A stretch of DNA of 64,000 nucleotides, from positions 1,868,474 to 1,932,473 of the forward strand of contig NZ_CH672390.1 in assembly GCF_000152865.1 (NCBI RefSeq). The letters are read 5' to 3'. Both the position numbers and the translations under genes were made by a program. This document shows positions 1 to 64,000 of this stretch, in pieces. Every line of letters begins with the position of its first letter. The first letter of the stretch is position 1. This DNA is from Erythrobacter sp. NAP1 (GTDB taxonomy: Bacteria > Pseudomonadota > Alphaproteobacteria > Sphingomonadales > Sphingomonadaceae). The notes beneath the pieces are model-generated. The model searched no databases. It was not told the origin of the DNA and saw only the letters and a program-made list of their open reading frames with translations.

Positions 1-246
1 TTCCGGGACGTAGATCGCGCTTAACTCTGTCGCGCCGTCTTTGACGAGAAAGCCCTGATCCGTTTCGCCGACAAGCACGGAGTCTGCAGCCTCCACGGGC
101 TGACCTCCGGCCACCCAACGGGCACCGTCTGCGTCAACTTCCATGACGTCAGCGTGGGCCGTGCTCGCCACAAATGCCAGCGCGAGAAGCGCCGACGGGA
201 ATGTCATGCCCAGCGATACAGATCTGCTCGCACGCGCGAGAATCAT
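1..246 (-). CDS. exported protein of unknown function, C-terminal part outside window
   Basis: Only the first 82 codons are in the window. The ATG at 246 is preceded by a near-perfect GGAGG six bases upstream. The N-terminus looks like a Sec signal peptide: basic MILARASRS, a hydrophobic stretch, then a likely AHA|D cleavage near residue 32. The mature start (DVMEVDADGARWVAGG) is unfamiliar and no catalytic motif is visible in the part present. It lies downstream of the TPR gene on the same strand, but a terminator hairpin and a candidate PHO-box-like repeat separate the two, so it probably has its own promoter. A periplasmic cell-envelope protein is possible, but function cannot be assigned. 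Confidence 0.75.
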   Translation of the reverse strand, partial: MILARASRSVSLGMTFPSALLALAFVASTAHADVMEVDADGARWVAGGQPVEAADSVLVGETDQGFLVKDGATELSAIYVPE

Positions 247-283
247 TGCTGTCCTCCAGAGGCTTCTCCTTTGTCTACCGTAA

Positions 284-301
284 ATGACAAGCGGGTGACA
301 G
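284..301 (-). promoter_or_regulatory. candidate PHO-box-like direct repeat
   Basis: Read on the minus strand the sequence is CTGTCACCCGCTTGTCAT: two CTGTCAY-like heptamers with the 11-bp period typical of PhoB sites. A -10-like TAGACA follows six bases later, and the ATG at 246 lies 38 bases downstream. The match to the consensus was judged by eye. Which regulator binds is inference. Confidence 0.35.
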
Positions 302-359
302 TCTCGCAGAACACGCCTTGCTCCGAACCGTCCTCGCAGTCTTTCTTCGCAATGAAGCG

Positions 360-397
360 ACAAACAAAAGCGGGCGCGAAGCGATGTGCTTCGCGCC
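360..397 (-). terminator. Rho-independent terminator after the TPR gene
   Basis: A perfect 10-bp stem (GGCGCGAAGC / GCTTCGCGCC, 373-397) closes a 5-base loop. On the minus strand it is followed by the T-rich CGCTTTTGTTTGT. It lies about 130 bases beyond the stop of the leftward TPR gene. Confidence 0.7.
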
Positions 398-528
398 AGC
401 TGTAAAGGGCACCTCAGACGCGCCCTAGAGTATTAAGCCACAGTGCGGATCTTTGGCATCCGATTTTAAAGCAATGGGCGCAGCCAACTTTTGCGAGCCC
501 GAACCGCGCTTGTTGCTGTGACCGTCAA

Positions 529-951
529 TCAGTCACGCAAGGTGAACTGGCTGCCACTTGCCCGCTCAGGGAGGAACTCCCCGCGATCCAGCATCGCGAT
601 GGCCTTGCGAGCCAATCGGCGCGAGTCCGTCGTGGTTCCGTTCACCGTCTCGAGATCGAGCACTTCGCGACTGCGCATCGCAGCCTCAAAACTTGCACGA
701 GCCTTTTCGGTCTCGCCTATCTGCGCATGTGCGATGCCAAGATTGATGAGCAGCGCAGGATCGCCAGGATGCGCCTCAAGCTCAGCCTCGAGCGCGGCGA
801 TGGCGCGGATGGTCTGTCCGTCCGACAGCGTCTGCGCTGACAGACCTGCGTCGGTAGGCGTCACAGATTGTGCGTTTGCAGGCATAGCGAATGCAGCGCT
901 TGCTGCGAGAATCGCTGTCAGGCCGAGCCGGTTCTTGTTTTTGTATGACAT
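529..951 (-). CDS. small exported tetratricopeptide-repeat protein
   Basis: The product is 140 aa. The start at 951 (MSYKNKNRLG) is chosen because AAAAGGAGG sits eight bases upstream; the ATG at 957 would be only one base from that Shine-Dalgarno. A basic, hydrophobic N-terminus ending ANAQS indicates a signal peptide. The middle carries a TPR-like helix pair (LEAHPGDPALLINLGIAHAQ, then GETEKARASFEAAM). TPR units usually mediate protein contacts; the partner is unknown. It is divergent from the lipoprotein/TonB receptor genes and shares their intergenic region, and its mRNA probably ends at the hairpin at 373-397. Confidence 0.75.
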   Translation of the reverse strand: MSYKNKNRLGLTAILAASAAFAMPANAQSVTPTDAGLSAQTLSDGQTIRAIAALEAELEAHPGDPALLINLGIAHAQIGETEKARASFEAAMRSREVLDLETVNGTTTDSRRLARKAIAMLDRGEFLPERASGSQFTLRD

Positions 952-1279
952 TGGCATGCCCTCCTTTTCTTGTGAGAGCATGATGCGACGTGTTTCTTAA
1001 AAATGCAATACAACTGTAACATTGTCATACAGCTGCCATTGAACGGCATTTTTTATTGATATTTCAGTGGTTTGAATACGAACCTCTATTTCGTTTATGT
1101 TACAGTTACGTAATTTTGCTCAGTCGCATTTGTCTTTTTTCAGTCATGTGACAGTCCTGTCGCAAAAAGCATCGCACAGCAAAAATTCTGTCACTTACCG
1201 TCCCTAGCGGAGTCTGCGGCGCCACCATTCGCGCGCTTTCGATTTTTCGATTCTCGGTTTTTCTAGGGGACCGCTCGCT
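952..1279. promoter_or_regulatory. AT-rich divergent promoter region (328 bases, no gene)
   Basis: This gap is clearly richer in A and T than its neighbours and separates the leftward TPR gene from the rightward lipoprotein gene. It contains several CTGTMAC-type heptamers in both orientations (near 1014, 1097, 1146, 1187) and the better-ordered pair at 1022-1039. No ORF with a ribosome-binding site was found. It is probably the control region for both flanking genes. Confidence 0.55.
1022..1039 (+). promoter_or_regulatory. candidate PHO-box-like direct repeat
   Basis: TTGTCATACAGCTGCCAT consists of two heptamers each one base from CTGTCAT, separated by four bases, so the repeat period is 11. 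It lies about 240 bases upstream of the lipoprotein start. A PhoB-family (though receiver-degenerate) regulator is encoded downstream at 5756-6442. Binding by either protein is inference. Confidence 0.3.
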
Positions 1280-2842
1280 GTGAAGAATATCCAACGCTCT
1301 CTCGTCCTTGGCGCCAGCATTGTTGCTCTTGCGGGCTGCGGCGCGGACGAAATCGTCTCGCCTGGCACCAGCGGCGACATCATCATCAACAATCCGTCGC
1401 CAACTCCCACCCCGACGCCGACCCCGACGCCGACCCAGTCGCTCGTCACTCCGGCTGCCGGCTGCCCGACAATTGCATCGACCGGCGGTCTTACCGACGC
1501 AGGCACGATCGAAGGCCCGACCGGCGAATATCGCGTGTGTCAGCTGCCGACGACCTTCAACGCAGACGACACCCTGCCCTTCATCGACGGCCTTCTTTAT
1601 GAGATCTCGGGCCGCGTAAACGTCGGCACCGACCAGGGCTTCTCGAGTACCGGCAGCGACGTCAACCTGACGATCGAACCGGGCGTGATCCTCTTCGCGC
1701 AGGCCGAATCGTTCTTCGTCGTGAACCGCGGCAACACCATCGCAGCTGACGGCACCGCCGATCGCCCGATTGTCTGGACCAGCCGCGACAACGTTCTCGG
1801 CCTTTCGAGCGACGGCAGCGATGCACAGTGGGGCGGCGTCGTTCTTCTGGGCCGCGCTCCGGTCTCGGATTGTTCGACCCAGGTCTTCAACACCGCAGCG
1901 GCTCCCAACGCCAACCCGCAGTGTGAACAGCAGCTCGAAGGTACCGTCGTTGCAACGCCGTTCGGCGGTACCGACGATGCTGACAGCTCGGGTTCGTTCA
2001 CCTTCAACCAGATCCGCTTCTCGGGCTTCGAGCTTCAGCAGGCGAACGAACTTCAGTCGCTGACCACCGGCGGCACCGGTTCCGGCACGGTTATCGAGAA
2101 CCTCCTCTCGTTCAACAGCTCGGATGACGGTGTCGAATTCTTCGGCGGCTCGGTCAACGTCCGTAACCTCGCCGTGATCGGCGCGTCGGACGACTCGATC
2201 GACCTCGACAGCGGCGTTCAGACCAACATCGAAACCGGCATCGCTGTTCAGCGCACCAACACCGGTGACAGCCTGGTCGAATTCGACTCGCCCGACGATC
2301 TGGGTGACGGCACGCCTGGAAACGCTCTCCCGCAGAGCCGTGGTCAGTTCAACAACTTCACGTTCGTCCAGCGTTCTTCGGCTTCGGGCCAGGCTCTGCG
2401 CGTTCGCGGCGGTGCTGCTCTCGGCTTGACCAACTCGGTCATCGACCTCGACACCGCAGCCGACGTCTGCATCCGCGTTGACGAGCAGATCACGCTCGAC
2501 GCCCTGATCGGCTTCGACTCGGTAGTCTGCGACGGCGTCGATCGCCCGGTTCGCGGTTCCGACGGTCCTTCGGATGCACAGGTTCAGGCGGTTGTCGATG
2601 CCGGTACCAACAACGACCTGACCGCGACGCTGACACTGACCGACACGGTTGTGAACGGTTCGTTCGAAAACGGCGTGACCGCTTTCGACGCGACCGCCCG
2701 TTCGTCCTTCTTCACCGACCTCGGCTTCGTTGGCGCAATTGAAAGCGCCATCGCCGACGACTTCGGTGACTGGACCTGCAACTCGTCGATCCTCGACTTC
2801 GGCAGCGCCACCGGCGACTGCACCTCGCTGCCGGTCTACTAA
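1280..2842 (+). CDS. surface lipoprotein with Pro-Thr repeat, partner of the TonB receptor
   Basis: The product is 520 aa, starting at GTG with AGGGGA about ten bases upstream. The N-terminus MKNIQRSLVLGASIVALAGC has a clear lipobox with the acylated cysteine at residue 20. A (PT)n linker covers residues 41-52, followed by a large acidic domain rich in Gly, Asn, Asp, Ser and Thr (for example SSDDGVEFFGGSVNVRNL). The repeated hydrophobic/Asn pattern suggests a beta-helical extracellular fold. It lies 118 bases upstream of a TonB-dependent receptor, with an attenuator-like hairpin between. Lipoprotein/TonB-receptor pairs often act together in substrate capture; the ligand is unknown here. Confidence 0.8.
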   Translation: MKNIQRSLVLGASIVALAGCGADEIVSPGTSGDIIINNPSPTPTPTPTPTPTQSLVTPAAGCPTIASTGGLTDAGTIEGPTGEYRVCQLPTTFNADDTLPFIDGLLYEISGRVNVGTDQGFSSTGSDVNLTIEPGVILFAQAESFFVVNRGNTIAADGTADRPIVWTSRDNVLGLSSDGSDAQWGGVVLLGRAPVSDCSTQVFNTAAAPNANPQCEQQLEGTVVATPFGGTDDADSSGSFTFNQIRFSGFELQQANELQSLTTGGTGSGTVIENLLSFNSSDDGVEFFGGSVNVRNLAVIGASDDSIDLDSGVQTNIETGIAVQRTNTGDSLVEFDSPDDLGDGTPGNALPQSRGQFNNFTFVQRSSASGQALRVRGGAALGLTNSVIDLDTAADVCIRVDEQITLDALIGFDSVVCDGVDRPVRGSDGPSDAQVQAVVDAGTNNDLTATLTLTDTVVNGSFENGVTAFDATARSSFFTDLGFVGAIESAIADDFGDWTCNSSILDFGSATGDCTSLPVY

Positions 2843-2863
2843 TCGGCGCCTTTCGATCTTTGT

Positions 2864-2896
2864 GGGAGGCGCCCGTTTCTGGCGCCTCCCATTTTG
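2864..2896 (+). terminator. hairpin with short T-run between lipoprotein and receptor genes
   Basis: GGGAGGCGCC and GGCGCCTCCC form a perfect 10-bp stem with a 7-base loop, followed by ATTTTGCC. In this position it could terminate part of the transcripts or protect the 3' end of the upstream message, giving unequal expression of lipoprotein and receptor. Confidence 0.6.
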
Positions 2897-2960
2897 CCAT
2901 TTACGGGCCCTTCCGGCTCGATCCGATCTACAAGACCTAATCATGAGGGGGTCTCATACT

Positions 2961-5669
2961 ATGTTGACTGGCAAGCGCCTGGCAGGGCTGCTGCTTCTCA
3001 CCACGTCGCTCACTTTTCCAACGGTCCTGCACGCTCAGTCGACCGATACGAACGAGACCGACGAACTGGCGCAGGACGTCCAGCAGGACCCGCAGGACGA
3101 ACAGGTTGAGGAGCCCGATATCTCGGTTCCCGGCGGATCGGGGATCATTGTCACTGGACGTCGCAACCGCAATCCGGAGCGTTCCTCCACGCAGGTGCTC
3201 AACGTCCTGTCCGAGGCGGACATCGCACGTACCGGCGAAGGCGACATTGCAGGCGCGCTCGGCCGTGTGACGGGCCTTTCGCTCGTCGGCGACGGCCGCG
3301 TCTTCGTTCGCGGTCTGGGTGATCGTTACTCGCTCGCCCTCCTCAACGGTCTTCCCCTTCCAAGCCCGGAACCGCTCAGCCGCGTCGTTCCGCTCGACAT
3401 CTTCCCGACCAACGTCATTGCATCAAGCCTTGTGCAGAAGACCTATTCTGCCAACTATCCGGGCGAGTTCGGCGGCGGTGTGATCAACCTCACCACCAAG
3501 GCAGTCCCGGTAGAGGACTTCCTTTCCGTCAGCTTCGGCATCAGCGGTGACAGCGAGACCACGTTCGAGAACGGCCTGACCTATTTCGGCTCCGATCTCG
3601 ACTCATTCGGTTTCGACAACGGCAACCGCGACATTCCGTCGAACCTGCAGGCCTTCTTCGACAGCGGCGAGCGTATCGGTACGGTCGACCTTGCAACGTC
3701 CGAAGGCATTGCCGGTCAGCTTTTCCCGCTGAACCTGGTAACTCTCCAGCGTGACAACTCGCAGCGCCCGAACTTCTCGGGCTCGATCACCGGCGGGCTT
3801 TCGTTCGAGCTTGGTGATGACACCTTCCTCGGCGTGATTGCGACGGCTTCGATCAAGAACAGCCTGCGCAACCGCCAGGTCCTCTCGCAGAGGGGTAACA
3901 ACGACCTCAGCGAAGTGTTCGAGACCAGCGAGACCTTCATCACCGATGAGAACATCCTGGTGAACGGCCTCCTCGGCTTCGGTCTCGATTTCGGACCGCA
4001 TACCGTTCGCTGGACCAACCTCTACATCCGCGACACTCTCAAGACCGCACGTCTTGAGGAAGCCTTCGATCCCTTCCCCGGTGAGACAGGCTTTGACTTC
4101 ATCAACCAGCAGACCGCATGGTTTGAGCGTCAGCTGATGGACACGCAGTTGGTGGCGGAGCTCGATTTTGATCGTCTCAGCGTTGATCTGCGTGGCGGCT
4201 ATGCTCGCACCGATCGCGAAGCGCCGTTCAACACGACCTTCAGCTACACCCGCACCAACTTCACCGGCAACCAGTTCGGCGATCTGTTCGTCGCCTACTT
4301 CAACCAGCTGTCGGACGCGGGGATCACCACCGTCGCCTTCGACGATCTGCAGGAAGAGCTGTGGTATGGCGGCATCGACCTCGGCTACGAGATCACCGAC
4401 AACTTTGAAGCGACCGTCGGCTACGCCTATTCGGACACCGACCGCCGTTCGGAGAGCCGCGAGTTCCGTCCGTTCATTTCGCCCGACCCTGCCAATGTCG
4501 ATCTGGGCCTGAACGAAACCGCAGCGGTTGCGCTCGGCCTTCGTCGTCCGGGCGACATCATCAACGGCGCAACCCTCTCAGGGTTCAACGTGAACCTGAC
4601 CGAAGCAACGCCGTTCCCTGTGTTCGATGCAGCTCTCGAAACGCAGGCTGGCTACGGCCTCGTGCGCTGGCTGCCGACCGACACGCTGACGCTGGAAGCG
4701 GGTCTTCGCTACGAAGATGCAAGCCAGGTCGTCGCGCTTGACCAGTCGGTGTTCAACACCCCGATTGCAGGTGCCACGCCGACCGACATCTTCAACGACT
4801 ACTTCCTGCCGTCGGGTACGATTACCTGGGAGCCGATTCCCGACTTCCAGCTGCGCGCTTCGGCATCGCAGACGATCGCCCGCCCGCAGTTCCGCGAACT
4901 CGTCGAGCAGCGTTACTTCGATCCGGAATCCAACCGGCTCTTCCAGGGTAACCCGCTGCTTCAGGACTCCGAGCTGATCAACGCCGAAGTCCGCGCCGAG
5001 TACTATATGGGCGGTCCCAACCGGGTGAGCCTTGCAGGCTTCTACAAGGAGATCGACAACCCGATCGAGAGCACGTTCAACGTCGCATCGGGCCAGGTCT
5101 TCACCAGCTTTGCAAACGCACCTTCGGCTGAGCTCTACGGGCTTGAGCTCGACGCGGTCTACGGCATTGACCTGTATGGCATGGGCGGCAGCTTCTGGGA
5201 GACAAAGCAGCTGCTCTTCATCGCCAACTACACCTACACCCAGTCGGAGCTTTCGGTCAGCGACACCGATATCGCTCCTGTGCCCGGCAACGCCAACCAG
5301 CTCGCAAGCCTCATCTTCGATGATGGCGCTCCGCTGGTGGGTCAGTCCGACCACCTCGCCAACATCTCGATCGGGATCGAGGACACCGAGAAGACGCAGC
5401 AGCTCTCAGTGCTCTTCAACTATGCGAGCGAGCGTGTGACGCAGCGTGCCGGCGCGCAGCCTGACTTCGTTGAGGATCCGGGCCTGACGATCGACATCGT
5501 TGCCCGCACCGAGCTTCAGCTTGGCGTTCCGATGGAGCTGAGCTTCGAGGTCCGCAACATCACTGGCCGCGACAACTTCGAGTTCCAGGAGCTCGGCGCG
5601 AACCGCGTGGAGTTCAACACTTTCGACGTGGGCACGTCTTTCTCGCTGGGGATCAAGGCCGACTTCTGA
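2961..5669 (+). CDS. TonB-dependent outer-membrane receptor
   Basis: The product is 902 aa. The ATG at 2961 is chosen because it follows GAGGGGG by about ten bases and opens a signal peptide (MLTGKRLAGLLLLTTSL, cleavage near HAQ|S at about residue 26). After an acidic linker, residues about 65-190 form the plug (GIIVTGRRNRNPERSS; VFVRGLGDRYSLALLNG; NYPGEFGGGVINLTTK). The rest is a 22-strand type barrel ending in a terminal Phe (FSLGIKADF), as outer-membrane proteins require. TonB and proton motive force would drive import. The substrate cannot be read from the sequence. It is probably co-regulated with the lipoprotein gene upstream. Confidence 0.92.
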   Translation: MLTGKRLAGLLLLTTSLTFPTVLHAQSTDTNETDELAQDVQQDPQDEQVEEPDISVPGGSGIIVTGRRNRNPERSSTQVLNVLSEADIARTGEGDIAGALGRVTGLSLVGDGRVFVRGLGDRYSLALLNGLPLPSPEPLSRVVPLDIFPTNVIASSLVQKTYSANYPGEFGGGVINLTTKAVPVEDFLSVSFGISGDSETTFENGLTYFGSDLDSFGFDNGNRDIPSNLQAFFDSGERIGTVDLATSEGIAGQLFPLNLVTLQRDNSQRPNFSGSITGGLSFELGDDTFLGVIATASIKNSLRNRQVLSQRGNNDLSEVFETSETFITDENILVNGLLGFGLDFGPHTVRWTNLYIRDTLKTARLEEAFDPFPGETGFDFINQQTAWFERQLMDTQLVAELDFDRLSVDLRGGYARTDREAPFNTTFSYTRTNFTGNQFGDLFVAYFNQLSDAGITTVAFDDLQEELWYGGIDLGYEITDNFEATVGYAYSDTDRRSESREFRPFISPDPANVDLGLNETAAVALGLRRPGDIINGATLSGFNVNLTEATPFPVFDAALETQAGYGLVRWLPTDTLTLEAGLRYEDASQVVALDQSVFNTPIAGATPTDIFNDYFLPSGTITWEPIPDFQLRASASQTIARPQFRELVEQRYFDPESNRLFQGNPLLQDSELINAEVRAEYYMGGPNRVSLAGFYKEIDNPIESTFNVASGQVFTSFANAPSAELYGLELDAVYGIDLYGMGGSFWETKQLLFIANYTYTQSELSVSDTDIAPVPGNANQLASLIFDDGAPLVGQSDHLANISIGIEDTEKTQQLSVLFNYASERVTQRAGAQPDFVEDPGLTIDIVARTELQLGVPMELSFEVRNITGRDNFEFQELGANRVEFNTFDVGTSFSLGIKADF

Positions 5670-5692
5670 TCGCCTGACCTCTCCCGCACTCC

Positions 5693-5727
5693 AGAAGGGC
5701 CGCTTCCATCATGGGAGCGGCCCTTCT
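5693..5727. terminator. hairpin between convergent genes
   Basis: A 15-bp stem with one G-U pair (AGAAGGGCCGCTTCC / GGGAGCGGCCCTTCT) and a 5-base loop lies between the receptor stop and the stop of the convergent regulator. No clear T-tract follows on either strand, so it may act as a bidirectional transcript-end structure rather than a classical intrinsic terminator. Confidence 0.5.
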
Positions 5728-5755
5728 CGTTGGAGCTCTGGAAGTGCTGGCGCGC

Positions 5756-6442
5756 TCAGCCGATGTCGAAGACGTAACCTGCCCCGCGCACGGTGCGCAG
5801 GGGGTTGCCGCCGCCCGCCGCCTTGATCGCGCGCCGCAGCCGTCCGACCCAGACATCGACCGTTCGCTCGTCGATCTCCGGTTCGCGCTTGCCCAGCCCT
5901 GCGATGAGGTCATCCCGGCTCATCACCGTGTTGGGGTTCTCGGCGAAGAAGCGCAGCAGGCGGAACTCGTTGGGCCGCAGCTTGATCGGCTCATCGGCCC
6001 AGCGCGCCTGAAGCGCCGCCATGTCGATCGACAGTTCGCCGATCTGAGTGCGGCGTGTTGCATGCCGGTCGGGCGTCTTGCTTTGCAGCGCGAGCACCCG
6101 GTCGAGCACGCCGGTGCGGCTGAGCGGTCCGACCACGTAGTCATCGGCTCCTGCCTTAAGCGCCCGGCGGCGATCCTCTTCGTCGTCCTCTTCGAGCACC
6201 ATCGTGATGTGCGCTTCGGCGGTGCGCTCATCAGCGCGCAACCGGCGGCACATTTCGAGGCCTGCGAGGTCCTCCATCACCCAGTCGACGAAGACCCACA
6301 ACGCGCCATCGACGAGCCTTTTGGGACCATCAGAGCCCAGCCGGTCGAAGGTGATCCGGCGACCATCATGGATGAAGTCTTCGCGAAAGCTATCCGGACC
6401 ATCGCCGAGATCGCTGGTCAGGAAGACGGTTATGACATCCAT
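5756..6442 (-). CDS. OmpR/PhoB-family regulator with atypical receiver domain
   Basis: From the ATG at 6442 the product is 228 aa; a GTG at 6526 would add 28 residues but lacks a ribosome-binding site. Residues 1-120 have receiver spacing with a candidate phospho-acceptor Asp53 (FVDWVM). However, the N-terminal acidic pair normally at the end of strand 1 is absent (VITVFLTSD), and the conserved Lys-Pro is replaced (DYVVGPLS, Gly105). The C-terminal about 95 residues are a winged helix (LRPNEFRLLRFFAENPN, ERTVDVWVGRLRRAI, RTVRGAGYVFDI). No histidine kinase gene is adjacent. It probably regulates transcription, possibly without phosphorylation. The receptor/lipoprotein locus next to it is a candidate target. 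Confidence 0.8.
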   Translation of the reverse strand: MDVITVFLTSDLGDGPDSFREDFIHDGRRITFDRLGSDGPKRLVDGALWVFVDWVMEDLAGLEMCRRLRADERTAEAHITMVLEEDDEEDRRRALKAGADDYVVGPLSRTGVLDRVLALQSKTPDRHATRRTQIGELSIDMAALQARWADEPIKLRPNEFRLLRFFAENPNTVMSRDDLIAGLGKREPEIDERTVDVWVGRLRRAIKAAGGGNPLRTVRGAGYVFDIG

Positions 6443-6576
6443 GAGCCGGGCCAAGTCCAGTGGTTGCAAAGGCAGTGCACCACGGGAACTGACGCGCGCT
6501 TGTGACGCGTTCGTGACGAGAAGCACGCGAGTTCGTCATGCTTGTCACAAACCGCCCGAAACCGGCGCTAAGACGC

Positions 6577-7599
6577 TCAACTCCTGACCGAAACCGTCTC
6601 CATCGGCGGCAAGCCCATGCCCAGCCCCGTGGGCTCTTTGGGACGATAGGGTTTCTCCAGCAAAGCAACCTCGTCATCGGCCAGTTCAAGCTCCACTGCG
6701 GCAAGCGCAGCTTCGAGGTGGTGCGGCTTGGTCGCGCCGATGATCGGCGCGCACATGGCTGGCCGGGTGAAGTGCCAGGCGAGAGCGATGCTCGCCATCG
6801 CATCGCCGCGTTCCTCGGCAAGCTCTGCAAGCGCCGTGATGATCGACTGGTCGGCCTCGTCCTCGTCCTTGTAGAGCGCCTTGCCCACCCCGTCGGTTTT
6901 CGATCGCACCGTTTCCTCGCCAAGCGGCCTAGCCAGTCGACCGCGTGCAAGCGGGCTCCACGGGATCACGCCCACGCCTTCATCCTCGCACAGAGGCAGC
7001 ATCTCGCGCTCTTCTTCGCGGTAGAGCAGGTTCAGCTGATTCTGCATCGAGATGAAGGGCGTCCAACCGTTCGCCCGCGCGGTCTCCTGCGCCTTGGCGA
7101 ATTGCCACGCATACATCGAGGACGCCCCGATATGCAGCGCCTTGCCCGTCTTCACTATGTCGTGCAGCGCCTCCATCGTCTCCTCGATCGGCGTTGCATC
7201 GTCCCAGCGGTGGATCTGGAACAGGTCGACATAGTCCATGCCCAGCCGCGTCAGGCTGTCATCCATCGCCTTCATCAGCGCCTTGCGCGAATTGCCCCCC
7301 GCATTGGGCGCCTGCCGCCACGGGAAGTAGGCCTTGGTCGCAACCACGATCTCATCGCGCCGCGCCATCTCGCCGAGCAGCTTGCCGGTGATCTCTTCCG
7401 ACGTTCCGCCGGAGTAGACGTTGGCGGTATCGAAGAAGTTGATCCCTCCCTCCAGCGCCTGCCGGAAGAACGGGCGGCTTGCATCCTCATCAAGCAGCCA
7501 GTCGCCGTGCCAGCCCTTGGTCGTATCGCCATAGCTCATGCAGCCAAGGCACAGGCGCGAGACCGTCAGGCCCGAGTTTCCAAGACGGGTGAATTTCAT
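6577..7599 (-). CDS. aldo/keto reductase
   Basis: The product is 340 aa, normal for the family. The catalytic tetrad is intact: Asp57 and Tyr62 (FFDTANVYSGG), Lys89 (VVATK) and His130 (FQIHRWD). The (beta/alpha)8 pattern runs throughout and the start MKFTRLGNSGLTVSRLCLGC is typical. Such enzymes reduce carbonyls with NADPH in the cytosol. The N-terminus and length resemble the YajO/Tas-like subgroup. The substrate is unknown. It lies on the same strand as the SDR upstream (about 195-base gap), so a shared role is possible but not shown. Confidence 0.9.
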   Translation of the reverse strand: MKFTRLGNSGLTVSRLCLGCMSYGDTTKGWHGDWLLDEDASRPFFRQALEGGINFFDTANVYSGGTSEEITGKLLGEMARRDEIVVATKAYFPWRQAPNAGGNSRKALMKAMDDSLTRLGMDYVDLFQIHRWDDATPIEETMEALHDIVKTGKALHIGASSMYAWQFAKAQETARANGWTPFISMQNQLNLLYREEEREMLPLCEDEGVGVIPWSPLARGRLARPLGEETVRSKTDGVGKALYKDEDEADQSIITALAELAEERGDAMASIALAWHFTRPAMCAPIIGATKPHHLEAALAAVELELADDEVALLEKPYRPKEPTGLGMGLPPMETVSVRS

Positions 7600-7793
7600 G
7601 AGCGGTTACTCCTTCGATGGACCACGCAAGGGGGTGGTTTGAAAATATGAGCCGTTCCCGCAAGGTCCTGTGAATATTGGAGTTTTCGAGAAATGCGGCT
7701 GTAGGATGTGTGACTTTCCAGATTTCGGCGGCGTGACAATGCTTGAGATTGCGTTCTATCAGTCGCCCACTCAGTAGGAAACCGACGCGGGCC

Positions 7794-8534
7794 TCAACTC
7801 AGCGTCAGTCCGCCATCGACCACCAGCGTCTGCCCGGTCATGTAACTCGACAGGGGCGATGCAAGGAACAGCGCCGCGCCAGCCATGTCTTCGGGCGTAC
7901 CCATTCGGCGCAGCGGGATCGAGCGCAGCGAAGCCTCCAGCCGCTCAGGATGCTGCGTCGTGACAGCGGTCAACTTGGTCGGGACCAGCCCCGGCGCGAT
8001 GCCGTTCACGCGGATGCCGTCGCGCGCCCACGCCTCGCCCAGTGTCTTCACAAGGCTCGCCGCGCCGGCCTTTGACGCCGCATAGGCGGGGTTGCCAATT
8101 ACCGACTTGAACGCCGCGACCGAGGAAACGACGATCATCGTCCCGTCGCTTTCTCCAAGTGCAGGATGAAACGCCCACGCGCAGTCGGCGACCGAGTTCA
8201 AGTTGACCTCGATCACGTCGTCCCAACCGGGCCGCTCGAATTCCTTGCGGCCATAGCGCACGATGCCCTGGCACTGAACCAGCACGTCGAGCGCGCCAAA
8301 ATCCGCCGCCAGCGCCGCCGCGCCGTCGCGGTCGGTCACGTCCAGCTGACGATAGCCGAGCCCTGTAAGATCGCTGTCCTCCGCCTCGAGATAATCGCCC
8401 TCATCGGGCCGCGTACCGGTGACATAAACCTCAGCACCGCGAGCGCGAAAGCCCTGCGCGATGCCATTGCCGATCCCACTCGACCCGCCGATGACGAGGA
8501 CGCGTTTGCCGGTGAAATCGAGGGGGTTGGTCAT
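7794..8534 (-). CDS. short-chain dehydrogenase/reductase
   Basis: The product is 246 aa, the usual size for a classical SDR. The cofactor loop GGSSGIG is at residues 16-22. Catalytic residues are Ser137/138, Tyr151 and Lys155 (NPAYAASKAG). The strand-4 NNAG motif is altered to QCQG, which is uncommon. The C-terminus LVVDGGLTLS is typical. It would catalyse NAD(P)-dependent oxidation or reduction of an alcohol or carbonyl; the substrate is unknown. Confidence 0.9.
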   Translation of the reverse strand: MTNPLDFTGKRVLVIGGSSGIGNGIAQGFRARGAEVYVTGTRPDEGDYLEAEDSDLTGLGYRQLDVTDRDGAAALAADFGALDVLVQCQGIVRYGRKEFERPGWDDVIEVNLNSVADCAWAFHPALGESDGTMIVVSSVAAFKSVIGNPAYAASKAGAASLVKTLGEAWARDGIRVNGIAPGLVPTKLTAVTTQHPERLEASLRSIPLRRMGTPEDMAGAALFLASPLSSYMTGQTLVVDGGLTLS

Positions 8535-8671
8535 GCTTGTTCTCCGCTAGCCATACTAGAAGAGCGGGACGACCGGTTTGTAAAGTCAGAGGTTGCGGCG
8601 CAAGTCCGCTAGTGGACTAGAGCATGCGCGAAACAGATGGCGGGGACGGGGTGGAAAGCGGATAGCAGCGA

Positions 8672-8977
8672 TTAGGGGGCGATCACGCCGTAGACACCCC
8701 AAATGTCTTCGATCTGGTTGTCCTTGGTCCGCCAGCGGACTGACCACAGGTTTCGGAAGATGAGGCCTCGCTTTACTGTGGCCGACTTGAAATCGGCCTT
8801 GTTCGGATAGGACCGAACCGAAAAACCCTGGCTCCGTAGCTCCTTGAGAAGCTCGGCTTCGCTCATACCAATCGGGAATTTGGCCTTCACGCGCTCGTCG
8901 AAGACCTTCTCGCCTTCGGCATAGTTCGAGGGCAGGTCGTAACCGAGAGCCGGTGGTCTAGGATATGGCCAGCGCAT
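8672..8977 (-). CDS. conserved-looking hypothetical protein, 101 aa
   Basis: This is a small soluble protein with no signal peptide or membrane segment. The sequence has balanced composition and a helical central part (IGMSEAELLKELRSQGFSVR) followed by a Trp-rich, probably beta C-terminus (FRNLWSVRWRTKDNQIEDIWG). No catalytic motif is recognised. Codon use is like that of its neighbours, which supports it being real. Function is unknown. Confidence 0.6.
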   Translation of the reverse strand: MRWPYPRPPALGYDLPSNYAEGEKVFDERVKAKFPIGMSEAELLKELRSQGFSVRSYPNKADFKSATVKRGLIFRNLWSVRWRTKDNQIEDIWGVYGVIAP

Positions 8978-9074
8978 GCCACTGTTTCACACGACTACCG
9001 ATTGTCCGCAATGGGTCGAGAGCAATATGTCCGCTTCCATATAGCCCGGCCCACACACCCGACCACCAGAACCC

Positions 9075-10217
9075 TCAGATCGCGCGGCTGACCACTTCCT
9101 TCATGATCTCGCTCGTGCCGCCATAGATGCGGGCGACGCGGGCGTCGCGCCACAGGCGGGCAATGGCGTATTCGTTCATATAGCCTGCCCCGCCATGCAG
9201 TTGCAGGCAGGCATCGACCATCTCCCACTGCATCTCGGTGTGCCACAGCTTGGCAGCCGATGCCTCGTCGGTGGTCAGCTCTCCGCGAAGGTGGCGCGCT
9301 ATCGCCCAGTCGAGATGCGCCCAGCCGACCTGCAGCTTGGCCTTGAGGTCGGCGAGCGTGAACTTGGTGTTCTGGAATTCGAAGACGGTGGTGCCGAACG
9401 CCTTGCGGTCCTTGGTGAAGTTGACCGCTTCGTCGAAGGCGCGCTGCGCCCCGGCCTGTGCGGAGACCGCGATGCTGAGGCGTTCCTGCGGCAGCTCTTC
9501 CATCAGATGGATGAAGCCGCGCCCTTCTCCGCCAAGGATGTTCGTCTTAGGCACGCGCACATCGGCGAAGAATAGTTCCGAGGTGTCGGCCGAATGCTGG
9601 CCGATCTTGTCGAGATTGCGACCCTTCTCGAAGCCCGGAGTGCCTGCATCGACCAGCACAAGCGAAGTGCCCTTGGCGCCTTCTGCTGGATTCGTCTTGG
9701 CGACCACGATCACCACATCGGCGTTCTGGCCGTTGGTGATGTAGGTCTTGGACCCGTTGACGACGAGGTGATTGCCATCCTCGATCGCGGTGGTCTTTAT
9801 CCCTTGCAGATCGCTGCCCGTGCCCGGTTCGGTCATCGCGATGGCGCTGATGATGTCGCCCGAGATCATGCCGGGCAGGTACTTCGCCTTCTGTTCCTCG
9901 CTGCCGAGCCGCTCGAAATAGTTGACGGTGATGTCGTTCTGGAGCGTGAAGCCGGCGGACGAGCCCATGTAAGCAAGCTCTTCGGCGAGCACGCAGTTGA
10001 ACCCGAAATCGAGGCCGAGCCCGCCGTTCTCTTCCTTGACCGTGGGGCACAGCATGCCCGCTTCGCCCAGCGCCTTCCACGCCTTGCGCGGGACCAGGCC
10101 GTCCGCCTCGTGGTCGTCGAGATACGGCTCCATGTGTTCGGAGAAGACCTTGCGAACGGTGTCGCGGAAGGCTTCGTGGTCGTCGTTGTAAGCGGTGCGG
10201 TGCGCGGTATCGAGCAT
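9075..10217 (-). CDS. acyl-CoA dehydrogenase
   Basis: The product is 380 aa, standard for the family. The FAD/substrate signature AIAMTEPGTGSDLQGI lies at about residues 129-144, and the C-terminal helical domain has QLHGGAGYMNEYAIARLWRDARV. The C-terminus RIYGGTSEIMKEVVSRAI carries Gly where short- and medium-chain enzymes have the catalytic Glu, as in many long-chain or FadE-like members where the base lies elsewhere. It would catalyse alpha,beta-desaturation of an acyl-CoA with electrons passing to ETF. Chain length is not predictable. It stands alone between unrelated genes. Confidence 0.9.
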   Translation of the reverse strand: MLDTAHRTAYNDDHEAFRDTVRKVFSEHMEPYLDDHEADGLVPRKAWKALGEAGMLCPTVKEENGGLGLDFGFNCVLAEELAYMGSSAGFTLQNDITVNYFERLGSEEQKAKYLPGMISGDIISAIAMTEPGTGSDLQGIKTTAIEDGNHLVVNGSKTYITNGQNADVVIVVAKTNPAEGAKGTSLVLVDAGTPGFEKGRNLDKIGQHSADTSELFFADVRVPKTNILGGEGRGFIHLMEELPQERLSIAVSAQAGAQRAFDEAVNFTKDRKAFGTTVFEFQNTKFTLADLKAKLQVGWAHLDWAIARHLRGELTTDEASAAKLWHTEMQWEMVDACLQLHGGAGYMNEYAIARLWRDARVARIYGGTSEIMKEVVSRAI

Positions 10218-10309
10218 GCGGGTGTGGTCTCTCTCTAAGGTCCAGTTTCGAGGTGCAACTGAACCTCAGAGCCACGCTCATGTAAAGGGGGCAATCTGCC
10301 CGCGGCGGT

Positions 10310-10705
10310 TCAATTCGCCTTGTTGCAGATCACCAGGACGCGCATCGTTTCGCCGTCATTGCTGAAGACGGGTGAGGCCTGCCCGGTTGGCAGATCGCGC
10401 AGCAGTTCCTGCACCGCGCCCGGCAGGCGTTCCTGCGGGACGTGGCGGTTGCGGGTGATCTCTGCGTCGATGTCGCGGGCAACGTTGATCGCGTCCGCGC
10501 AGGAAGCGATTTCCCTGGTGCGCGCCTCGAATGCCTCTGCCGACATGCCAGCCGATGCGACCGACAATTGCACGAGGTGATAGCTGGGCTGAAACGAACC
10601 ACGCGCGCCTTCGACCACCTGCGCGGAAGCAGCGACCGGAGCGATTGTTGCAGCGAGCAGCGCGGCTGAGCCAAGGGACTTTGCGGAAAGAGACCGTGCG
10701 AACAT
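10310..10705 (-). CDS. exported protein with parvulin-like C-terminal region
   Basis: The product is 131 aa. The ATG at 10705 is chosen because AGGAGG lies eight bases upstream; the in-frame GTG at 10714 overlaps that site. A signal peptide ends near ASAQV. The C-terminal part (AVQELLRDLPTGQASPVFSNDGETMRVLVIC) resembles the last strands of SurA/PpiC-type rotamase domains, where LPxGQxSPPxxxxxGxxxLxVC is typical, but the protein is too short for a complete domain plus chaperone region. It may be a reduced periplasmic folding factor. The similarity is from memory and weak. Confidence 0.65.
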   Translation of the reverse strand: MFARSLSAKSLGSAALLAATIAPVAASAQVVEGARGSFQPSYHLVQLSVASAGMSAEAFEARTREIASCADAINVARDIDAEITRNRHVPQERLPGAVQELLRDLPTGQASPVFSNDGETMRVLVICNKAN

Positions 10706-10791
10706 TTGAGACACCTCCTGTTACCCCCGTCGGAGAGTGTCGAGTTCAGCCATGAACGCGGGGTGAATTCGCCCTTGCGGCGTGGCCGAGA

Positions 10792-11625
10792 TCAGCCCAC
10801 GAAAGCGCGCTCAATCACGAACTGGCCGGGCTTGTTGTTCGCGCCCTCTTCGAAGCCGCGCGCTTCGAGGTCGGCGGCGTGGTCCTTGATCATCGCCATC
10901 GAGCCGCACAGCATCACGCGGTCGGTTTCGGGGTCGAATTTCTTGGGGCCCTTGGAATCCTTGAACAGGCGGCCGTCGTCGATCAGCACCTGGATGCGGT
11001 CCGAGGTGTGGAACTCCTCGCGGGTCACAGTGGGGACGTAGATCATCTTTTCGCGATCCTCGTCCTCGAGCAGCGGATCACCTTCGAGCTTGCTTTCAAG
11101 AAGCTCGCGATAGGCAAGGTCGGCAACCCGGCGTACCGAATGAACGACGATCACCTCGTCATACATCTGGTACACTTCGGGATCGCGCACGAGGCTCATG
11201 AACGGCGCAAGGCCGGTGCCGGTCGATAACATGAACAGCCGCTTGCCTGGAAGCAGCGCATCGGTGACGAGCGTGCCGGTCGGCTTCTTGCCGAGATAGA
11301 TCGGATCGCCCGGCTTGATGTGCTGAAGGCGCGAGGTCAGCGGGCCGTCCTGCACGATGATCGAGAGAAACTCGAGCTCCTCCGCGTATGATGGGCACGC
11401 CATGGAGTAAGCGCGCAGCAGCGGCTTTCCGTCGTCTTTGGGCAGGCCGATCATGATGAACTCACCCGAGCGGAAACGGAACGGGGCCGGGCGCGTCATC
11501 TTGAGGCTGAAAAGCTCTTCATTCCACTGGTGGACCTCTGTCACGGTCTCAACGGAAATCGCTCCGCTTTCCTGAAACGCATCGCGCGGGGGAATCGGGG
11601 AGGTGGTGGTGGCAGTCTCAGTCAA
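10792..11625 (-). CDS. fpr: ferredoxin/flavodoxin-NADP+ reductase
   Basis: About 277 aa from a TTG start at 11625 with GAGG nine bases upstream. An ATG at 11712 would add a Pro/Arg-rich leader unlike the family. The FAD-binding RAYSMACP motif is at about residue 80, with the Ser-rich beta barrel before it. The NADP half has STGTGLAPFMSLVRDPE and ends FVIERAFVG, typical of bacterial Fpr with a C-terminal extension after the aromatic position. It transfers electrons between NADPH and ferredoxin, which could supply reductant to the Fe-S enzymes BchL and BchX nearby. That link is inference. Confidence 0.88.
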   Translation of the reverse strand: MTETATTTSPIPPRDAFQESGAISVETVTEVHQWNEELFSLKMTRPAPFRFRSGEFIMIGLPKDDGKPLLRAYSMACPSYAEELEFLSIIVQDGPLTSRLQHIKPGDPIYLGKKPTGTLVTDALLPGKRLFMLSTGTGLAPFMSLVRDPEVYQMYDEVIVVHSVRRVADLAYRELLESKLEGDPLLEDEDREKMIYVPTVTREEFHTSDRIQVLIDDGRLFKDSKGPKKFDPETDRVMLCGSMAMIKDHAADLEARGFEEGANNKPGQFVIERAFVG

Positions 11626-11775
11626 AACATCGGCCTCGAATTCAGGTGTGCGAGGCGCGGGGCGCACCTCATGCTTGCGGGGGCAAATGGCGGTTTTGCC
11701 CCCGCGCATCAAGGTAGATTAGCGTTTTCGCCCTAAAGCGCGCCTTTTGAAGGTGACGTGTCCGTCAACGCCCGA

Positions 11776-12822
11776 TCAGTTCCAGCCCGCGCGGTCGAAG
11801 ACCTGCACCGCCTGCGCCTGATTGCGCCCGATTTCGGCGGCGTTGAGCGTGTCGGCCTTGAACTCGCCAAGTTGTTCGACCGCCGAGTTGGCTTCGAGCC
11901 CGGCAACGGCAGGATACTCGTTATTGCCATCCGCGAAGTAACGCTGCGCGCTTTCCGAAGTCAGGTATTCGAGGAAGGCAATCGCGTTCTCGCGGTTGGG
12001 TGCGTTCATCGTCACGCCTGCGCCCGACAGGTTGATGTGCGTGCCGCGCCCATCCTGGTCGGGGAAGATAACGCCAAGCTTGTCGAAGATCGCGCGCTGC
12101 TCCTCATCGCCGCCGGCAAAGCGCGCGAGGTAGTAGGAGTTGACCACCGCAATCCGGCATTCGCCTGCGGCCACGCTTTCGATCTGCGCGGTGTCGTTGC
12201 CCTGCGGATCGCGGGCAAAGTTGGCGACCACGCCGCTCGCCCACTCCTCTGCGCTTTCGACCCCGTCATGCGCGATCAGCGCGGAAAGCAGCGAGATGTT
12301 GTAGATGTTCGAGGAGGAGCGAATGCAGATGTCGCCGCGATAAGCCGGGTCGGCGAGATCGGCATAGGTTTCGAGGCCCTCGGGCTCGCCTGCGTCCTTG
12401 TTGTAGATGATGACGCGCGCACGGGTCGACAGGCCGAACCACAGGCCATCGGGATGCCGCAGGTGATCGGGCAGACGCTCGGTCAGCACGTCGGACTGGA
12501 CGGCGGAGAGAATGCCCGCTTCCTCGGCGCGCCAGAGGCGGCCTGCGTCGACAGTGATGAGAAGGTCGGCAGGCGAAAATTCGCCTTCGCTCTCGATCCG
12601 TTCGATCAGCGCGTCCGCATCGGCCTCAATGCGGTTGACGGTGATCCCCGTTTGCTCGGTAAAGTCCTCGTAGAGCGCCAGATCGGTGTCGTAGTGGCGT
12701 GAGGAATAGATGTTGACCTCGCCATTGCCAGCGACGCTCGCCTCATCTTCGCCGTCGGCACAAGCCGTCACAGCAAGAGCGCCAAGCACGAGCGACGCGC
12801 TGCCGAGAATCAGTTTCTTCAT
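11776..12822 (-). CDS. ferric-iron ABC transporter, solute-binding lipoprotein
   Basis: The product is 348 aa, starting at 12822 behind GGAAGGAAC. The signal sequence MKKLILGSASLVLGALAVTAC has a lipobox, so the mature protein is probably lipid-anchored. The body matches the FbpA/FutA class: NIYSSRHYDTDLALYEDFTEQ at the start of the mature domain, and the VNSYYLARFAG double tyrosine that coordinates Fe3+. It hands iron to the permease at 13941 driven by the ATPase at 12883. A Fur-box-like palindrome lies 22-36 bases upstream of its ATG, so iron repression is likely. Confidence 0.9.
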   Translation of the reverse strand: MKKLILGSASLVLGALAVTACADGEDEASVAGNGEVNIYSSRHYDTDLALYEDFTEQTGITVNRIEADADALIERIESEGEFSPADLLITVDAGRLWRAEEAGILSAVQSDVLTERLPDHLRHPDGLWFGLSTRARVIIYNKDAGEPEGLETYADLADPAYRGDICIRSSSNIYNISLLSALIAHDGVESAEEWASGVVANFARDPQGNDTAQIESVAAGECRIAVVNSYYLARFAGGDEEQRAIFDKLGVIFPDQDGRGTHINLSGAGVTMNAPNRENAIAFLEYLTSESAQRYFADGNNEYPAVAGLEANSAVEQLGEFKADTLNAAEIGRNQAQAVQVFDRAGWN

Positions 12823-12843
12823 GGATGTTCCTTCCGTCATTCT

Positions 12844-12858
12844 TGCGAATGATTTGCA
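12844..12858. promoter_or_regulatory. Fur-box-like 7-1-7 palindrome
   Basis: TGCGAATGATTTGCA matches the TGxxAAT-N-ATTxxCA framework of Fur operators, and the flanking bases extend the dyad to TTGC...GCAA. It lies between the ATPase stop and the start of the iron-binding lipoprotein, where it could control the latter. The assignment rests on fit to the motif and on gene context. Confidence 0.6.
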
Positions 12859-12882
12859 ATAGTAGAATGGCGAATGCAAGCT

Positions 12883-13908
12883 CTAATCGCGCTTAAAGGC
12901 GCGAACGCTCCCTGCGCGCGGGGTAACGCGATAGCGCTGCCCTTCCTCGACCGGCGATGTGGTCTGGATGCTGATTTCCTCGCCGTTTTCGCTTTTGACC
13001 AGCACCCGGCTCGCAACGCCGAGCGGGTGAACGTCGAGCACCGCGAGGCCACCGGCATCCGGCGCGCATTCGAGTGCCTCTGCATGGATGAGAAGGTCGA
13101 GATCGGGCCCTTGCGGGATATCGCCCGAAACGCTGGCGAGCGGCCAGATGCCGAGCGGAGTGCGCAATTGCTCGCCCTCGCGCGCCGCAACGAGGATCTG
13201 CGCGCCGCCGAAAATCGCTCCGACCGATGCGGTCGCGGGCCGCTCGTGCAGGTCCTCAGGCGTGCCGAACTGGACGATCCGTCCGCCTTCCATCACCGCG
13301 ATCCGGTCGCCGACGTCGAGCGCTTCTTCCGGGTCGTGCGTGACCATCACCGTGGTCGTCCCTGCCTCGCGCAGCAGGCGTCGGCAATCGCGCCGCAGAC
13401 GCCGCCTCAGCACGATATCGACGCTCGCAAAGGGCTCGTCCATCAGCAGCACCTTGGGCCCCGGAGCCATCGCGCGGGCGAGCGCCGCGCGTTGTTGCTG
13501 CCCGCCAGAGAGTTCATGCGGATACCGCCCGCCCAGCCCCGAAAGCCCGACCCGCTCGAGCCAGTCCTCGATCACCGCCTCGCTCGCACTTGAGCGCGGC
13601 AGGCCGAACGCGATGTTCTTCGCGATCGTCATGTGCGGGAAAAGCGCGCCGTCCTGAAATACGAGGCCCACCGGACGCGCCTCGGGAGGCGGGTTTCGTC
13701 CGGGCTCCGCCATCACCTCTCCGCCGACGCTGACGCTGCCTTCCTGCACTTCGAGCAAGCCCGCCGCGAGGTTCAGCAAGGTTGACTTGCCGCAACCCGA
13801 CGATCCAAGCAGGCAGGTGATTTCTCCGGCATTCGCGCTAAAGGACACGGCCTTAAGCGCCGCAACATCTCCGTAAGCATGGGCAATATGACGAAATTCA
13901 AGGCTCAC
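12883..13908 (-). CDS. ferric-iron ABC transporter, ATP-binding protein
   Basis: The product is 341 aa. Walker A GSSGCGKST spans residues 35-43, then the Q-loop region, signature LSGGQQQRAALARA, Walker B VLLMDEPFA and a switch His (MVTHDPEEAL). An about 110-residue C-terminal extension (ATASVGAIFGGAQILV...) is the TOBE-like domain of FbpC/PotA-type ATPases. It energises the permease encoded divergently 32 bases away. It is upstream of the binding-protein gene on the same strand, with the Fur-like site between. Confidence 0.9.
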   Translation of the reverse strand: MSLEFRHIAHAYGDVAALKAVSFSANAGEITCLLGSSGCGKSTLLNLAAGLLEVQEGSVSVGGEVMAEPGRNPPPEARPVGLVFQDGALFPHMTIAKNIAFGLPRSSASEAVIEDWLERVGLSGLGGRYPHELSGGQQQRAALARAMAPGPKVLLMDEPFASVDIVLRRRLRRDCRRLLREAGTTTVMVTHDPEEALDVGDRIAVMEGGRIVQFGTPEDLHERPATASVGAIFGGAQILVAAREGEQLRTPLGIWPLASVSGDIPQGPDLDLLIHAEALECAPDAGGLAVLDVHPLGVASRVLVKSENGEEISIQTTSPVEEGQRYRVTPRAGSVRAFKRD

Positions 13909-13940
13909 ACGATTGTCCGTTTTGGAAACGCACCCGGCAA

Positions 13941-15614
13941 ATGCAGGTGAGCCGCATTACGCAGGTCGATGGGGCCAAGGCAAGCACAGCTGCGCGCTTG
14001 CAGCTTGATGGCTGGACGCTTAGCGCGCTCGTGCTGGCCGCCTTTGCCGCGCTGCCGATTGTCGCCATTCTTGCCACAGCGCCCGAAGGCGGGTTCGAGG
14101 CGATCGCGCACCTCGCGCAGACCGTGTTGGGACGATATGTCGCCAACACGCTGGCGCTGATGGTGATGGCTGGCGGCTTTGCGTTGGTGGTCGGCACGGG
14201 ATGCGCGTGGCTGGTGAGCGCGGCGCGGTTTCCGGGAAGGCGCCTGTTCGCCTGGGCGTTGGTGCTGCCGCTCGCGGTTCCGGCTTACATCGCGGCCTAT
14301 CTCTATGCCGACCTCCTCGATTTTACAGGACCTGTCCAAAGCGGGCTTCGCAGCACATTCGACCTGTCTGTGGGCGAATACTGGTTCCCCGAAATGCGCT
14401 CGCTCACCGGCGGTGCGTTTGTGCTCGGCATCGTGCTTTACCCTTACGTCTATCTGCTCGCCCGCTCCGCCTTTGCAGCGCAGAGCCTGTCCCAATTCCG
14501 CGCCGCGCGCAGTCTTGGAGCAACACCTGCGCGAGCCTTCTGGCGCGTCGCCTTACCCGCCGCTCGCCCCGCGATTGCTGGCGGGCTGGCGCTGGTTTTG
14601 ATGGAGGTGCTCGCGGACTTTGGCGTGGCTCAATACTTTGCGATCCCCACCTTCTCGACCGGCATCTTTCGCAGCTGGCTTGCGATGGGCGACAAGCAGG
14701 CTGCGCTAAAGCTTGCCGCCTTCATGCTGATCTTCGTCATCGCGCTGATCGCCTGGGAAGCGCGTACACGAACGGGTCGCACAGCGAGCAAGGACGGTCT
14801 TGCCGCGCGCGAGGACACGCCATTGGTGGAGCTTTCTCCCATGGGCAAGGCACTGGCGAGCATCGCCTGCGCGCTTCCGCTGCTGCTCGGCTTCGTCGTT
14901 CCGGCGGTCCATCTCGCGATGATGTCGATGAGCGATACGGCAATCGCGGCGGCAGGCGACCTTTGGGACTATGCAAGCGGCAGCCTGTGGCTGGGCCTAG
15001 CCACCGCGCTCGTCTGCCTTGTCGCCGCGCTGGTGCTCGGATTTGCCAAGGCGCGCTCGCAAAGCCGCATCGCGCGCGGGGCAATCCGGGTGTCGACGCT
15101 CGGCTATGCGATGCCGGGCGCGCTGCTCGCCGTGGGCTTGCTGGCTCCGCTCGGCGCGCTTGATATCGGGCTGACGCGGGGGCTGCGCGACACATTTGGC
15201 TATACCGGCGGACTGGTGCTGACCGGCACGTCGTTGGTACTTGTCTATGCGCTCGCTGTCCGATTCCTGACCGTCGCTTACAACAGCGTCGATGGAGGGC
15301 TTGCTGCAATCCCGCCCTCGCTCGACGCGGCAGCGCGTTCGCTTGGCGCAGGCCCTGCACGGGTGTTGGCGAAGATTTACGTGCCGCTGCTCTCGCCCAG
15401 CCTTGCCGCAGCCGCCGCGCTCGTTTTCATCGACACGGTTCGCGAACTACCCGCGACGCTGATCCTGCGGCCCTTCAATCTCGAAACGCTCGCCACGCGC
15501 ACCTACCGCCTCGCCAGCGACGAGCGGCTGGTCGAAGCCTCGATCCCCGCGCTCATCCTGCTCGCCGCCGGATTGCTCCCGGTCTTGCTGCTCACGCGGA
15601 GCGCGAAGCGCTGA
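13941..15614 (+). CDS. ferric-iron ABC transporter, fused two-domain permease
   Basis: The product is 557 aa with about twelve membrane segments in two homologous halves, as in FbpB. Each half carries an EAA loop that docks on the ATPase: AARSLGATPARAFWRVALP and AARSLGAGPARVLAKIYVP. It imports Fe3+ delivered by the lipoprotein at 11776. It is transcribed away from the ATPase gene and ends 78 bases before bchI, so the iron transporter borders the photosynthesis cluster directly. Confidence 0.9.
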   Translation: MQVSRITQVDGAKASTAARLQLDGWTLSALVLAAFAALPIVAILATAPEGGFEAIAHLAQTVLGRYVANTLALMVMAGGFALVVGTGCAWLVSAARFPGRRLFAWALVLPLAVPAYIAAYLYADLLDFTGPVQSGLRSTFDLSVGEYWFPEMRSLTGGAFVLGIVLYPYVYLLARSAFAAQSLSQFRAARSLGATPARAFWRVALPAARPAIAGGLALVLMEVLADFGVAQYFAIPTFSTGIFRSWLAMGDKQAALKLAAFMLIFVIALIAWEARTRTGRTASKDGLAAREDTPLVELSPMGKALASIACALPLLLGFVVPAVHLAMMSMSDTAIAAAGDLWDYASGSLWLGLATALVCLVAALVLGFAKARSQSRIARGAIRVSTLGYAMPGALLAVGLLAPLGALDIGLTRGLRDTFGYTGGLVLTGTSLVLVYALAVRFLTVAYNSVDGGLAAIPPSLDAAARSLGAGPARVLAKIYVPLLSPSLAAAAALVFIDTVRELPATLILRPFNLETLATRTYRLASDERLVEASIPALILLAAGLLPVLLLTRSAKR

Positions 15615-15616
15615 AC

Positions 15617-15634
15617 TGTCAGGATAAATTGTCA
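15617..15634 (+). promoter_or_regulatory. PpsR-box-like site upstream of bchI
   Basis: TGTCAGGATAAATTGTCA is a TGT-N12-TCA variant of the TGT-N12-ACA PpsR/CrtJ operator. Its end doubles as a -35-like TTGTCA, and GTGTAA follows six bases later, as at the other cluster promoters. It lies 58 bases upstream of the bchI start. No good -10 element is evident. Confidence 0.5.
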
Positions 15635-15691
15635 GTCCAAGTGTAACCTAAGCTTGTCGAATGGCGCTTGAGGGTTCACAAGGCGCCTTAC

Positions 15692-16693
15692 ATGGCCCGG
15701 TTCCCATTCTCCGCGATCGTCGGACAAGACGAGATGAAGCAGGCGCTGCTGATCGCTGCGGTCGACCCCAGCGTGGGCGGCGTGATGGTGTTCGGCGACC
15801 GCGGGACGGGCAAGAGCACAGCGGCGCGCGCGCTTGCTGGATTGCTTCCTCCGATTACCGCGCACCAGAACTGCGCCTATGGTGGCTCGAAAGAGGATGC
15901 CGAGCGTTATCCGGACGTGTGCGGCGGCGGGCCGTTGCGCAAGAGGCCGGTGCCCTTCGTCGACCTGCCACTGGGTGCGACAGAGGACCGGGTGATTGGC
16001 AGCCTCGACCTCGAACGTGCGCTGCGATCGGGCGAGAAAGGTTTTGAGCCCGGCCTCCTTGCAAAAGCGCACCGCGGCTTTCTCTATATCGACGAAATCA
16101 ATCTGCTCGAAGACCACCTCGTCGACCTGCTGCTCGACGTTGCCGCCTCGGGTGAGAACGTGGTCGAACGCGAAGGTCTTTCCGTGCGCCACCCTGCGCG
16201 CTTTGTCCTGATTGGCAGCGGCAACCCGGAAGAAGGCGAACTTCGCCCGCAATTGCTCGACCGCTTCGGCCTTTCGGTCGAAGTGCGCACGCCCACCGAC
16301 ATCGAAACGCGGGTCGAGATCATGCGCCTCGTCGCGGCGAACGAACGCGACCCCCAAGCCTTTGCGGCGAAGTGGGCGGGCGAAGACGAGAAAATCCTCA
16401 AGCAGATCGCGCGGGGCAAGAAGCGGCTTGAAAAGCTTGAGCCGGGCGAAGACGTGCTGACCGATGCCGCGCATCTGTGCCTTGCGGTGGGAGCCGATGG
16501 CCTTCGCGGTGAACTCACCTTGATGCGGGCAGCGCGGGCGCTGGCGGCGCTCAAGGGCGCCAAGGCCGTGCGGCGCGAGCATCTGATTGCGGTTGCTCCC
16601 TCGGCGCTGCGCCACAGATTGCGGCGCGATGTGCTCGACGAAACCGGCTCGACCGTGCGCATCACGCGCGCGATTGACGAGCTGTTCGGGTGA
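15692..16693 (+). CDS. bchI: magnesium chelatase subunit BchI (AAA+ ATPase)
   Basis: The product is 333 aa from the ATG at 15692 (MARFPFSAIVGQDEMKQALL, AAGG upstream). A TTG eight codons earlier is less likely. Walker A GDRGTGKST is at residues 35-43 and Walker B FLYIDEINLLEDHLVD at about 130. The sensor stretch LIGSGNPEEGELRPQLLDRFG is intact. BchI hexamers with BchD hydrolyse ATP so that BchH can insert Mg2+ into protoporphyrin IX, the committed step of bacteriochlorophyll synthesis. It overlaps bchD by 4 bases. A PpsR-like site precedes it. Confidence 0.97.
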   Translation: MARFPFSAIVGQDEMKQALLIAAVDPSVGGVMVFGDRGTGKSTAARALAGLLPPITAHQNCAYGGSKEDAERYPDVCGGGPLRKRPVPFVDLPLGATEDRVIGSLDLERALRSGEKGFEPGLLAKAHRGFLYIDEINLLEDHLVDLLLDVAASGENVVEREGLSVRHPARFVLIGSGNPEEGELRPQLLDRFGLSVEVRTPTDIETRVEIMRLVAANERDPQAFAAKWAGEDEKILKQIARGKKRLEKLEPGEDVLTDAAHLCLAVGADGLRGELTLMRAARALAALKGAKAVRREHLIAVAPSALRHRLRRDVLDETGSTVRITRAIDELFG

Positions 16694-18360
16694 GCGGAAG
16701 CGCTCCTGACCCGCTCCACGACGCGATCCGCGCCGCACAGCTCTTCATCCAGAACCCCACCCTTTTTGGCGGCATGGTGCTGCGAGGCGCTTCGCCTGCG
16801 CGCGACGCATTGGTGGCGGCCATCGGCGAGGCGCTCCCTACCCGCCGCCTGCCCGGTCATGTCGATGATGAGCGACTGCTCGGCGGAATAGACATTGCGG
16901 CGAGCCTTGCTGCCGGCAAGCCGATCGAAACCGCAGGATTGCTGGCCGAAGCTCAGGGCGGCGTGCTTGTCGTGCCCATGGCCGAACGCCTGGACGAGGC
17001 CGTTGCGGGCAGACTTGCACAAGCGCTCGATGACCGGCGGGTTGCACTGGTTCTGCTCGACGATGGGATCGAGCCCGAGGACGCCCCGCCTGCGGCATTG
17101 ACCGAGCGGCTGGCGTTCCTGTGCGACCTATCGCAGTCGCGCGAATGGCGCGGAGTAGAGCTTGGCGCGAAGGCATCGGGCGAAGCCGCGCCTTTGTCGG
17201 ATGATGCGCTCGGGGCGATTGCCACGACCGGAGCCGCGCTTGGCGTCCCTTCGCTGCGCCCGCTGATTCACGCCGCCGAGGCCGCCCGCGCTCATGCTGC
17301 GCTGGAGGGACGCAAGGAGGTCGCCAAACCCGACCTTGAAGCGGCCGCGCGCCTTGTAATTGCGCCTCGTGCCACGCAGCTGCCGCCGCAAGAACCACCG
17401 CCAGAGGAGGAGCAGGAACCACCCCCTCCTCCGCCAGAAAGCAGCGACACACCCGACGACACCGACATGCCCTCGCCCGAGCAGCTGGAAGAAATGCTCG
17501 TCGAAGCTGCTGCTGCGTCGATCCCGCGCGATCTTCTCGAACAGCTCGTGAATGGCAAGACGCCCAAGCGCGGCGCGTCGGGCACAGGGCAGAAACGCAA
17601 GGCAGGCCTGCGCGGCAAGCCGCTGGGCGCTCGCGCCGGTATGCCGCGTGGAGGTGCGAGACTCGCGCTCATCGACACACTGCGCGCCGCCGTTCCGTGG
17701 CAGGGCGTGAGACGCCGCGAGCGCGATGCCGATCCCGATGCCCCGATCCTGATGCGCAAGGAAGACCTGCGCATCCGCCGCTATGAGGAAAAAGCCGCGC
17801 GCGTCACGATTTTCGCGGTCGATGCGAGCGGATCGGCTGCTGCAGCCCGGCTTGCCGAGGCCAAGGGCGCGGTCGAACTGATGCTCGCACAGGCCTATGT
17901 CACCCGGTCCGAAGTCGCGCTCATTGCTTTTCGCGGGGAGAATGCAGACCTGCTCCTGCCGCCCACCCGCTCTCTCACCCGCGCCCGGCGCGCGCTGGCA
18001 GAGCTTCCCGGCGGCGGCGGAACCCCGCTCGCCATGGGGCTCAACGCCGCACGCGAACTGGCACGGTCGGTTACGGGCAAGGGCCGTACGCCGAGCCTGA
18101 TCGTCCTCACCGATGGCCGCGCCAACCTCGATGCAGGGGGCCAGCCGGGTCGCAAGCAGGCGGGCGAAGACGCCGAAGTCGCCGCCAAGGCCATCGCCCG
18201 CGAAGGATACGATGCGCTCGTGGTCGACATTTCGGCAAGGCCGGGACGCGAGGGGCAGGAACTCGCTGCCAACATGCAAGCGCGCTACCTCGCCTTACCC
18301 CGCGCCGATGCCAAGGCGCTGCATTCGGCGATCTCGACCAACATGCGAGAGCCAGCATGA
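16690..18360 (+). CDS. bchD: magnesium chelatase subunit BchD
   Basis: The product is 556 aa. The N-terminal half is an AAA+-like domain that lacks a proper Walker A (LFGGMVLRGASPARDALV), as usual for BchD. A strongly acidic and proline-rich linker occupies about residues 237-265 (PPQEPPPEEEQEPPPPPPE). The C-terminal integrin I/vWFA domain carries the MIDAS DASGSAA near residue 378 and the TPLAMGL threonine loop. It forms the platform for BchI in the Mg-chelatase motor. Translationally coupled to bchI (4-base overlap) and bchO (4-base overlap). Confidence 0.96.
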   Translation: MSGSAPDPLHDAIRAAQLFIQNPTLFGGMVLRGASPARDALVAAIGEALPTRRLPGHVDDERLLGGIDIAASLAAGKPIETAGLLAEAQGGVLVVPMAERLDEAVAGRLAQALDDRRVALVLLDDGIEPEDAPPAALTERLAFLCDLSQSREWRGVELGAKASGEAAPLSDDALGAIATTGAALGVPSLRPLIHAAEAARAHAALEGRKEVAKPDLEAAARLVIAPRATQLPPQEPPPEEEQEPPPPPPESSDTPDDTDMPSPEQLEEMLVEAAAASIPRDLLEQLVNGKTPKRGASGTGQKRKAGLRGKPLGARAGMPRGGARLALIDTLRAAVPWQGVRRRERDADPDAPILMRKEDLRIRRYEEKAARVTIFAVDASGSAAAARLAEAKGAVELMLAQAYVTRSEVALIAFRGENADLLLPPTRSLTRARRALAELPGGGGTPLAMGLNAARELARSVTGKGRTPSLIVLTDGRANLDAGGQPGRKQAGEDAEVAAKAIAREGYDALVVDISARPGREGQELAANMQARYLALPRADAKALHSAISTNMREPA

Positions 18361-19250
18361 GCGCAGCGCTAGACTGGAACCGCCAAGGGCAAATCTGGCC
18401 GCATCGCGAGGCGTCGAGCTTCGTGCGTATCGGCAGCGCGAACTGGCACGTCCAGCGTATGGGAGACGCGGGAACCCCGCGCATCTTGCTGCTCCACGGA
18501 ACGGGCGCATCGGTGCACAGCTGGCGCGGTATCATGCCAGCGCTGGCGAACGATTTCGAGGTGCTTGCCTGCGACTTGCCGCGCCACGCCTTCACCCATG
18601 GCCACTTGCCCGACGACACATCGCTCCTTCGCATGGCGCGCGCGATAAGGCGGCTGCTCGACAACACCGCATTCGAGCCTGACATGATCGTCGGCCATTC
18701 TGCCGGAGCGGCGCTGGCCTTGCAGATCGCGCTCGACCACGGATTTCGCGGTCCCATAATCGGCTTCAATTCCGCGCTTCGCCCATTTCCGGGGCTCGCC
18801 GCGCAGGTCTTTCCGGCGATTGCAAAGGTGCTTTTCGTCAATCCGTTCGTCCCGCGCATTTTCTCGGCCGCGGCGAGCTTTGGCGGGGAAGCGGATCGGT
18901 TCCTCTACAAGTCGACCAATTCGCGCATCGATGCCGAAGGGCTTGCCTGCTATTCAGCGCTTCTCAAGAATCCGCGTCACACGAAAGGCGCGCTGGCGAT
19001 GATGGCAAACTGGGATCTGCCGACGTTGCGTACCCGCATGGACGAGGTCGTCAATCCGGTGCTGCTGGTTCATTCGACCGACGATGCGGCCATCCCGCTC
19101 GACTGGGCGAAGGAGGCGCATTCCTGGCTTCCGACGTCTCGGCTTGAAGTGCTCAAAGGCCTCGGCCATCTTGCGCATGAGGAAGTGCCCGAGCATGCGG
19201 TGCGACTGATCCGCGCATTCGCCGCAGAAACGCTCGCACCCGCCGATTGA
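18357..19250 (+). CDS. bchO: BchO, alpha/beta-hydrolase fold protein of the Mg-chelatase operon
   Basis: The product is 297 aa. It has an alpha/beta-hydrolase core: oxyanion region LLLHGTGASVHSW, nucleophile elbow GHSAGAAL (Ser in G-x-S-x-G), a DDAAIPLDWA acid loop and a final GLGHLAHEE histidine. bchO genes follow bchID in many purple bacteria. A role in magnesium chelation or late pigment processing is proposed, but the reaction is not firmly known. It overlaps bchD by 4 bases, so the three genes are one operon. Confidence 0.93.
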   Translation: MSAALDWNRQGQIWPHREASSFVRIGSANWHVQRMGDAGTPRILLLHGTGASVHSWRGIMPALANDFEVLACDLPRHAFTHGHLPDDTSLLRMARAIRRLLDNTAFEPDMIVGHSAGAALALQIALDHGFRGPIIGFNSALRPFPGLAAQVFPAIAKVLFVNPFVPRIFSAAASFGGEADRFLYKSTNSRIDAEGLACYSALLKNPRHTKGALAMMANWDLPTLRTRMDEVVNPVLLVHSTDDAAIPLDWAKEAHSWLPTSRLEVLKGLGHLAHEEVPEHAVRLIRAFAAETLAPAD

Positions 19251-19265
19251 GGAGGAGCCACCGCG

Positions 19266-19457
19266 ATGGAAAACTTCACCGAAAACTTCGGCTGGATCGA
19301 GATCGCACTGTTTTACGGCATCGCGATCGGGGTGTGCTTTTGGCAGTGGTGGAAGATGCGCAAGGAAGTGCGCGAGATGCGCGCCGAACGCGAGGCGCGC
19401 GAAGCGGAAGAAGCCGCTCAGAAGGCCAAGGCCAATTCTGCCGAGGACGTAGGCTAG
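19266..19457 (+). CDS. 63-aa single-pass membrane protein with charged helix
   Basis: Starts at 19266 behind GAGGAGG, 16 bases after bchO, so it is very likely co-transcribed. Residues about 8-28 (FGWIEIALFYGIAIGVCFWQ) form one membrane helix. The remaining about 32 residues are a continuous Lys/Arg/Glu/Ala-rich helix (MRKEVREMRAEREAREAEEA), probably coiled-coil on the cytoplasmic side by the positive-inside rule. No catalytic motif. Its place in the bchIDO operon suggests a role in membrane docking or complex assembly, but function is unknown. Confidence 0.8.
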   Translation: MENFTENFGWIEIALFYGIAIGVCFWQWWKMRKEVREMRAEREAREAEEAAQKAKANSAEDVG

Positions 19458-19463
19458 ACCAGC

Positions 19464-20477
19464 CTACTTCGCCGCTTTGCGCGGCATCCGAAACGGGAGC
19501 ATGAATTGCACCACGGGCGAGGCAAAGCGACGCATGTCGAGGCTTTCCTGAACCGCGACGACCTCTTCACCGTATAGCTTTGAGGCAAGCTCGCTGCGCG
19601 CGTAGAAAGGCGTATCTTCCCAGGTCCTGCGCACATGGCCCACGCCAATGTCGGAGCGCGTGCGCCGCTCGATCCGCCAGCCGCTCTTCGGCAGTGAGGC
19701 GATGGGAGGCAGGTCGACTTCTTCCGGGATCGCGTCGGCATTAAAACGGATTGCGCTTGCGAAAACCGAACCGTCCGAACGCTCACCTTCGTAACAGACC
19801 ACAGCGCCTTCGCGCATGTGAGCGCGCGACCAATGCCACATGTTGAAGCCGCTCTCGAGGCTTTCGCGTCCGCGATTGTGGTCGAAATAGCCGCTGCCGC
19901 TCCATGAAATGCCCGGCTCCTCCATCTCGACCTCGATCCGGGCGCGCGGGGCCATGCAGTGCCAGATATGGTTCTGCGCCGGGTCGAGCGCGAAGCTCGC
20001 TGGGTTAAGCGCTTCGGGATGGACGCGCACCTTGCCAGCCACCCTTCGGTGGATCGGGTTGAAGAGCCGCGTGTCGCGCTCCTCAATATCGATTTCGAGC
20101 ACGTTCCCATCCCAGCGAACAGCGCTTGTCCCGATTTCGAGATTGCGTTCATCGCGGCTTACATCGCTGCTCGGACGCTCGTGCATCACCCAGCGATGCG
20201 AGGGGCCATAGAGCGCGACATTGAGCGAGGAATGGTCGAGCGGATCGCCCCGCCCGCTACTCTTGTAATAGGGTGAGAATACGCTTCCCAGAAACGCGAT
20301 GATTGTCAGCCCGTGACGCCCCTCCTCGCTGATGGCATCGACGTACCACCATGAATAGCCACCCGGCTCGATCGCCTCGTTGAAGCGAGGTCCGCGTCGA
20401 CCTTCTTCGCTGCCAACAGCCCGGACAAGGCGGCCATCGGGACCCCGGCTGACGGATGCGTCGCCCCGCCCGCGCAA
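19464..20477 (-). CDS. crtC: carotenoid 1,2-hydratase (hydroxyneurosporene synthase)
   Basis: About 337 aa if initiated at the TTG at 20477 (GGGG upstream); no ATG, GTG or TTG exists between there and the first family-like residues (GGYSWWYVDAISEEGRHGLT). The start is therefore uncertain. The body is characteristic of CrtC: FLGSVFSPYYKSSGRG, SSLNVALYG, WHCMAPRARIEVEMEEPG, GSGYFDHNRGRESLE. It hydrates the psi end group of acyclic carotenoids such as neurosporene or lycopene, before CrtD and CrtF act. It overlaps the 3' end of crtD by 172 bases in another frame and should be translationally coupled to it. Confidence 0.88.
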   Translation of the reverse strand: MRGRGDASVSRGPDGRLVRAVGSEEGRRGPRFNEAIEPGGYSWWYVDAISEEGRHGLTIIAFLGSVFSPYYKSSGRGDPLDHSSLNVALYGPSHRWVMHERPSSDVSRDERNLEIGTSAVRWDGNVLEIDIEERDTRLFNPIHRRVAGKVRVHPEALNPASFALDPAQNHIWHCMAPRARIEVEMEEPGISWSGSGYFDHNRGRESLESGFNMWHWSRAHMREGAVVCYEGERSDGSVFASAIRFNADAIPEEVDLPPIASLPKSGWRIERRTRSDIGVGHVRRTWEDTPFYARSELASKLYGEEVVAVQESLDMRRFASPVVQFMLPFRMPRKAAK

Positions 20478-21880
20478 TACAGCCCCGGCATCCTCGTTCG
20501 CGGGCCTTGCCGCAGGAAGGAAGCTGCCGAGCCGTGAGACGCTCTGCCATAAAGTGCCCCCCCGGTTGCCGGGAACAGCCGTTCCCATTCCGCCGGGCTG
20601 GCGAGCTCTTGGGGCATGTCCTGCTCCAGCTCCAGCCCGCATCTTTCGAGCGTCGCTCTCATCTGCGTGGTGCATCGCTCTTTCTCCTCGTCTGGGTAGG
20701 GATGGGTGTCGCCGTTGGCGGGTGCGTTGACGATGATCTGGATGCGCTCGCGCTTGCCCTGCGCGATGGACGAGGCGGTGGCCGCATGGCCTCCCCGGTC
20801 CTGCGCGCAGACATAGACGCTGGGTTCGCTCGGAACCTGGCCGCTTGCGATCTCGTCGAACTCGCGCCGGTAATCGCGCGAGAAAAAGACGTTGTGATGG
20901 GTGAGGTCGAAACCGCTCGTCCCGGCATGGGCGAACCAGACCATCGCGGAAAGCGAGCGTTTTTCTGGGGCGAGCGCCTTGACCGCGCGCTCGCTCGATT
21001 TGCCAAAGCATCCTTGCGCGATGGCGTTGGGATCGGCGTTGCAGATTACCGCATCGGCTTCGATCACGTCGCCATTTTCGAGCCGCACTCCCTTCGCGCC
21101 GCTTCCACGCTCAGTCAGGATCTGCGCCACCGACGTGCCGAGCCGGAATTGCGCGCCCTTCGCCTCAGCCGCGTCTTTCAGCGCCTCTGCAAGCGCGTGG
21201 ATGCCGCCGTCGATCAGCCAGACACCGGTCGCCTCGACATGCGCGATCAGCATGAGCGTCGCAGGCGCATCGAAAGGCGAGGAGCCGCAATAGGTGGCAT
21301 AGCGCCCGAACAGCTGGCGAAGGCGCGGGTCGGGGAAGAATTCACCCAGCGCGTTCCACATCGACTGGTGCGGGCGCATCGCAGCGAAATCAGAAAAACG
21401 CCACAGGCCGATGCGCCACAGCAGCGGGAGCGGGGAGGAAACGTTGTCGCCGCGCATCATCGGCTTGTCGAGAATGTCATGCATGCGCCGCGTCGTGTGG
21501 CGGAACTCGCGATAGAGGCGCGCTGCCTCTGCTCCGGCAAAGTCGCCCACCGCTTCCTCGCTGCGCAGAGGGTCGGCGAAGAGGTCCAGCGTTTCGCTGT
21601 CGTCCCAAGCGTGGCGGGCGATGATCTCGGCGCGGCGGATGCGGACGCGATCGTTGAGCCGCATCCCGCATTCGGCGAAGATCTCGTCGAACACGTCGCG
21701 CATGGTGAAGACGGTGGGGCCAGCATCGACCGGGTGGCCATCGACAGTCACGCGGCGCGCCTTTCCGCCGACGCCCTCTTCTTTCTCGACGACCGTCACG
21801 TCATAGCCGCGCGCAGAGAGCCGTGCGGCGCTGGCAAGCCCGCCCATTCCGGCTCCGATCACCACGACTCTGCCGCCCAT
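20306..21880 (-). CDS. crtD: methoxyneurosporene dehydrogenase (carotenoid 3,4-desaturase)
   Basis: The product is 524 aa from the ATG at 21880, which has GGGGAG just upstream; a more upstream start at 21916 lacks one. The FAD-binding fold begins VVVIGAGMGGLASAARLSAR (residues 5-24). The phytoene-desaturase family C-terminal motif is present (GLYCAGGATHPSAGVPMAAL). Neighbours crtC and crtF identify it as CrtD rather than CrtI. The last about 30 residues, beyond the usual end, are Ser/Arg-rich and overlap crtC. It introduces the C3-C4 double bond of spheroidene/spirilloxanthin-series carotenoids. Confidence 0.9.
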   Translation of the reverse strand: MGGRVVVIGAGMGGLASAARLSARGYDVTVVEKEEGVGGKARRVTVDGHPVDAGPTVFTMRDVFDEIFAECGMRLNDRVRIRRAEIIARHAWDDSETLDLFADPLRSEEAVGDFAGAEAARLYREFRHTTRRMHDILDKPMMRGDNVSSPLPLLWRIGLWRFSDFAAMRPHQSMWNALGEFFPDPRLRQLFGRYATYCGSSPFDAPATLMLIAHVEATGVWLIDGGIHALAEALKDAAEAKGAQFRLGTSVAQILTERGSGAKGVRLENGDVIEADAVICNADPNAIAQGCFGKSSERAVKALAPEKRSLSAMVWFAHAGTSGFDLTHHNVFFSRDYRREFDEIASGQVPSEPSVYVCAQDRGGHAATASSIAQGKRERIQIIVNAPANGDTHPYPDEEKERCTTQMRATLERCGLELEQDMPQELASPAEWERLFPATGGALYGRASHGSAASFLRQGPRTRMPGLYCAGGATHPSAGVPMAALSGLLAAKKVDADLASTRRSSRVAIHGGTSMPSARRGVTG

Positions 21881-21959
21881 CTCCCCACTTTCCGTGCGCC
21901 TTGCCCGATGCTGCAAAAGCTCCGAGTCCGGACAACATCATTGACGCAAGCCTAGCATC

Positions 21960-21977
21960 TGTCCAATCATTTGGACA
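21960..21977. promoter_or_regulatory. PpsR box between divergent crtD and crtF
   Basis: TGTCCAATCATTTGGACA is an exact TGT-N12-ACA operator with 7-bp inverted arms, the cleanest in the window. It sits between the start of crtD (leftward) and crtF (rightward) and could repress both. GTGTAA follows six bases later on the plus strand. Such sites are bound by PpsR/CrtJ in purple bacteria, and ppsR is in this window. Confidence 0.8.
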
Positions 21978-22004
21978 TATGCAGTGTAAATCGCAGCCGC
22001 GCAC

Positions 22005-23138
22005 ATGACCAAGGGGTCGCCCAAAGACAGCTGGAAGGTGCGCTATGTCGCACGCCGTAACCGCGTGTTCGCGAACCCGCGATTCCAGTACTGGGCTGCC
22101 AAGCTGCCGCTTGTCCGGCGCATCGCCAAAACCCGCGCGAGCGAGGCTTTCGACCTGGTGGCAGGCTTCACCTATTCGCAGATCCTGCGCGCCTATGTCG
22201 AAAGCGGGTTGTTCGACCTGCTCGCTTCCGGCCCGGTGAGCCACCGGCGCGTCGCGGTCGACCTCGATCTGAGTGAGGAAGCGGCGCTGACCCTGCTTCG
22301 CGCAGGAAGGCCGCTAAATCTATCCGAAGAGCCGATCAGCGATGGCTGGATGCTCGGCGAAGCGGGCGCGGTTCTGGCAGCTGACACGGGCGCGCAGGCG
22401 ATGATCCGCCACCATCGGCTCCTTTACCGCGATCTCGCCGACCCGCTGGAGCTTTTGCGCAAAGACCGCAAGGTACCGACCGAGCTTTCGCGCTACTGGT
22501 CCTATGCAGGCGCACTGCACGGTGCTGCCGAGCGCGGACAGGAGACCTCAGAATATTCCGAGTTGATGGCCGCATCGCAGCACTTCGTCGCCGACCAGGT
22601 GCTAGCAAGCTTCCGCTTTCCCGAAGGCGCACGCCTGCTTGATGTTGGCGGCGGGCACGGCGCGTTCCTCTCCCGCATGGGAGAAGCCTTCCCCTCGCTT
22701 CACCTCGGCCTGTTCGACCTGCCGGAAGTCGCAGACCAAGGCGCCGCGGTGCTCGAGGACAGGTTCGGCAGCGATCGGGTGAGCGCGCATCCAGGCAATT
22801 TCTTCGAAGACCCGATCCCCACCGGATACGACATCGTCAGCCTTGTTCGCATTCTGCACGATCACGACGACGGACCCGCCTCACGGCTGCTAGCCAATAT
22901 CCGCGCCAGCCTTGCCCCCGGCGGCCGCCTGATGATCGCAGAGCCCATGGCCCGCGCGCCCGGCGCTGAGGGCATGGGGGAGGCGTTCTTCGGGCTCTAT
23001 CTATGGGCGATGGGCTCTGGCCGCGCCCGATCAACAGATGAGATTGCCGACATGCTCCGCAAGGCCGGATTTGCCAAGGTTCGCTTCGTCGCGACCCCGC
23101 AACCGGTCAACGCCAGCATAATTGTCGCGTCAGCCTGA
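22005..23138 (+). CDS. crtF: hydroxyneurosporene O-methyltransferase
   Basis: The product is 377 aa. The N-terminal dimerisation region is followed by the SAM-binding motif LLDVGGGHGAFLSRM at about residue 207, then DLPEVADQG and the catalytic-region LVRILHDHDDGPASRLL with its acid/base His. The long basic start (KDSWKVRYVARRNRVFANP) is characteristic of CrtF. It methylates the 1-hydroxyl made by CrtC. It is divergent from crtD across a PpsR box and upstream of bchC, with a separate promoter between. Confidence 0.94.
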   Translation: MTKGSPKDSWKVRYVARRNRVFANPRFQYWAAKLPLVRRIAKTRASEAFDLVAGFTYSQILRAYVESGLFDLLASGPVSHRRVAVDLDLSEEAALTLLRAGRPLNLSEEPISDGWMLGEAGAVLAADTGAQAMIRHHRLLYRDLADPLELLRKDRKVPTELSRYWSYAGALHGAAERGQETSEYSELMAASQHFVADQVLASFRFPEGARLLDVGGGHGAFLSRMGEAFPSLHLGLFDLPEVADQGAAVLEDRFGSDRVSAHPGNFFEDPIPTGYDIVSLVRILHDHDDGPASRLLANIRASLAPGGRLMIAEPMARAPGAEGMGEAFFGLYLWAMGSGRARSTDEIADMLRKAGFAKVRFVATPQPVNASIIVASA

Positions 23139-23146
23139 CTATAAGC

Positions 23147-23187
23147 TGTCCGCTTTAATTGACACTTAGAGGTGTAAGGCGTAGCAC
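23147..23187 (+). promoter_or_regulatory. PpsR box overlapping a sigma70-type promoter for bchC
   Basis: TGTCCGCTTTAATTGACA (23147-23164) is an exact TGT-N12-ACA site. Its last six bases are a consensus -35 TTGACA, followed after 17 bases by TAGCAC as -10. GTGTAA lies seven bases after the box. Transcription from here would start about 90 bases before bchC and read through bchCXYZ into puf. Binding of PpsR would block RNA polymerase directly. Confidence 0.8.
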
Positions 23188-23276
23188 ACGGATGAGCAAA
23201 AAGGTTTTTGCTCACATTGGACGAGTCGAAGGGATCGCGGCTCGGGCAGTGGTTTGACGGGGAGTGTGACAGGACC

Positions 23277-24212
23277 ATGCAAACATTGGCCGTGATTCTT
23301 GAGGGACCTGAGCGCCTTGCGCTTCAGGCGCTTGAGTTGAACGCGCTCGGTGACAGCGACGTCCTCGTCGATATTGCGTGGAGCGGAATCAGCTCCGGCA
23401 CTGAAAAACTCCTCTGGACCGGGCAGATGCCCGAATTCCCCGGCATGGGTTATCCGCTCGTCCCCGGTTACGAATCGGTTGGACGCGTCGTCGACGCAGG
23501 CCCGTCGGCCCGGTCGCGTATTGGTGAGTGGGTGTTTGTGCCCGGTGCCAATTGCTATTCCGGCGCACGCGGACTGTTCGGCGGCACTGCCGAGCGGGTG
23601 GTGCTCCCATCGGCCCGCGCCCTTCCCGTGCCAGAACGACTGGGCGCTGACGGGGTGCTTTGCGCCCTCACCGCGACCGCGCTTCACGCAATCAATGGCG
23701 GCACACCGCCCGATCTCATCATCGGCCACGGCGTCCTCGGACGTTTGCTGGCCCGGCTGACCCTGGCGCTCGGCGCACCTGCTCCCACCGTTTGGGAGAA
23801 GAACGCGCATCGCAGCAGCGGCGCGGTCGGTTACGCGGTGACGGACGGCGAAACCGATGATCGGCGCGATTATCGCTCGATCTACGATGCAAGCGGCGAT
23901 GCAGGGCTGTTCGACACCCTAATTGGCAGGCTCGCCAAGGGCGGCGAGCTGACGCTCGCCGGCTTCTATTCCGACCGCATCAACTTCGCCTTTGCGCCCG
24001 CTTTCATGAAGGAAGCGCGCCTGCGCATCGCTGCCGAATGGCACCCGGACGATCTGGCCCAAGCTTTGGCGCTGATCGAACGCGGCGATCTCGATCTCAC
24101 TGGACTGATCTCGGACCACAGTCCCGCAGGATCCGCAAGCGAGGCCTATCCCAAGGCCTTCAGCGATCCCGATTGTCTCAAGATGGTTCTCGATTGGAAC
24201 GGTACTGAATGA
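23277..24212 (+). CDS. bchC: bacteriochlorophyllide a dehydrogenase BchC
   Basis: The product is 311 aa. The ATG at 23277 (MQTLAVILEGPERL, AGGA upstream) fits the family start better than the in-frame ATG at 23208. The fold is a medium-chain dehydrogenase: GTEKLLWTGQMPEFPGMGYP then GYESVGRVVDAG, and a Rossmann GHGVLGRLLARLTLALG. It oxidises the C3 1-hydroxyethyl group to acetyl after BchF. It overlaps bchX by 4 bases and heads the bchCXYZ-pufBALM superoperon. Confidence 0.95.
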   Translation: MQTLAVILEGPERLALQALELNALGDSDVLVDIAWSGISSGTEKLLWTGQMPEFPGMGYPLVPGYESVGRVVDAGPSARSRIGEWVFVPGANCYSGARGLFGGTAERVVLPSARALPVPERLGADGVLCALTATALHAINGGTPPDLIIGHGVLGRLLARLTLALGAPAPTVWEKNAHRSSGAVGYAVTDGETDDRRDYRSIYDASGDAGLFDTLIGRLAKGGELTLAGFYSDRINFAFAPAFMKEARLRIAAEWHPDDLAQALALIERGDLDLTGLISDHSPAGSASEAYPKAFSDPDCLKMVLDWNGTE

Positions 24213-25198
24213 CGATGCTTGAATCCCAGGCTCAGGCCCTGCGCGACGAAGCCGCAGAAGAGCCCGATCCGGTCCACACCGGTGAAGCCAAGAGCGAGAC
24301 ACAGGTCATCGCGATCTATGGCAAGGGTGGCTCAGGCAAGAGCTTTGCCCTGTCCAATCTCAGCTACATGATGGCGCAGCAGGGCAAGCGCGTGCTGCTG
24401 ATCGGCTGCGATCCCAAGTCGGATACGACCAGCCTGCTGTTCGGCGGCAAGAGCTGCCCGACCATCATCGAAACATCATCCAAGAAGAAACTCGCAGGTG
24501 AAGACGTCACGATCGAGGACGTCTGTTTCCAGCGCGACGGCGTGTTCGCGATGGAGCTTGGCGGGCCGGAAGTCGGTCGCGGCTGCGGCGGGCGCGGGAT
24601 CATTCACGGTTTCGAACTGCTCGAAAAACTCGGCTTCCACGAATGGGGCTTTGATTACGTGCTGCTCGACTTCCTCGGCGACGTGGTCTGCGGCGGGTTC
24701 GGCCTGCCGATCGCGCGCGACATGTGCCAGAAAGTGATCGTGGTCGGCTCGAACGACCTGCAATCGCTCTATGTCGCCAACAATGTCTGCCACGCGGTCG
24801 AATATTTCCGCAAGATGGGCGGCAACGTCGGCGTTGCCGGCATGATCGTGAACAAGGATGACGGCACGGGCGAGGCACAAGCCTTCGCAAAAGCGGTCGA
24901 TATCCCGGTGCTCACCGCGATCCCCGCTAACGAAGACATCCGGCGCAAGAGCGCCAATTACCAGATTATCGGAACGCCGGGCGGCGAATGGGCGAGCCTT
25001 TTCGAAGAGCTTGCTACGAACGTCGCGGAGGCACCGCCGCGCCAACCCTCTCCACTCGACCAGGATGGCTTGCTCAATCTGTTCAGCCCGGAGGAAACGG
25101 GCGGGAACGTAGAGCTGATCCCGGCCACCCAGGCCGATATGCGCGGCGGAACATTCGAAGAGAAGCCGTCACTTGAAGTGATTTACGACGAGATTTGA
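24209..25198 (+). CDS. bchX: chlorophyllide a reductase iron protein BchX
   Basis: The product is 329 aa, NifH-like. The P-loop is YGKGGSGKSF, with Ser and Phe in place of the Ile and Thr seen in BchL, as usual for BchX. Cluster cysteines that bridge the homodimer are in GGRGCGGRGII and [11 protein letters not shown]. The acidic C-terminal tail (about 60 residues) extends beyond NifH. It uses ATP to pass electrons to BchYZ, which reduces ring B of chlorophyllide a. Oxygen sensitivity of such clusters explains tight regulation. Confidence 0.96.
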   Translation: MTMLESQAQALRDEAAEEPDPVHTGEAKSETQVIAIYGKGGSGKSFALSNLSYMMAQQGKRVLLIGCDPKSDTTSLLFGGKSCPTIIETSSKKKLAGEDVTIEDVCFQRDGVFAMELGGPEVGRGCGGRGIIHGFELLEKLGFHEWGFDYVLLDFLGDVVCGGFGLPIARDMCQKVIVVGSNDLQSLYVANNVCHAVEYFRKMGGNVGVAGMIVNKDDGTGEAQAFAKAVDIPVLTAIPANEDIRRKSANYQIIGTPGGEWASLFEELATNVAEAPPRQPSPLDQDGLLNLFSPEETGGNVELIPATQADMRGGTFEEKPSLEVIYDEI

Positions 25199-25250
25199 TC
25201 TGACCGATTTACCCGCCTCGAACGCGCAACGCACCGCTGACCGGCTCGAC

Positions 25251-26729
25251 ATGAGCGCGCCTGCCGAAGGCGGCTGCGCGAGCGGCGACACCATGCGCGA
25301 AGCTGCGCGCAAGGCGGGTAAGAGCGAAGTGCTCGACCGTTACGAGGCGGACTATCCCGTCGGCCCGCACGACCAGCCGCAATCGATGTGCCCTGCCTTC
25401 GGGTCATTGCGCGTCGGCCTTCGCATGAAGCGCACCGCGACCGTGCTCTCGGGCTCGGCCTGCTGTGTCTACGGTCTGACCTTCACATCGCATTTCTACG
25501 GCGCTCGGCGGACGGTGGGCTACGTGCCTTTCTCGTCCGAAACGCTCGTCACCGGCAAGCTGTTCGAGGATATCAAGGAAGCGGTCGAAGACCTCGCCGA
25601 TCCCGAACACTACGACGCCATCGTCGTCACCAATCTGTGCGTGCCCACGGCCAGCGGTGTCCCGCTGCGGCTGCTCAAGAACGAGATAAACGGCGTACGC
25701 ATCATCGGGATCGACGTTCCCGGTTTCGGCATTCCTACCCACGCCGAGGCGAAAGACGTACTCGCGGGCGCGATGCTCGCTTATGCGCGCGAAGAGGCCA
25801 CCCAGGGCCCTGTCGCAGCGCCAAAGGAACGACCGGACCGGCCCACCATCACTCTGTTAGGAGAGATGTTCCCGGCTGATCCCGTCGGCATCTCACAGAT
25901 GCTCGAACCGCTAGGGCTTGCGGCCGGTCCGGTTGTTCCTACTCGCGAGTGGCGTGAACTGTATTCGGCGCTCGACTGCGCTGCGGTCGCGGCCATCCAC
26001 CCGTTCTACACCGCCAGCGTTCGCGAATTCGAAGCCGCTGGCCGCCCGGTCCTGGGCTCCGCCCCGGTGGGAGCGGAAGGAACCGCCGCCTGGCTCGATG
26101 CGATCGGACAGACCTGCGGTATCGCGCAAGCGAAGGTCGACGTCGCGAAAGATCGCTTTGTCGGCGCAATCCGCGGCGCGCTTTCGGCAATGCCGGTCAA
26201 TGGACGCATCACGGTGTCAGGCTATGAAGGCTCTGAATTGCTGGTCGCGCGCCTGCTTGTCGAAAGCGGCGCGGACGTCCGCTATGTCGGGAGCGCCTGC
26301 CCTCGCACCAAGTGGTCCGATCCGGACCGCGAATGGCTCGAGGCGAAGGGCATCCGTGTGAACTTCCGCGCGAGCCTCGAAGACGACATCGCGGCTGTCG
26401 ACGAATTCCAGCCCGACCTTGCAATCGGCACCACCCCGGTGGTCCAGCACGCAAAGGCGAAGGCGATCCCGTCGCTTTACTTCACCAACCTGATTTCTGC
26501 TCGCCCGCTGATGGGGCCAGCTGGCGCAGGCAGTCTCGCGCAAGTCGTGAACGCGGCAATTTCGAACAAACATCGCTTCGACAAAATGCGCGATTTCTTC
26601 GAAGGCGTCGGCGATGGCCACGCCACCGGAGTATGGGAAGACACTCCCATCGACAGGCCCAAATTCCGCAAGAAATACGCGGCCCTCAACGAAGCGGCGC
26701 GCAAGGCGTCCGAGGCGGTGGGCACATGA
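25251..26729 (+). CDS. bchY: chlorophyllide a reductase subunit BchY
   Basis: The product is 492 aa from the ATG at 25251 ([23 protein letters not shown]). No clear ribosome-binding site precedes it; a frame open further upstream from CTG at 25200 leaves the start somewhat uncertain. Cysteines expected to hold the catalytic Fe-S cluster are in [20 protein letters not shown] and NLCVPTASG. NifD/NifE-like Rossmann domains follow. It pairs with BchZ, overlapping its gene by 4 bases, to form the chlorophyllide-reducing tetramer. Confidence 0.95.
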
Positions 26730-28183
26730 CACTCGTCTTGGACCATGATCGCGCCGGCGGATATTGGGGTGCCACTTACGTCTTTACGGCGGTGAAGGGC
26801 CTGCAGGTCATCATCGATGGTCCGGTGGGCTGCGAAAACCTGCCCGTGACCAGCGTGCTGCATTACACCGACGCCCTGCCCCCGCATGAATTGCCCATCG
26901 TGGTGACGGGGCTTGGCGAAGAGGAACTGGGCAAAACCGGCACCGAAGGCGCGATGAAGCGCGCATGGGAGACGCTCGATCCGGAACTGCCTGCCGTCGT
27001 GGTAACCGGCTCCATCGCCGAGATGATCGGCGGCGGCGTCACGCCCGAAGGCACCAACATCAAGCGCTTCCTGCCGCGCACGATCGACGAGGATCAGTGG
27101 CAATCGGCAGACCGCGCGCTGACCTGGCTTTGGACCGAATTCGGCCCGAAGAAAGCGCCCAAGGTCAAAGAGCGCAAGGAAGGCGAGAAGCCGGTCGTCA
27201 ACATCATTGGCCCGTCCTACGGCATGTTCAACATGCCTTCGGATCTTGCGGAAATTCGCCGCCTGATCGAAGGGATCGGAGCCGAAGTCGGCGTGGTCTT
27301 CCCGCTCGGCTGCCATCTTGCTGACATCCGCGCGCTTGGCACGGCAGACGCGAATGTCTGCATGTACCGCGAGTTCGGTCGCAACCTGTGCGAAACGCTT
27401 GAAAGGCCCTATTTCCAGGCGCCGGTTGGCCTTTCCAGCACCACCAAGTTTCTCCGTGCGCTCGGCGAAGAGTTGGGGCTTGATCCCGAACCCTTCATCG
27501 AGCGCGAAAAACACACGACGATCAAGCCGCTTTGGGACCTTTGGCGTTCTGTCACCCAGGACTTCTTCGGCACCGCCAATTTCGGCATCGTTGCAAACGA
27601 CACTTATGCACGCGGCATCCGTCACTTCCTCGAAGAAGACATGGGGCTGCCTTGCGCCTTCGCCTTCAGCCGTGAGGCTGGCGTAAAGCCCAAGAACGAC
27701 GAAGTGCGCGCCGCCATTCATAACAGCCGTCCCCTGGTCGTCTTCGGCAGCTATAATGAGCGCATGTACATGGCCGAATGCGCCGGCGGGCTCGGCCCGA
27801 GCGGCATGTTCATTCCGGCAAGCTTTCCCGGTGCAGCCATTCGCCGCCACATCGGCACGCCCTTCATGGGCTATTCGGGTGCGACCTATCTTGTGCAGGA
27901 AGTGTGCAACGCGCTGTTCGATGCGCTGTTCCATATCCTCCCGCTCGGCACCGACATGGATAAGGGCGAGGCAACCCCTGCCCGCCTCGAACGAGAGCTG
28001 CAATGGGATGCGGACGCCAAGGTCCGGCTCGACGAGCTGGTCGAGAAACAGCCCGTCCTCATCCGAATTTCCGCTGCCAAGAGGCTGCGCGATGCCGCTG
28101 AGGCAGCCGCGCGCCGAAAGGGCGCAACAACAGTTTCCGCAGATTGTCTCGCCAAGGCGCTTCTCGAAGGAGAGGTGGCATGA
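26726..28183 (+). CDS. bchZ: chlorophyllide a reductase subunit BchZ
   Basis: The product is 485 aa. The ATG at 26726 overlaps the bchY stop (ATGA), and [20 protein letters not shown] is the normal family start. The cluster cysteine lies in [18 protein letters not shown]; other signature parts are [19 protein letters not shown] and [18 protein letters not shown]. With BchY it binds chlorophyllide a and a cubane cluster. 120 bases separate it from pufB; that gap holds no credible pufQ. Confidence 0.96.
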
Positions 28184-28303
28184 TGAGGCTACGCAACTTG
28201 CCTGAATGTATCGGGCATCCGCAATCCACGTGGGGGATCACGCGCGGATACCGTCGGGGGCAATCCAGCTCCCGCTCCAATGTAACTATACGGAGATACG
28301 ACT

Positions 28304-28462
28304 ATGGCCGATGGTGATCGCCCCAGCGTGGGGACTTACCTGACCGACGAAGAAGCAAAGGAAATCCATGGCGCGTTCATGGGAACCTTTGGACTCTACG
28401 TCGCGATTGCAGTGGTAGCCCACATTCTCATCTGGGCTAACAAGCCCTGGCTGCCGCTCTGA
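28304..28462 (+). CDS. pufB: light-harvesting 1 beta subunit PufB
   Basis: The product is 52 aa, too short to be listed by most ORF scans. CGGAGA lies seven bases before the ATG. The sequence has the LH1-beta layout: acidic cytoplasmic start with LTDEEAKEIHGAF, one membrane helix and a terminal WANKPWLP. His40 (AVVAH) is the bacteriochlorophyll ligand and His22 the conserved second histidine. It forms heterodimers with PufA that ring the reaction centre. Confidence 0.95.
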   Translation: MADGDRPSVGTYLTDEEAKEIHGAFMGTFGLYVAIAVVAHILIWANKPWLPL

Positions 28463-28548
28463 TCTTCCAAACCGCCTGATTGCCCTCGCTCTCGCCCTTA
28501 TCGGGCGTGCGCATCGGCAAACCAAGCTCATGGAATAAGGAAACAATT

Positions 28549-28677
28549 ATGTACAAGATTTGGCATCATTTCGATGTTCGCCGGACTCTGGTCGCACTTC
28601 ATGTCGGCCTCGCTGTCCTGGCGTTCACGATCCACTTCATCCTGCTCAGCACCGAAAGCTACAACTGGCTCAGCTAA
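28549..28677 (+). CDS. pufA: light-harvesting 1 alpha subunit PufA
   Basis: The product is 42 aa from the ATG at 28549 (AAGGAAA upstream). [20 protein letters not shown] is a typical LH1-alpha start. His29 in TIHFILLST ligates bacteriochlorophyll, and the tail SYNWLS is family-like but short; many LH1-alpha chains are 50-60 aa. A small hairpin (CGCCC-TTATC-GGGCG, 28493-28507) lies between pufB and pufA. It is followed by a GC-rich hairpin before pufL. Confidence 0.94.
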
Positions 28678-28723
28678 TCCGCTGAGTTGGCCAAGCTTTT
28701 GAAGCTGAACAGCCAAACTTCGT

Positions 28724-28752
28724 GAGGGGGCAGGTTCGCCTGCCTGCCTCCC
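28724..28752 (+). promoter_or_regulatory. pufA-pufL intercistronic mRNA hairpin
   Basis: A G-rich run (GAGGGGGCAGG), a TTCG tetraloop and a complementary CCTGCCTGCCTCCC can form a strong stem. There is no T-tract. In purple bacteria a hairpin at this position protects the pufBA segment from 3' decay, giving excess antenna over reaction-centre transcript. The same role is inferred here. Confidence 0.65.
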
Positions 28753-28805
28753 ACAGACCGACACGCAACGATAACGCCCGCCCTTGAGGTGGGAAGGATG
28801 GACCT

Positions 28806-29642
28806 ATGGCGCTCCTTAGTTTCGAGCGGAAATACCGCGTGCGCGGTGGCACAATAATCGGCGGCGACCTTTTTGATTTCTGGGTCGGGCCGTTTTACGT
28901 CGGGTTCTTCGGTGTATTGGTAGCGATCAGCGCCCTTTTGGGCACAATGCTGATCTTTGCCGCTGCAGCGCAGGGACCGACCCTCAACCCCTGGCTTATC
29001 GACATCCAGCCACCGCCGATAGAAGCCGGGCTAGCCTTTGCACCTCTTGCCGAGGGCGGATACCACCAGGTGATTACCCTGTGTGCGATCGTCGCTTTCG
29101 GGTCGTGGGTGATGAGGCAAGCGGAAATCTCACGCAAGCTGGGCATGAATTACCACGTGCCGATCGCATTCAGCGTCGCGGTTTTCGCCTTCGTTACTCT
29201 CAACGTGATCCGTCCGTTCTGGATGGGCGCCTGGGGGCACGCATTCCCGTATGGCATCTGGTCGCACTTGGACTGGGTTTCGTACACGGGCTACAACTAC
29301 GTGAATTTCCATTACAATCCGGTGCACATGCTGGCGATCACGTTCTTCTTCACGAACTGTCTCGCGCTTGCATTGCATGGTGGTCTGGTTCTTTCGGCGG
29401 TCAACACCGGCGAAGGCAATGAGGTCCGTTCACCCGAGTACGAAGACACGTATTTCCGTGACTTCATTGGTTATTCGGTCGGCACGCTGGGCATCCACCG
29501 TGTCGGGCTATTCCTTGCGCTCAACGCAGGGTTCTGGAGCGCCATCTGCATCGTGATTTCGGGTACCTTGTACGCAGGAAGCTGGATCGAGTTCTGGGAC
29601 TTCTGGCGGGCTATCCCGATTTGGGAAGGAGAACCGATCTGA
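28806..29642 (+). CDS. pufL: photosynthetic reaction centre L subunit
   Basis: The product is 278 aa, normal for PufL. The start [26 protein letters not shown] is diagnostic. Five membrane helices are visible. The histidines expected to ligate the special pair, the accessory pigment and the non-haem iron occur in [32 protein letters not shown] and [11 protein letters not shown]. It binds pigments and quinone with PufM. Its stop overlaps the pufM start (TGATG). Confidence 0.97.
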
Positions 29643-30568
29643 TGGCTACCTATCAAAACATCTTCACCCAAATCCAGGTCAAGGGGCCGCCCGAAATGGG
29701 CGTGCCGCTGCCGCCCGGTAACGAGCCGCGGATCAAGGCCACTGGCTACAGCTACTGGATGGGCAAGTTCGGTCAGGCTCAAATCGGTCCGATCTATCTT
29801 GGCCTGCTCGGCACGCTCTCGCTGGTCTTCGGCTTTGCCGCCTTCATGATCATCGGGCTCAACTTCTGGGCTCAGGCCGGTTGGGATCCCCAGACCTTCA
29901 TGCGCGAATTGTTCTGGCTTTCGCTTGATCCTCCGGGACCGGAATACGGCTTCAGCCCGTTCGTGCCGCTCAATGAGGGTGGCTGGTTTATCATGACCGG
30001 CGCTTTCCTGACGATTGCGGTGCTCTGCTGGCTCGCCCGGACATATTACCGGGCAAAGGCGCTTGGCATGGGCCTCCATATCTTCTGGGCGTTTTCCTCG
30101 GCGATCTGGCTGTTCCTCGTGCTTGGCTTCATTCGGCCGCTGCTGCTTGGCAGCTGGGCAGAGGCAGTGCCTTACGGGGTGTTTAGCCACCTGGATTGGA
30201 CGAACAACTTCTCGCTCATTCACGGGAACCTGTTCTACAATCCATTCCACGCGCTTTCGATCGTGTTCCTGTATGGCTCGGCAGTTCTGTTCGCCATGCA
30301 CGGCGCTACGATCCTCGCGGTTGGCCGCTACGGCGGTGAACGCGAGATCGAGCAGATCACCGATCGCGGGACTGCGTCTGAGCGTGCAGGTCTGTTCTGG
30401 CGCTGGACCATGGGCTTCAACGCCACGATGGAATCGATCCACCGCTGGGCGTGGTGGTTCGCGGTTCTCACGACCCTTACCGGCGGCATCGGCATCCTGC
30501 TTTCAGGAACCGTTGTCGACAACTGGTACCTATGGGCACAGGAGCACTACTACGCTCCGATGAATTAG
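29642..30568 (+). CDS. pufM: photosynthetic reaction centre M subunit
   Basis: The product is 308 aa from the ATG at 29642 ([20 protein letters not shown]). It has five helices with the conserved [45 protein letters not shown] and [11 protein letters not shown] histidine motifs. It ends EHYYAPMN without the long tail seen before pufC in some species. A strong terminator starts 38 bases after the stop and no tetrahaem pufC follows, so the RC probably takes electrons from a soluble or membrane-tethered cytochrome. Confidence 0.97.
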
Positions 30569-30605
30569 GCGGTTCAAACGCCTCATAGGTCTATCTATCC
30601 AGAAG

Positions 30606-30642
30606 GCCCGGCTGCGCAGCGATGCGCGGCCGGGCTTTTTGG
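30606..30642 (+). terminator. Rho-independent terminator of the puf operon
   Basis: A stem of about 12 bp (GCCCGGCTGCGC pairing with GCGCGGCCGGGC, one G-U) closes a 6-base loop and is followed by TTTTT. It directly follows pufM and marks the end of the bchCXYZ-pufBALM transcript. Confidence 0.92.
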
Positions 30643-30715
30643 TTTGAGAATGAATGAGAGCTCTTTGTGTCCGATGAGAGCACAGGCGAAGCGGGTGGAC
30701 TGGGGCGCAATGGAC

Positions 30716-31069
30716 CTACCGGATGCAGTGCTCCAAAGTCTCGATAGCCGATGATGAGAGTGGTTGATTGTGAGAAACCCTGATCTCGACGATGTCATCG
30801 GAATGCCGCGCTGAAATACGCATTTGCCCGTCTGCCGAGAGATACGTCATACCTCTTGAGCAAGCCCTGCGATTGGTCCGGCAGGTATTGATAGGCTGGA
30901 TGTCAGTCTTGATCCGTGTGCGGTTGCTGGAGACGCACTTCATCACATTGCGCAGGCTTCGGTCGCTCTCGTAGATCGTTACCGAGGAATACTCATCACC
31001 CCGTACGAAATTCCACGCAACGGCGGCTCCGACCAGTAGAACGAAAATAGCGAAGAGGATCCTGATCAA
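30716..31069 (-). CDS. hypothetical membrane-anchored protein, 117 aa
   Basis: An N-terminal hydrophobic helix (MIRILFAIFVLLVGAAVAWNF) is followed by about 95 polar residues with several cysteines (CVSSNR, INTCRTNRRACSRG, HCIR), suggesting a periplasmic domain with disulfides. The base composition is less GC-rich than the neighbouring bch genes. It points leftward after the tspO-side genes and converges on pufM. No family is recognised. It may be a lineage-specific gene. Confidence 0.5.
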   Translation of the reverse strand: MIRILFAIFVLLVGAAVAWNFVRGDEYSSVTIYESDRSLRNVMKCVSSNRTRIKTDIQPINTCRTNRRACSRGMTYLSADGQMRISARHSDDIVEIRVSHNQPLSSSAIETLEHCIR

Positions 31070-31174
31070 GGCGCGCCTTTGACGTCATCGAGGTGGGAGC
31101 GCGTTGTTTCGCCTTAGGATCGCGCTGTCAATGTACGCAAATCTGGTCGACAACCAGATAAAGCCTGCACCAAC

Positions 31175-31438
31175 CTACCCGGCCCCTGACAACCGCGTGC
31201 GCAGGTCCATAAGGTGCAGGGGAAGCGAAAGCGCGAGCAAGACCGCGACCCACTCCCAACCGGCCCCGACCAAGGCGGCGCGAAGAGCAAGCACTATGAA
31301 TACCGCGGGCCCCACAAGCCCCAAGATCTGCGCCCAACTCCATTCGCGGATGCGAAGCCACACCGCCTCCGCCGCCAGCACCGCCAGCACAAGATCGGCG
31401 GCGTGACCGCTCGCGAAGAAAGCTTCGATCATGTCCAT
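31175..31438 (-). CDS. small hydrophobic membrane protein, 87 aa
   Basis: Starts at the ATG at 31438 (or 31432), 16 bases after the tspO stop, so it is probably the last gene of the bchG-bchP-tspO transcript. About three membrane helices are visible (HAADLVLAVLAAEAVWL; AQILGLVGPAVFIVLALRAA; WVAVLLALSLPLHLM). No motif is recognised. The start lacks a strong ribosome-binding site, consistent with translational coupling. Confidence 0.65.
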   Translation of the reverse strand: MDMIEAFFASGHAADLVLAVLAAEAVWLRIREWSWAQILGLVGPAVFIVLALRAALVGAGWEWVAVLLALSLPLHLMDLRTRLSGAG

Positions 31439-31454
31439 GGTCGTACAGGCGCGC

Positions 31455-31943
31455 TCAGCCGAAGGGGCCGTTGAGATCAACCACCGCCCAGTTGAGCGCT
31501 GCGGCAAAAGTCACCCAAAGCAGATAGGGCAGGAACAGCAAGGCTGCTGGCTTCGAATACCGCCCGCAATAGACAACCAGCGCCACGATCGAGAGCCACA
31601 AGAGCAACACTTCTATGAACGCCCAGTCGGGCCGCTGGATGCGGAAGAAGATCATCGACCACGTGATGTTGAGAAACGCATTGAGCGCAAACAGCCCGAT
31701 GATCGTATCCGAAACCTTGGGCGTAGGCGCGGCGCGCCACGCCGAGACAATCGCTGCGGTATTAAGAGCGAATATGATCGTCCAGCCCACCGGAAACAGG
31801 ACATCGGGCGGGTTCCAGCCCGGTTTTTCGAGGCTTTGATACCATGGCCCCAGATCGGTGATCGTTGCTCCGAGAACCGCAACAATCGCTGCGGCAATGG
31901 CCGCCACGACAGCGGGCAATATCCAGGTCTTGCTCATACTCAT
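31455..31943 (-). CDS. tspO: TspO/MBR tryptophan-rich sensory protein
   Basis: The product is 162 aa with five membrane helices and the family motifs WYQSLEKPGWNPPDVLFPVGWT and WSMIFFRIQRPDW. TspO proteins bind porphyrins and cholesterol-like ligands. In Rhodobacter sphaeroides TspO lowers photosynthesis gene expression in response to oxygen, acting with the PpsR/AppA system. It lies 34 bases downstream of bchP on the same strand, which fits that role. An alternative start two codons in is possible. Confidence 0.94.
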   Translation of the reverse strand: MSMSKTWILPAVVAAIAAAIVAVLGATITDLGPWYQSLEKPGWNPPDVLFPVGWTIIFALNTAAIVSAWRAAPTPKVSDTIIGLFALNAFLNITWSMIFFRIQRPDWAFIEVLLLWLSIVALVVYCGRYSKPAALLFLPYLLWVTFAAALNWAVVDLNGPFG

Positions 31944-31977
31944 GGCTGGTGATCCCTCTCCCGCCGATTGAAAAACG

Positions 31978-33186
31978 TTACGAACTCGCCGGTCTGAGGC
32001 CGAGCAGGTGCGCTGTGTCCTTCAGGAATATCTTCACATGGGCGAGCGGTTTTTTCCGGACCAGCTTCTTGTTCATGTAGGCCTGCCAGGTGAGGTGCTG
32101 GACGTCCTTGTCGTCGCACATATCGACGAAACGCTCGCGCCTCTTGTCGCTCGAATACCAGAAATACTGCATGATCCCGAGGATCCAGAAAACGCGGCCG
32201 TGATCCTTCATAAAGCGTTTGCGCGCTGTCTTGAGCGCCTTGGCCTCGCCGGTCAGGAGCATTTGCGATGCCGCCTCAGCGGAGTAGCGTCCGCCGACCA
32301 TCGCGTAATAGATGCCCTCGCCCGATGCCGGGGCGACAATGCCGGCGGCGTCGCCCGCGACGATGACGTCTGCTCCATTGTCCCAGCGCTTCAACGGCTT
32401 CAAGGGAATGGGCGCGCCTTCGCGGCGGATCGTCTCGCAGCGGGTGAGGTCGAGCTCACTGCGCATTTCGGAAACCGCGCCGCGCAACGAAAAGCCTTTG
32501 TTTGCGCTGCCGACGCCGATGCTAGCCGTATCGCCATGCGGGAACACCCACGCATAGAAATCGGGCGAGAGCTTGCCTTGATAGAAGACGTCGCAGCGGT
32601 CTGGATCGTAGGCATCATCGTTTGCGATCATGCCCATTTGCGGCGACTTGATGATCTCGTGATAGGCGAAGACGCATTTGACCCGTTCCGCATCGGGCAG
32701 GCACTGCTTGGCAACGGAGGAGCGTGCTCCGTCTGCGCCGATGATGCAGCGTGCACGGACCTTTTCGATTGGCCCGCCGCGTTCGCGCCTGAAGGTTACG
32801 ATTGGGTGCGCATGCTCGTCGCGCTCGACCTTGTCGAAAGTGGCGGTCAGGCGCTCCACGCCGGACATACGGGCACGCTCACGCAGCCACTCATCGAACT
32901 CCTCGCGGTCGACCATGCCGACATAGCCGATCTCGCCGACCGGCATATCGACGGCGCGTCCCGAGGGCGCGATCATGCGAGCTGAACGAGCGCGCGCGAC
33001 CAGTAGCGATTGCGGAATGTCGAAATCGTCGAGCGCACGGGGCGGAATGGCTCCACCGCACGGTTTGATCCGTCCCCCTCGCTCCATCAGCAGCACCGAA
33101 TGGCCCGCAAGCGCGAGATCGTTTGCAGCGGTTGCGCCAGCGGGGCCTCCGCCAACGACGACGACATCGTAGATTTTCTCGCTCAT
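31978..33186 (-). CDS. bchP: geranylgeranyl bacteriochlorophyll reductase BchP
   Basis: The product is 402 aa. The FAD-binding start is YDVVVVGGGPAGATAANDLA, followed by RIKPCGGAIPPRALDDF, typical of geranylgeranyl reductases, and the GDAAGIVAPASGEGIYYAM flavin motif near residue 285. It reduces the geranylgeranyl tail of bacteriochlorophyll stepwise to phytyl. It overlaps the upstream transporter gene by 4 bases, in the same arrangement as bchG-orf-bchP of Rhodobacter. Confidence 0.95.
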   Translation of the reverse strand: MSEKIYDVVVVGGGPAGATAANDLALAGHSVLLMERGGRIKPCGGAIPPRALDDFDIPQSLLVARARSARMIAPSGRAVDMPVGEIGYVGMVDREEFDEWLRERARMSGVERLTATFDKVERDEHAHPIVTFRRERGGPIEKVRARCIIGADGARSSVAKQCLPDAERVKCVFAYHEIIKSPQMGMIANDDAYDPDRCDVFYQGKLSPDFYAWVFPHGDTASIGVGSANKGFSLRGAVSEMRSELDLTRCETIRREGAPIPLKPLKRWDNGADVIVAGDAAGIVAPASGEGIYYAMVGGRYSAEAASQMLLTGEAKALKTARKRFMKDHGRVFWILGIMQYFWYSSDKRRERFVDMCDDKDVQHLTWQAYMNKKLVRKKPLAHVKIFLKDTAHLLGLRPASS

Positions 33187-34544
33187 GCAAACACCTCTTC
33201 GTCCCTCTCGATAATGGCGCGCGCAGGCGCGAGCCCTCTGGCGGTGGCACGCACCGCAAGCCAGGCGGCGAGCACGAAAAGCCCCGCCTCAATGGCAAAA
33301 ACTATCTGAAATGCGCTGGGGTCATGCGCGATGGCGCGTCGAGCGACGTCCAGCCCTCCCCCGCCGAGCATTCCGCCCAGACCGAATGCAATCGCCTGCG
33401 CCGCGCCCCAGACGCCCATACGCACGCCCTCGCGCGTTTTCTCACCGGCCCCGGCAAGACCCATCATCGCGCCGATCGCAGCGACCGCGAACAACCCGTT
33501 GCAAAAGCCGAGGACGAAGACGTTCACGGCAATCGGCCAGCCCGGTCCAACCTGCGCGGCGATCGCGAGGCACGCGAGTGCGAGCGCCGATCCAAGGCAG
33601 CCGAACACGATCCAGTGGCGAAGCTCGAACGGGAGCCGTCCGGCAAAGGCGCTGCCCCCGATCCCGGCGACGATCATGCCGACGAGCACGCCGCCAGACT
33701 GCATGCCGCCAAGCTGCGTGGATTGGCCCGGCGTCATGCCGAAGATCAATCCTGCGAATGGCTCAAGGATCAGGTCCTGCATGTTGAAGGCCATCATCGA
33801 GACGAAGATGAAAAGCGTGAAGCGGCGCGCGGCCTTTTCGTGCAGGATCTCGCGCAGGGCTTCCTTGAAGTCGGGAGGCGGATCGCTCTTTGCGGTTTCA
33901 GCAAAGGCAAGCACCGCGCCCGATCGCGGCTCAATCCGGTAGACCGCGATGCAGGTTATAGCGATGCAGGTGATCAGCAGGCCGGACGCAACCGATAACA
34001 GGCGCTCGGGCGAAAACGGTTGAAGCAAAGCGCCGACCGTGATGGCCGATACGACGATACCGGCGACCATCATGATCCATGTGACCGCCGCAGCAGCTGC
34101 GCGCCGTTCGGGCGCAACACCCGATGCCAGCAGCGCCAGCGCCGAAGTCCCGCTCGCCCCGACGCCGACGCCGATCAGCGTGTAGCCGAGCACAGCGATG
34201 ACCATGGCGAGCGTGAATTCCTGCTGGATCATCACCGTCGCCTGAACCGCCATGATCGCGCCAAGGCCTAGAACCACGATCCCGCCGGCGATCCAGAGCG
34301 AGCGGCTGCCGCCCTTGTCCGAGCCATGCCCCCACAGGGGGCGGCCCAGCTGGACCGCGTAATGCCAACCAACAAGTGCTGCCGGGATGGCTCCCGCCAA
34401 CGCATACTCGACCACCATCAATCGGTTGAGGACCGTGGTAATCAGCATCACCATTGCCCCGATAGAGGCCTGCACCAGGCCGATGCGGATGATCGCCAGC
34501 CATGACAGGCCACGATTCGCCGGAGGCGGTGCTGGCGCGTGCAT
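33183..34544 (-). CDS. BCD-family (PucC-like) MFS transporter between bchG and bchP
   Basis: The product is 453 aa with twelve membrane segments. It belongs to the bacteriochlorophyll-delivery branch of MFS proteins (LNRLMVVEYALAGAIPAALVGWHYAV; RPLWGHGSDKGGSRSLWIAGG). This is the position of orf428/bch2 in Rhodobacter. Members help place pigment into antenna complexes; the exact cargo is unresolved. It overlaps bchG and bchP by 1 and 4 bases. Compare the paralogue lhaA at 46998. Confidence 0.92.
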   Translation of the reverse strand: MHAPAPPPANRGLSWLAIIRIGLVQASIGAMVMLITTVLNRLMVVEYALAGAIPAALVGWHYAVQLGRPLWGHGSDKGGSRSLWIAGGIVVLGLGAIMAVQATVMIQQEFTLAMVIAVLGYTLIGVGVGASGTSALALLASGVAPERRAAAAAVTWIMMVAGIVVSAITVGALLQPFSPERLLSVASGLLITCIAITCIAVYRIEPRSGAVLAFAETAKSDPPPDFKEALREILHEKAARRFTLFIFVSMMAFNMQDLILEPFAGLIFGMTPGQSTQLGGMQSGGVLVGMIVAGIGGSAFAGRLPFELRHWIVFGCLGSALALACLAIAAQVGPGWPIAVNVFVLGFCNGLFAVAAIGAMMGLAGAGEKTREGVRMGVWGAAQAIAFGLGGMLGGGGLDVARRAIAHDPSAFQIVFAIEAGLFVLAAWLAVRATARGLAPARAIIERDEEVFA

Positions 34545-35470
34545 CAGATGTAACCCCCAAGGCCGAGGGCAGCGGCAAGCATGCCGAGAACGTAAAGCGT
34601 CACGCCCACACCATTATACCAGGGTGCATAGCGCTTCGGATTGCCAAGCAGGCGCGGCATGGCCGCAAACTGAGCCAACAGCACCCCGCCGACGATCAAA
34701 GCTGAAAGCGTAAGGCCCCAATAGGCCAGAAGCGCAATGACCGCGATCTGCGCGAGCGCCATGACCGCGCAGGCAAAGCGCGCTGCGGGCGTCACGCCCA
34801 GTATGACGGGAAGCGAGCGAAGGCCTGTCGCCCTGTCTCCCTCAACCGCCTTGAAATCGTTGAGCGTCATGATGCCGTGAGCGCCCAGACTGTAGAGCAC
34901 CAGAACTATCAGGACCTCTGCGCGAGGCATGGCGCCGAGGATGACCGCAGCGCCCGTGAACCAGCTCAGCCCTTCATAAGTAAGGCCGACCACGGCCGGA
35001 CCTGTCCAACCGCTTGTCTTGAAGCGGAACGGCGGCGCGCTGTAACCCCATGCGAGCGCCAGCCCGACGAGTGCCGCGACGAAGACCAGCGGTCCGAGCA
35101 GCCATGCGACCACTCCTGAAATGATGGTCGCCATTATGGCGATATAGAGCCCCCAGCGTCCGGGAATGCGGCCTGAGGGAATGGGACGGTCAGGTTCATT
35201 GATGGCATCGACATGGCGGTCGAACCAGTCGTTGACGGCCTGGCTCGTCCCGCAAACGAGCGGACCTGCAAGCAGCACACCGCCCAGCACGAAGAGCCAT
35301 CGTCCGTCCAGACCTGCCCCAGACGAGACAGCACCACACATGAAAGCCCACATTGGCGGGAACCACGTGATCGGCTTGAGCAGTTCGAGAATATCACGAG
35401 GTCTGGGACGCAAGGGCGCTGGCGCCTGAGTAATGGGCACTTCGCGAGTCGAGACGGCGGACCTCTCCAT
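34544..35470 (-). CDS. bchG: bacteriochlorophyll synthase BchG
   Basis: The product is 308 aa, UbiA prenyltransferase family. The two Asp-rich motifs are NDWFDRHVDAINEPDRPIPSG (starting near residue 86) and NDFKAVEGDRATGLRSLPV. About eight membrane helices. It esterifies bacteriochlorophyllide with geranylgeranyl diphosphate. The ATG at 35470 has no Shine-Dalgarno and falls where the predicted promoter would start transcription, so the mRNA may be leaderless. First gene of the bchG-BCD transporter-bchP-tspO-orf87 unit. Confidence 0.95.
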   Translation of the reverse strand: MERSAVSTREVPITQAPAPLRPRPRDILELLKPITWFPPMWAFMCGAVSSGAGLDGRWLFVLGGVLLAGPLVCGTSQAVNDWFDRHVDAINEPDRPIPSGRIPGRWGLYIAIMATIISGVVAWLLGPLVFVAALVGLALAWGYSAPPFRFKTSGWTGPAVVGLTYEGLSWFTGAAVILGAMPRAEVLIVLVLYSLGAHGIMTLNDFKAVEGDRATGLRSLPVILGVTPAARFACAVMALAQIAVIALLAYWGLTLSALIVGGVLLAQFAAMPRLLGNPKRYAPWYNGVGVTLYVLGMLAAALGLGGYI

Positions 35471-35476
35471 GTCGTA

Positions 35477-35530
35477 AATCTATGCCTGACAGGCGTATGC
35501 GTCAAACTAATTGGACACTATGATGTGTCC
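35477..35530 (-). promoter_or_regulatory. bchG promoter with tandem PpsR-type sites
   Basis: On the minus strand -35 TTGACG (35505-35500), 17 bases, then -10 TAGATT (35482-35477). A TGT-N12-ACG site (TGTCCAATTAGTTTGACG, 35517-35500) covers the -35, and a second dyad GGACAC-N6-GTGTCC lies at 35513-35530. The expected transcription start is at or within a base or two of the bchG ATG at 35470. Confidence 0.7.
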
Positions 35531-35743
35531 GATCGCCCGTTTTGCGCCGATATCCGGATTTTGAGCGCCAATTGCGCGTCTCTAGAGGCGCAGAGCGTGC
35601 GCGCATGCAGCACAGCCTCGCCGAAAGCGCCTGGATTTCGCGAATCTCCAAACACCTGATTTCACGATGCAATTGATGTGAATGAGCCAGCGGAGGACTA
35701 CCCAGCACTCCTGCGCAGGCACTCGGCGCGCGTTGAAGTGTGC

Positions 35744-37168
35744 CTATTCGGGATCGCTCGGCAGGTTGCCAAGCCCATGCCTGTGAAGCTTGGAATAGAG
35801 GCTCTGACGCGACAGGCCAAGGATTTCTGCGGCCGATGCGCGGTTGTCCGAGGTGTATTGAAGCGCCGCCTCAATGCACAAGCGCTCGATCAAATCGGTG
35901 CTTTCGCGCACGATTTCCTTGAGCGACATCCGGCCGACCAGGTCGGTGAGTTGCTCCACCGAACGCGGCAGGTCCTGCGATCCGGGCGGCAGATCGCGCA
36001 ACCGGCGGCCGATCGGACGGATCACGAAAGCATACAGTCCACCTTCGCCACTTGAGCGCACCGCTGACAACTCGATCGGCTCGCCCTCGATATTATCGCC
36101 GATGCGAAGCACGGTCGAAACGTTGCGGGCACATCCATACTGGTCGATCTGACCCTCGATCAGTTCCAGATCGATGCCCGGACGTCCAATCCAGCTTGCC
36201 AGCGCCCGGCCTCGCAACGGGTCAACACTGGCGGCCTGCACCAGCTCAACGAAAGCGTTGTTGCAACTGACGAGGTCGAGGTTGGAATCGGCCAAGACGA
36301 ATGCGTCCGGCATCTGATCGACCAGCTCGAGCGCCGGAGAGAAGCCGCCTGCATCGCCTTGATCCATTTGAGGCGAAAGCTTGAGAAGGAGGTATTGCCC
36401 CCGGTCCTGAGTAAAGGCCGCAGCGGTGGCCGCTACCTCTGTGGAGCCCTTCGTGAGGGTCACACTCAAAGGTGTTACATGCTCGGACGCCAGTGCCGCT
36501 CCGACGAGATTTTGAAGCGTGTCACGCGATCCCTTTTCCACAAGCGTGGGGAGCTTCTTGCCCGGCAAGCTACCCGACCGAACACCCATCAGCGTGTGAG
36601 CAGCGGGGTTGGCCTCACGGATTCGCAGGGTTGCAGCCTCGACGATCATAACCGGCTCGCCCGACATCTCGAACAGCATCCGATATCGCGCTTCGAGCTG
36701 GCGCATGCGCAGATAGTCGCGTTCAAGCGATTGCTGCACCTGAAGCAGGCGCTGCTGCATCTTGCCGGCCTCGCGCAGATCGCGCCCGAAGGCGATGCGG
36801 TGCTCGCCTCCATTGACGGTCAAAACGGCATAGCGGATCGGTACATCGCCATCGCGGGTCGGATGATTGACCTGGCGCCAATGCTGCACCTCACCGCGCC
36901 TCGCGGCGGCCAGCATTTCCATGACTTTGGGGCGACTCTCGACGGTTACCGTGTCGATCCAGTTGGTGCCTTCCCAGCCTTCAAAGCCGGGGAATTCCTT
37001 GGGATCGAAGGCGGTGTCGACAATCATCCCGGTGTCGTCGAGGACGAGGGTAATGTCACCGGCAACCATCGCGAGCTTCATCGCCGCGTCGGCGTCAAGC
37101 GAGTTGAAAAGCTCGGCGGCCTTGCCGAACGGATTCTTGCCTTCGATGGAGTGCTTTCGGGTCAGCAT
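35744..37168 (-). CDS. ppsR: transcriptional regulator PpsR (CrtJ)
   Basis: The product is 474 aa. Order: N-terminal PAS-like domain (about 25-130), glutamine-rich coiled linker (MQQRLLQVQQSLERDYLRMRQ, about 137-157), PAS1 (about 160-260), PAS2 (about 280-395) and a Fis-type helix-turn-helix at the end (SAAEILGLSRQSLYSKLHRHG). Cys431, just before the HTH, matches the redox cysteine region of Rhodobacter PpsR. The other cysteines (302, 346) lie in PAS2 and none is in PAS1. It represses bch, crt and puf genes under oxygen at TGT-N12-ACA sites, several of which are in this window. Co-transcribed with ppaA (13-base gap). Confidence 0.95.
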   Translation of the reverse strand: MLTRKHSIEGKNPFGKAAELFNSLDADAAMKLAMVAGDITLVLDDTGMIVDTAFDPKEFPGFEGWEGTNWIDTVTVESRPKVMEMLAAARRGEVQHWRQVNHPTRDGDVPIRYAVLTVNGGEHRIAFGRDLREAGKMQQRLLQVQQSLERDYLRMRQLEARYRMLFEMSGEPVMIVEAATLRIREANPAAHTLMGVRSGSLPGKKLPTLVEKGSRDTLQNLVGAALASEHVTPLSVTLTKGSTEVAATAAAFTQDRGQYLLLKLSPQMDQGDAGGFSPALELVDQMPDAFVLADSNLDLVSCNNAFVELVQAASVDPLRGRALASWIGRPGIDLELIEGQIDQYGCARNVSTVLRIGDNIEGEPIELSAVRSSGEGGLYAFVIRPIGRRLRDLPPGSQDLPRSVEQLTDLVGRMSLKEIVRESTDLIERLCIEAALQYTSDNRASAAEILGLSRQSLYSKLHRHGLGNLPSDPE

Positions 37169-37181
37169 CTACAGGCCCACC

Positions 37182-38096
37182 CTATTTCAGCATATGCGCA
37201 CGCACCACGGCGGACTGGACCAATCGCTCTGCCACATCGAGTGCGGCCCGAGCGTCGGCGCCGGTCCCATCGGCTCCCACTTCGGCAACTAGTGCTGGGT
37301 TTTGGTTGATCATTCGACCACCGATTAAAATAGAGAGGTGCGGATTTGCAGACACGCTGCGCATCGCCTTGATTATGTTTGTTACAGCGGCGCTAGGGCA
37401 ATCGCGTGAAAGCGTCAATCCTACGACGTCGAACGGCTCTCTAGAGAGCGCGTCGAGAAGCTCCTTGCGCAAAGGCTTGGTCAGAACCCTGCTGTTCCAC
37501 CCTGCGCGGGCGAAAATCTCGTCCATCATCAGCGCGCCGAAATTGTGCTGGTCGCCCGGCATCGGCGCGAACAGCGCACGGGCCGCCTCAGGCGGCGCAA
37601 GCGGCGGGCGAATGGGAGCGCGCGCGGAAATCTCGCGCATAACTTCCTGCAGTCGCCACAAACCCATCGTGACGTCCAGGAAATCGGCTTCATCGTCTTC
37701 CCACATCTCGCCAAGACGGCGCGCTGCGGGAGCAAGAAGGTCGAGGAAAACCGCTTCGACACTGACACCATCGGCGAGGAAAGCATCGACCTCCTCGAGC
37801 AAGTTTGCCGCCTCGAGCCGCAAGGGCAGTAGCGCGAATTTGTTCGCGGCGGAAGGATCGATTTCCGAATGGGGTACGGCCCCGCCTGTACCAATGGCGT
37901 GAGCCATCAGCAGGCGCGGTATGATCTCGCCTTCGATGATTGCGTTGATAGAGTCGCCGGCAAGCGCTTGTTTGTCCGGATTGGCGGACTGATCATCGTC
38001 CTCGGAGTCTTTGCGAAGCTTCAAGGAAGCGGACATGACCCTGCGCAACGCGGCCGAGCCGGCGCCGATCATTCCTGTGCCCTTTTGAGCTGCCAT
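37182..38096 (-). CDS. ppaA: PpaA/AerR-family cobalamin-binding regulator
   Basis: The product is 304 aa from the ATG at 38096, which has GGGAAGGG upstream; earlier in-frame starts lie in the promoter region. The N-terminal about 90 residues are Lys/Asp/Ser-rich and likely flexible. A helical domain follows (APAARRLGEMWEDDEADFLD). Then comes a Rossmann-like B12 domain with the full motif GDQHNFG, LSILIGG. AerR and PpaA bind cobalamin in a light-dependent way and modulate CrtJ/PpsR. It lies immediately upstream of ppsR in the same direction. Confidence 0.93.
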   Translation of the reverse strand: MAAQKGTGMIGAGSAALRRVMSASLKLRKDSEDDDQSANPDKQALAGDSINAIIEGEIIPRLLMAHAIGTGGAVPHSEIDPSAANKFALLPLRLEAANLLEEVDAFLADGVSVEAVFLDLLAPAARRLGEMWEDDEADFLDVTMGLWRLQEVMREISARAPIRPPLAPPEAARALFAPMPGDQHNFGALMMDEIFARAGWNSRVLTKPLRKELLDALSREPFDVVGLTLSRDCPSAAVTNIIKAMRSVSANPHLSILIGGRMINQNPALVAEVGADGTGADARAALDVAERLVQSAVVRAHMLK

Positions 38097-38260
38097 TGCT
38101 GACCCTTCCCGTCCACCGGCTGATAGTCTCCGGTGATGGCGCGGGTCCCCGCGTCGAGGCTGACGAGGTCGGATGATGCCCGACACCTGTTCCGTCAACG
38201 CGACTCCACTACACCAATCACTCTTCCTTAGCAAATAGCCTAAGGAACTCGCTGGCAGAC

Positions 38261-40190
<1,930 letters not shown>

Positions 40191-40192
40191 GG

Positions 40193-41744
40193 ATGCAGCT
40201 CTCTGTCTGGACATACGAAGGACCGCCCCACGTTGGCGCGATGCGCATCGCCACCGCGATGAAGAGCCTGCATTACGTGCTCCACGCGCCGCAGGGCGAC
40301 ACCTATGCCGACCTGCTCTTCACCATGATCGAGCGGCGCGGTGAGCGTCCGCCGGTAACCTACACCACATTCGAAGCGCGCGATCTTGGCAAGGATACAG
40401 CCCAGCTGTTCCAAGACGCCGCGCGCGACGCGGCGGAACGGTTCAAGCCGCAGGCTATGATCGTGGGCGCTTCGTGCACGGCGGAGCTGATCCAGGACGA
40501 TCCTGGCGGATTATCCGAAGCGATGGACCTGCCCTGCCCGGCAATCCCGCTTGAGCTTCCCAGCTACCAACGCAAGGAAAACTGGGGCGCGGCGGAAACG
40601 TTCTACCAGATCGTGCGCCATCTGGCGGACAAGGACCTGACGCAGGCCCCGCGCGAAGGACGCGCCGCTCGCGCCAATATCCTCGGCCCCACCGCGCTTG
40701 GCTTCCGCCACCGCGACGATCTCGTGGAGATCCGCAAAATCCTCGATGCGCTGGGCGTCGAGATCAATCTCGTCGCGCCGCTGGACGCGACCCCGTCGGA
40801 CATCGCGCGCATTGGCGCTGCCGACTTCAACATCGTTCTTTATCCCGAAATCGCAGATGAGGCGGCCCGCTGGCTCGAACGTACGTTCAAGCAGCCAACG
40901 GTCCGCACAACGCCTATCGGTGTGAGCGCCACACGCGCGTTCATTGCCGAGGTCGCCGAGTTGGCAGGTGCAGATCCCACGCCTGCCCTCGGCGACCAAT
41001 CATCCAGGCTCCCGTGGTGGAGCCGCAGTGTCGATTCGACGTATCTCACCGGGAAACGCGTCTTCATTTTCGGAGACGCAACCCACGCCGTCGCGGCCGC
41101 GCGCATTGCTCAGGACGAGCTTGGCTTCGAGGTATGCGGACTTGGTTGCTACAACCGCGAATTCGCCCGCGAAATTCGCGAAGCGGCAAAGCTCTACGGC
41201 GTCGAACCGCTCATCACCGACGATCACCTTGCGGTCGAAGATGCGATTGCAGAGGCTTCTCCCGAACTCGTGCTCGGCACGCAGATGGAGCGGCATATTG
41301 CCAAGCGTCTCGGTATGCCTTGCGCGGTCATTTCGGCGCCGGTTCACGTGCAGGACTTCCCGGCGCGCCACAGCCCGCAAATGGGTTTCGAGGGCGCGAA
41401 TGTGATCTTCGATACCTGGGTTCATCCGCTCGTCATGGGCCTGGAAGAGCACCTGCTCACCATGTTCCGCGAGGATTTCGAATTCTCGGACGAGGCAGGT
41501 GCATCGCATCACGCAGCACACTCACCACGCGCCCCGACAATCGACGCCGAAGTGCCAGAAGAGCCGGTCATTCCTCAAACGCCGACGAACCCGGACAGCA
41601 TCTGGACGGTAGAGGCAGAGCGCGAGCTCAAGAAAATCCCGTTCTTCGTAAGAGGCAAGGCACGGCGTAATACCGAAGCCTTCGCCCAGGATCAGGGCCG
41701 ATCAGAGATCGACCTCGAAACCTTGTACGACGCCAAAGCGCATT

Positions 41745-41755
<11 letters not shown>
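40193..41755 (+). CDS. bchB: light-independent protochlorophyllide reductase subunit BchB
   Basis: The product is 520 aa from the ATG at 40193 (AAGG two bases after the bchN stop). The start [20 protein letters not shown] is characteristic. Asp36 (GDTYADLLF) is the unusual aspartate ligand of the NB-cluster. Other motifs: [17 protein letters not shown] and PHSPQ-like [27 protein letters not shown] (parts shown). The C-terminal domain ([20 protein letters not shown]) contacts substrate. It overlaps bchH by 11 bases. Confidence 0.96.
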
Positions 41756-46293
<4,538 letters not shown>

Positions 46294-46294
<1 letters not shown>

Positions 46295-47001
46295 TGGCCA
46301 CCCGGATCGACGACACGCCCTACACGATGCGCCGCGAGGCGCTTGCGACCTATTTCGATTCCACCGCGAAACAGGCGTGGATCGACCTCACCTCCGACGC
46401 AAAGGTCAGCGGTATCCGCGCGACCGTGCGCGCCGGGCGCAAGTCCATGCGCGAGTTGCTGGTGAGCTGGCTTCCCTCGGATTTGCGCCGCACGCGCATT
46501 CTCGATGCCGGTTGCGGCACAGGCGCTCTCGCAATCGACGCAGCCTGCCGCGGCGCAGACGTCACAGCGGTCGATGTAGCGGGCGGTTTGGTCGAGGTCG
46601 CCAGAGAGCGCGCCACCGGCTTTACTGGGCATGGGAAGGTCCGCTGGCGGGCTGGCGACATGCTCGATCCCTCGCACGGCACTTTCGCGCATGTCGTCGC
46701 GATGGATTCGCTCATTCACTATTCGCCCGAGGATCTGGTCGACGCCGTTGAGGGCCTGAGTGAACGCACGACAAGATCGATCCTGTTCACTTTTGCGCCG
46801 CACACAAAGCTGCTCGGCGCGATGCATACGGTGGGCAAGGCCTTCCCTAAAAGCGACCGTTCACCCGCTATCGTGCCCGTCTCGGAAACCGAGCTGCGCG
46901 CACGTCTTGGCCGCCTCTCTGACTGGAAGATCGGTCGCAGCGAGCGCATTTCGAGCGGGTTTTACACCTCGCAGGCACTCGAACTGGTGAGACGCGGATG
47001 A
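46294..47001 (+). CDS. bchM: Mg-protoporphyrin IX O-methyltransferase BchM
   Basis: The product is 235 aa from the ATG at 46294; a GTG one codon earlier is possible. SAM-binding motif RILDAGCGTGALAIDAACRG is near residue 69, with DVTAVDVAGGLVEVARERA as motif II. TMRREALATYFDSTAKQAW at the start is typical. It methylates the C13 propionate of Mg-protoporphyrin, making the substrate of AcsF. 4-base overlap with lhaA. Confidence 0.95.
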
Positions 47002-48431
47002 GCCAAACCCCTCGCCAATCCTACCGGTTTGCCCGGATGATCGCAGGGCTGCTGCCTTTCGCGGATGCGGCCAGCACCGAGCTGCCGCTTTCGCGGCTGC
47101 TACGACTTGCGCTCTTTCAGGTAAGCGTCGGGATGGCGATGGTGCTGCTTTCGGGCACGTTAAACCGGGTCATGGTTGTCGAGCTCGGCACTCCGACCTG
47201 GCTTATCGCGCTGCTGATCGCGGTGCCGCTTGTGGTTGCACCCTTCCGTGCGCTGATCGGGCACAAGTCCGACCAGCACGTCTCCGCGCTCGGATGGCGG
47301 CGCGTACCCTACATCTGGTTTGGCACGATGATGCAGTTTGGCGGGCTGGCTATCATGCCCTTCGCGCTTCTTCTGCTTGAGATCGAGGGGCGCTTTGAAT
47401 TGGGCCTTGGCGCAGCAGCGGTGGCGTTCCTGCTGACGGGCCTTGGCTTCCATGTGACGCAGACCGCTGGCCTTGCGCTCGCGACTGACCTTGCGCCCGA
47501 AGACAAGCGCCCGCGCGCGGTTGCGCTTCTTTACGTGATGCTGCTGGTGGGCATGATGCTGGCAGCCTTCGTCATCGGCGGTTTGCTGATTGACTTCTCG
47601 CCCACCCGGCTCGTGCAGGTCATCCAGGGCGCTGCCGTTCTGACCCTCGTGCTCAATGTCATTGCGCTTTGGAAACAGGAAGCGCGAGCGCCCGAGCGGG
47701 CCAAGCCTGACCCGAACGCGCCCAGCTTCAGCGAGCTTTGGAACAATTTTGTGCGCGACGGGCGCAATGCGCGGCTGCTGACCGGCATTGGCATCGGCGC
47801 TGCCGGTTTTGCCATGCAAGACGCGCTGCTCGAACCGTATGGCGGCGAGATCCTCGGCCTCTCGGTCGGCGCGACAACGACGCTGACCGGCCTTTGGGCA
47901 CTCGGAGCGCTGCTGGGCTTCATGTATTCGGGCCGCGCCCTGTCGCGCGGCGGCGATCCGCTGCGGATCGCGGGCCTTGGCCTTGTTGCAGGGCTTAATG
48001 CATTTCTGCTCGTGCTGTTCGCCGCGCCCATCGGCTCACCCACCATGCTGTTCGTTGGCGCGGCGCTTATCGGTCTGGGGCTCGGCATGTTCTCGGTCGG
48101 CACGCTCATCGAGGCGATGGCGCTCGCAAAAAGCGAAACTGCCGGTCTCGCGCTCGGCGCATGGGGTGCCGTTCAGGCAACTTGCGCTGGTGCAGGCATC
48201 GCGGCTGGCGGCGCGCTGCGCGATGTGATCGCAGCCATCGGCGTCAACGCCGATGCCGCCCTCCTGTCGAGCCGCGCAGCCGGTTACACCACCGTCTACG
48301 CTCTAGAAATCCTGCTGCTTCTTGCAGGTCTCGCCGCGATTGGGCCGCTTGTCGGCAACTCTCGCACCAATGACAACCGTTCAAGGGATAGCGCAGGCCA
48401 GCCGTTCGGCCTGCGCGAGTTCCCGACATGA
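46998..48431 (+). CDS. lhaA: LhaA, BCD-family light-harvesting 1 assembly protein
   Basis: The product is 477 aa with about twelve membrane segments, of the PucC/LhaA branch of MFS proteins (FQVSVGMAMVLLSGTLNRVM; APFRALIGHKSDQHVSALGW; ALATDLAPEDKRPRAVALLY). lhaA lies between bchM and puhA in most purple phototrophs and is needed for LH1 assembly, perhaps by delivering bacteriochlorophyll. Paralogue of the transporter at 33183. Confidence 0.94.
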   Translation: MSQTPRQSYRFARMIAGLLPFADAASTELPLSRLLRLALFQVSVGMAMVLLSGTLNRVMVVELGTPTWLIALLIAVPLVVAPFRALIGHKSDQHVSALGWRRVPYIWFGTMMQFGGLAIMPFALLLLEIEGRFELGLGAAAVAFLLTGLGFHVTQTAGLALATDLAPEDKRPRAVALLYVMLLVGMMLAAFVIGGLLIDFSPTRLVQVIQGAAVLTLVLNVIALWKQEARAPERAKPDPNAPSFSELWNNFVRDGRNARLLTGIGIGAAGFAMQDALLEPYGGEILGLSVGATTTLTGLWALGALLGFMYSGRALSRGGDPLRIAGLGLVAGLNAFLLVLFAAPIGSPTMLFVGAALIGLGLGMFSVGTLIEAMALAKSETAGLALGAWGAVQATCAGAGIAAGGALRDVIAAIGVNADAALLSSRAAGYTTVYALEILLLLAGLAAIGPLVGNSRTNDNRSRDSAGQPFGLREFPT

Positions 48432-48516
48432 GCCGCGCCAGCAGGGATAGCGCGGCCGTTACCGCAGCAAGGGGCGAGAGGCGTGTCCGCTCCTTTGCAT
48501 TTGAGAGGAAAGTACC

Positions 48517-49344
48517 ATGACTGCCACCAACCTTTTGGGGACCGCTTACATCGTGGGCGTGTTTGATGTTGCCGAATTGGCATTCATCCTGTTTTTCATC
48601 TTCTTCGTCGGGCTCGTTATCTATCTCAACCGCGAGAGCCGCCGCGAAGGCTATCCGCTTGAGCATGAGCAAACCGGCGTGGTCGAACGCGGAACGCCGC
48701 TGTTCGATGCGGGGAAGAAGACCTTCAAGCTGCCGCACGGTCGCGGCACCTACACTCCCGAGGATGTAGCGCGTGATCCGGTCGATATCCCGGCCAAGCA
48801 AGCCTTCGGAGCAGCTGGCGCGCCTTTCGTGCCGACCGGCGATGCCATGGCCGATGGCCTCGGCCCGGCAGCCTACGCCAATCGCAACGACTATCCCGAC
48901 CTCACCATGGAAGGTGCACCGCGCATCGTTCCGATCGCAGCCAGCCACGGCATCACGATCGCCGAAATGGACATGGATCCGGTCGGGCTGCCAGTCTACG
49001 CCGCCGACAAGAAGAAAGCGGGCGTGGTGAGCGATGTCTGGGTCGACCAGGCAGAGCACATCATCCGCTATCTCGAGGTGACGACCAATTCGGGCAAGAA
49101 AGTCCTCGCACCGATGGGCTTCTGCGCGGTTCAGGGCAAAGGATTCCTTGGCGGGATCACTCCGCTGGTGGATGACCAGACCGCTCTGATCGACATCACA
49201 GCCATTCGCGCCGACCAGTTCGACGCGGTTCCTGCCATTGCCACCGCCGGCCAGATCACCCGTCTCGAGGAAGACAAGATCCAAGGCTATTTTGGCGGGG
49301 GCTACATGTATGCGACCGCGGAGCGCTCTGAGCCGTGGCTGTAA
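48517..49344 (+). CDS. puhA: photosynthetic reaction centre H subunit
   Basis: The product is 275 aa; GAGAGGAAAG lies eight bases upstream. One membrane helix at residues about 12-37 (FDVAELAFILFFIFFVGLVI) is followed by the charged YLNRESRREGYPLE and a large cytoplasmic beta domain. The region around DLTMEGAPRIVPIA and the KVLAPMGFC stretch match PuhA. It caps the L/M subunits and shapes proton delivery to QB. It overlaps puhB by 10 bases. Confidence 0.96.
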   Translation: MTATNLLGTAYIVGVFDVAELAFILFFIFFVGLVIYLNRESRREGYPLEHEQTGVVERGTPLFDAGKKTFKLPHGRGTYTPEDVARDPVDIPAKQAFGAAGAPFVPTGDAMADGLGPAAYANRNDYPDLTMEGAPRIVPIAASHGITIAEMDMDPVGLPVYAADKKKAGVVSDVWVDQAEHIIRYLEVTTNSGKKVLAPMGFCAVQGKGFLGGITPLVDDQTALIDITAIRADQFDAVPAIATAGQITRLEEDKIQGYFGGGYMYATAERSEPWL

Positions 49345-50057
49345 ACGAAAGCAAGCCGGACGCAGGCGCGCAAGACAGCCTGGAGGACCTTGAGGCCGTC
49401 GGCCCCAAGGCCTTCGGCGATCCAATGGGCACGCCGAGCGAAAAAGAGACGGTGCTTTGGCGCGGGCAGCCCGAGTTGTCGGTGCTCGCCCGCACTGCCT
49501 TCCACACGCGCAGTGTCGGGATATACTTTTTGCTCCTGATCGGCGTTTCGGCTGCCTTCGGCAACATTAATGCGGCGATTGTCTGCACGGTCCTCGGTGT
49601 GCTGGCGGTTGCAATCCTGCATGCTTTGGCCTGGGTGAGCAGGCGCACGACGCTCTATATCCTGACCGATGCGCGCCTGATCATGCGGATCGGGATGGCG
49701 CTTGAAACGCGGGTCAATATTCCGCTCAAGCGTGTCACTTCAGCTGACCTCAGGATGCGCGGCGAGAGCCATGGCGATATCGCGGTGCAGCTGGCCGGCG
49801 AACGGACGCTTGGATATGCGCTCCTCTGGCCGCATGCCCGCCCGTGGCGTTTTGCCAAGCCCGAGCCGATGCTGCGGGCTGTGCCTGATGCACAGGCGGT
49901 GGCGAAAATGCTGGCCGAGGCCTGCGCCGATCACACCGCGATTGAGCAGAACTTGATGCAGATCAAGGACGCCGCGCCCCAAGAGCCTCAGCAGGTGAAC
50001 GGCCCTGCTGCGGCGGGAGCTTATTCCGACAGCGAGCTCAAAGGAGCGCATGCATGA
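49335..50057 (+). CDS. puhB: PuhB, reaction-centre assembly factor
   Basis: The product is 240 aa. After an acidic start come two or three membrane helices (VGIYFLLLIGVSAAF; IVCTVLGVLAVAILHALAW) and a PH-like (bPH/YdbT-type) segment RRTTLYILTDARLIMRIGMA, which identifies the family. The GEKET-type stretch GTPSEKETVLWRGQP precedes the first helix. Needed for normal reaction-centre assembly in Rhodobacter. Overlaps puhA and puhC. Confidence 0.93.
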   Translation: MAVNESKPDAGAQDSLEDLEAVGPKAFGDPMGTPSEKETVLWRGQPELSVLARTAFHTRSVGIYFLLLIGVSAAFGNINAAIVCTVLGVLAVAILHALAWVSRRTTLYILTDARLIMRIGMALETRVNIPLKRVTSADLRMRGESHGDIAVQLAGERTLGYALLWPHARPWRFAKPEPMLRAVPDAQAVAKMLAEACADHTAIEQNLMQIKDAAPQEPQQVNGPAAAGAYSDSELKGAHA

Positions 50058-50533
50058 TCGTCCGCGAATATGAAGATGATGAGATCGTCGTCCACCGTGT
50101 GCCTCTCATGATGGCAGGAGCCTTGATCGTGAGCGTTCTCGCCCTGACGGCGGGCACCACGATGGGTTATTTCGAGCGGCAATCGGTGCCCAGCGAAGCC
50201 CGCGCCACTTCCGGCGCCCAGCCGCTCGACACGCGCGCACTCTATTTCTTCGACGAAACCGACGGAACGGTCAGAGTCGAGGATGCTGAGACCGGCGAGG
50301 TGATCGAAAGATATGGCCCCGGCACCGGAGGCTTTGTTCGCACCTCGCTGCGCAGCCTCACCTACCAGCGCCGCGTCAACGGCATCGGGCGCGAAGTGCC
50401 CTTCGATCTCATCGAGTGGGACAATGGCGAACTCACCCTGATTGACAGCACGACCGATGCAACGGTCGAACTCGGATCATTCGGACCCGGCAACCGGGAA
50501 ACATTCGCAGCCATGCTCGAGAGAGGAAGCTGA
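50054..50533 (+). CDS. puhC: PuhC, photosynthetic complex assembly protein
   Basis: The product is 159 aa. A single N-terminal membrane helix (VPLMMAGALIVSVLALTAGT) is followed by a periplasmic domain with DTRALYFFDETDGTVRVEDAETGEVIE and GFVRTSLRSLTYQRR, which match PuhC. It is thought to help organise the reaction centre-LH1 core. 4-base overlap with puhB. Confidence 0.92.
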   Translation: MIVREYEDDEIVVHRVPLMMAGALIVSVLALTAGTTMGYFERQSVPSEARATSGAQPLDTRALYFFDETDGTVRVEDAETGEVIERYGPGTGGFVRTSLRSLTYQRRVNGIGREVPFDLIEWDNGELTLIDSTTDATVELGSFGPGNRETFAAMLERGS

Positions 50534-50536
50534 ACA

Positions 50537-50878
50537 ATGGCAACGCTAGCCCAGGGATCGGCTAAAGCCACAAAAGGCGCCGCGACAGCGCACGGCGCGC
50601 GTCGCTTCGACACGCCCTGCACGATCACAGTCGAACAGTCGTCGGAGCACTTCCACGCGCATGTAGAACTGCCCGAGGAAATCGTGATGGAGCCGGGCGA
50701 CAAGGTCCGCGTCCACGGCGATCCAATCTCAATTCCGTTCGGAAGCCGCGAAGTGTTTGAACGCACCGCGACAGTCACGCGCGCAGGACCGCTGAAGCGG
50801 CTGCTGACCCGCTGCGCTGCCTATTTCGACTTGGCCGAACTCTACGAAGTCAGCTTCAACGCCGGGAGGATCAAATGA
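50537..50878 (+). CDS. conserved PGC protein of unknown function between puhC and acsF
   Basis: The product is 113 aa, starting three bases after the puhC stop and overlapping acsF by 4 bases, so translationally embedded in the operon. The middle is beta-rich ([40 protein letters not shown]), followed by an amphipathic/basic helix ([27 protein letters not shown]). No membrane helix. Similar small genes occur here in other purple bacteria. Its link to the oxygen-dependent cyclase AcsF by position is suggestive only. Confidence 0.85.
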
Positions 50879-51936
50879 ACGCTTACAAGCCCATGACGAG
50901 CGAAGAGGCCATGGCGCTGGCGACCGAAGACACGATGCTCACGCCGCGCTTCTACACGACCGATTTCGACGCGCTCGATGCGATCGACGTATCGCTGGTG
51001 CGCGAGGAATGGGACGCGCTAATCGAGGAGATGATCGGCGATCCCAACAAGCAGCACTTTAAGCATAATGACAGCTTCAAAGGCGTCATCGAAGGCCTCG
51101 AACCCGAACTGCGCAAAGAATTCATGGACTTCCTCGTCAGCTCGATGACCTCTGAGTTTTCGGGCTGCGTCCTTTATGCAGAGATTGCGCGGCGCACGAA
51201 GAACCCCGACGTGAAGCAGCTCTTCAAGCTGCTCGCTCGCGACGAAAGTCGGCACGCGGGCTTCATCAACGAAAGCCTTAAGGATGCCGGCGTCGGGGTC
51301 GATCTGGGCTTTTTGACACGGACCAAGAAGTACACCTTCTTCAAGCCGAAATTCATCTGGTACGCGGTCTATCTGTCCGAAAAGATCGGTTACGCGCGCT
51401 ACATCACGATCTATCGCCACCTCGCCGCGAACCCGCAGCACAAGTTCCACCCGATCTTCGATTGGTTCGAAGAGTGGTGCAACGACGAGTTCCGTCATGG
51501 CGAGGCGTTTGCGATGCTGATGCACGCGGACCCTGACCTGCTCAAGGGCCGCAACAAGCTGTGGATCCGGTTCTTCCTGCTGTCGGTCTACGCCACAATG
51601 TATGTGCGCGATCACAATCGTCCGGTGTTTCACCGTGCGTTGGGCGTCGATCCGACCGAGTATGACTACAAGGTGTTTTCGATCTGCAACCAGATCAGCC
51701 GACAGGTCTTCCCGGTCGAACTGGACATCGATGACCCGACCTTCCGTGCCAACATGGAAGCGCTTCGCCTGGCGGCCCTTCGGATCGAGGAAGGTAAGGC
51801 GCAAGGCGGTCTTGGCGGCTTCGCCAAGCGCGTCAGCGGCATGGCTGGTGCCGGCCTCAACTTTGCAAAGATGTATTTCCACCGCACGAAGCCCAACACG
51901 CTTCCGCAGACGATCAGGCTGCACCCTGCGTGGTAA
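50875..51936 (+). CDS. acsF: Mg-protoporphyrin IX monomethyl ester oxidative cyclase AcsF
   Basis: The product is 353 aa. The two di-iron carboxylate motifs are clear: [20 protein letters not shown] followed by DESRHAG, and [15 protein letters not shown]. The segment [14 protein letters not shown] near the start is typical. It closes isocyclic ring E using O2, which means this organism can make bacteriochlorophyll aerobically; no anaerobic bchE is in the window. Overlaps orf113 and puhE. Confidence 0.96.
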
Positions 51937-52769
51937 GCTGGAGCGGCCATATTCTGCCGTTCATCGTAACGGTCGTGATCTGGTTCTTCGCAACCGGGCT
52001 CATCGCCTTTTCCGTGAGCGTTGGTCCTGACAATCGCGGTCGCGCAACTTTCAGGCGCAGCGTTGCATTGGGTGGTGCTGCCGGAATCGCTGGGCTGATC
52101 GCGATCCTGCTGGCCTCAAAAAGCGTGAGCGTTGCCGCAGTCTACGTCTCGTTTGTTGGAGCGCTGCTGGTCTGGGGCTGGCACGAAGTCGGTTTCCTGA
52201 CAGGCGCGGCTGCCGGCCCGCGCAGGTCGGCGTGCCAGCCGGGCGCGCGAGGCATGGACCGGTTCATGCAGGCAAGCGCAACCGTGATCCATCACGAAGT
52301 GGCTCTCGCTCTCACCGCCCTCATGCTGATTACGCTTTCTTGGAATGCGGCGAACCAGATCGGAGCGATGGTTTTCGTGCTGATGTTCGCTCTTCGCCTT
52401 TCGACGAAGGTGAACCTGTTTGTCGGCGTTCCCAACTCGACGACTGAAATGCTCCCCGCTCACCTGAGCTATCTGAAGAGCTATTTCGGTCGCAACCGTA
52501 TGACCTGGCTGCTTGCAGTTTCGGTATCCGCGATCCTAGCGGCTTCGGCCTGGTTTGGCAGCCTTGCGATCGCCGCTCCGCTTGGCAGCGTAGAGATGAC
52601 GGGTGCAAGCCTGCTGACCGCGCTGTGCCTGCTTGGCGTGCTTGAACATCTTTTCCTCGCCCTGCCCTTCAGAGATGGGATGCTGTGGGGGTGGGCATTA
52701 CCGCAGGCCGGGGCACGCTCCGGCTCGCACTCAAACCTTGGCGGCAAGGGGGGCTCTCAGCCGTCATGA
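51930..52769 (+). CDS. puhE: PuhE, integral membrane PGC protein
   Basis: The product is 279 aa from a GTG inside the last codons of acsF. About seven membrane helices; the family core is [22 protein letters not shown], followed by [20 protein letters not shown] and [20 protein letters not shown]. Members (DUF3623 type) sit after acsF or puhC in PGCs and affect bacteriochlorophyll levels, by an unclear mechanism. The stop overlaps an ATG at 52766 in frame with hemA. Confidence 0.92.
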
Positions 52770-52807
52770 GCAACGACAACAAGACCATGCAGAACAGGGG
52801 AATTCCC

Positions 52808-54028
52808 ATGAATTTCGAAGCCTATTTCGCGGAGCAGCTCAATGCGGTGCGCGAAGAGGGGCGCTACCGCGTCTTCACCGACATCAAGCGCCATTGCGGC
52901 AAGTTCCCGCACGCGACGCGCTTCGTCGATGACGAGACGCGTGCCGTCACGGTGTGGTGCTCGAACGACTATCTCGGCATGGGCCAGCATCCCAAGGTGA
53001 TCGAAGCGATGCATTCGTGCCTCGATGAATGCGGCGCGGGCGCAGGGGGCACGCGCAATATCTCTGGCACCAATCACTATCACGTCGAGCTCGAAGCTGA
53101 GCTTGCCGATCTGCACGGCAAGGAAAGCGCGCTGCTCTTCACCAGCGGATATGTCTCGAACTGGGCGGGTCTGGGCACCCTTGCCAGCAAGATCCCCGGC
53201 TGTGTGGTGTTCTCCGATGCGCTCAATCACGCGTCGATGATCGAAGGCATCCGCCACTCACGCGCACCTTACAAGATCTGGAAGCACAACGATGTCGAGG
53301 ACCTCGACCGGCACCTGTCCGAATTCGGTCCCGAGGTGCCCAAGCTGGTCGCGTTCGAGAGCGTCTATTCGATGGACGGCGACATCGCACCGATCGCGGA
53401 AATCCTCGACGTTTGCGAAAAGCACGGCGCGATGAGCTACATCGACGAAGTGCACGCTGTGGGCCTTTACGGACCGCGCGGCGGCGGCGTTGCCGAGCGT
53501 GAGGGCCTGATGGATCGCATTACAGTGATCGAGGGCACGCTGGGCAAGGCCTTCGGCGTCATGGGCGGATATATCGCTGCCAGCCGCGACCTTGTCGATT
53601 TCGTGCGTACTTTTGCCAGCGGGTTCATCTTCTCGACCGCGCTCCCGCCTGCTGTTGCAGCCGGCGCGGCGGCAAGCATCCGGCATCTAAAGGATAGCGA
53701 TGCCGAGCGTGAACTCCAGCGTGAGCGGGTCGCGCAGGTCCGCCGACAGCTCGACATTCTGGGAATTCCGCACCTGCCCAATCCCAGCCACATCATTCCG
53801 GTGATGGTTGGCGATGCGAAGAAGTGCAAAATGATCAGCGACTGGCTGATGGACAATCACGGCATCTATGTGCAGCCGATCAATTATCCCACCGTTCCGG
53901 TCGGGACCGAGCGACTGCGCCTCACGCCCTCACCTGTCCATGACGATGGCGATATAACTCGGCTGACAGAGGCGCTGAGCGAAATCTGGTCGCAGTGTGA
54001 GCTTGCTCGCGGCGCTATCGCTGCCTGA
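52808..54028 (+). CDS. hemA: 5-aminolevulinate synthase
   Basis: The product is 406 aa from the ATG at 52808 (AGGGGA upstream, [20 protein letters not shown]). An in-frame ATG at 52766, overlapping the puhE stop, would add 14 residues. PLP enzyme of the alpha-oxoamine synthase family: Lys247 ([14 protein letters not shown]) binds PLP, with Asp213 (YIDEVHAVG) and the glycine-rich [12 protein letters not shown]. It makes ALA from glycine and succinyl-CoA, the first step to haem and bacteriochlorophyll. Last gene of the operon. Confidence 0.96.
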
Positions 54029-54093
54029 GAGCCTGAGCGGACAGATTGAGGCCGGGCCCTTCCCCCCAAACCTATCCGGGCCTGGGCCAAAAG

Positions 54094-54135
54094 AAAGGGC
54101 GGCGTAGTATCCCACGCCGCCCTTTCCTTTTTTGT
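54094..54135 (+). terminator. Rho-independent terminator after hemA
   Basis: A perfect 12-bp stem (AAAGGGCGGCGT / ACGCCGCCCTTT) with an 8-base loop is followed by CCTTTTTTG. The bases on the left are A-rich, so it can also end transcripts of the convergent cytochrome gene. Confidence 0.93.
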
Positions 54136-54165
54136 GTGACCGGGATCCCGGTCAAAGCTTTCAGC

Positions 54166-54639
54166 TTATTCGTCTGTCGCGTCGAGATAAGCGATGACGT
54201 CAGCGCGGTCCTGCGGGTCCTTGAGCCCCGGGAAGGCCATACGGGTGCCAGGCATGTATTCACGCGGTGCTTCGAGATATTCGAACATCACTTCGGGGGT
54301 CCACGTGATGCCGCTGTTCGCGTTGGCGTCCGAATAGTTGAAGCCTTCGATCGAGCCAGCTTCGCGGCCAATCACGCCGTATAGCGACGGCCCAACGCCG
54401 TTCTTGCCTTCTTCAACGAGGTGGCAGGTGCGGCACTGTGCGAAGACGGTTTCACCAGCAGACGCATCGCCGGTGAGGTCAGCGAAGGCGACGTCCATCG
54501 GGACTTCTTCTTCAGCGGGTTCTTCGACCTCGGCCACTTCTTCGGCGTCGGCAGGTTCTTCATTTGCGGGGGCGCCGCCACAAGCGGCCAGTGCGAGCAT
54601 GCCGGGTACAGCGACAGCGCTCATAACAATCTTACGCAT
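54166..54639 (-). CDS. lipoprotein cytochrome c (c2-like haem domain)
   Basis: The product is 157 aa. The signal sequence ends in a lipobox with Cys20 (LALAAC). An acidic Glu/Ala/Pro linker spans residues 26-47. The haem-binding CRTCH is at residues 69-73 and the distal Met is expected at 134 (PGTRMAFPG), the mitochondrial/c2 class I layout. A tethered c2-like cytochrome could reduce the photooxidised reaction centre, which here lacks PufC; it could equally serve respiration. AGAGGGAA precedes the ATG. Confidence 0.92.
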
Positions 54640-54927
54640 AGGATCTAATTCCCTCTTACTTATTCACACGGCCCCCCTGATGGAGAGCGCCTGCGAACCG
54701 TCCAAATTGATCCCGACCCCTGTGTAGAAGCCAAGGTCCGGATTTTCAACACCGTCGCATCCCGGCAGTAGCACGGGTTCACGGGATATCGATGCAAACC
54801 AACAACGACCTGCCTGGCGATTGGTTTCCGATTCCTCGGAAAAAACCCCGCTTGGAAACTCACCCCTTCCAACCGGACACGTAGCGAATGGATTGCCAAT
54901 CGACATACGAACGCTAAAGACACGCGG
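54640..54927. other. 288-base divergent intergenic region, no supported gene
   Basis: The region separates the leftward cytochrome gene from the rightward membrane protein. A leftward 87-codon reading frame exists (54660-54923) but it has no ribosome-binding site or plausible protein character. Promoters for both flanking genes are expected here; none stands out by sequence. Confidence 0.4.
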
Positions 54928-55731
54928 ATGAAAAACTTATCGTGGCATTCGAAGCTTGTCCTCGCCCTGATCGTGTTCCTGCCGATCTACTTCATGATCG
55001 CAGCGCTGGGCACAAAAGTCGGCCTGTGGGGCTGGGTGACAGGTCTGGTCAGCATGACTTTCACTGCAGGTCCGATCCTGCTCGGCATCGTGGCCGTGAT
55101 TGCACTGATCTCGCTCATCATCGGCCTCGTCAAAAAGCCGCGCAGCAAGGTGACCATCGGCATCGCTTTGGTGGGCATCGTGCTCCCGGCGCTGATGTTC
55201 ACGAGTTTCATGTCGGCGCGTTCGACGGCGGGCGAGAATCCGATTCACGATGTTGCCACCGACACCGCTGATCCTCCGGCTTTCTCGGCTGAGACCATGG
55301 CCGTGCGCGAGGAAAGCGGCGCCAATCCGCTGAGCGACTATCAGACGCCGCTGAGCGAGATCGAGATGTATGCAGGCGCCGCACCAGAGCTTGCCATCAA
55401 AAGCCACGCGCAGATCATCAACGACACTTACGCTGACCTGTCCCCGCTCCCGCTAGGCGGTGCAAGCAGGGCAGACGCTGTTGCTGCAGTCGCCGCCGCG
55501 ATGGGCAATATGGGCTTCGTCGACATCCGCTCCGATGTCGAACAGGGCCGCGTTGAGGGCGTTGCCGAGACCTTCTGGTACGGCTTCAAGGACGATGTTG
55601 TCGCCCGCGTAGGCGAGAGCGAGATCGACTTCCGCTCGGTAAGCCGCGTGGGACGCAGCGATTTGGGCGCCAATGCCAAGCGTATCGCGGAGCTTCGAGG
55701 CCGCGTCGCCGAACAGATCGGCCAGCGCTAA
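54928..55731 (+). CDS. membrane protein with DUF1499-like C-terminal domain
   Basis: The product is 267 aa. Three membrane helices at the N-terminus (LALIVFLPIYFMIAALG; GPILLGIVAVIALISLIIG; VTIGIALVGIVLPALMF), then a soluble domain of about 140 residues. NPLSDYQTPLSEIEMY through the end, with GRVEGVAETFWYGFKDDVVARV and VDIRSDVEQ, resembles DUF1499 proteins, whose function is unknown. It converges on the phosphatidyltransferase gene 7 bases away. Confidence 0.8.
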   Translation: MKNLSWHSKLVLALIVFLPIYFMIAALGTKVGLWGWVTGLVSMTFTAGPILLGIVAVIALISLIIGLVKKPRSKVTIGIALVGIVLPALMFTSFMSARSTAGENPIHDVATDTADPPAFSAETMAVREESGANPLSDYQTPLSEIEMYAGAAPELAIKSHAQIINDTYADLSPLPLGGASRADAVAAVAAAMGNMGFVDIRSDVEQGRVEGVAETFWYGFKDDVVARVGESEIDFRSVSRVGRSDLGANAKRIAELRGRVAEQIGQR

Positions 55732-55738
55732 ATCCTGC

Positions 55739-56341
55739 CTACCTGAATTGCGCGGCGGCCATTGCGCTGCGCTGAAAGACCGTGAGCACGCACAAGGCCG
55801 CGTAGCCATAAGCGATCGCGCCGAACCATGCGGGAAACAGGCACATCGCAACGAAGACCGCGATTGTTTCTGTCCCCTCGGCAAGGCCTGTTGAATAGAA
55901 GAAGCTCTTCTTTCCATGCGCCTGCGTTTCCTCGCCGCGCTCAGCGGCAATCACGGCGAACGCGAGAAAGCTGACCCCCGTCAGGACGAAACTGGCGACA
56001 AGGACTAGGGCGGGGAGCGTGTGCTCGGGCGCCATGACGCCGAAGCCGAGCGGGATCGATACGTAGAAGGCAAAGTCTGCGACGATATCGAAATAGCCGC
56101 CCAGTGGGGTCGGGGCGGTGGCGCGAGCGACCGCGCCGTCCAGCCCGTCGAGCAGGCGGTTAGCGATGATGAGCGCAAGGCCAATCGCGACCTCGCCAAA
56201 TCCAATTGCAATCGCACCACCCAACCCCAACGCGAGTCCCGTGAACGTAAGAAGATTGGCCGTCACGCCCATCCGCGCCAGCGCTCGCCCTGCCCTGTTG
56301 AGTGGTGGGTCGATGATCGGGCGCAGCTTTGCATCGAGCAT
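55739..56341 (-). CDS. CDP-alcohol phosphatidyltransferase
   Basis: The product is 200 aa with about six membrane helices. The complete CDP-alcohol phosphotransferase signature is present near residue 66 (DGAVAR, eight residues, GGYFDIVAD), supplying the metal-binding aspartates. It would transfer a phosphatidyl or similar group from CDP-activated lipid to an alcohol. The acceptor is unknown. It starts four bases after the transporter stop and is probably co-transcribed with it. Confidence 0.9.
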   Translation of the reverse strand: MLDAKLRPIIDPPLNRAGRALARMGVTANLLTFTGLALGLGGAIAIGFGEVAIGLALIIANRLLDGLDGAVARATAPTPLGGYFDIVADFAFYVSIPLGFGVMAPEHTLPALVLVASFVLTGVSFLAFAVIAAERGEETQAHGKKSFFYSTGLAEGTETIAVFVAMCLFPAWFGAIAYGYAALCVLTVFQRSAMAAAQFR

Positions 56342-56345
56342 CGCG

Positions 56346-57623
56346 TCAGGCTCCGAATGTCACGAGGCCGATCCATGCACCCGTCATAGCCGTGGCGATG
56401 TTGCCCGCGATCCAGCTTTTCATGCCAAGACCTGCCGCTTCCGCACGGCGCTCTGGGCACAGGGTTCCGATGGTCGAGACTAGCAAGCCGACGCTCGCGA
56501 GGTTTGCGACCCCGCACAAGGCATAGGTGACGATCAGAAGGCTGCGCTCTCCGAATGTGTCCTGCGGCAAGGCTGCAAGCTCAAGGTAAGCGACATATTC
56601 GTTGAGGATCGCCTTGGTGCCCATCAATCCGCCCGCCGCCTGCGCTTCGGCCCACGGCACCCCGATAAGCCACATGAAGGGTGAAAAGAGCCATCCGAAT
56701 ACGCGCTTCAAAGTGATCGGTTCATCACCGACAAGCGGGAGGAGAGCGAGCACCTGGTCGGTAAGCGACACGAGCGCGAAGATCACGATGATGACCGCGA
56801 TGACCGCCAAGAACAGCTGCATCCCGTCCATCGTGCCTTTGACGATCGCGTCGATGGAGCTTTCATATCTTAGCCCCGGCTCGTCCTCGTCGGCGTCGGT
56901 CGCAGCATCCTCCGGGTTGCCCGGCACCATCAGCTTCGCGATCAGGAGCGCGGCGGGCAGCGAAACGAGCGACGCCGAGATCATGTGCCCCACCGCATCG
57001 GGCACGGTCTGGCGAAGCGTTGTCGCGTAGAGGATCAGGATCGCGCCCGAAATCGTCGCCATCGCGAGCACCATGATCTGGAACAGCTCGGCGCGGCTGA
57101 CTCTGGCGAAATAGGCGCGAACCGCGAGCGGGCTTTCGACAACGCCGAGAAACATGTTCGCCCCGCCCGACAACCCGACAACGCCGCTAACCCCAAGGCT
57201 TCGCCGCAAGAGGAAAGACAGCCCGTTAACCAGCCAGCGCAATACGCCCCAATGCCACAGCAGCGCGGCTAGCGCGGAGAACACGATCACCAGCGGCAGG
57301 ATCTGGAATGCGATGATGAGCGGCGGCTGCGCGCCCTCTTTCAACTCGAACGGCAGGTCCGCCCCGCCGAGATATCCGAACATGTAGGATGATCCATCGA
57401 GCGTCGCGCGTTCGATAGCCGCAACGCCTTCATTGGCGAGCGTCACTAGGTCCCAAACGAACGGCACGCGCACGATCAACAGCGCCAGCGCAGCCTGGAG
57501 GCCCAGCGCGCCCAATATCCAGCGCCAGCCGGGACGCGCCGCGCGATCCTCGCTCACCGCCCAGGCCAGTGCGAGCAGCGCCGCAATGCCGATTATTCCG
57601 CGAAACTGATCGAAATATTCCAA
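56346..57623 (-). CDS. concentrative nucleoside transporter (NupC/CNT family)
   Basis: The product is 425 aa with about ten membrane segments. The CNT core motifs are GLSGGANMFLGVVESPLAVR and, near the C-terminus, GTKAILNEYVAYLELAAL and YALCGVANLASVGLLV. It imports nucleosides by ion-coupled symport. It overlaps no other gene and lies just downstream of the flavoprotein gene on the same strand. Confidence 0.93.
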   Translation of the reverse strand: MEYFDQFRGIIGIAALLALAWAVSEDRAARPGWRWILGALGLQAALALLIVRVPFVWDLVTLANEGVAAIERATLDGSSYMFGYLGGADLPFELKEGAQPPLIIAFQILPLVIVFSALAALLWHWGVLRWLVNGLSFLLRRSLGVSGVVGLSGGANMFLGVVESPLAVRAYFARVSRAELFQIMVLAMATISGAILILYATTLRQTVPDAVGHMISASLVSLPAALLIAKLMVPGNPEDAATDADEDEPGLRYESSIDAIVKGTMDGMQLFLAVIAVIIVIFALVSLTDQVLALLPLVGDEPITLKRVFGWLFSPFMWLIGVPWAEAQAAGGLMGTKAILNEYVAYLELAALPQDTFGERSLLIVTYALCGVANLASVGLLVSTIGTLCPERRAEAAGLGMKSWIAGNIATAMTGAWIGLVTFGA

Positions 57624-57661
57624 AAAGCGATCCCCTTGAGCGCTGCCTCTCTAGGCCTGCC

Positions 57662-59800
57662 TCACCCGCGTCGCCAGCCGTGATACTTTTCGACCCATTC
57701 GAGAAGCTTTTCAGGCTTGTTTGCTTTCTTCCAGTTGCCGGCAGCAAATTTGTTTGCCTCCGCCATGGTTGGGTAGGGATGGATCGTACCCAGAATCTTG
57801 TTGAGCCCCAGCTTGTGCTTCATCGCCAGCGTGTACTCGGCGAGCAACTCCCCTGCGTGGCTGCCGACGATTGTTGCGCCAAGGATCGTGTCCTTGCCAG
57901 GAGGGGTCAGAACCTTGACGAAGCCCTTGGTCTCGCTTTCGGCAATCGCGCGGTCGAGGTCGTCTAGGCCGTATGTCGTCACTTCGAACTCAATGCCCTC
58001 ATCGCGCGCTTCGGTTTCGTTGAGGCCAACGCGGGCGATCTCGGGATCGGTGAAGGTCACGGCCGGGATGACGCGGTAATCGGCCTTGAACTTCTTGAAC
58101 TGGCCGAAGAGCGCGTTGACGCTCGCATACCAGGCCTGATGGCTGGCAGTGTGGGTGAACTGATACGGGCCCGCGACGTCGCCGGCGGCGAAGATATTGG
58201 GGAATTTGGTCGCGAGAAACTCATCGGTATTTACGGTCTTGTCCGTGTCTACGCCGAGTTTCTCTAGTCCAAAGCCCTTGAGCCGCGCCTTGCGCCCAAC
58301 CGCGAGGATGAGCGCGTCATAAGGGATGTCGACTGAGCCTTCCGGGCCTTCAGCTGTAAGCACTTTGTCAGCCAGACGAACCGCCTTGTGCCCTGTCAGC
58401 ACTTTCACGCCGGACGCTTCGAGCGACGACTTTGCAATTTCGGCAACGTCCTCGTCTTCACGGCCAAGCAGTTGCTCGCCCATCTCGACCTGGGTGACTT
58501 GCGACCCGAGCCGAGAGAGAGCCTGGCTTATCTCGCAGCCAATTGGGCCACCGCCAAGCACCGCGACACGCGCTGGCGCTTTGTCCATCTGCGAGAACGC
58601 ATCCCACATCGTCTCACTCGTGAGATAACCAGAACTTTCAACGCCCTCGATCGGCGGAACCACCGGCTCAGCGCCGCTGGCGATAACGATGCTTCGTGTA
58701 GTCAGGCGCTGCGTACCGCCGTCATTCAGCGCGATTTCGACCGTCCAGGGATCAATGATCGTTGCGTAGCCCTTGATGACATCCACACCCAGGCCTTCAT
58801 AGCGCTCGACGCTGTCATGCGGCTCAATCGTCTTGATAATCTCCATCACGCGCGCAATCGTCTGGCGGAATGGCACTTCGGGTTTGACCGGTGTGATGCC
58901 GTATCGGTCCGCATGCTCCATCATGGCAGCGACCTTCGCACTCTTGATCAAGGCCTTGGAGGGGACGCAGCCGGTATTGAGACAATCGCCGCCCATTTCG
59001 TTCGCTTCGACGAGTGTGACCTTCGCCTTGACGGTTGCGGCGATGTAGGCGCTTACAAGGCCAGCCGATCCCGCGCCGATCACCACCATGTTTCGGTCGA
59101 AGCTCTTGGGCTTGGTGTAGCCTGCATAGACCTTGCGCCGCTTCATCAGGCCGATGATCCCCTTGGCAATCCAGGGCACGATGCCGAGCAGCACGAAGGA
59201 GCCGATGACCGCAGGCGACGCGATCCCCGAAAGGCTGTCGATCTGCGCCAGCTGCGTGCCTGCGTTGACGTAGACGATTGTACCCAGCAGCATCCCAGCC
59301 TGACTGACCCAGGCAAAGGTCCAGGTCTTGATCCGGGTCAGCCCCATGACGAGGTTCACCACGAAGAACGGGAACAAGGGGATCATGCGGATCGTGAAGA
59401 GGTAGAACGCGCCGTCGCGCTCAAGCCCGTTGTTGATGGCCTTCAGCCGCTCCCCGAACTTGCTCTCGATCGTATCGCGCAGGACATAGCGCGACGACAA
59501 GAAAGCAAGCGTTGCGCCGAGCGTCGATGCAAAAGAGACGAGGATGGTGCCCGTCACCAGTCCGAACAGCGCGCCCGCTGCCAGCGTCATGATCGCAGCG
59601 CCCGGAAGCGAGGCCGCCGTCACCGCTACATAAGCGGCGAAGAACACGCCGAGCACAAGCGCAGGGTTCTCATCATAGAACGCACTTGCATCGTCCGAGA
59701 CCTGCTTGATCCCGTCTAGCGTGAGATACGCCCCCAGGTCGAAGAAGAAGTACGCGGCGATGAGCGCAGCCAACGCGGCAAGGATTACGATCTTTTTCAT
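57662..59800 (-). CDS. TVP38/TMEM64 membrane domain fused to mercuric-reductase-like flavoprotein
   Basis: The product is 712 aa from the ATG at 59800 (AAAGGGG upstream). Residues 1 to about 225 carry several membrane helices with the SNARE-associated/VTT pattern (AASLPGAAIMTLAAGALFG; FTIRMIPLFPFFVVNLVMGL). Residues about 240-712 are a pyridine nucleotide-disulphide oxidoreductase: FAD motif VVIGAGSAGLVSAYIAATVK, redox pair GGDCLNTGCVPSKAL, NAD motif VAVLGGGPIGCEISQALSRL and a C-terminal dimerisation domain. No mercury-binding C-terminal cysteine pair is seen, so Hg reduction is unlikely. Substrate unknown. Confidence 0.92.
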   Translation of the reverse strand: MKKIVILAALAALIAAYFFFDLGAYLTLDGIKQVSDDASAFYDENPALVLGVFFAAYVAVTAASLPGAAIMTLAAGALFGLVTGTILVSFASTLGATLAFLSSRYVLRDTIESKFGERLKAINNGLERDGAFYLFTIRMIPLFPFFVVNLVMGLTRIKTWTFAWVSQAGMLLGTIVYVNAGTQLAQIDSLSGIASPAVIGSFVLLGIVPWIAKGIIGLMKRRKVYAGYTKPKSFDRNMVVIGAGSAGLVSAYIAATVKAKVTLVEANEMGGDCLNTGCVPSKALIKSAKVAAMMEHADRYGITPVKPEVPFRQTIARVMEIIKTIEPHDSVERYEGLGVDVIKGYATIIDPWTVEIALNDGGTQRLTTRSIVIASGAEPVVPPIEGVESSGYLTSETMWDAFSQMDKAPARVAVLGGGPIGCEISQALSRLGSQVTQVEMGEQLLGREDEDVAEIAKSSLEASGVKVLTGHKAVRLADKVLTAEGPEGSVDIPYDALILAVGRKARLKGFGLEKLGVDTDKTVNTDEFLATKFPNIFAAGDVAGPYQFTHTASHQAWYASVNALFGQFKKFKADYRVIPAVTFTDPEIARVGLNETEARDEGIEFEVTTYGLDDLDRAIAESETKGFVKVLTPPGKDTILGATIVGSHAGELLAEYTLAMKHKLGLNKILGTIHPYPTMAEANKFAAGNWKKANKPEKLLEWVEKYHGWRRG

Positions 59801-59854
59801 GTGTGCCCCTTTGTACGACCCTTCTTCGCGCGCCTTGGCCAATTTGTTACGGCT

Positions 59855-60985
59855 CTAGCCCGATCCGCCAGCAAGACCAGCGTATTTCCTGAGCCATCGC
59901 ATATCGATGAAGTGCTTGAGCCGCGAAACCCAGCGGCCCTTCGCTGACAAGCGGCCATAGCTCGCAATCGCGCGGCCATCTCCGGTCGACAATAGGTAAA
60001 TGTTGTTCCAGCGCGGGACGTAGGTTTCGCGAGGCTGCCGCCCTGCCATCACGGCGCGCAAGTTTGCCGCAAGTACAGGTCCGGCAAACACCGCGTGAAC
60101 ACCTGAATGTGGCACATGACGATCTTGCCGGGCGGCAACGTCGCCGACGGCAAATATGTGTGGGTGCGAAAGTGAGCGCTGGTGCTGGTCGATCGCCGCG
60201 AACCCGGCTTCGTCAACTGCGAGCCCGCTTGCCTTCACCCAATCAGGAGCTGCGCTGCCGATCGCCGCGACTATCGTGTCGACAGGCTCGAGAGGCTCTC
60301 CTCCGGCATAAAGTCCGTTCTCGTCGATGCGTGCATCTTCTTGAACGAGCACGATTGATTGCCTCGACAACTCTTCAAGAGCGGTTTTTCTGACGGAGGA
60401 TGAGAATTCAGGGAGCAGACCGGCTGTGCCAGCAACGAGCGCCACCTGCGGCTTTTTCTCAAAACCTGCGCGGTTGCGGAGGGCAAAGGCGAGTTCAACA
60501 CCGCCTGCCCCGCCGCCAATGACCGCAATCCTGGGTGAAGGGCCTAGCGCGTCCATCCTCTCAACGAAGCCTTGGATGGGACGGATATCGATAAGGCGCG
60601 GATCCTTGCCCAAGACATCGCTCGCTTGCCCAACGCCGCCAGTGTCGAGCGAGGCGATGTCAAATTTAACTCGCTCTCCAGCATCGGTTTCGACGCGGCG
60701 AGCATCCGGATCAATCAGGGCGCACCGCCCCTCGACCAAACTCGCACCTGCACGAAGCGCCAACCCGGCCACGTCCACCAGACCCTCATCACGATTGTAG
60801 TGGCCCGAAATCCATCCGGGTACTGTCCCCGAATACCTCAGTTGCCGCGAAGGCGTGAGGATGGTGGCGCGCGGACAGGGCAGCCCATGCCTGATCCAAT
60901 CGGCAAGCACCGCGACATGCGCATGGCCGCCACCGATCAGCAGCAGATGCTCTGGTTTGCCATGTGAGGACGGCATATTCATCAC
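59855..60985 (-). CDS. FAD-dependent pyridine nucleotide oxidoreductase
   Basis: The product is 376 aa. FAD-binding start LLLIGGGHAHVAVLADWIR, second nucleotide fold RIAVIGGGAGGVELAFALRN and the FAVGDVAAR flavin motif near residue 290. GGGHAHV with the following LRYSGTVPGWISG is like the NADH-dehydrogenase-type domain found fused to selenide-water dikinase in some bacteria, but no SelD domain is present. It precedes the TVP38-flavoprotein gene on the same strand (54-base gap). The acceptor is unknown. Confidence 0.88.
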   Translation of the reverse strand: MMNMPSSHGKPEHLLLIGGGHAHVAVLADWIRHGLPCPRATILTPSRQLRYSGTVPGWISGHYNRDEGLVDVAGLALRAGASLVEGRCALIDPDARRVETDAGERVKFDIASLDTGGVGQASDVLGKDPRLIDIRPIQGFVERMDALGPSPRIAVIGGGAGGVELAFALRNRAGFEKKPQVALVAGTAGLLPEFSSSVRKTALEELSRQSIVLVQEDARIDENGLYAGGEPLEPVDTIVAAIGSAAPDWVKASGLAVDEAGFAAIDQHQRSLSHPHIFAVGDVAARQDRHVPHSGVHAVFAGPVLAANLRAVMAGRQPRETYVPRWNNIYLLSTGDGRAIASYGRLSAKGRWVSRLKHFIDMRWLRKYAGLAGGSG

Positions 60986-61081
60986 ACGAAGCCTTCCCTG
61001 ATTGGGCAGCTTGTGTCGAGCGCAAGCTCAGCGTCGCCAGCCATTTTGCAAAAAATGCGGCATCCGGCGCATTTCCTTGCT

Positions 61082-61110
61082 TTGACCGTTCGCCCTCATA
61101 CATCTAAGGC
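61082..61110 (+). promoter_or_regulatory. candidate sigma70-type promoter of the ABC/HlyD operon
   Basis: TTGACC (61082-61087), a 17-base spacer and TAAGGC (61105-61110). The predicted leader is about 110 bases before the first gene at 61227. No operator is recognised. Confidence 0.4.
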
Positions 61111-61226
61111 CTTCTGCAATGCGCCGGCCGTTTGGCTGGCTTCACTGGGACCGTAGAGGGATCATCCGGCTCCAGTAAGCGTTGGTGCATAGATTGAAAC
61201 AAAGCTGACTGGACAGGACAGCATAG

Positions 61227-62936
61227 ATGGCCCTCGAGACCCCTACTCACGGCTCGAAAATTTCGCTGGTCACATTTTTCCGGCACTTCTTCGCAATTCT
61301 GCGGCCCGAGGCCAGTTTCTACTGGTTGGCGGTGGTCTACGGCGTGGGCGTGAGCCTGCTGTCACTAGCGACGCCGATCTCGGTTCAGATGCTCGTCAAC
61401 ACGGTCGCGAACACTGCTCTAACTGCGCCGTTGGTGGTGCTCTCGCTGACACTGTTCGGCCTGCTGATCCTGTTTGGTTTGTTGTACGCGCTTCGTATCC
61501 ATCTGATGGAGCTGTTTCGGCGACGGTTTTACGCCCGAATGGTTGCGGAGATATCGCTGATTGCGGTCTACGCGCAGGATCCGTTCTTCTCCGATCGCAA
61601 ATCGTCAGCGCTGTTCAATCGATATTTTGACGTCGTGAACGTGCAAAAAGCTCTGCCTGTGCTTTTCATTGGCGGCTTCTCGGTCGTGCTTCAGGTCGCA
61701 GTGGGCTTCGTTCTGGTGTCGCTCTATCACCCGTTGTTCCTGGTGTTCACGCTGGTCATGTCGGCACTGATCTGGGTGATCTGGCTGATCTGGGGCGCAA
61801 AGGCGATCCGCACGGGCATCGATTTGAGCCATGCCAAGCACGAGACGGCCAACTGGCTTGAAACGGTCGGCGGTTCGAATGGCTTCTTCAAGTCAGAGCG
61901 CCGGGTCGACTACGCGCTCGACCGGACGGACGAATATACGCACGCCTACCTCGAACAGCACAAACGCCACTTTCGCCAGCACTTTGCCCAGACCCTGGCG
62001 TTCCTGCTGCTCTATGCAGCGGCAAGCGCAGCGTTGCTGGGTCTTGGAGGCTGGCTTGTCATTCAGGGGCAATTGACGCTCGGCCAGCTCGTCGCGGCGG
62101 AACTCGTACTTTCGGTGGCCTTCTTCGGTGTCGCGCAGCTGGGGACCTACCTCACGTACTTCTACGACCTTTGCGCCGCAGTCGAAGAGATCTCTCTGTT
62201 CTACGACGTCGAGCAAGAGCAGCCGACTTCGCAAGACCCTGTCGATCTTAGTGATCACACACTGGTATTCACCGGCGTGAAAGCCAAGGCGCGCAGTGAT
62301 GAGATCACGTTCAACCTCGAAATTCCTAGCGGCGCGATCATCATGGCTGTCGCCCGCCATCATGGCATCCAGCGGCTTTTCACCAACCTTCTGAAGATGC
62401 ACAGACGGCCAGATTCTGGATTTCTCACCATCGGCGGCACCGACTTCCGCGACATCGAGGGATATAACCTCAGGAAAGACGTTCACGTTCTTGAGCGCGC
62501 GACATTCGTCGGCATGACAATCCGCGAATATCTCGCACTGTCATGCCCCGACACGGCGAACCAGCGCATGGTCAAGGCTCTCGAAACCGTCGGGCTCATC
62601 GACACGATGTCGAAGCTAGAAAATGGGCTCGATACACCCATTGCCTACACCGGCTATCCGCTTTCAGCAGTCGAAGTGCAGCAGTTGAAGCTCGCCAACG
62701 CCTTGCTCGAACAACCGCGCATTCTGGTCCTGAGCCCACTGTTCGATCTTGTGAGCGAAAGGCATCTCGCCGCCGCAATTCGGGAACTGCGCGAGCAAGC
62801 TTATTCGACCGTGATCTATTTCTCGAACCGCGAGACCGATTTGGGCTTCGACAAATTCCTTTATCTCGATGTCGAACAGCAGGGCTATTTCGAGGACTTC
62901 GAGCATTTCCATGACGTTGTGGGAGCATCGCAATGA
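61227..62936 (+). CDS. ABC-exporter-like protein with a degenerate ATPase domain
   Basis: The product is 569 aa. Residues about 30-320 look like a type I exporter membrane domain with about six helices (VVYGVGVSLLSLATPISVQM; ALYALRIHLMELFRRRFYAR-like region). Residues about 340-569 align with an ABC ATPase but every catalytic motif is altered: VARHHGIQ (375-382) replaces Walker A, LSAVEVQQ (479-486) replaces LSGGQ, ILVLSP (499-504) has Ser-Pro instead of Asp-Glu, and IYFSNR lacks the switch His. ATP hydrolysis is therefore unlikely. It overlaps the HlyD gene by 4 bases. Confidence 0.88.
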   Translation: MALETPTHGSKISLVTFFRHFFAILRPEASFYWLAVVYGVGVSLLSLATPISVQMLVNTVANTALTAPLVVLSLTLFGLLILFGLLYALRIHLMELFRRRFYARMVAEISLIAVYAQDPFFSDRKSSALFNRYFDVVNVQKALPVLFIGGFSVVLQVAVGFVLVSLYHPLFLVFTLVMSALIWVIWLIWGAKAIRTGIDLSHAKHETANWLETVGGSNGFFKSERRVDYALDRTDEYTHAYLEQHKRHFRQHFAQTLAFLLLYAAASAALLGLGGWLVIQGQLTLGQLVAAELVLSVAFFGVAQLGTYLTYFYDLCAAVEEISLFYDVEQEQPTSQDPVDLSDHTLVFTGVKAKARSDEITFNLEIPSGAIIMAVARHHGIQRLFTNLLKMHRRPDSGFLTIGGTDFRDIEGYNLRKDVHVLERATFVGMTIREYLALSCPDTANQRMVKALETVGLIDTMSKLENGLDTPIAYTGYPLSAVEVQQLKLANALLEQPRILVLSPLFDLVSERHLAAAIRELREQAYSTVIYFSNRETDLGFDKFLYLDVEQQGYFEDFEHFHDVVGASQ

Positions 62937-63979
62937 CCCTGCGCGCCTTGCACATGAAGCATTTCACCGCGCTCCAGAGCGTGCGGACCCCGCGTATCTT
63001 CCGCACGATCTTCGTAACGGTGCTGATTGCGATCGTGCTTGCGGTCCTGTTCCTGATCTATGTCCCCTGGGTCCAGACCACTGGCGGACGCGGAACCGTG
63101 ACGACGCTCAACCCCAATGAGCGCCAGCAGGAAGTCAACGCTTTGGTCTCAGGGCGGATCGAGGAGTGGTATGTCGGAGATGGCAGCCGGGTCCAAAGAG
63201 GAGACCCGATCGTCCGCATCGCCGATATCGACCCAAATTTGCTGCAAAGACTCGAAGCCGAACGTGGGCAGGTCGAGGTTCAGCTCCAGACAGCGCGCAA
63301 CGCGCTCGCGACCGCAGAGATCGACCTTCGGCGTATGCAGGAGCTGTTTCAGGCAGGCCTCGCAGCCCGCCGCGAATATGAGCAGGCGCAAATCCGGGTC
63401 GAAGAAATGCGCGGCAACGTGGCCGCAGCCGAGGCGAGCCTGGTGCGGACAGAGACGAACCTTGCGCGCCAGTCGGAACAATTGATCACGGCCCCTCGCA
63501 ACGGTTTTATCCAGTCTATCAATGCAGGCGACGAAGCGACGTTCATAAGCGCAGGGCAGGTCCTCGCAACATTCGTGCCGGAAACACAGACGCGGGTCGT
63601 CGAAGTGTTCGTCGATGGCCGCGATGTGGCGCTTGTGCAGACCGGCGAAGAAGCCCGGATCGAGTTTGAAGGCTGGCCCGCCGTACAATTCAGCGGATGG
63701 CCCTCGGTCGCGATCGGCACCTTCCCCGGCATTGTCGAGACCGTCGATCAGGTCGCACAGCCGGACGGGCGTTTCCGCGTACTCATCAAGGAAGACCCGA
63801 ATGCCGAAGAAGGCTGGCCGGAAGATCGCTATGCCCGCATCGGGACGGTGGTCCGGGCCTGGATCCTGCTTGAAACTGTGCCTGTCGGATATGAGATCTG
63901 GCGTCAGCTCAACAACTTCCCGCCCGAACTTCCGCCGGTCAGCGCCAACGGCTCAACCAACGGGTCGCAGGGCTACTGA
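62933..63979 (+). CDS. HlyD-family periplasmic adaptor protein
   Basis: The product is 348 aa. One membrane helix at about residues 23-45, then a biotinyl-lipoyl half motif (VNALVSGRIEEWYVGDGSRV), a long coiled-coil hairpin (LEAERGQVEVQLQTARNALATAEI through LVRTETNLARQ) and the second lipoyl half (LITAPRNGFIQSINAG). A beta-barrel domain follows, ending in an unusual Asn/Ser-rich tail. It would bridge the inner-membrane partner to an outer-membrane channel. Overlaps the upstream gene by 4 bases. Confidence 0.93.
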   Translation: MTLRALHMKHFTALQSVRTPRIFRTIFVTVLIAIVLAVLFLIYVPWVQTTGGRGTVTTLNPNERQQEVNALVSGRIEEWYVGDGSRVQRGDPIVRIADIDPNLLQRLEAERGQVEVQLQTARNALATAEIDLRRMQELFQAGLAARREYEQAQIRVEEMRGNVAAAEASLVRTETNLARQSEQLITAPRNGFIQSINAGDEATFISAGQVLATFVPETQTRVVEVFVDGRDVALVQTGEEARIEFEGWPAVQFSGWPSVAIGTFPGIVETVDQVAQPDGRFRVLIKEDPNAEEGWPEDRYARIGTVVRAWILLETVPVGYEIWRQLNNFPPELPPVSANGSTNGSQGY

Positions 63980-63981
63980 TC

Positions 63982-64000
63982 ATGAAGGTCCGCTCTGCCA
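63982..64000 (+). CDS. start of a further gene, truncated by the window
   Basis: An ATG two bases after the adaptor stop opens MKVRSA before the window ends. By position a TolC-type outer-membrane channel would be expected, but nothing in the six codons shows this. The spacing supports a real operon member. Confidence 0.4.

Follow-up and report, generated by a model that had tools for sequence, protein, structure and literature searches.

The window analysed here, a 64,000-nucleotide stretch of the Erythrobacter sp. NAP1 genome, ends within an operon that encodes, in this order, an ABC-like protein, an HlyD adaptor and a TolC-family channel (Table 1). The ABC-like and HlyD-like ORFs share an ATGA overlap, in agreement with the original prediction of an adjoining HlyD adaptor gene. 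Reading the contig past the window placed the start of the channel gene 2 bases after the HlyD stop codon; its product is a 490-aa protein with a Pfam match to OEP (E = 4.7e-31). The operon thus contains all three gene types of a type I secretion system: one for the ABC protein, one for an HlyD-type adaptor and one for a TolC-type channel. The next gene lies on the opposite strand and does not encode an ABC protein. Of the two genes that were thought possibly to follow, TolC and a second ABC protein, the first is therefore present and the second is absent from the operon. The suggestion that the system needs another ATPase is thereby excluded for a partner encoded within the window operon.

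Table 1 Genes and residues of the operon at the end of the window
Feature	Position in window	Strand	Details
ABC-exporter-fold membrane protein with non-catalytic nucleotide-binding domain (NBD)	61227..62936	+	569 aa, intact ORF
HlyD-family periplasmic adaptor	62933..63979	+	348 aa; HlyD_3, E 1.1e-13 (Pfam)
TolC-family outer-membrane channel gene, 5' part	63982..64000	+	continues past the window (L002:3056-4528)
Glu292 in TM6 (GQLVAAE)	62100..62102	+	hydrophobic stretch; helix 285-326 in the model
Former Walker A, ARHHGIQR, residues 376-383	62352..62375	+	Lys replaced by Gln382, Ser/Thr by Arg383
Former Q-loop, Glu423-Arg424	62493..62498	+	one-residue alignment ambiguity; Gln at neither position
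Former signature LSGGQ, now LSAVE, residues 479-483	62661..62675	+	alignment
Former Walker B and catalytic Glu, ILVLSP, residues 499-504	62721..62738	+	alignment
Asp507, at the Ser of the canonical SALD D-loop	62745..62747	+	alignment
Former H-loop His, now Asn534	62826..62828	+	alignment

Several neighbouring genes were recorded. A VTT membrane domain fused to a pyridine nucleotide-disulphide oxidoreductase is encoded at 57662-59842 on the minus strand of the window, and the gene for a second Pyr_redox_2 protein (59855-60985) adjoins it. About 7 kb beyond the operon lie a TPR-sulfotransferase gene and an adjoining TonB-dependent receptor gene (L002:11643-15999; Pfam). This pair is also found near the operon in an uncultured Erythrobacter and in two Halieaceae, Pseudohaliea and Chromatocurvus (L044, L068 and L076), where Pfam was applied to L076, and L044 and L068 were grouped with L076 by similarity only. 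A functional link or a shared island is possible. At another locus (L124:13255-19001), two putative flavin-dependent halogenase ORFs and a TonB-receptor-like ORF, assigned by inspection of the sequence, lie just beyond the operon.

The 569-aa protein matched ABC_membrane (E = 9e-9) and ABC_tran (E = 6.4e-6) in Pfam, the latter match beginning only at residue 387, past the Walker A position. We utilized AlphaFold2 with 96 family sequences to predict its structure, and the model displayed a complete ABC exporter fold (pLDDT 89, pTM 0.80). The best structural match was ATP-bound HlyB/D (8dck_A; Foldseek TMq 0.87), and superposition on 8dck_B gave a VIA Z of 25.9 with an rmsd of 2.8 over 546 residues. 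The Pfam matches, the model and the fold matches agree on a membrane domain of six helices joined to an NBD fold, as in ABC exporters of the type IV fold, and bear out the predicted membrane domain and ATPase-shaped C-terminus. The model was closer to ATP-bound than to nucleotide-free HlyB. A canonical HlyB-type control, itself a weaker model (20 sequences, pLDDT 78, pTM 0.54), was likewise nearer the ATP-bound state (8dck_B, TMt 0.86) than the nucleotide-free state (7sgr_B, TMt 0.74). Because the canonical control behaves alike, the closed, ATP-like shape is no evidence for a locked-closed NBD dimer and was not used as such.

Seven catalytic positions were scored: Walker A Lys, Walker A Ser/Thr, Q-loop Gln, signature Gln, Walker B Asp, catalytic Glu and H-loop His. 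The alignment comprised 115 homologues (the window protein, 34 proteins from whole-genome searches and 80 from a GTDB contig scan), 22 sister-clade proteins and 27 canonical exporters. A split gene from genome G014 (L031, L032) and the own-genome copies (L001-L003) were left out, and removal of identical NBDs reduced the 115 rows to 105 distinct homologues. The canonical set consisted of 24 T1SS-type proteins, drawn from T1SS family models, and three further ABC exporters encoded in the window genome; the control ORFs were the longest per locus containing GKS or GKT.

Set against the canonical exporters, the window protein carries Gln at the Walker A Lys site (382), Arg at the Walker A Ser/Thr site (383), Glu at both the Q-loop Gln (423) and signature Gln (483) sites, Ser at the Walker B Asp (503), Pro at the catalytic Glu (504) and Asn at the H-loop His (534). 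It therefore retains 0 of the 7 catalytic residues that characterize ABC exporters, and by sequence lacks the active-ATPase residues of the inner-membrane ABC protein of a type I secretion system. All four motifs quoted as degenerate in the original prediction were found to be so, its "switch His" corresponding to Asn534 of IYFSNR. The loss extends to the whole family: of the 105 distinct homologues, 98 retain not one of the seven residues and the other 7 a single one each. By comparison, all seven are present in 26 of the 27 canonical exporters aligned with them and six in the remaining one, although the Walker A residues of these controls, unlike the other positions, are present partly by construction, since GKS or GKT was a condition of selection. 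Not one of the 105 distinct homologues carries Walker A Lys, Walker B Asp, signature Gln or Q-loop Gln. Depending on the alignment, the Q-loop Gln falls in column 423 or 424; these counts use 423, and a single homologue has Gln in the neighbouring column 424. Because none of the 105 keeps these four residues, the motif loss reflects neither chance nor sequencing error. Close homologues with intact Walker motifs, named beforehand as a sign of such error, did not appear: the closest Walker A-intact relatives found share ~33% identity (L040), and they too lack the catalytic Glu. With at least six of the seven residues missing from all 105 distinct homologues, the predicted loss of ATP hydrolysis is strongly supported, at the sequence level, as an old, fixed state.

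Some of the substitutes are themselves widely shared. Arg383 occupies the Walker A Ser/Thr site in 98 of 105 distinct homologues, Arg424 stands beside the Q-loop site in 104, Asp or Glu is found at 423 in 100, and Glu483 replaces the signature Gln in 90. Glu483 alone is not diagnostic, because one of the 27 canonical exporters, L162 from the window's own genome, also carries Glu there. Ranked by conservation among NBD positions, Arg424 lies at the 95th percentile and Arg383 at the 89th; the catalytic Glu site 504 (13th) and signature Gly 481 (2nd) vary freely. Across the 115 rows, the mean frequency of the major residue is 0.70 in the membrane domain versus 0.57 in the NBD, and several polar or charged residues are fixed inside hydrophobic stretches of the membrane domain. 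We also considered a trans-dimer salt-bridge swap between Glu382 and Lys483. Lys483 occurs only together with Glu382 (10/10), and because all ten proteins form a single clade, this charge swap represents one event; the candidate was rejected.

Purifying selection acts on the gene in every one of the 17 pairs of same-genus copies compared. The dN/dS between the window gene and its closest relative is 0.018 for the membrane domain and 0.047 for the NBD; across the 17 pairs it ranges over 0.018-0.163 and 0.047-0.300, respectively, never exceeding 0.30, although only the closest pair is well measured because dS is >1 in most pairs. Together with the loss common to all 105 distinct homologues, these values uphold the view that the intact 569-codon frame is not a recent pseudogene. 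In one genome of the same genus (G014, contig C259), the ABC-like gene is split into two overlapping frames (L031/L032) by a frameshift or an assembly error. It is the only broken copy among 29 positive genomes; the other 28 have open frames.

We analyzed the distribution of the gene in relatives and in wider samples. Of 61 relatives searched, 29 carry the ABC-like gene (24 of the 37 in the own genus). It was also found in 22 of 199 genomes of the own family, in at least 3 of 385 genomes of a class sample and in at least 11 of 398 genomes of a phylum sample, where the sister form accounts for one of the 11; detection thresholds differ between these searches, and the class and phylum counts are lower bounds because three candidates were scored per genome. 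The best 80 of at least 563 relatives in the GTDB contig scan span Alpha- and Gammaproteobacteria and include Erythrobacter, Parvularcula, Sphingobium, Novosphingobium, Sandarakinorhabdus, Methylobacterium, Pseudohaliea, Chromatocurvus and Xanthomonas. Moreover, 15 plasmid records, every one from Sphingomonadales genera, carry the gene. The degenerate exporter is carried by many marine and soil bacteria. Its patchy distribution (22 of 199 genomes of the own family) indicates that the system is dispensable, and would fit an accessory, horizontally moved system.

The three-gene arrangement is conserved. An HlyD gene lies directly downstream in 92 of 92 loci with at least 2.8 kb of downstream sequence, five of these genes having been recovered by a separate check beyond the initial distance limit, and a TolC-family gene is present in 91 of the 92 (the exception is L107); these locus counts are not de-duplicated (e.g. 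L081/L127, L071/L130) and include 10 sister-clade loci. A LysR gene occurs within 2.5 kb upstream in only 27 of 94 loci with at least 2 kb of upstream sequence and is absent from the window locus, and we rejected this regulator as a constant partner. Among eight LysR proteins scored, five (from own-order loci and Xanthomonas) matched OxyR best and three (from families f195 and f240) matched NhaR best, all under the cut-off. One plasmid record names the LysR-type gene "hydrogen peroxide-inducible genes activator".

A related, sister-type gene was found in 23 of 100 genomes of another family of the same phylum (f240), and 22 of the 23 proteins were examined. The same adaptor and channel genes lie downstream in the 10 sister loci examined. 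Walker A Lys is kept in 21 of 22 sister proteins, and Walker B Asp and signature Gln in all 22; the catalytic Glu (Gly in 18), Q-loop Gln and H-loop His are each found in 0 of 22. In one sister-clade protein (L170, genome G855), Walker A has been independently lost (RDDDYSRA), with the operon and Walker B Asp kept. In trees of 23 degenerate (two from one genome), 10 sister and 27 canonical proteins, built separately for the membrane domain and the NBD, the degenerate and sister proteins together form one clade (ultrafast bootstrap 94 and 100), within which the degenerate clade received 96 and 84 and the sister clade 99 and 99. With ATP-binding residues kept and the catalytic Glu and H-loop His gone, the sister clade looks like an intermediate, whose proteins should bind but not hydrolyse ATP. 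The simplest history would be that hydrolysis was lost first and ATP binding later, at least twice.

Two acidic residues distinguish both clades from canonical exporters. All 105 distinct degenerate homologues and all 22 sister-clade proteins (127/127) have both Glu292 and Asp507, neither of which occurs in any of the 27 canonical exporters. We asked whether Glu292 occupies the position of LmrA E314. Counted back from the Walker A Lys site, Glu292 is 90 residues away (94-98 in five canonical proteins) and E314 is 74 residues away (from K388 of LmrA); because these distances differ, the analogy is not positional, and identity of the two sites was ruled out.

The protein has kept its exporter shape and its partner genes and has lost the residues for ATP use; therefore, it probably works otherwise, perhaps powered by an ion gradient. 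Our preferred reading, to which we assign a probability of roughly 0.4, is an apparatus resembling type I secretion or tripartite efflux that works without ATP hydrolysis at its own NBDs. The ABC-fold inner-membrane dimer, the HlyD adaptor and the TolC-family channel would form one trans-envelope apparatus, in which the former NBD may serve as a structural base for the membrane domain. The membrane domain would use an ion gradient to drive transport, by analogy with measurements on NBD-less LmrA and MsbA; this coupling is the least certain part, a best guess that is unproven. Glu292 would be the first candidate for an ion-carrying residue, although, lying near the periplasmic end of TM6, it may have a role in contacting the adaptor instead. 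There would be a reason for ATP binding to go along with hydrolysis: according to the available part of the MsbA study (PMC4979069), ATP traps MsbA from which only the Walker A Lys is missing, but not NBD-free MsbA.

Alternatively, the ABC-fold dimer may only anchor and gate the HlyD-TolC assembly, as a passive or gated conduit or a structural or sensory scaffold. Such a dimer could be a docking base for the adaptor, and a three-gene operon maintained after the ATP-contacting residues have gone would be expected of it; however, the membrane domain is the best conserved part, and its fixed polar and charged residues seem more than a bare anchor needs. We consider this explanation unlikely, but a serious competitor. 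Rather less probable is that, in the manner of TmrAB or TM287/288, the protein is the degenerate half of a pair whose other, canonical ABC half-transporter is encoded elsewhere and hydrolyses ATP. Exporters with one degenerate site are common (PMC7756269, available part), three other ABC exporters of the own genome keep six or all seven residues, and in Xanthomonas populi (L112) a canonical exporter (TIGR02204, 864 bits, cut-off 780) is encoded upstream, with a LysR gene between it and the operon. Similar ORFs lie upstream of the LysR gene and operon in three further Xanthomonas loci (L104, L110 and L114); the four ORFs are 605-694 aa long, and the one in L112 alone was typed. Against such pairing, no ABC gene, and hence no canonical partner, lies between or adjoining the three genes in the window genome (L002) or in ten loci examined, and the degenerate sites of well-studied heterodimers still bind ATP, whereas here the Walker A and B residues are gone. 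At L122, an ABC-ATPase-like ORF was seen about 5 kb away on the opposite strand.

Arg383, Arg424, Glu/Lys483 and Asp507 might also form a re-purposed site that binds another anion or a regulatory ligand and gates the exporter. The high conservation ranks of Arg424 and Arg383 would suit such a site, but other former site positions vary freely, the conserved residues could simply be inter-domain salt bridges, the sole charge swap is a single event in one clade, and the gene context indicates no ligand; we regard this as quite improbable. A decaying gene or an assembly artefact, for which the split copy in G014 might be cited, is refuted by the open frames in the other positive genomes, the dN/dS values and the shared loss in all homologues, and has practically no remaining weight. 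Returning to the apparatus working without its own ATP hydrolysis, we propose in its fullest form a natural ABC-fold exporter turned into a purely secondary, ion-gradient-driven transporter within a tripartite machine, with stepwise loss of hydrolysis (as in the sister clade) and then of ATP binding, and with the membrane Glu and D-loop Asp fixed before the clades split. This account is tentative, and the odds are somewhat against it.

ABC exporters are defined by ATP use. A natural, conserved family without catalytic residues that is still tied to an adaptor and a channel makes the question of ion-gradient-only membrane domains directly testable, and the sister clade offers an intermediate in which ATP would be bound and not hydrolysed. 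Database names such as "ABC transporter ATP-binding protein", under which, or as "ABC transporter transmembrane domain-containing protein", the family is publicly annotated, hide the loss of the ATPase. In a literature search of titles and abstract openings, we recognized no paper on the family among the matches listed other than PMC9505733, nor any description of an exporter family whose operon's only ABC gene has also lost ATP binding. That paper reports HlyBD2-OMP2 of Blastomonas fulva T2, which is probably a family member, as judged from its gene lengths (1659/1053/1503 bp) and its best similarity to Novosphingobium aromaticivorans, itself a carrier of the family (SARO_RS19820 in strain DSM 12444). 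The available part of the paper presents it as an ordinary HlyB-type pump and does not mention lost motifs.

Type I secretion exporters of the HlyB/LssB type (TIGR01846, TIGR03375) share the exporter fold and the HlyD and TolC-family genes in the operon. The window protein differs in having no N-terminal C39-like domain (569 aa versus about 700), and its family differs in having no catalytic residues and in forming a separate clade in trees. It scored 89 bits with TIGR01846 (cut-off 726) and 88 bits with TIGR03375 (cut-off 693), and none of TIGR01846, TIGR03375, TIGR01842 and TIGR01193 exceeded its curated cut-off (61-91 bits against 510-726). Exporters with one degenerate site (TmrAB, TM287/288, BmrCD, TAP) have likewise lost the catalytic Glu and signature residues. 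In the cases described in the available part of PMC7756269, where such exporters appear as common and well known, ATP binding persists at the degenerate site, alongside a canonical second site; in contrast, our family has neither ATP-binding residues nor a partner gene in the operon.

The ion-coupling work on LmrA and MsbA is debated. In the available parts of these studies, both of which used Lactococcus lactis as host (PMC4979069, PMC6155054), NBD-less MsbA shows pH-gradient-dependent ethidium efflux and is less efficient than the full protein (PMC4979069), and LmrA without its NBD conducts ions and acts like a secondary transporter, its proton-coupled drug transport requiring E314 in TM6 (PMC6155054). 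In these studies, the case for membrane domains driven by an ion gradient alone comes from the laboratory truncations LmrA-MD and MsbA-MD. Like them, the window protein has the membrane domain of an ABC exporter without a working ATPase, as predicted from its residues; unlike them, it occurs in nature, has retained a domain of NBD shape and belongs with a trans-envelope operon.
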